A stretch of 23,400 nt of DNA from a virus. A program made the translations under genes and the position numbers. The notes below the pieces were generated by a model, which saw nothing but the letters and a program-made list of their open reading frames with translations, ran no database searches and was not told the origin of the DNA. This document shows, in pieces, positions 1 to 23,400 of this stretch. Position 1 is the stretch's first letter, and every line of letters begins with the position of its first letter. The stretch lies in IMG/VR virus record IMGVR_UViG_3300025120_000570, positions 1 to 23,400 of that record, one strand, 5' to 3'.

Positions 1-1
1 A

Positions 2-22
2 AAGGTCTGGAATCAAAAATAA
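2..22 (+). CDS. C-terminal end of an upstream gene (partial, possibly terminase large subunit)
   Basis: Reading from base 2 gives KVWNQK followed by TAA, ending 7 bases before the portal start. Only six codons are visible, and the two other forward frames are also open up to this edge until positions 24 and 33, so the frame choice is a guess. In tailed phages the gene just before the portal is very often the large terminase subunit. That is an inference from gene order and not something the six residues show. Confidence 0.3.
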   Translation, partial: KVWNQK

Positions 23-29
23 TTAATAC

Positions 30-2411
30 ATGATTAATACAAGTACTAATAGTTCTTTCCCATCTCAGGTTGTACCTCTTGCGGAAAAGCTTAGTTTTGA
101 ATATGGCTTGCGAGTAGCACAAGCTATTGAGCATGAGTGGTTTAGAGGCGGAAGAGTTAATAGTAGTAGATGGCATACGGGTTATCAAAACTTTAATAGA
201 TTAAGATTATACGCAAGAGCAGAACAACCTGTTCAAAAATACAAAGATGAATTATCAACTAATGGTGATTTATCTTATTTAAATTTAGACTGGAAGCCAG
301 TACCTATTATACCTAAATTTGTAGATATAGTAGTAAATGGTATTAGCTCTAAAAATTACGACATAAAGGCATATGCTCAAGATCCTTATTCTTTAAAACA
401 AAGAACTACATATGCTTCGACAATACTAAGAGATATGTTGTCAAAACCGTTACTAGACAATATACAACAGAACTTAGGTGTTAGTGTTTATAGTACAGCT
501 GATCCTGAAAATTTACCTCAATCAAAAGAAGAGCTTGAAGTACACATGCAATTAAACTATAAACAAAGTGTAGAAATTGCTGAAGAAGAAGTTATTAATA
601 ATGTGTTAGCTTTTAATAAATATGATTTAATAAATAAAAGACTTAATGAAGATATAGTTATTATAGGTATTGGAGCTTGTAAAACAAACTTTAATAAATC
701 TGAGGGAGTAACTATAGAATATGTAAATCCTTCAAATCTAGTTTGGTCATATACAAATGATCCTAATTTTCAAGATCTTTATTACGTAGGTGAAATTAAA
801 TCATTAAGTTTACCTGAGTTAAAAAAACAATTTCCTAGTTTAAGCAACGAAGAAATGTTGAAAATACAAAAGTATCCAGGTAGAGAAGGTTATTTAAGAA
901 ATCCTAATATAGACAATGATTTAGTTCAGGTTTTATATTTTGAATACAAAACTTATATAGATCAAGTATATAAGATAAAACGTACTGAACAAGGTTTAGA
1001 AAAAACACTAGAAAAAGAAGATTTTTTTAATCCTCCACCTAGTGATAATTTTGATAGAGTATCTAGAACTATAGAGGTTTTATTTACAGGTTGTAAAGTT
1101 TTAGGTGTTGAACAAATGTTGGATTGGAAAATGGCTGAAAATATGACTAGGCCAAACAGTGACTTAACTAAGGTTAATATGAACTACAATATAGTAGCTC
1201 CTCATATGTACCAGGGTCGTATAGATTCATTAGTTAATAGAATTACAGGATTTGCTGATATGATTCAATTAACATCGTTAAAGCTACAACAAGTAATTGC
1301 AAGGATGGTTCCAGATGGTGTATTTGTAGATGTTGATGGTTTAGCTGAAGTTGATTTAGGTAACGGAACAAACTATAATCCACAAGAAGCATTAAACATG
1401 TATTTTCAAACTGGTAGTATAGTTGGTAGATCTTTAACACAAGATGGTGATCCTAACAGAGGTAAGATACCAATACAAGAATTACAAACGTCAAATGCAA
1501 ATAGTAAGATACAATCTCTTATAGGTACATATCAATATTATTTACAAATGATAAGAGATGTGACTGGTCTTAATGAGGCTAGAGATGGAAGTAAACCTGA
1601 AAAAGATGCTTTAGTTGGATTACAAAAGTTAGCAGCTAATGCTTCTAACACGGCAACTAAACATATATTAAATGCAAGCTTATATTTAACATTAAGAACT
1701 TGTGAAAACATTTCATTAAGAGTTGCGGATATGTTACAATTTGAATTAACTAATAATGCTTTAAAAGCTAGCATAGGGAAATTTAACACTGCAACATTAG
1801 GTGAAATACAAGATCTTCATCTTTACGACTTTGGTGTGTTCTTAGAACTTGAGCCTGAAGAAGAAGAAAAAGCAATGCTTGAACAAAATATACAAATGGC
1901 TTTACAACAGCAACAAATATATTTAGAAGATGCTATTGATATTAGAGAGATTAAAAATCTTACATTAGCTAATCAAGTGTTAAAATACAAAAGAACCAAA
2001 AAACAACAACAAGAACAAGCTCAACAGCAACAAACCGCACAATCTCAATCTCAAGCAACTCAACAAGCTACTGAAGCTGCTGCTATGCAAGAGGTTGAAA
2101 AACAACAAGCATTAGCTGAAACACAAATACAAATCGAACAAGCCAAATCACAATTTGAAATACAGAGGATGGAACAAGATCTTCAAATCAAACAACAGAT
2201 AATGGCTAAAGAATTTGAATATGATGTTAAGCTTAAACAAATGGATGTTGAAGCTATGGGTAAAAAAGAAAGTTTAATTGAAGATAGAAAAGACAAAAGA
2301 ACTCAATTACAAGCAACGCAGCAATCTAAAATGATTCAACAGCGCCAAGATGATCTTCCTCCTACAGATTTTGAAGGTGGAGAAGGTATGCAAATACCTC
2401 AGTTATCATAA
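30..2411 (+). CDS. Portal protein, crAss-like/P22-like podovirus type
   Basis: This 793-residue protein most likely forms the ring at the unique capsid vertex through which DNA is packaged and released. The N-terminal part (about residues 18-115) carries AEKLSFEYGLRVAQAIEHEW, then a YKDELSTNGDLSYLNLDWKP stretch and KFVDIVVNGIS, which I recognise from portals of crAss-like and marine Bacteroidota phages. Around residues 510-550 there is DVTGLNEARDGS followed by ALVGLQKLAANAS, a conserved portal helix region. From about residue 620 to 765 the protein becomes a Gln/Glu/Lys-rich predicted coiled coil, consistent with the long C-terminal barrel of P22-type portals that reaches into the capsid. The length is typical of crAss-like portals. 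It is followed by scaffold and capsid genes, as expected. The start has no Shine-Dalgarno, only an A/T-rich leader. The family is recalled, not searched. Confidence 0.9.
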   Translation: MINTSTNSSFPSQVVPLAEKLSFEYGLRVAQAIEHEWFRGGRVNSSRWHTGYQNFNRLRLYARAEQPVQKYKDELSTNGDLSYLNLDWKPVPIIPKFVDIVVNGISSKNYDIKAYAQDPYSLKQRTTYASTILRDMLSKPLLDNIQQNLGVSVYSTADPENLPQSKEELEVHMQLNYKQSVEIAEEEVINNVLAFNKYDLINKRLNEDIVIIGIGACKTNFNKSEGVTIEYVNPSNLVWSYTNDPNFQDLYYVGEIKSLSLPELKKQFPSLSNEEMLKIQKYPGREGYLRNPNIDNDLVQVLYFEYKTYIDQVYKIKRTEQGLEKTLEKEDFFNPPPSDNFDRVSRTIEVLFTGCKVLGVEQMLDWKMAENMTRPNSDLTKVNMNYNIVAPHMYQGRIDSLVNRITGFADMIQLTSLKLQQVIARMVPDGVFVDVDGLAEVDLGNGTNYNPQEALNMYFQTGSIVGRSLTQDGDPNRGKIPIQELQTSNANSKIQSLIGTYQYYLQMIRDVTGLNEARDGSKPEKDALVGLQKLAANASNTATKHILNASLYLTLRTCENISLRVADMLQFELTNNALKASIGKFNTATLGEIQDLHLYDFGVFLELEPEEEEKAMLEQNIQMALQQQQIYLEDAIDIREIKNLTLANQVLKYKRTKKQQQEQAQQQQTAQSQSQATQQATEAAAMQEVEKQQALAETQIQIEQAKSQFEIQRMEQDLQIKQQIMAKEFEYDVKLKQMDVEAMGKKESLIEDRKDKRTQLQATQQSKMIQQRQDDLPPTDFEGGEGMQIPQLS
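1995..2115 (+). repeat. CAA-rich low-complexity tract in the portal gene
   Basis: The portal gene has a run dominated by CAA codons here, encoding a Gln/Ala-rich helix (KQQQEQAQQQQ and similar, about residues 656-695). It is an in-frame low-complexity coding tract in the C-terminal coiled coil, not a mobile repeat. Such tracts can vary in length between relatives. Confidence 0.7.
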
Positions 2412-2441
2412 CAATTTTTATTAATTTTATATTATTTTATT

Positions 2442-3647
2442 ATGTCAGAAACAAAAGAAGAAGAAGTGAAACAAGAGGGTACGTTTAAGGTTAAAAAACC
2501 TAGAAACTTATCTAAAAAAGATGAACCTATTAAAATAGATTTATCTAAACCTAAAACACAATCAGCTGATGCCATTCAAAAGCAAGAAACAGGAGAATTA
2601 CCTGAGGATAAACGAACCGGAGATATACAAAAGGTGGAAACTAAAGGAAACGAATCCGAGCAAAAGCCCAATGAAACTGCTGCACTTCAAGAAGAAAAAC
2701 CTATTATCGAAGAAATAATAGATGAAGTAGTTGAAGAAAAAATTGCAGAAGAAATAGTTCAGCTTGGTGAAAAAATGGAAAATAGAGTTAAAACTCCTAC
2801 ACCAGAAGAAGCAAGAGAAGTATCTAAATTACCTGAAAACATAGAGAAAGTTGTAGACTTTATGAAAGATACAGGTGGAACATTAGAAGATTACGTTAGA
2901 TTAAATGCTGATTACTCTAGTGTAGACAACGATACTTTACTAAAAGAATATTACAAACAAACAAAATCACATCTAGATTCTGAAGAAATAAACTTTTTAA
3001 TAGAAGATAATTTTTCTTGGGATGAAGATATAGATGAAGAGCGAGACGTAAGAAAAGCGAAACTCGCCTACAAAGAAGAGGTTGCAAAAGCCAAAGGGCA
3101 TTTGGAAGGTTTAAAGAGCCAATACTACGAGGAAATCAAGTTGAGACCCGGAGTAACTCAAGACCAACAAAAAGCTATGGACTTTTTCAATCGCTACAAC
3201 GAAGACCAAGATGTAGCAGTGAAACAACACGAGGCGTTTAAAAACAGTACTAACGATTATTTCAACGATGAATTCAAAGGTTTTGATTTCAAAGTCGGTG
3301 AGAAAAAATTTAGATATGGTGTAAAAAGTCCAAGTGAAGTTGCTGACAAACAGTCAAATATTTCTAACATAATTAAGAAGTTCTTAAACGAAAATGGAGA
3401 TGTGACAGACGTTAAAGGTTATCACAAAGCTATGTACGCCGCTCAACATGCGGACACTATTGCACAACATTTTTATGAGCAAGGTAAATCCGATGCTACT
3501 AAAGATCTAGTTGCTAAATCCAAAAACATTTCTGACGAGGTCAGATCTACTCCTACAGGAGATGTATTTGTTGGTGGATTAAAGGTTAAAGCTATAAGCG
3601 GTATGGATTCTTCAAAACTTAGAATACAAAAAAGAAAATTTAACTAA
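2442..3647 (+). CDS. Probable capsid scaffolding/internal head protein
   Basis: The gene sits between portal and major capsid protein, the usual place of a scaffold. The 401-residue product is strongly charged and predicted largely helical. The first roughly 130 residues are Lys/Glu-rich and disordered-looking (starts MSETKEEEVKQEG), the middle (about 195-300) is helical with many charged residues, and the C-terminus is short and basic (RIQKRKFN). A basic C-terminal tail that contacts the capsid shell is typical of P22-type scaffolds. No protease catalytic signature is visible and no separate prohead protease gene lies nearby. Codon use changes sharply at about 3040-3310, where C-ending codons (TAC, AAC, TTC, GAC) are common, unlike both flanks. 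The function is inferred from position and composition only. Confidence 0.7.
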   Translation: MSETKEEEVKQEGTFKVKKPRNLSKKDEPIKIDLSKPKTQSADAIQKQETGELPEDKRTGDIQKVETKGNESEQKPNETAALQEEKPIIEEIIDEVVEEKIAEEIVQLGEKMENRVKTPTPEEAREVSKLPENIEKVVDFMKDTGGTLEDYVRLNADYSSVDNDTLLKEYYKQTKSHLDSEEINFLIEDNFSWDEDIDEERDVRKAKLAYKEEVAKAKGHLEGLKSQYYEEIKLRPGVTQDQQKAMDFFNRYNEDQDVAVKQHEAFKNSTNDYFNDEFKGFDFKVGEKKFRYGVKSPSEVADKQSNISNIIKKFLNENGDVTDVKGYHKAMYAAQHADTIAQHFYEQGKSDATKDLVAKSKNISDEVRSTPTGDVFVGGLKVKAISGMDSSKLRIQKRKFN

Positions 3648-3664
3648 AAACAACAAACTTAATT

Positions 3665-5125
3665 ATGGGACAAATTAATCCTGTGTTTGGGGCGGTAATC
3701 CCTTCTCAATCACAATTAGCTTTGCAAAATAACTATTTGAACTTCGCACAAGGTGGAGCAAATGATTTTGCACAACAATATCTTCCTGAAATCTATGAAC
3801 AAGAAGTAGAAAGATATGGTAACAGAACATTAAACGGGTTCTTACGTATGGTTGGCGCTGAGATGCCAATGACGTCTGATCAAGTTGTATGGTCTGAACA
3901 AAATAGACTACACATTTCTTACAATAACGTAAACTTAACTGGACCAGGTGCTGGTACTTTTGTATTGAATCTACCTACTAACGGTGGTACAATTCAAAAC
4001 GCTGTTGCTCCAAATGATACTATAGTAGTAATGAACCCACTAACGGGTGTTACTGTTAAAGGTATTGTAGGTGCAGTTGCTGCTGGTGCAGGTACAACTA
4101 CTGACATTACAGCTTATCCTTTTCAAGTAGCCAACTGGGATGCTTTAGGTATAGCTAATGCTGGTTTAAAAGTGTTTGTATATGGTTCATTATTTGCAAA
4201 AGGAACTGCAAGTGGTGTATTCTCTGTACAACCACAATTCACGCAGTTTTCTAATCAACCAATTATCATAAAAGATAGATTCCAAATTAATGGTTCTGAT
4301 ATGGCTCAAATCGGTTGGGTAGAAGTTGCTACAGAAGATGGTACATCAGGATACCTATGGTATCTAAAGTCTGAGTCTGAAACAAGATTACGTTTTGACG
4401 ATTACTTAGAAATGGCTATGGTTGAAGGTGAACTTGCTGCTGCTGGATCTGCATTCGTTGCTCAATCAGCAAACGTGCCTGGATTTACTGCTGCTGGTGG
4501 TGCTGCTGTAGCACACGGTACTGAAGGTCTTTTTGCTGCTATTACCAACAGAGGTAATGTTATGACTGGATACTCTGGTGCAACTGGAATTTCTGATTTT
4601 GATCAAGTACTTAAAAATCTTGATACGCAAGGAGCTATTGAAGAGAATATGCTTTTCTTAAATAGATCTATGGATTTAGATTTTGACGATATGCTAGGAC
4701 AAATTTCATCTGGATTTGCAGGTGGAGTTGCTTATGGTATATTTGAAAACTCTGAAGATATGGCTCTTAATTTAGGTTTCTCTGGTTTCAGAAGAGGTTC
4801 TTATGACTTCTACAAAACTAGTTGGAAATACTTAAATGACGCTTCTACAAGAGGTGCAGTTGCTGTTAGCAACATCGAAGGTGTATTAATACCTGCTGGA
4901 ACTTCAACTGTTTATGACCAAATTCTTGGTACAAACATTAGAAGACCATTCTTGCACGTAAGATACAGAGCTTCTCAAGGAGATGACAGAAGATATAAAA
5001 ACTGGGTTACTGGTACTGCTGGTGGCGCTTATACTTCTGAACTTGACTCGATGATCGTTAACTGGTTATCTGAAAGATGTCTTGTTACTCAAGCTGCAAA
5101 TAACTTCGTGTTATTCCAAAGCTAG
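3665..5125 (+). CDS. Major capsid protein (HK97-fold type expected)
   Basis: The 486-residue product is the likely shell subunit. It starts MGQINPVFGAVIPSQSQLAL, then LPEIYEQEVERYGNRTLNGF, an N-terminal arm pattern I recall from capsid proteins of crAss-like and marine Bacteroidota phages. Around residues 195-221 is SNQPIIIKDRFQINGSD followed by AQIGWVEV, another conserved part of that family. The length and Gly/Ala-rich beta composition fit an HK97-type capsid. No N-terminal delta domain is obvious, which agrees with a separate scaffold gene upstream. Codons ending in C (AAC, TTC, TAC, ATC) are more frequent than in the neighbouring tail genes, as expected for the most highly expressed virion protein. 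It ends with TAG, whereas almost all other genes here use TAA. A terminator-like hairpin follows 15 bases after the stop. Confidence 0.88.
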   Translation: MGQINPVFGAVIPSQSQLALQNNYLNFAQGGANDFAQQYLPEIYEQEVERYGNRTLNGFLRMVGAEMPMTSDQVVWSEQNRLHISYNNVNLTGPGAGTFVLNLPTNGGTIQNAVAPNDTIVVMNPLTGVTVKGIVGAVAAGAGTTTDITAYPFQVANWDALGIANAGLKVFVYGSLFAKGTASGVFSVQPQFTQFSNQPIIIKDRFQINGSDMAQIGWVEVATEDGTSGYLWYLKSESETRLRFDDYLEMAMVEGELAAAGSAFVAQSANVPGFTAAGGAAVAHGTEGLFAAITNRGNVMTGYSGATGISDFDQVLKNLDTQGAIEENMLFLNRSMDLDFDDMLGQISSGFAGGVAYGIFENSEDMALNLGFSGFRRGSYDFYKTSWKYLNDASTRGAVAVSNIEGVLIPAGTSTVYDQILGTNIRRPFLHVRYRASQGDDRRYKNWVTGTAGGAYTSELDSMIVNWLSERCLVTQAANNFVLFQS

Positions 5126-5140
5126 AATTACTTTAAAGTT

Positions 5141-5165
5141 TATCCCTGTCTTATCGGCAGGGATA
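5141..5165 (+). terminator. Hairpin with T-rich tail after the capsid gene
   Basis: The arms tatccctg (5141-5148) and cagggata (5158-5165) are perfect reverse complements, giving an 8-bp stem with a 9-base loop, followed by the T-rich ttctttattttta. This looks like an intrinsic terminator, probably partial. It would allow strong capsid expression while lowering transcription of the connector and tail genes. The same stem could also stabilise the 3' end of a processed capsid transcript. Confidence 0.72.
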
Positions 5166-5199
5166 TTCTTTATTTTTATCAATTATATTATATTATATT
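5166..5199 (+). promoter_or_regulatory. A/T-rich translation leader without Shine-Dalgarno
   Basis: The bases between the hairpin and the next start are almost entirely A and T. They end in three tandem copies of attat (5182-5196) plus att, directly abutting ATG at 5200. There is no AGGAG-like sequence. This matches Bacteroidota-type initiation. No convincing promoter with a Bacteroidota -7 box (TAnnTTTG) is visible here. Confidence 0.5.
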
Positions 5200-5964
5200 A
5201 TGTCAAAAACAAAACAAATTGTAGCCCCTAAATGGGAGATTAAAGATAGAACATATCTATTAAAAGCAGGACTAAGTCCTCTAACATATACTTTAGGATC
5301 AAGACACAGCTCTAGGTATCCATTACTTTGGTTCGACGAAGAAAAAGGAGCTCAAAGAGAATTAAGGTATGCAACTAATATGAATTCACCATTCATGGAT
5401 GAACAAAAAGGTGAAGCAACATTAGGTCATATTATATTTGAAGATGGTGTTTTAACGGTATCCAAAGAAAAACAACAATTACAAAAATTGCTTTCTTTAT
5501 ATCATCCAAGATTAGGTGATACTTATCATGAGTTTAAACCTCAACAAATAGCTAATGATGAAATTGATGAAATCAATTATGAGATCGACGCTTTATTAGC
5601 AGCGCAAGGAATGGAGATAGAACACGCTGAAGCTGTATTGAGAGTTGAAAAAGGAAGTGCTGTCGGTACAATGACTTCTAAAGAAATAAAAAGAGACATA
5701 CTATTAATGGCTAAAAAAAATCCAGCTGCTTTTCTAGCAATTGCTAGTGATGAAAACGTAGGATTAAGAAACACTGCCATCGTCTCGGTTGAACAAGGCA
5801 TTGTTAAAATATCACAAGATCAACGAACTTTTATGTGGGGATCAAATGATAGAAAATTAATGACTGTTCCTTTTGATGAAAATCCTTATTCAGCATTGGC
5901 CGCTTGGTTTAAAACTGATGAAGGTGTAGAAGTTTTCAAAACAATTGAGAAAAAACTACAATAA
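5200..5964 (+). CDS. Conserved head/connector-region structural protein, unknown role
   Basis: The 254-residue product has the conserved-looking parts PKWEIKDRTYLLKAGLSPLTY (with a Tyr/Leu-rich beta pattern), PLLWFDEEKG, RELRYATNMNSPF and TLGHIIFEDGVLTV in the first 90 residues. A Glu/Asp-rich helix (about 115-145) comes next, and then a C-terminal half with PFDENPYSALAAWFKTDEG. I recall proteins of this pattern directly after the capsid gene in uncultured marine and Bacteroidota phages, but no established function. Position after the capsid and before the connector rings suggests a head-completion or capsid-associated role. It has no signal peptide, membrane segment or catalytic motif that I can see. 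It is set apart by hairpins on both sides, so its transcript level may differ from its neighbours. Confidence 0.72.
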   Translation: MSKTKQIVAPKWEIKDRTYLLKAGLSPLTYTLGSRHSSRYPLLWFDEEKGAQRELRYATNMNSPFMDEQKGEATLGHIIFEDGVLTVSKEKQQLQKLLSLYHPRLGDTYHEFKPQQIANDEIDEINYEIDALLAAQGMEIEHAEAVLRVEKGSAVGTMTSKEIKRDILLMAKKNPAAFLAIASDENVGLRNTAIVSVEQGIVKISQDQRTFMWGSNDRKLMTVPFDENPYSALAAWFKTDEGVEVFKTIEKKLQ

Positions 5965-5986
5965 CATGTGATTATAAATATAGTGA

Positions 5987-6009
5987 AGGGTCGATTAAAA
6001 ACCGGCCCT
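5987..6009 (+). terminator. GC-rich hairpin between structural genes (terminator-like or processing site)
   Basis: The arms agggtcg (5987-5993) and cggccct (6003-6009) form a 7-bp stem including one G-T (G-U in RNA) pair, with the A-rich loop attaaaaac. What follows (cattattaact) is only weakly T-rich, so a strong intrinsic terminator is unlikely. It stands out as a GC-rich island in A/T-rich sequence and could be an attenuator or an RNA processing or stability element. Confidence 0.5.
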
Positions 6010-6031
6010 CATTATTAACTAAAATATTAAA

Positions 6032-6973
6032 ATGGCAATAAACGTAAATACTGTATATCAAACCGTTTTATTAATACTTAATAAAGAACAAAGGGGTTAC
6101 ATGACTCCTTTAGAGTTTAATAAAATAGGTGCTCAAGTTCAAGGAGAAATATTTGAAACTTATTTTGATAGTTTAAATCAACAGTTGCGTACACCACAAG
6201 CAGATACAGACTACGCAAATAGAGTCGTAAGTCTTGACGAAAAAATCTCTATATTCAAAACAAGTAATAATGCTGTTTATTCTAACGGTACTTTTCAATT
6301 GCCTTCTCAATATTCTGGAACGGCATCTACATCCCAAACTTTTACAATAACAAATCCTGGATTGACTTATACGTTAACTGGATCAAGCGCAACTTTATCA
6401 GCTGGTAATTATGTGTCTAATGCTTTTGAAGGAGCAACTGGTTCTGAAATAGAACTAGCATCAACAAGTTATGGCATAAGCGGAACCACGGTAACGGTAC
6501 CTCAGTATACAGCTGCAAATAAATTAATAATTAATTTATACCCTACAGAATTCTACAGACTGGGTAATGTTATATATACTTTAGGAGCTATACCATCTCA
6601 CGAGTTACAAAGAGTTCAAAAATCAGAACTTTATCATTTGTTATCTTCTAATCTAACAAAACCATCTACAATATATCCTATATATACTTATGAAAATAAT
6701 CTTCTTACAGTGTACCCCACATCTATTCAAACAGGTCTTACTGTAGATTATCTTAGAAAACCTATTGCACCTATATGGAATTTTAGTATAGGTGGTAATG
6801 GACAATATACTTTTGTCCCATCTACTTCATTTAATTTTGAATTACATCCAGCAGAGCGTATGGAGTTAATATTAAAGATTTTATTATATGCTGGGGTTGT
6901 TGTAAAAAGTCCAGAAATAGTAGATATAGCTGCTCAACAAGTTGCTCAAGAAAACCAAAATCAACAAATTTAA
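6032..6973 (+). CDS. Head-tail connector/ring protein 1
   Basis: The 313-residue product probably forms a ring below the portal. The N-terminal helical part (VNTVYQTVLLILNKEQRGYM, then TPLEFNKIGAQVQGEIFETY) and the later blocks ELYHLLSSNLTKPSTIYPIY (about 199-218) and VDYLRKPIAPIWNF (about 238-251) match a pattern I recall from connector proteins of crAss-like and marine podoviruses. The C-terminus (PAERMELILKILLYAGVVVK) is helical, as in many adaptor proteins. Between about residues 95 and 170 lies a Thr/Ser/Gly-rich stretch with a beta-domain look, probably an insertion exposed on the tail surface. The next gene starts 6 bases after the stop, so the two ring genes are likely translated together. 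Confidence 0.72.
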   Translation: MAINVNTVYQTVLLILNKEQRGYMTPLEFNKIGAQVQGEIFETYFDSLNQQLRTPQADTDYANRVVSLDEKISIFKTSNNAVYSNGTFQLPSQYSGTASTSQTFTITNPGLTYTLTGSSATLSAGNYVSNAFEGATGSEIELASTSYGISGTTVTVPQYTAANKLIINLYPTEFYRLGNVIYTLGAIPSHELQRVQKSELYHLLSSNLTKPSTIYPIYTYENNLLTVYPTSIQTGLTVDYLRKPIAPIWNFSIGGNGQYTFVPSTSFNFELHPAERMELILKILLYAGVVVKSPEIVDIAAQQVAQENQNQQI

Positions 6974-6979
6974 TAAGAT

Positions 6980-8395
6980 ATGCCAAGACCTGATGGTGGT
7001 TTAATCACCGAAACTAACAGACAATATTACGCTGGTGCTCAGCAGTTTTACTTAGCCACAGGTGGAAACAACCTAACCTTTACTAGTACATTTGACACTA
7101 ATTTAATATTTGGTAGTTCAGATCCTTCTAATGGACAATACGGTTTAAATAACTTTACAGTATCCACAAGTGCAAACGCTCAAACTTGGGCAGAACTTAC
7201 ACCTGCTGCATCTGTTGTTAATGCGGTAATTAATCAAAATGGTGGTGTTGCATCTGTTAACATTACAACCACAGTTACTGTTGCTAGTTTAAGAGTTGGT
7301 ATGACTATATATGGAGCTGGTATAACCGGAAATCCTACTGCTGCTAAAATTACGGTGGTTAATGGTATTAACATAACTTTAGATAAAGCTATAGCTTTGG
7401 CTGGCGCAGCCACAACTCCTGTTACATTTCAATTTGATGCACCATTTACAATGTCTGGTAACATCATTACAATTGCTGATACTATACCAAATGCAACTTA
7501 TGTAAAAATACAACTTAAAGACACTGCTGTACAGGAAAATAGAGGAAGTTATGAATACACGAAATTACACGATGTTATAGATAATTTTTTAATTGCTTTC
7601 GTAGGTGCTGGTAAAATTATACCTAGTGTTAAAAGAACCGATGTTATATTTCATGCTAAGCGTGGTTTACAAGAGTTTAGCTATGATACTTTAAAAAGCA
7701 TTAGATCACAAGAATTAACAATACCACCTAGCTTAAGTTTAATAATCCCTCAAGATTATGTTAATTATGTCAGATTTTCTTGGATAGATCAAAGAGGTGT
7801 TCAACACACTATATATCCAGCTAACACATTAACTACAAACCCATATAGCAACCCTGTTCAAGATAACTTTGGAACACCAACACAAGATAATTTTGATTCA
7901 AACTTAACTGGTACTTCACAAACTGAAGCTGCTTGGGAAAGTAATGATCCTAGAAATATTAGCGGTGCTTTTGTAGAAACATTTTCACAAGATGGTATAT
8001 TTGGTAGAAGTTTTTATGATGGATCTTATGGGCAGAGATATGGTATGAATCCTGAAACAAGCCAAAGAAATGGTTGGTTTACTATAAATGAAAGAAACGG
8101 AACATTTGATTTTACAAGTGAATTAAGTAATAAGCTAATAGTTGTAGAATACATATCAGATGGAAATGCTTATGATCTAGATGCTAAAATACCTAAACTA
8201 GCAGAAGACGCTTTGTATTCTCACATAGCACATGGTATATTAGCTTCAACGGCTCAAACGCCTGAGTATCTTGTGCAAAGATTTAAAAGAGAAAGAAGTG
8301 CTAAACTAAGAAATGCTAAGATTAGATTATCTAATATAAAATTAGATCAGATAATACAAGTTATGAGAAATCAATCTAAATGGATTAAATACTAA
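6980..8395 (+). CDS. Head-tail connector/tail tubular-type protein (ring protein 2) with inserted beta domain
   Basis: The 471-residue product has a core (about 195-470) that I recognise as the crAss-like tail-tubular/connector family: IDNFLIAFVGAGKIIPSVKR, then TDVIFHAKRGLQEFSYDTLK and IIPQDYVNYVRFSW. The C-terminal helical part (PKLAEDALYSHIAHGILAST, then FKRERSAKLRNAKIRLSNIK) resembles the helices of P22 gp4-like adaptors. The N-terminal 180 residues are different: a Thr/Asn-rich beta region that includes a domain at about 95-155 with the core VGMTIYGAGITG. The same domain type recurs four times in the 1421-residue tail protein downstream. A short local duplication, QDNFGTPTQDNF, sits near residue 295. 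The gene follows ring protein 1 after 6 bases and is followed 3 bases later by a small gene. Confidence 0.75.
   Translation: MPRPDGGLITETNRQYYAGAQQFYLATGGNNLTFTSTFDTNLIFGSSDPSNGQYGLNNFTVSTSANAQTWAELTPAASVVNAVINQNGGVASVNITTTVTVASLRVGMTIYGAGITGNPTAAKITVVNGINITLDKAIALAGAATTPVTFQFDAPFTMSGNIITIADTIPNATYVKIQLKDTAVQENRGSYEYTKLHDVIDNFLIAFVGAGKIIPSVKRTDVIFHAKRGLQEFSYDTLKSIRSQELTIPPSLSLIIPQDYVNYVRFSWIDQRGVQHTIYPANTLTTNPYSNPVQDNFGTPTQDNFDSNLTGTSQTEAAWESNDPRNISGAFVETFSQDGIFGRSFYDGSYGQRYGMNPETSQRNGWFTINERNGTFDFTSELSNKLIVVEYISDGNAYDLDAKIPKLAEDALYSHIAHGILASTAQTPEYLVQRFKRERSAKLRNAKIRLSNIKLDQIIQVMRNQSKWIKY
7262..7443 (+). repeat. Repeated beta domain, copy in ring protein 2
   Basis: Residues about 95-155 of the 471-residue connector protein contain TVASLRVGMTIYGAGITG, then AAKITVVNGINITLDKAIAL and TPVTFQFDA. 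It shares the 'VGMxIxGxGI...I-V-x-ITL...F-F' plan with the four copies in the hub protein encoded 2-5 kb downstream. Confidence 0.58.
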
Positions 8396-8398
8396 GTT

Positions 8399-8668
8399 AT
8401 GATAAATAATAAAAAAACAAATAAAAAGCAACTAAAACATCATGGAAATCCTGTGATGGGAGGTTCTGGAGGTATTGGATTTATTGGTGGAGCAGGTGTA
8501 AAAGCCGTGACAGGAGCAATGGGTTTAGTAAAAAATGTTTTAACTAGAGGTGCAAAAAGTATTAAAGGTAAGACTACTTCTTTTAAGTCAAAACCGGTTA
8601 ATTTCAAAGGTCCTAATCCAGCTCATAACACAGGTGCTGGTGGAAATAGTTATCCAAGCGGAAGATAA
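8399..8668 (+). CDS. Small Gly-rich basic protein, unknown, possibly minor virion protein
   Basis: The 89-residue product starts MINNKKTNKKQLKHHGNPVM, then has a Gly-rich moderately hydrophobic segment (GGSGGIGFIGGAGVKAVTGA, about residues 18-45) and a Lys-rich Gly/Pro/Asn tail. The start lies 3 bases after the stop of ring protein 2, and the next gene begins 10 bases after its end, so it is clearly part of the operon and not a chance frame. I do not recognise the family. Gly-rich amphipathic stretches followed by cationic tails occur in membrane-active and DNA-contacting virion peptides, but this is speculation. The antisense frame over its end has no comparable spacing and is rejected. Confidence 0.65.
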   Translation: MINNKKTNKKQLKHHGNPVMGGSGGIGFIGGAGVKAVTGAMGLVKNVLTRGAKSIKGKTTSFKSKPVNFKGPNPAHNTGAGGNSYPSGR

Positions 8669-8678
8669 ATATATATAA

Positions 8679-11600
8679 ATGGCAGAAATTAAAAACAGTT
8701 TTCTAAAATCCAAGATGAATAAAGACTTGGATGATAGATTAGTACCTAATGGTGAATATAGAGACGCACAGAATGTATCTGTAGGTAAATCAGAAGATGA
8801 TGATATAGGCGCTTTAGAAACTATCCTAGGCAACGTATCTATAGCTAGTTTAGGAACAGCAGCTTCTAATAGAAATGTTCAAGCTATAGGTGTTTTAGCA
8901 GATGAAGCAAGGCAGCAGTTTTATATATTTTATACCGATTACACGGGTAACGATCCATTTGCTCCTTCTTCAAATGTTCATTATATTTATTTATTTAATC
9001 CTATTAAAAATATATTTCAGAAATTAGTTGAAGGAAAGTTTTTAAACTTTTCAACACAATTTCCTGTTGAAACTACTTTAGTTGAAGATTTATTGTTTTT
9101 TACAGACAATAGAAATCAACCAAGAAAAATTAACATAACTAGATCTTTAGGTTATTATACTTTAGAAAACCAATTATCTGTTGCAAAATATAATCCTTAT
9201 TTACCTATATCATTACTTAAAAGTTCTTCTGGAACTATAAATTCAAGAATTAACAATAGTAGTTTTACTTTAAACAATATTTCTAGTTCGACAACTAACT
9301 CCGCTACCACAAATGTTTCAACCATAACGGTTATAACTGACGTAAGACTTATACAACCTGGTATGATAATTGGTTACACGGGTATTGCTGTAAATAAATT
9401 TATTACAATATTAGATGTTTCTGTAAATGGATTAATAGCAACATTAGTATTATCAGAAAATGTAACTATAGCAAGCGGTATATCAATAAATTTTTATCCT
9501 AATTTTAGAACTTTCTCTAGACTTGTTTCAACATCGATAAAAGCAACTGAATATAGGTACATAGCATCATGGGCTGGTGCTACAGCTACTATAGAGGTTT
9601 ATTCTACACCACTTTTTCTTCCTACTTTAACTAGCGGAGAAAAAATAACATTTTTTGATACCACAATGACTAACGAGTCATTAAATGATAATTGGCCTGG
9701 AGATCCAGATCTTTTAAAAGATAAGTTTGTAAGGTTTAGTTATAGATTTCAATTTGATGATGGTGAGTTTTCAATAATGGCTCCATTCACTCAAATTGCT
9801 TTTATACCAAAACAACAAGGATACTTTGTAAAAGGAGATCAAGAAGCTGCCTATAGAAGTACTGTGTTACAGTGGATGGAAAACAATGTACAGAACGTTG
9901 AATTAATAATTCCTTTACCTGATAAAGCTGTTGAACTTGGTTCTGAAGTAAATTCAAAATATAAAATTACCGCTATAGAACTTATATATAAAGAATCAGA
10001 ATCTTTAGCTACTAGAATTTTAGAAAAAATTCCTATATCAGATATAAACTGTAGTGATTGTGTAGAGACTGCTGATTTAAATTATTATACTTATAATTTT
10101 CAGTCTAGAAAACCTTATAAAACGTTACCTACTATTCAAACAACAAGAGTTTACGATAAGGTTCCAACTAGAGCTTTAGCCCAAGAAACTGCTGGTAATA
10201 GAATAATTTATGGAAACTTCTGGAATCAACACACTCCTCCTAATACTTTAAATTATAGGCTAGGCGTAAGTCAAAAAATAAATGGAAGTGAAGGTAAAAA
10301 CTTTATGGAATACCCAAACCATTCTTTAAAACAAAACAGAACATATCAAGCGGGTGTTATTTTAGCTGATAAATGGGGAAGACAATCTAGCGTTATATTA
10401 TCTAGTGTTCAGGAAAAAGAAACACAAGAAATAGCATCTCCTTATACTAAATATGGAGGATCTACAGTTTACAATGGTTATAAAAAAGGTATAGTATCAA
10501 CTAGAAACATTGGAACAACAAATTCAAGTTTAACATTATCATACCCTCAATTAGGAATACAAAAAGGAATGATAATATCTGGTGGAGGTATTGATGCTAA
10601 AGAAGAAATTACAGTGAACGATATAGTTCAATCAGCAACTACTACGACTTTAACTTTAACAGCTGCTAAAACTATAGCTTCAAATTCTACTCTTTATTTT
10701 AACGAAGTAAACGCAGGTCAATGGTTTGGAGACGCTTTACAACTATCTTTTGATTCACCAATTACATCAGGTCGTATTATAGGATCTACACCAAACAATC
10801 CTTTTGAAGCAAATGGAGAACCTGGTTTATATGCTATACCATTAGGAGATGGATTAGGTTTTTATGTATCTAATACAACAGTTCAATCACAAATACTTGA
10901 TAACACGTACTTGTTTAAAATAATAAGTGCTACTTCGCCTATTGCTAATAGGCCAGTTATGGGTTCTTTTTTTAGAGGTCAAGATACTGATTTTGTAAAA
11001 GTAACTGGTATATCTACAACAACGGTGGGTAATATTATAGAATACACATTAACGTTTAACGGTTTATTATCTGAAATATATACTGATACTTCTGTAGCCG
11101 CTTTTCAAAACACAATACCTTATTATGCTTATGATTTAAATGCTACTGGATGGTATTCTTATAAAATAGTAGTAAAACAACAAGAGCAAGAATATTACAA
11201 TGTTTACCTTCCAGGTGTTTTAGCGGGTTATCCTGGTCAACCATTACCTTCTAATGGTATAACAATAGACAACAATTTAGCTAATGGAGGAACTGGATCT
11301 ACAAGTATTTTGTATGCAGGAGCCAGTTATTCTGGACTAGCTGAACTTATAGAACCTCGCATGGTGGTAAGTGGTGGTGGTCTTACAGCTCCATTACCTG
11401 TAGTAATAGGTACACTACAAAATCCTATTAATTTTGAAGTTTTGGTTGATCGAGACGTGGTGGTCGGTGCTAATGCGACACTTAATTATGCAATGCCAAA
11501 AGATTTTGAAGATTTTCCAACTGGTGAAATTGGAGCAACAGCTAATACAGTTTTAATAAATGATAACATAAATAAAGTTCCAAGAGACTTAACAGAACTT

Positions 11601-12944
11601 GGTCCAGAACAAAGACAATTTAGAAGTTCTGTTCAGTTATTTGGTAGAGTTTCTAACAACTTATACAATAAAAATATTCAATATTATCCAGGAACTCTAA
11701 CGGATACAGCAATAAGTATTTCTACAGCTAATGATTCTAATTTTAAACCAAATTCAATATTAGAAAATAATTATCAAAATTTTTATCAAATAGATACAAA
11801 TCCTTTAATAGCTAGAATAGAAACACAAACTCAATCTGAAACAATAGCAACAAGAGGTGGTGCGTCTGGCTCGCCTAGTCCAGGTGCAGATGTTACATTG
11901 ACACTTTCTTCTGCCCCTACACCTCCAATTTTGCCTGGTATGATTATTACAGATACTGTTACAAAAGCGGTATATGGCTCTGTTAATTCTGTTATAAGTC
12001 CTACAGAAATAAAATGTAGGCTTGCTCAAGATATGCCAACCACTCAGTTGAGTTTAACTTTTACAGCAACTATTGGTTCTCCTAGTGGAAGATCTTTAAT
12101 AGAGGATTTTACATTAATGCAACCTACCCTTGCTATTTATGAAACAGAACCTGTAGAATCTTTATTAGACTTATATTGGGAGTCATCAACTTCTGGTTTA
12201 ATAGCTGATTTAAATAGAGATATAGCTTTGAATTTTGATAATACTGTTCCAGATAGATTTAGCAATTTTACTTTTACATTAAACGAAAACACAGCTATTG
12301 GAACTAACATAACTAGCTCTTTTATTCCTCAAAATAAAAATGGGGATTTTACAGATACGTTTATAAACATGAAGGTTTTAAATGGAAACGGGATTAATTC
12401 TACAGATAAGTTTGAGTTAGTATCTACCATAACGTTAGAAGCTGGGGTTAGTGTTACTAGGTACACAATTAAAACAGCAGCTGTTTTTGATTACACTCAT
12501 GATTCAGCAACGGTAGATGTTTATAATTTTTATATGACAGTAAGAAGTCCTTTTAATAGGCCTGGTACTTTACCTACTAACGGTAGTAATTTAATAACTT
12601 TTAAAGGATCTTTAACAAATACAGCACCCGTTAATCAAGGAACAGCAGGATCTGTAACAAAAGCCTCTGCTTTTATAGGACAAATGGTTTCTTTATATTC
12701 TTTTGACAATGGATCGGCTTCAGGCTCTAAAGATGGTTTAAAGTTTGTAACAAATTCATATACAAACGATGGAGCTGATTATTTTAATTTAGATGAATTT
12801 ACAGGAAGTTTAACAAAAACAGCTATAGCACCAGCTGGAACATACTATTTGTCTTATCAAGTTAATGATTCTTGGAATGGACATACATTGGGGCTAGGCA
12901 CTGGAGCTAATACTCCTAGCGCTTTTACAATTGTAATAACCTAA
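8679..12944 (+). CDS. Large tail hub/stabilisation (nozzle-type) protein with repeated beta domains
   Basis: At 1421 residues this is probably the main component of the short tail below the connector. The start (MAEIKNSFLKSKMNKDLDDR, then PNGEYRDAQNVSVGKSEDDD and IGALETILGN) is a pattern I recall from large structural proteins of marine podoviruses. It agrees with the N-terminus of P22 gp10-like stabilisation and T7 gp12-like nozzle proteins ('nG.yrda.Nv'). Other core blocks are AGNRIIYGNFWNQHTPPN (about 504-521) and NRTYQAGVILADKWGRQSSV (about 553-572). Four similar beta domains are inserted, at about 211-274, 613-676, 878-940 and 1069-1133. From about residue 1190 the protein has cadherin-like character (FTLNENTAIGTNI) and a final Ig/cadherin-like unit ending in YYLSYQVNDSWNG. 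Cys residues in NCSDCVE (about 450) could bind metal. Function is inferred. Confidence 0.78.
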   Translation: MAEIKNSFLKSKMNKDLDDRLVPNGEYRDAQNVSVGKSEDDDIGALETILGNVSIASLGTAASNRNVQAIGVLADEARQQFYIFYTDYTGNDPFAPSSNVHYIYLFNPIKNIFQKLVEGKFLNFSTQFPVETTLVEDLLFFTDNRNQPRKINITRSLGYYTLENQLSVAKYNPYLPISLLKSSSGTINSRINNSSFTLNNISSSTTNSATTNVSTITVITDVRLIQPGMIIGYTGIAVNKFITILDVSVNGLIATLVLSENVTIASGISINFYPNFRTFSRLVSTSIKATEYRYIASWAGATATIEVYSTPLFLPTLTSGEKITFFDTTMTNESLNDNWPGDPDLLKDKFVRFSYRFQFDDGEFSIMAPFTQIAFIPKQQGYFVKGDQEAAYRSTVLQWMENNVQNVELIIPLPDKAVELGSEVNSKYKITAIELIYKESESLATRILEKIPISDINCSDCVETADLNYYTYNFQSRKPYKTLPTIQTTRVYDKVPTRALAQETAGNRIIYGNFWNQHTPPNTLNYRLGVSQKINGSEGKNFMEYPNHSLKQNRTYQAGVILADKWGRQSSVILSSVQEKETQEIASPYTKYGGSTVYNGYKKGIVSTRNIGTTNSSLTLSYPQLGIQKGMIISGGGIDAKEEITVNDIVQSATTTTLTLTAAKTIASNSTLYFNEVNAGQWFGDALQLSFDSPITSGRIIGSTPNNPFEANGEPGLYAIPLGDGLGFYVSNTTVQSQILDNTYLFKIISATSPIANRPVMGSFFRGQDTDFVKVTGISTTTVGNIIEYTLTFNGLLSEIYTDTSVAAFQNTIPYYAYDLNATGWYSYKIVVKQQEQEYYNVYLPGVLAGYPGQPLPSNGITIDNNLANGGTGSTSILYAGASYSGLAELIEPRMVVSGGGLTAPLPVVIGTLQNPINFEVLVDRDVVVGANATLNYAMPKDFEDFPTGEIGATANTVLINDNINKVPRDLTELGPEQRQFRSSVQLFGRVSNNLYNKNIQYYPGTLTDTAISISTANDSNFKPNSILENNYQNFYQIDTNPLIARIETQTQSETIATRGGASGSPSPGADVTLTLSSAPTPPILPGMIITDTVTKAVYGSVNSVISPTEIKCRLAQDMPTTQLSLTFTATIGSPSGRSLIEDFTLMQPTLAIYETEPVESLLDLYWESSTSGLIADLNRDIALNFDNTVPDRFSNFTFTLNENTAIGTNITSSFIPQNKNGDFTDTFINMKVLNGNGINSTDKFELVSTITLEAGVSVTRYTIKTAAVFDYTHDSATVDVYNFYMTVRSPFNRPGTLPTNGSNLITFKGSLTNTAPVNQGTAGSVTKASAFIGQMVSLYSFDNGSASGSKDGLKFVTNSYTNDGADYFNLDEFTGSLTKTAIAPAGTYYLSYQVNDSWNGHTLGLGTGANTPSAFTIVIT
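9309..9500 (+). repeat. Repeated beta domain, copy 1 in the tail hub protein
   Basis: Residues about 211-274 of the hub protein contain the pattern IQPGMIIGYTGIAVNKFITI followed by a beta strand pattern ending IASGISINFYP. It matches the layout of the domain in ring protein 2 (about 7262-7443) and three more copies downstream: a T/S-rich strand, (I/L)xxGMxIxGxGI, a valine/isoleucine strand, then L-LS-x(4-6)-IAS-x-L-F. The similarity is at the protein level and the DNA copies have diverged. Confidence 0.6.
10515..10706 (+). repeat. Repeated beta domain, copy 2 in the tail hub protein
   Basis: Residues about 613-676 carry SLTLSYPQLGIQKGMIISGG, then GIDAKEEITVNDIV and TLTLTAAKTIASNSTLYF. This is the clearest copy of the domain: the 'GMIISGGGI' core and the 'LT-A-TIAS-STLYF' closing strands line up directly with copy 1 (GMIIGYTGI and IASGISINF). 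Confidence 0.65.
11310..11497 (+). repeat. Repeated beta domain, copy 3 in the tail hub protein
   Basis: Residues about 878-940 contain LAELIEPRMVVSGGGLTAPL, then VVIGTLQNPINFEVLVDRDV and GANATLNYAMP. The core is more diverged (RMVVSGGGL in place of GMIISGGGI), but spacing and strand order agree with copies 1 and 2. Confidence 0.5.
11883..12075 (+). repeat. Repeated beta domain, copy 4 in the tail hub protein
   Basis: Residues about 1069-1133 contain DVTLTLSSAPTPPILPGMII, then VYGSVNSVISPTEIKCRLA and TQLSLTFTA. The 'LPGMII' strand and the closing 'LSLTF' strand match the other copies. The middle is less conserved and the GxGI turn is replaced by TDTVT. Confidence 0.5.
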
Positions 12945-12965
12945 CAAAATAAGTGATAATAAACA

Positions 12966-14408
12966 ATGGCAGGAGCAAGAATAGAAATAGCATATTTTAA
13001 CACCTTTTGGCTTAAAAAACTAAAAAGCTTGAATGATCAAGGGGCAACAATTCCAGAGTTTAATAGTATTGTTCCTGGAAGCACGCCATCTGTACTTGCT
13101 AATAATCTTCCTAACGACTTCACGGTTTGTCCAGGCGGTACTGGATGCACTATTTATCTTCCGTCTTTAGATGCTTCTGAAGATTGGTATATAGAAGAAT
13201 CAAGAATTAGAGGAGGTTACAACAACACTAATGTTGACTACGGGGTAAAAGCTTATTTAACTGAAGAGTTTCCCGCGGCACAACATAGATTTAATTCTTT
13301 AATTTATTCTGGAATATATAATTCTAGAACTGGAGTAAACGAAACAAATCAATTTCCGGTAGGAGAATCTATAACTAGAAGTTTAGATCCAGCTTATGTT
13401 TCTATACAAAAGCTTTATGCAGAAAATACAAATTTAACTATATTTCAAGAAGAAAAAGTTAGTAAAGCTTTAATTGATAAAGATGCTATATATTCTGCTG
13501 AAGGTCAAGGAATAACAACTGCTGGAGCAAGAGTTATAGGTCAAACAGTACCTTACGCTGGTGAGTATGGTATATCTACAGATCCAGGAAGTTTTGCACA
13601 ATATGGTTACAGAATTTATTTTACAGATAGAAGAAGAAATTGTGTGTGTAGATTATCTAGAGATGGTATAACTGAAATATCATCTTATGGTATGCATGAT
13701 TATTTTAGGGATGAACTTTCTTCATTAAGTGTAGACTCTGTTGTTGGAGGTTTTAACGAGCATACTAAAAACTATATAATATCAATCCAAACTCCAAACT
13801 CTCTATATCCTAATGCAGACACTGCTTACACTACATCTGCGTTTGATGAATCAGTTAGTGGTTGGCCAAGTTTTTATAAATTCAAACCTGAACTAATGTC
13901 TAGTTTAGGGCCTAATTTTTATTCATTTTATAGAGGAGAAATATGGCAACATTACACAGACCAATCTGGTGTTAATAATAATTATGCACAATTTTATGGA
14001 GTTACATATAATTCTTCAGTTAGTATAATTTTAAACAGGAAACCTTCTTTGGTTAAAAACTTTAAAACTTTAAACTATGAAGGTGCTGTTGGATGGGAAG
14101 CAGCTTCTTTTTCAACTAGTGCGGGAGACGTAACTTTTCCTATAACTAAATTTGTAGAACAAACTTCTTTATCAGGACTAGAAGCTAATTTATTTACAAA
14201 TAGCTTTAAGAAAAAAGAAAACAAATTTTTTGCCAACTTAATGAATAACTCAACTGCAACAGCTGGAGAAATATTATGGGGACAAGATTCTACTGGAGTA
14301 AAAGGGTTTTTCTCTACAGTAGTAATGACATTAAATAACTCTTTATATCCAACTACAAAATCGGAATTGTTTGCGGTATCATCAGAGTATGTAGAATCAT
14401 CATATTAA
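12966..14408 (+). CDS. Tail hub/nozzle partner protein, probable beta-propeller-like structural protein
   Basis: The 480-residue product follows the 1421-residue hub protein after 21 bases. Recognisable blocks are IEESRIRGGYNNTNVDYGVK (about 77-96), HRFNSLIYSGIYNSRTGVNE (about 103-122), LIDKDAIYSAEGQG (about 175-188) and RIYFTDRRRNCVCRLSRDGI (about 216-235). The last, with its 'YFTD.RR..v.RLSRDG.teIS' pattern, looks like a propeller blade and is something I recall from tail structural proteins of marine podoviruses. P22 gp10 and T7 gp12 each join a hub and propeller in one chain, so this gene may encode the rest of a nozzle split over two genes. Cys55 and Cys61 (CPGGTGC) and the CVC at about 226-228 could be redox or metal sites. 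There is no fiber-like repeat or host-binding signature. Confidence 0.7.
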   Translation: MAGARIEIAYFNTFWLKKLKSLNDQGATIPEFNSIVPGSTPSVLANNLPNDFTVCPGGTGCTIYLPSLDASEDWYIEESRIRGGYNNTNVDYGVKAYLTEEFPAAQHRFNSLIYSGIYNSRTGVNETNQFPVGESITRSLDPAYVSIQKLYAENTNLTIFQEEKVSKALIDKDAIYSAEGQGITTAGARVIGQTVPYAGEYGISTDPGSFAQYGYRIYFTDRRRNCVCRLSRDGITEISSYGMHDYFRDELSSLSVDSVVGGFNEHTKNYIISIQTPNSLYPNADTAYTTSAFDESVSGWPSFYKFKPELMSSLGPNFYSFYRGEIWQHYTDQSGVNNNYAQFYGVTYNSSVSIILNRKPSLVKNFKTLNYEGAVGWEAASFSTSAGDVTFPITKFVEQTSLSGLEANLFTNSFKKKENKFFANLMNNSTATAGEILWGQDSTGVKGFFSTVVMTLNNSLYPTTKSELFAVSSEYVESSY

Positions 14409-14434
14409 CATAAGCATGAAAAAATATTTAAATT

Positions 14435-15133
14435 ATGGGACTTTTTAGCGGAATAGGTAAAATGATTGGCGGATTCGCTAAAAGAGCAGCTGCAAAAAGA
14501 GCTCAAAGAGCAGCTAGATTCGCAAAGGAAGAAGCGACAGGTAAATTGAATTCGCTGGAAAATTCAAGACAAAATCTTGTAAATCCTTATGATAATGTAA
14601 AAGACTTAAGTGCGTTAGCATCTGATCTTTCAGGCAAACTATCAAATCCATTTGCATCTTTAGGTGTGGCCACTGGTGCTGCAGAAATGCAAAATGAACA
14701 AACAGATGTTGCTTTAGCAAATACTTTAGACACTATTAGAGCAACCGGAGGTGGAGCTGGTGGAGCAACTGCATTAGCTCAAGCTGCTCTTCAGAGTAAA
14801 AAAGGTGTTTCAGCTAGTATAGAAAGTCAAGAAGCTTCTAATGCTAAGCTTAAAGCTCAAGGTCAGCAACAATTAGAAAGAGCTACTCTTGAAGAAGGTA
14901 AAAGAATACAAAATACTGAAATCAATGAAGGAGCTAGAGAACAAAATGCTATGGCTAGAGGTAGAGCTTTTGAATTTAACGCAACAGAAACTAGACAAAA
15001 TAATAAGATTAATTACACTAGACAAGTAAGAGATAGAGCAGAGCGTAGAGAATTAGGCGCAGCACAACAAAAAGCTAACGCCGTTGGAGATATTGCTGGT
15101 GGCATAGGCGGAGCACTCGATAGCGCTTTTTAA
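14435..15133 (+). CDS. Probable internal virion (ejection) protein, Ala/Gly-rich, coiled coil
   Basis: The 232-residue product begins with a short Gly/Phe/Ile amphipathic stretch followed by a cationic Ala/Arg/Lys helix (MGLFSGIGKMIGGFAKRAAA, then KRAQRAARFAKEE), the kind of N-terminus that can insert in a membrane. The middle (about 100-125) is Gly/Ala-rich (GGGAGGATALAQAALQSKKG) and about 125-215 is a Gln/Glu/Arg-rich coiled coil. This composition is shared with T7 gp14-type and P22 gp7-type proteins that leave the virion before DNA. The gene is followed by a 355-residue and a 2279-residue protein, the same small/medium/giant order as T7 gp14-gp15-gp16. A 10-codon frame starting ATG at 14416 overlaps the start and is not counted as a gene. 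Confidence 0.62.
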   Translation: MGLFSGIGKMIGGFAKRAAAKRAQRAARFAKEEATGKLNSLENSRQNLVNPYDNVKDLSALASDLSGKLSNPFASLGVATGAAEMQNEQTDVALANTLDTIRATGGGAGGATALAQAALQSKKGVSASIESQEASNAKLKAQGQQQLERATLEEGKRIQNTEINEGAREQNAMARGRAFEFNATETRQNNKINYTRQVRDRAERRELGAAQQKANAVGDIAGGIGGALDSAF

Positions 15134-15155
15134 AGGCAATTAGAAATTAAAAAAA

Positions 15156-16223
15156 ATGAGTTTAAAAGAACAGTTAATAAAAAACAAAGCGCAAAACCTG
15201 CAGAATCAATTTGAAGTTTCAACACAGCAAGCTAGGTTATCTTATCAGTTAGGAGATGAGTTTGATGCTGATATAGAGGTTAATTATGATTATTTGTATG
15301 AACCTTTTATACATGAATATGCTGATCTTCAATTAAAACTAGACAATGGAACTAGCAAAAATCCTGCTTATGATAGACAAAAAGTAAAAGAAATAATAGA
15401 CAGTGTAGAGGTTATTAAAAATGCATTAGAAAACGTAATGTCTAACACAGAAATATGGTCAACAGGCGTTATAATGGCTGGAAATCAAGGCGGTATTGAC
15501 TTAATGGGAACTCCTAGTAGTAGATACAAAGCAATAAATATTTTAGGAGATTTTTTAAAAGGTATAATAAGAATAGTTGCTGTAGATGATGATATAAATA
15601 AATTAGCTTGGGAAATATATACTACCGATGGTGAGTTTGTAGAAAGAATGTTTTTAAATAAAATAAATAAACTATCTGAAACTCAAAACATGTTTGTTAG
15701 TATACCTGATGTTAGAGCTCAGAATATAGATTTTAAAAAGATAAGTAATGAAATATTTGAAACTCAAAAATTAGGAGATGAACAAGTTTTAACTGGTGGT
15801 GTAACAGAGTCTTATAGAAAACTTGATAAAAACGGTGACTTAGATTTAATAACAAAACCAGTTAGAGGCAACATAGTACAAGATTTTTATACAATAGACA
15901 AAGAAGCTATAGCAAACAGTTTACAATTTAATACAGAAATGAAAGCTATTTCTTCAGGTATACTTAGTGATAACGATGGTGCTATAGCTTTTAACAACAA
16001 CATACTTTCAAAGGTTACAGATCATTTTTTAACACCCTCCTTAGCGCTTATGCCTAACGAACAAGAAAAATTTAAAGAAGATTATAAAACATGGTTTTTA
16101 GAAAAAGAAGTAGGTAAAATATTTCCTTTTGGAGAAGCTAGACAAAAAGAACAAGAAGTTAAGCAAGAAGAAAAAGAAGAAGCTGTAGCTTTAGATAAAC
16201 AAGCTCAAGAAGAAATGGTTTAA
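15156..16223 (+). CDS. Uncharacterised virion-module protein (possible ejection partner)
   Basis: The 355-residue product is not recognised. It starts MSLKEQLIKNKAQNLQNQFE and has a helical N-terminal third with many charged residues. A short Gly-containing block, IMAGNQGGIDLMGTPSSRYK (about 105-124), comes next, followed by mixed alpha/beta sequence with Asp-rich turns. The tail is strongly Lys/Glu/Gln-rich (about 325-355, EKEVGKIFPFGEARQKEQEV onward) and looks like a coiled coil or flexible linker. There is no signal peptide or membrane segment. The gene lies 22 bases after the 232-residue protein and 9 bases before the giant protein, so the three are surely co-transcribed. Position suggests a middle member of an ejection set, which is an inference. 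Confidence 0.58.
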   Translation: MSLKEQLIKNKAQNLQNQFEVSTQQARLSYQLGDEFDADIEVNYDYLYEPFIHEYADLQLKLDNGTSKNPAYDRQKVKEIIDSVEVIKNALENVMSNTEIWSTGVIMAGNQGGIDLMGTPSSRYKAINILGDFLKGIIRIVAVDDDINKLAWEIYTTDGEFVERMFLNKINKLSETQNMFVSIPDVRAQNIDFKKISNEIFETQKLGDEQVLTGGVTESYRKLDKNGDLDLITKPVRGNIVQDFYTIDKEAIANSLQFNTEMKAISSGILSDNDGAIAFNNNILSKVTDHFLTPSLALMPNEQEKFKEDYKTWFLEKEVGKIFPFGEARQKEQEVKQEEKEEAVALDKQAQEEMV

Positions 16224-16232
16224 AATTATTTT

Positions 16233-19200
16233 ATGGCAAATTGTAAAGAATTACATAAAGAAGGTACTCCGGAATATGACGCTTGCGTAGAGCAGAAAAA
16301 AGCAAAAGAACTTAATGTAGATAAGATTAAAGAAGAAAAGTTAGATGAAGTTATAGTTGACGCTGAAAAGCCAAAAGAAATAATTCCTATTGTAGAAAAA
16401 AACGCTGAAGGTTTAGAAATTGTTAAACAAGAACCTAAAACAAAAGATAAATCAAAAGATTTAGTAGAAAAAGCCTCTTATGTATTAAATACTCTAACGC
16501 CCTTTAATATTGATCCTGAGGCTGGTAGTTTCTGGCAAGATACAAAAGCTTGGTTAGGAAATTTAGAGAACAAAACTTCTACAGCTTTAGATATAGTAGA
16601 CACTGCATCGGATATTGTTGGGAAAGAAATAAAACTTGCAAATTTAAAATTTGAAAACCTTAAAGGTGTTAAAGAATCTTATAAGGTAATAGGTAAAAAT
16701 TTAGGTGCAGATACTTTTGAAAATATAGACGCACCTACATATAACGCTGTACAAGAGTTAGCTTTACAACAGCTTATATTTGAAAAAAAGAAAAATTTAA
16801 AAGCTTCAGAATTAAACGATCCAGAAAATTATATGCCAACTGGTATTGAAATTTGGGGAGAAACTGCTAGACTATTGTTAAACTCTCTCCCATATGCTAG
16901 TGGAGAAAAAACAACACCAGTAGATATATCTGCTCAAGGATTAGGTATAGATACAGACCTTGCCATTGTTGATGCTATTTCTGATTTTTATGGTTACGCT
17001 AGAAATGGATGGTTAATAGGAGAAGAGATTCAGCCTATTTACAAAATGTTTAATAGTAATGAAGAGGATCAGATAAAAAATACCCAAGCTTATGTGGCAA
17101 AAAACGCTAATACAATAGCTTTAAACTATACTTCTGATGAGTTCAAAGATTATCAAAATGATATAAAAATAAACCTTAAAAAAGGAAATAGTAGTTGGTG
17201 GTCGGTGAGTAAAGCTTTGTTTAAAAACCCAGATGTTCTTTTGACTTCTGGTATGCAGTCTTTAATGATGAATGCCAGCAATGTTATAAATGCTGAAGGA
17301 GCTAGAGAAAGAGGTATTGAAGCTGCTACAGAAGGAGCTGCAACTGCAGCGGTAGTTACAAAAAATCCTATTGCTACAGGTGTTGGGTTTGTATCGGGTT
17401 TAGGAGCAGGAACTATGGAGTTTTTAGAACTTAATGTAACCGCTTTAGAAACTCTTAACGATGTAATTAAAGCAGCAAAATTAGGGGAAAGTATAGCGGA
17501 TTTAACTGAAGAGCAAATTCTTGATTTATTTACTGATAAAAAGAAAATGCAAGAAATACTTAAAATCTCTACAGATAGAAGTAAAGTTGTAAGTGCTGGA
17601 ACTTATATTGCTGCTATGCTTAGTTTTACTGGTGGTAGAGCTATGAGTGCTAGAGGTATTAGTGCATTAAAAACTTTAGCAACGTTAGGTGTATCAAATA
17701 TGGCAGCAGAAGCGGCTATAGAAGCTTTAGCTTTAAAAGTTCAAGGTAAAGATTTAAGAACAGTAGAATCAGCTGAAAGTGTGCAATTAGAAGCTTTTTC
17801 TATTAGTGGTCCATCGGTTTTTTCTAGTATAGCATCTGTTTCAAAAGGTATTAATCAATCAAATATTGCTAGAAAAGCACAAAAAATAGCTAATAAAAAC
17901 GGTTTTAGTTTAGCTGATGTATTTAGTGGAAATCCTAATGCAACAGGAGTAGAAATAATAAACAGTGGTCTTGATCAAGGTCAAATGGAATTATTATTAA
18001 ATTCTTTAGTTCAAAGTAAAGGATTAAGCATAGAAGAAGGAAAAGAAATATTAATAAACTTTCAAAATTTAAAAGCATTTGTAAATCAAACTAAATCTTT
18101 AGCAAAAAAATTTAATTTTGACGATGCACAAATAGCTAGAATATCTGATATTTACTCGGAAATTAATGAAAATGAAAAATTAATAAATCAATATAAAAAC
18201 GCATCCGCCTTGACAGCACCTTTGTTAGATGCTAATGCTAAATTAAATACAGAGCTTGAAGATATAATAGCTTCAGGAACTGGTATTACACAAGGAGAAA
18301 CTTTAGATGAAGTTTTTGTAGATGCTAAATCTAAAAAACAACAAGATAAAAGAGGTCAAAAAATTGATGATTTAGCGGGTAAGAGAAAAGATAATGGGCA
18401 ATATGAAACAACTAAAGAAGAGTGGGATAATGGAGGAGCTGATAAAGCTATCACCGATATATTTACTCAACCTGATCCTATAACTAATAAACCAGGTTTA
18501 TTAAATAGTGTTATTGCGAGTAAAATAACTTTTCAGATGTCTCAATTGCCTAATTTTTCTCCAGAAGACTTTATAAGTGCTACTGTATTAGAATTAATAC
18601 CTCATATAAGAAATTTTAATCCTGAGCAAAACGATAGTTTAAATGGTTGGATTATACCACAAATACAAAATAAAGTAAAAAATGCTTTAAAAAAAGGAAA
18701 ATCTGGAACAAAAGAAACATTTGAATCTTCAATACAAAGTGGATCAGTAGATGGTAAAGAAATACAAATTGAAGATGATTCAACACAAATAGAAACAGAA
18801 GCTGAAACTCAAATAGAACCTATTAAAGTTGTTGGGGATATGTTAGCAGATATAGCTGGTATTGATTCAGAGACTACAACCGCTGCCGCTGATCAAACTA
18901 TAAAAAGTCCTATTGAAATAGAGAAAAAAGGAAGCCCAAGGCAAGCTGTTAAAGATGTATCTGATATAGGTAAAGCTAAGTTTTACGAAATGATAATAGA
19001 GGCTTTTGGTGGTCCATTAGGCACAAAAGATAATAAAATTGGTAACTTTATCACGTTTCTTGAGGCAAACGGTATTAATATATTAAGAATACTTGAAAAC
19101 GAAAATAGTATAAAAAACAATCAATTATCAGGTTTATATATTCCTAAAAAAGTAGGTAGAACAACGGGTAAATTTGACAAAGGAGCAGGTAAAGGGGTTT

Positions 19201-22200
19201 TTACTTATAACAATCCAAAACCTACTACGCAAGATTTAATTAATTTCTTGACAGATCCTAACACGGGGATGACCACTTTAAGAAATAGACAAGAAAAATT
19301 TGCTGACATACTAGCTGGTTTACTTAATAGAGCTAAAACTAAAGAATTAGGTGATACTAAAAAAGGTGCACAAATATTAGGAGAATCCCAATTAATAACA
19401 AGCCAACCAAAAATAAAAAAAGAACAAATTCCAGAAAAAGTAGCTGAAATATTATCACAAATCGATATAGTTGTTGGAAAATTAGATGCTGTTGGTAAAA
19501 ATCAAATAGGTTCTGGTGTTAGCCCTGCGTTAATTGCTAACCTTTTAAGTGGAGGATTAAAACTACTTAAATCTGGTATACAAGGAAGTGTTAGCTTAGC
19601 GCAAGCATTAGGTAGATTAAAAAGATACATAGCTAATAAAGCTAAAAATTCTACATTAGCTGATATTATAACTAGATATTTTGTTGATAAAGCTACTACT
19701 GGTAAAGTTAGTGAAATTAATGAAAACTCTGTAGCACAAATATTAACAGAGTTTGCTGTTGTAACAGGTAGTGTTGATATATTATTAAGTAAACATAACT
19801 TAGGCAAAACTTACAATTTAAAAACAAAAGATGGTATTAAAAAATATATAGCAGATTTAAAAAAATATGTATTTCCTTATTTCCCTAAAAACTTCTTTTT
19901 TGGTAAAAAAGGTACTATATTTAGAACAAGCAGTAGAATGGCTGGTAAAGATTTAGATGCTTTTTATGTTTCTGAGCTTGAAAATGCAAGAGATACTTTC
20001 ACTAATTGGGGTGATGACTTTGTTCAAGGCGATAATTTAACTCAAACAGCTTATAAAACTAAAGACGGTGGAATAATAAGAGATGTAAAAACTATTGAAA
20101 AAAATAAAGGAAAAAAAATAGACGATTGGAATGCTAAAAACATGTCTATAGGAGAGCAAATGTGGTCTAGAATAAATCAAGCTATAAAAGCAGACAAAAA
20201 TAGCGCTGTTGCTATAGCTGGATACCTACAACTAGTTGGCAATAATGTAAAGCATCCTCATAAAATGATGGCCGAGTTTCTAGGTTACACAGGAAAACCT
20301 GGAAAAAATGGTTTAAGATATGAGCATGCAATGCCCGCTACAGCGGCTTATATATATTTATTAGATGCTTCATTAAGCGGGAAAAATTTTGAAATAGAGT
20401 TTAAAAATATTATAAAAAATTATAAACTTATAGCTTTAGATGTAAATGATGACAACAAAATAAACAAAGTATCTTATGATGGCACTAAGCTTTATTTAAA
20501 AACTCGTATGAATCCAGGTTGGTTAGTAGAAACTGGAAAGTGGTATGATAGATATTTTAATAACTTAGTTGCAGCGATAGATGGAGGTATTGATCCTAAT
20601 TCTATCATAATGTTAGATGGTAGAACTTTAGCTGAAACATTTGGTATAAAAACTTCTCAAGGAAGACCAGAGGCTGTTATTGTAGACGCTAACGTTAAGA
20701 GTACAGATAAAATAGCTGAAGGTCAAAAAGCTGTAGAAAATAATCCTAATTTAATTCCTAAAGAACCAGTTGATCTTAGTAAAGATTTTAATATAATACT
20801 TGAAGAATCAGAAGGTATTGGTCAAGATAAAGTTTACTCTGATATAGGAGCTAGAAAATCAGGTAGTAATAAAGGTAGATATAAATTTTTTATGCCTCCT
20901 GGTGCTCAAGATTTTGAGCTTTTAATATATAACTTTTTAGGAAAAGGCAAGTTAGGAGAAAAACAAAAGAGATTTTTTGAAGAAAATCTTTTTAAACCTT
21001 ACTCTAAAGGTATTGCAAAAATGGAAAACTATAGAGCTCAGTTGATGGATGACTTTGAAGCTTTAAAAAAATTGATGCCTGGTGTTAATACAAAATTAGG
21101 TGATAAGATTAAAAGTTTAGAATATACAAATAGCCAAGCTATAAGAGTTTTTTTATGGGATCAATCTGGTTTTGATATACCTGGTATTTCTAAAACAGAC
21201 AAAAACAAATTATTAGCTTATGTAAATAAAAATCCTGATTTAATAGAATTTTCAAAAGGTCTTACAGCTTTAAGTAAACAAGATCAATGGATTAAGCCAG
21301 ATGCTTATTGGGATAGTGGAAGTATAGTAAAAGACGTTAATGATCTTGTCAGTAAGATTGGTAGGAAACAACAACTAGAACAGTTTGTTGCTAATGCTGA
21401 TGTTATATTTTCTAAAGATAATTTGAATAAAATAGAAGCTGTCTATGGAATAGAATTAAGAGAAGCTATACAAGATATATTGTATCGTATGAAAAATGGT
21501 ACTAACAGACCTTCTAACGCTGATAGATTAACAAATAGTTTTACTAATTGGCTTAATAATTCTGTTGGAGCCATAATGTTTATGAATACTAAATCAGCAA
21601 CGTTACAATTATTGTCTATGTTGAATTACATTAATCATAGAGAAAATAATCCTATAGCTGTTGCTAAAGCTGTTTTAAATGTAAAACAATACGGTAAAGA
21701 TGTATACACAATACTTTCTAGTCCTAAAATAAAAAGAAGATTTGCCGGTGAAGGTAGAGGTGTTAATGAAGCAGAGATTTCAAGTGCTGTTAGTGGTTCT
21801 ACAAACAAAATGTCCGCAATGATTTCTTATTTATTAAAAATAGGTTTTACACCAACAAGAGCTGCTGATGCCGCTGCGATTGGATTAGGTGGTGCTCCGT
21901 ATTATAGAAATAAAATAAATGCTTATAAAAAACAAGGTTTATCAGATAAAGAAGCAGAAGCAAGAGCTTGGGATGATTTCTCTGAAACCACAGAAAAGTT
22001 TCAACAGTCTTCTGATCCTATGCTTATTTCACAACAACAAGCTAGTGTATTAGGTAGATTTATTTTAGCTTTTCAAAATACTCCCATGCAATATACTAGA
22101 AGCATGGTAAAAGATGGAAAAGATTTAACAAACAGAAGAAGAATATCAGGTTTAACACAATCAGAAAGTGATAGAGTTTACATAAGTAGAATATTATATT

Positions 22201-23072
22201 ATGGAGCTGTGCAGAATTTTATGTTTGCTGCATTATCTAATGCATTATTTGCTTTAGTACCTGGATTTGACGATGAAGAAAAAGAACTAGATAAAGAACA
22301 ACAGTTAATACAAAACAAACAAATTAGAATTATCAACAATATGATTGATACAGTTTTAAGAGGTAGTGGTGTATACGGAGCTATTGTTTCTACGCTTAAA
22401 AATGTTGCATTAAAATATAACCAAGAAGAAGGTAAAACACCTTTTAATAAAGATCATAGAAATACTTTATTAGAAATAATGAATTTATCTCCACCTGTAG
22501 GTTCTAAGTTTAGAAAAATTAATAATGCTTTAAAAATAAAAGATTGGGATAGTGATATTATTGAAAAAAGAGGATGGGATGTTATGATGGATGGAAGAGT
22601 TAACTTAAGTCCTTCTTATTCTGTATTTGGTAATGTTGTAGAGGGTGTAACAAATATTCCTTTAGCTCGTATGACTGAAGAAGTAGCAAGGCTTAGTGAA
22701 ATGTTAGATTCTAGAAATACATCCATGCAAAGAATTGCTTTAGGATTAGGTTGGAGAACTTGGGATGTAAACGCTGATAATGAAGAACACGATTTAATTA
22801 AAATAGAAACTAAACAAAACAAAGAACAAAAAAGAAAACAAAAAGTTATAGATGATAGAGAAGAAAGAAAAAGAATAGCTGAAGAAAAAAAATATGAGGG
22901 AAAAACTGATGAAGAAATAAAGTTAATAAAACAAAAAGATTCTTTAACTGGTACTAATAGATCAGAACAAATAAAATCTTTATTAGATTTAGGTTTAACT
23001 AAAAAAGAAATTAAAGAACTTAAATATGAAGATGATAGAGTTAATAAAATAATAGAACTAACAAATAAATAA
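16233..23072 (+). CDS. Giant internal virion/ejection-type protein (2279 residues)
   Basis: This is a multi-domain protein of a kind common in marine and crAss-like phages, usually of unknown role. In order: a charged N-terminus with Cys4 and Cys18 (CKELHKEGTPEYDAC) and LDEVIVDA (37-44); two Gly/Ala-rich hydrophobic segments (about 363-400 and 452-501) that may contact membranes; helical sequence to about 690; LDEVFVDA (691-698); a sigma-70 region-2-like stretch (about 763-824) with an acidic linker (830-850); a mixed region with YEHAMPATAAYIYLL (about 1363-1377); and a long block (about 1551-2012). That block contains KFFMPPGAQDFELL, NSVGAIMFMNTKSATLQLLS and QQASVLGRFILAFQNTPMQY, and ends in a hydrophobic helix (about 1987-2011, ILYYGAVQNFMFAALSNALF). 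The C-terminus (about 2195-2279) is Lys/Glu coiled coil plus SLLDLGLTKKEIKELKYEDD. I recall the 1551-2012 block from large phage structural proteins. No lysozyme or RNA polymerase motif (DxDxD) is visible. Confidence 0.72.
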   Translation: MANCKELHKEGTPEYDACVEQKKAKELNVDKIKEEKLDEVIVDAEKPKEIIPIVEKNAEGLEIVKQEPKTKDKSKDLVEKASYVLNTLTPFNIDPEAGSFWQDTKAWLGNLENKTSTALDIVDTASDIVGKEIKLANLKFENLKGVKESYKVIGKNLGADTFENIDAPTYNAVQELALQQLIFEKKKNLKASELNDPENYMPTGIEIWGETARLLLNSLPYASGEKTTPVDISAQGLGIDTDLAIVDAISDFYGYARNGWLIGEEIQPIYKMFNSNEEDQIKNTQAYVAKNANTIALNYTSDEFKDYQNDIKINLKKGNSSWWSVSKALFKNPDVLLTSGMQSLMMNASNVINAEGARERGIEAATEGAATAAVVTKNPIATGVGFVSGLGAGTMEFLELNVTALETLNDVIKAAKLGESIADLTEEQILDLFTDKKKMQEILKISTDRSKVVSAGTYIAAMLSFTGGRAMSARGISALKTLATLGVSNMAAEAAIEALALKVQGKDLRTVESAESVQLEAFSISGPSVFSSIASVSKGINQSNIARKAQKIANKNGFSLADVFSGNPNATGVEIINSGLDQGQMELLLNSLVQSKGLSIEEGKEILINFQNLKAFVNQTKSLAKKFNFDDAQIARISDIYSEINENEKLINQYKNASALTAPLLDANAKLNTELEDIIASGTGITQGETLDEVFVDAKSKKQQDKRGQKIDDLAGKRKDNGQYETTKEEWDNGGADKAITDIFTQPDPITNKPGLLNSVIASKITFQMSQLPNFSPEDFISATVLELIPHIRNFNPEQNDSLNGWIIPQIQNKVKNALKKGKSGTKETFESSIQSGSVDGKEIQIEDDSTQIETEAETQIEPIKVVGDMLADIAGIDSETTTAAADQTIKSPIEIEKKGSPRQAVKDVSDIGKAKFYEMIIEAFGGPLGTKDNKIGNFITFLEANGINILRILENENSIKNNQLSGLYIPKKVGRTTGKFDKGAGKGVFTYNNPKPTTQDLINFLTDPNTGMTTLRNRQEKFADILAGLLNRAKTKELGDTKKGAQILGESQLITSQPKIKKEQIPEKVAEILSQIDIVVGKLDAVGKNQIGSGVSPALIANLLSGGLKLLKSGIQGSVSLAQALGRLKRYIANKAKNSTLADIITRYFVDKATTGKVSEINENSVAQILTEFAVVTGSVDILLSKHNLGKTYNLKTKDGIKKYIADLKKYVFPYFPKNFFFGKKGTIFRTSSRMAGKDLDAFYVSELENARDTFTNWGDDFVQGDNLTQTAYKTKDGGIIRDVKTIEKNKGKKIDDWNAKNMSIGEQMWSRINQAIKADKNSAVAIAGYLQLVGNNVKHPHKMMAEFLGYTGKPGKNGLRYEHAMPATAAYIYLLDASLSGKNFEIEFKNIIKNYKLIALDVNDDNKINKVSYDGTKLYLKTRMNPGWLVETGKWYDRYFNNLVAAIDGGIDPNSIIMLDGRTLAETFGIKTSQGRPEAVIVDANVKSTDKIAEGQKAVENNPNLIPKEPVDLSKDFNIILEESEGIGQDKVYSDIGARKSGSNKGRYKFFMPPGAQDFELLIYNFLGKGKLGEKQKRFFEENLFKPYSKGIAKMENYRAQLMDDFEALKKLMPGVNTKLGDKIKSLEYTNSQAIRVFLWDQSGFDIPGISKTDKNKLLAYVNKNPDLIEFSKGLTALSKQDQWIKPDAYWDSGSIVKDVNDLVSKIGRKQQLEQFVANADVIFSKDNLNKIEAVYGIELREAIQDILYRMKNGTNRPSNADRLTNSFTNWLNNSVGAIMFMNTKSATLQLLSMLNYINHRENNPIAVAKAVLNVKQYGKDVYTILSSPKIKRRFAGEGRGVNEAEISSAVSGSTNKMSAMISYLLKIGFTPTRAADAAAIGLGGAPYYRNKINAYKKQGLSDKEAEARAWDDFSETTEKFQQSSDPMLISQQQASVLGRFILAFQNTPMQYTRSMVKDGKDLTNRRRISGLTQSESDRVYISRILYYGAVQNFMFAALSNALFALVPGFDDEEKELDKEQQLIQNKQIRIINNMIDTVLRGSGVYGAIVSTLKNVALKYNQEEGKTPFNKDHRNTLLEIMNLSPPVGSKFRKINNALKIKDWDSDIIEKRGWDVMMDGRVNLSPSYSVFGNVVEGVTNIPLARMTEEVARLSEMLDSRNTSMQRIALGLGWRTWDVNADNEEHDLIKIETKQNKEQKRKQKVIDDREERKRIAEEKKYEGKTDEEIKLIKQKDSLTGTNRSEQIKSLLDLGLTKKEIKELKYEDDRVNKIIELTNK

Positions 23073-23073
23073 T

Positions 23074-23235
23074 ATGAAATCACCGTTACTTAAAAAAATG
23101 ACTAAAGGACCCAAATGCTGGAAAGGATATAAAGCACAAGGTAAGAAAAAATCTCCTAGTGGAAAGAAAAATCCCGATGGAAGTCCAAAAATGGTTAACA
23201 ATTGTGTTAAAATTGGATCTAAAAAGAAAAAATAA
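23074..23235 (+). CDS. Small Lys-rich Cys-containing phage protein (CWKGY type)
   Basis: This 53-codon frame starts 2 bases after the giant gene stops. Its product is MKSPLLKKMTKGPKCWKGYK, then AQGKKKSPSGKKNPDG and SPKMVNNCVKIGSKKKK. The pattern C-W-K-G-Y...N-C-V, with two Cys in Lys/Gly-rich surroundings, recurs in short proteins and protein tails of marine phages, as I recall, always without a known function. Tight spacing, the ATG after an A/T leader and the family-like motif support a real gene. The two Cys could form a disulfide or half a metal site, and the basic charge suggests nucleic acid or membrane contact. The antisense frame over this region is an artefact: reverse-strand TTT (Phe) of the many AAA (Lys) codons. 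Confidence 0.68.
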   Translation: MKSPLLKKMTKGPKCWKGYKAQGKKKSPSGKKNPDGSPKMVNNCVKIGSKKKK

Positions 23236-23237
23236 CT

Positions 23238-23360
23238 ATGGCTTTTAAAATACACCAAATGTATCACAAAAACGGAGACAGTAAAAAAGCTGAAACTCCA
23301 AAAGAACACCTAGCTTTAAAAGAGAAAGGATATAATCACGATAAACGAAGAAAAAAATGA
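23238..23360 (+). CDS. Small phage protein, KAETPKEH...GY type
   Basis: This 40-codon frame starts 2 bases after the previous stop (TAA, then CT, then ATG). Its product is MAFKIHQMYHKNGDSKKAET followed by PKEHLALKEKGYNHDKRRKK. The arrangement 'MY-x-K-x-G...K-A-x-T...EH-x-x-LK-x-K-GY-x-H-x-K' is one I recall from short hypothetical proteins of marine phages, so the gene is likely real despite its size. It is basic and His-rich, with no membrane segment. It ends TGA overlapping the start of the next gene (ATGA), suggesting coupled translation. The role is unknown. Confidence 0.62.
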   Translation: MAFKIHQMYHKNGDSKKAETPKEHLALKEKGYNHDKRRKK

Positions 23361-23400
23361 AATTATGGAAAATTGCCCTTATTGCACTAATTGTTACTGT
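23357..23400 (+). CDS. Start of a gene with signal-like/membrane N-terminus (partial)
   Basis: ATG at 23357 overlaps the previous stop as ATGA and opens MKLWKIALIALIVTV, running off the window edge. A Lys after Met, a second Lys and then an unbroken hydrophobic stretch form a signal peptide or membrane anchor. Small membrane proteins after virion genes are often part of lysis (holin or spanin) in phages, but too little is visible to say. A second ATG at 23365 in another frame also stays open (MENCPYCTNCYC) and cannot be excluded. The hydrophobic frame is preferred because of the ATGA overlap and lack of gap. Confidence 0.55.
   Translation, partial: MKLWKIALIALIVT

Follow-up and report, generated by a model that had tools for sequence, protein, structure and literature searches.

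A small β-domain of about 60–65 residues occurs once in a ring-type tail protein (C1) and four times in the muzzle-N protein (H1–H4) of an uncultured phage, with a further, resident copy (H0) apparently around H1. We consider it probable that these are forms of a single accessory barrel of the I-domain type, which decorates the tail and whose history includes gains, losses and placement in several genes of the virion. The analysed stretch, here called the window, comprises 23,400 nt (positions 1–23,400 of IMGVR_UViG_3300025120_000570).

Host genes and domain copies

The sequence-only reading had placed five copies in two tail genes, a “connector” and a “hub”, and both genes and their coordinates were correct. 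The helical part of the ring protein resembles the phicrAss001 chains 7qog_B/7qoi_FS in structure comparison (Z 8.8, but rmsd 7.9). The label “hub” has been replaced, since the protein represents the N-terminal portion of a crAss-like muzzle protein: PHROG 14478 spans both the muzzle-N and muzzle-C genes, the muzzle-N protein matches the phicrAss001 muzzle (7qol_P, Z 8.6 over 211 residues, rmsd 4.0; 7qok_A, Z 8.0), and the next gene belongs to PF25729. Genes and copies are as follows:

6032–6973, plus strand: second ring-type protein, copy-free in the window (PHROG 14543)
6980–8395, plus strand: ring-type tail protein (“connector”), 471-aa ORF, host of C1 (PHROG 13977 at residues 185–460)
7241–7438, plus strand: C1, ring protein residues ~88–153 (HMM; clean insertion)
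8679–12944, plus strand: muzzle-N protein (“hub”), 1421 aa, host of H0–H4 (PHROG 14478)
9225–9293, plus strand: resident copy H0, first part, residues ~183–205 (homologue alignment, flank-join test)
9294–9503, plus strand: H1, residues ~206–275, apparently nested in H0 (HMM; leave-group-out shuffles)
9504–9662, plus strand: resident copy H0, second part, residues ~276–328 (match to the resident profile)
10491–10709, plus strand: H2, residues ~605–677 (HMM; five predicted strands; PDB barrel matches)
11274–11504, plus strand: H3, residues ~866–942, the weakest copy (same-site copies in relatives L022/L026)
11868–12077, plus strand: H4, residues ~1064–1133 (HMM; shuffles; PDB barrel matches)
12966–14408, plus strand: muzzle-C gene, copy-free in the window (PF25729 crAss_MUZ_C, E 8e-10)

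The G+C content of the copies (29.5–42%, window 32.1%) is uninformative.

Homology of the copies

The five-copy observation, originally made by eye, was borne out by HMM searches, profile–profile comparison and shuffling, with H3 as the weakest member. An HMM seeded with C1, H1 and H2 recovered H4 unprompted, its i-Evalue moving from 1e-5 to 8e-11 across later rounds. Profile–profile comparison of groups without any common sequence linked C1 to H0 (E 1e-7), to copies in muzzle-C (3e-11) and to those of unrelated viruses (8e-10), as well as H4 to C1 (3e-6), and H1, H2 and H3 to unrelated viruses (5e-6, 2e-8 and 2e-8, respectively). The reversed controls were clean, mostly at E 0.01–0.9 with a lowest value of 0.0016. 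When each single window copy was scored in a leave-group-out test against 1000 residue shuffles, C1 reached 29.4 bits, H1 26.6, H2 40.0 and H4 24.5, values attained by none of the 1000 shuffles. By itself H3 scored 2.6 bits, which 45 of 1000 shuffles reached; it resembles H2 (0/2000 shuffles) and the L022 copy at the same site (p 0.001). That Thr/Ser/Gly-rich β-segments are alike merely by chance could draw on this H3 result, which does not convincingly beat the shuffles, and on H4, which has no score against the unrelated-virus profile alone in the leave-group-out test, but chance is refuted for C1, H1, H2 and H4 by their shuffles, 51 matches were obtained with real sequences and 0 with reversed ones, and the predicted folds appear to agree, so that its probability is practically negligible.

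Predicted fold and comparison with known inserts

The sequence plan described earlier (Thr/Ser strand, GMxIxGxGI core, Val/Ile strand, L-strand and closing LxF strand) corresponds to the five strands predicted in C1, H2 and H4, which in C1 lie at residues 92–97, 109–111, 123–128, 131–140 and 145–151. The C1 model matches the phage tail tube 9n71_A (Z 7.9, 24% identity), the LKA1 tailspike insert 4ru4_B (Z 7.4), the capsid decoration protein 8eci_1 (Z 6.7, 25% identity) and the coat I-domains of P22 and CUS-3 (Z 6.2 and 5.5), the H2 model matches 9n71_A (Z 7.3) and the K1-lyase rider 7w1d (Z 7.5), and the H4 model matches 8rk3_b, 9in6_M and the phicrAss001 coat 7qof_A (Z 7.2–7.7); most of these Z values are below 8, where, as the structure-search tool warns, they may reflect merely a common arrangement. 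The I-domain barrel has six strands, and five were assigned in each of the three copies (matches at Z 5.5–7.9). In these models C1, H2 and H4 look less like an Ig sandwich than like a small β-barrel similar to the I-domain of P22. The models are compatible with one shared fold for C1, H2 and H4, which match small phage barrels, while the AF2 models of H1 and H3 are of too low confidence for use.

The Ig-like domains with which the segments had been compared seem a less apt parallel: the domain-level structural matches listed are barrels, though a fold outside the listing may also fit, and no Ig-type Pfam family (Big, FN3 and others) was found at the cut-off, the best result being a Big-like match of 1/48 members (E 0.07). 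BACON (PF13004) matched 0/48 members at E ≤ 0.1. No clear match came from searches of Pfam, PHROG and PDB sequences with the crAss-like domain alignment, and tblastn of single copies or the consensus against named phages gave no match, with a low-complexity filter that may mask Thr/Ser-rich sequence.

Several known inserts are comparable. The coat I-domain of P22/CUS-3 and the coat insert of phicrAss001 (residues 79–180) are likewise small barrels inserted into a virion protein (Z 5.5–7.2), but belong to the capsid and are not known to act as movable modules in several copies. An origin of the tail domain from the coat insert of this phage found no support in sequence (profile–profile E 0.03–0.46, similar to reversed controls). 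The insertion domain of LKA1 gp49 and the K1-lyase rider are six-stranded barrel-type inserts on tail proteins (Z 7.4–7.5; PMC5701251, PMC8822698), but they sit in tailspikes of unrelated phages and their likeness to the tail domain is structural, as judged from the models. The decoration protein of Arthrobacter phage Bridgette (8eci, Z 6.7) adds borderline sequence similarity (E 0.011 and 0.03, including a G..I.GIPA.T motif), but is free-standing on the capsid, whereas the tail domain is an insert. The tail-tube insert of Acinetobacter phage Mystique (9n71 residues ~102–178) matches both C1 and H2, but the tube is of a siphophage-type tail and 9n71 was not recovered by sequence. Phage Ig-like domains, described as small β modules shuffled onto outer virion proteins and suspected of sugar binding (Fraser et al. 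2006, as given in PMC8718954), work in a similar way with a different predicted fold. The BACON repeats of crAssphage are tail-associated repeated β-domains that spread via transfer and duplication (PMC6949934), but form Ig-like tandem arrays in one gene, whereas the tail domain is inserted singly, in loops of proteins from several core genes.

Probable decoration of the tail

The insertion of the copies in loops suggests that they are exposed on the tail surface, and the barrel would be accepted there with the core of the protein undisturbed. Ring and muzzle proteins assemble as multi-subunit rings, and therefore each insertion would give the tail a circle of small knobs. Such a decoration could both brace adjacent subunits and offer a fast-changing outer surface to the host or the environment, perhaps for adhesion such as the glycan binding proposed earlier, with copies gained, lost and relocated among virion genes most likely through recombination. 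The most likely role of the domain is that of an accessory barrel on the outside of the tail, where it would brace or tune the surface. A tenable, though less probable, reading is that the barrels are pure structural cement, which just stabilises ring and muzzle contacts and touches no receptor. The P22 I-domain stabilises its protein (PMC5701251), as does the K1-lyase rider, which also lines a sugar site (PMC8822698), and 8eci decorates a capsid; by contrast, C1 diverges fast (51% identity between the window and relative L002, against 81% in the remainder of the protein) and the domain is also found in secreted-looking bacterial proteins, both of which suggest a surface role and neither of which is decisive. 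We regard as unlikely the broader proposal that phage virions and bacterial surface proteins draw on a wide common pool of interchangeable I-domain-like barrels, which would travel between virion genes as self-contained units, enter other copies of themselves and adjust how crAss-like tails attach to their Bacteroidota hosts.

Origin and distribution of the copies

The presence of the domain in two neighbouring proteins had been read as intragenomic spread, which the copies do not demonstrate. Identity between any two window copies does not exceed ~39%, and in the copy tree the nearest kin of H4 are its L002 orthologue and then the ring-protein copies of L008, L009 and L022, while H1 and H2 group close to copies that belong to other genes and other viruses and C1 lies on a separate branch. 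These placements are no less compatible with a wider pool as the source of the insertions than with spread within the genome. Since the tree rests on few columns and leaves many forks unresolved, old duplications are possible, and adjacent genes do hold the same domain, with H1 and H2 (39%) as the closest window pair; duplication from one founder such as H0 is nevertheless improbable, given that no pair is near-identical and that H4, after L002, is closest to the ring proteins of other phages.

H0 itself, overlooked in the sequence-only reading, is a sixth copy: its second part scores 18.0 bits against the resident profile (shuffle maximum 6.5), and its first part adds no score by itself. From the homologue alignment and the flank-join test H1 apparently sits inside H0, so that one copy would have landed within another. 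As no score comes from the first half of H0, the arrangement may instead consist of a complete H1 followed by a partial copy.

The proposal of a movable domain between conserved core blocks agrees with the comparison of homologues, where clean insertions are present or absent in otherwise conserved virion proteins. C1 is missing in a sister clade and in ring-protein homologues of ~407 aa, and H2 is confined to two of 64 hubs, those of the window and L002. The H3 site (p-AU 0.0016) and the H4 site have each been occupied on two or more independent occasions. Copies also occur at several sites in the muzzle-C ORFs of 22 relatives, in the second ring protein of L030, L054 and probably L022, and in adaptor, head-closure and tail-fibre proteins of unrelated phages, so that the same domain recurs across several unrelated virion proteins and phages. 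Judged by the ring-protein tree, C1 is stably inherited and not constantly moving, since it needs a single change and follows that tree after its gain. In-place swapping of C1 subtypes was rejected: the subtypes track the backbone, and therefore fast divergence suffices. The segments might alternatively be ancient integral parts lost in many lineages, as H0, found in every aligned hub of the clade, and the single change required for C1 would allow, but this is very improbable: only a few hubs have H2–H4, separate events filled the H3 and H4 sites, and H0 is missing from the cultured outgroups examined.

Implications

The most familiar mobile domains of virions have Ig-like folds and sit on tubes, fibres and capsids, and ring, muzzle, adaptor and head-closure proteins are usually regarded as conserved core. 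Mobile decoration domains are already known as a kind; the present module differs in its predicted barrel-type fold and in its occurrence in these four types of protein. The searches revealed no Pfam family that covers the domain, and a profile of it would account for length variation across many structural genes of environmental phages. Versions of one protein that carry the insert and versions that lack it would also provide a natural experiment on the function of the knobs.

Carrier Proteins in the Fragment

The window covers 23.4 kb of the genome of an uncultured virus. Its genes run in the order portal, major capsid protein, two ring-type proteins and a muzzle made of two genes, followed by further genes. 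The closest cultured relatives are Elemovirus, Pervagoviridae and phage Panino, with Flavobacterium, Cellulophaga and Maribacter as hosts, at an identity of only ~26-38%. The genes concerned are:

6032..6973 (+), second ring-type protein
6980..8395 (+), 471-aa ring-type tail protein with domain copy C1
8679..12944 (+), 1421-aa N-terminal muzzle protein (muzzle-N) with copies H0-H4
12966..14408 (+), C-terminal muzzle protein (muzzle-C)

The 471-aa protein, termed a connector in the sequence-only reading, can be specified as a ring-type tail protein, the helical part of which resembles chains of the crAss-like phage phicrAss001 (7qog_B and 7qoi_FS; Z 8.8, though at an rmsd of 7.9). The "hub" of that reading is rather the N-terminal portion of a muzzle of the crAss-like type: PHROG 14478 covers it together with the adjoining gene, which bears crAss_MUZ_C, and its predicted model matches the phicrAss001 muzzle. 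The muzzle is split over two adjacent genes here (8679-14408) and is a single protein in PHROG 14478 and phi38:1. A small 89-aa gene lies between the ring and muzzle genes (8399-8668), a similar gene being present only in L047 among the loci compared, and the 2279-aa protein at 16233-23072 has no PHROG match at E 0.01.

A Repeated and Inserted Domain

The repetition of a beta domain of ~60-65 residues, originally proposed from an alignment by eye, is real. When the excised segments were compared pairwise by BLAST, H1 and H2 were strongly linked and the remaining copies weakly. An iterated HMM seeded with C1, H1 and H2 recovered H4 and, in relatives, some hundred copies. Separate profiles without common sequences (C1, H0, muzzle-C copies, H1, H2, H3, H4 and copies of unrelated viruses; reversed profiles as controls) tied each window copy to at least one other group with E about 3e-6 or better, a comparison that retains some circularity because the group members were chosen with the iterated profile. 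Leave-group-out shuffles, which sidestep most of this circularity, are clearly passed by C1, H1, H2 and H4. H3 alone fails them and is the weakest copy, its support coming from resemblance to H2 and to the copy that L022 has at this site.

The copies also behave as clean inserts, as had been suspected. Ring-protein homologues form two classes (~471-aa and ~407-aa), respectively with and without C1 in one loop, and its presence or absence is a single change in a tree built without the C1 columns; L028 and L043 apparently have two copies at this site. Among 64 aligned muzzle-N proteins, the window and L002 are the sole carriers of H2, the H4 site is occupied in these two and separately in L031, and the H3 site in five (the window, L002, L022, L026 and L075) that do not form a single clade (p-AU 0.0016). 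Unfilled sites, the state of the H2-H4 positions in most of these proteins, consist of just a few residues. In L074 the H3 site is spanned by a long insert of another kind (about 150 residues), and the loop thus seems to be a hot spot for insertion that accepts different modules.

Other inserts are present as well. The second ring protein contains a further beta-type insert of ~80 residues (residues ~96-175; 6317-6556) that does not match the studied domain and is missing from phi38:1, L032, L046 and L068; L022, L030 and L054 have extra sequence, including domain copies, in the same region. Near the C-terminal end of muzzle-N (about 12260-12944), a profile of its homologues gave weak matches to cadherin-type repeats of solved structures in several stretches (best E 4e-5), which suggests further adhesion-like modules.

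An Apparent Copy Within a Copy

In the aligned muzzle-N proteins of the clade, a domain copy directly follows the SVAKY block. This resident copy (H0) is interrupted in the window, where H1 aligns between its first strand and the remainder. Cutting ~68 residues at the H1 site joins three fragmentary matches to the resident profile into a single unbroken one and raises the score from 76.7 to 83.2 bits, and excisions elsewhere score worse. Of the two H0 halves, the second is clearly of the resident type (18.0 bits vs a shuffle maximum of 6.5) and the first is less certain. Judged by alignment and profile, H1 is apparently nested inside H0. Since cultured outgroups hold only a short stretch at this position, H0 itself is probably an older insertion.

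Route and Extent of Spread

Spread within this genome, by which the copies in neighboring genes had been explained, is not borne out, as the window copies are at most ~39% alike and H4 groups away from the window C1. After L002, the nearest kin of H4 are ring-protein copies of L008, L009 and L022 and muzzle-C copies of L010/L011, while C1 is on a different branch of the domain tree, which is built from few columns and leaves many forks open. As far as these branchings go, related copies are shown to sit in different genes within the lineage. Relatives have copies at several sites of muzzle-C as well as in their second ring protein. A generic-consensus search found many other viral contigs, in which a profile of crAss-like copies only gave 51 copies at E<0.1 (reversed sequences: 0); the carriers are SU10-type adaptor, Hc3 head closure and tail fibre proteins and several virion structural families. 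The domain is also encoded on at least eight bacterial contigs, in some cases in secreted-looking proteins. On an unrelated viral contig (L134:2510-2959), a single protein of 907 aa, which has no PHROG match, contains two tandem copies and a third further along.

Fold and Possible Role

The C1 model has block pLDDT values mostly of 81-90, with one block at 63, and the H2 and H4 models of about 59-84. H2 and H4 were predicted from an alignment of muzzle-N orthologues only, which makes their agreement with C1 an independent one. All three match overlapping solved structures, namely a phage tail tube, inserts of capsid and tailspike proteins and the small barrels of ATPases and pyruvate kinases. 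The predicted fold is already known, as is the concept of mobile decoration domains, and in the phicrAss001 paper muzzle length is reported to vary by insertions able to affect the surface (PMC10172136). A limited search of the open literature, weak evidence in itself, returned no description of this sequence family as a module common to ring, muzzle, adaptor and closure proteins, or of its repeated and apparently nested insertion. The LKA1 insert is described as a barrel of six strands akin to the P22 I-domain and to a V-ATPase domain, and the P22 I-domain-like rider of a K1 lyase as stabilising and lining a second sugar site (PMC5701251, PMC8822698); RIFT-related domains have been reported for numerous tail and neck proteins of phages (PMC10684548). 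Together with the structure matches, this favors an accessory barrel that would be exposed and would brace and tune the tail surface; it may also act in adhesion.
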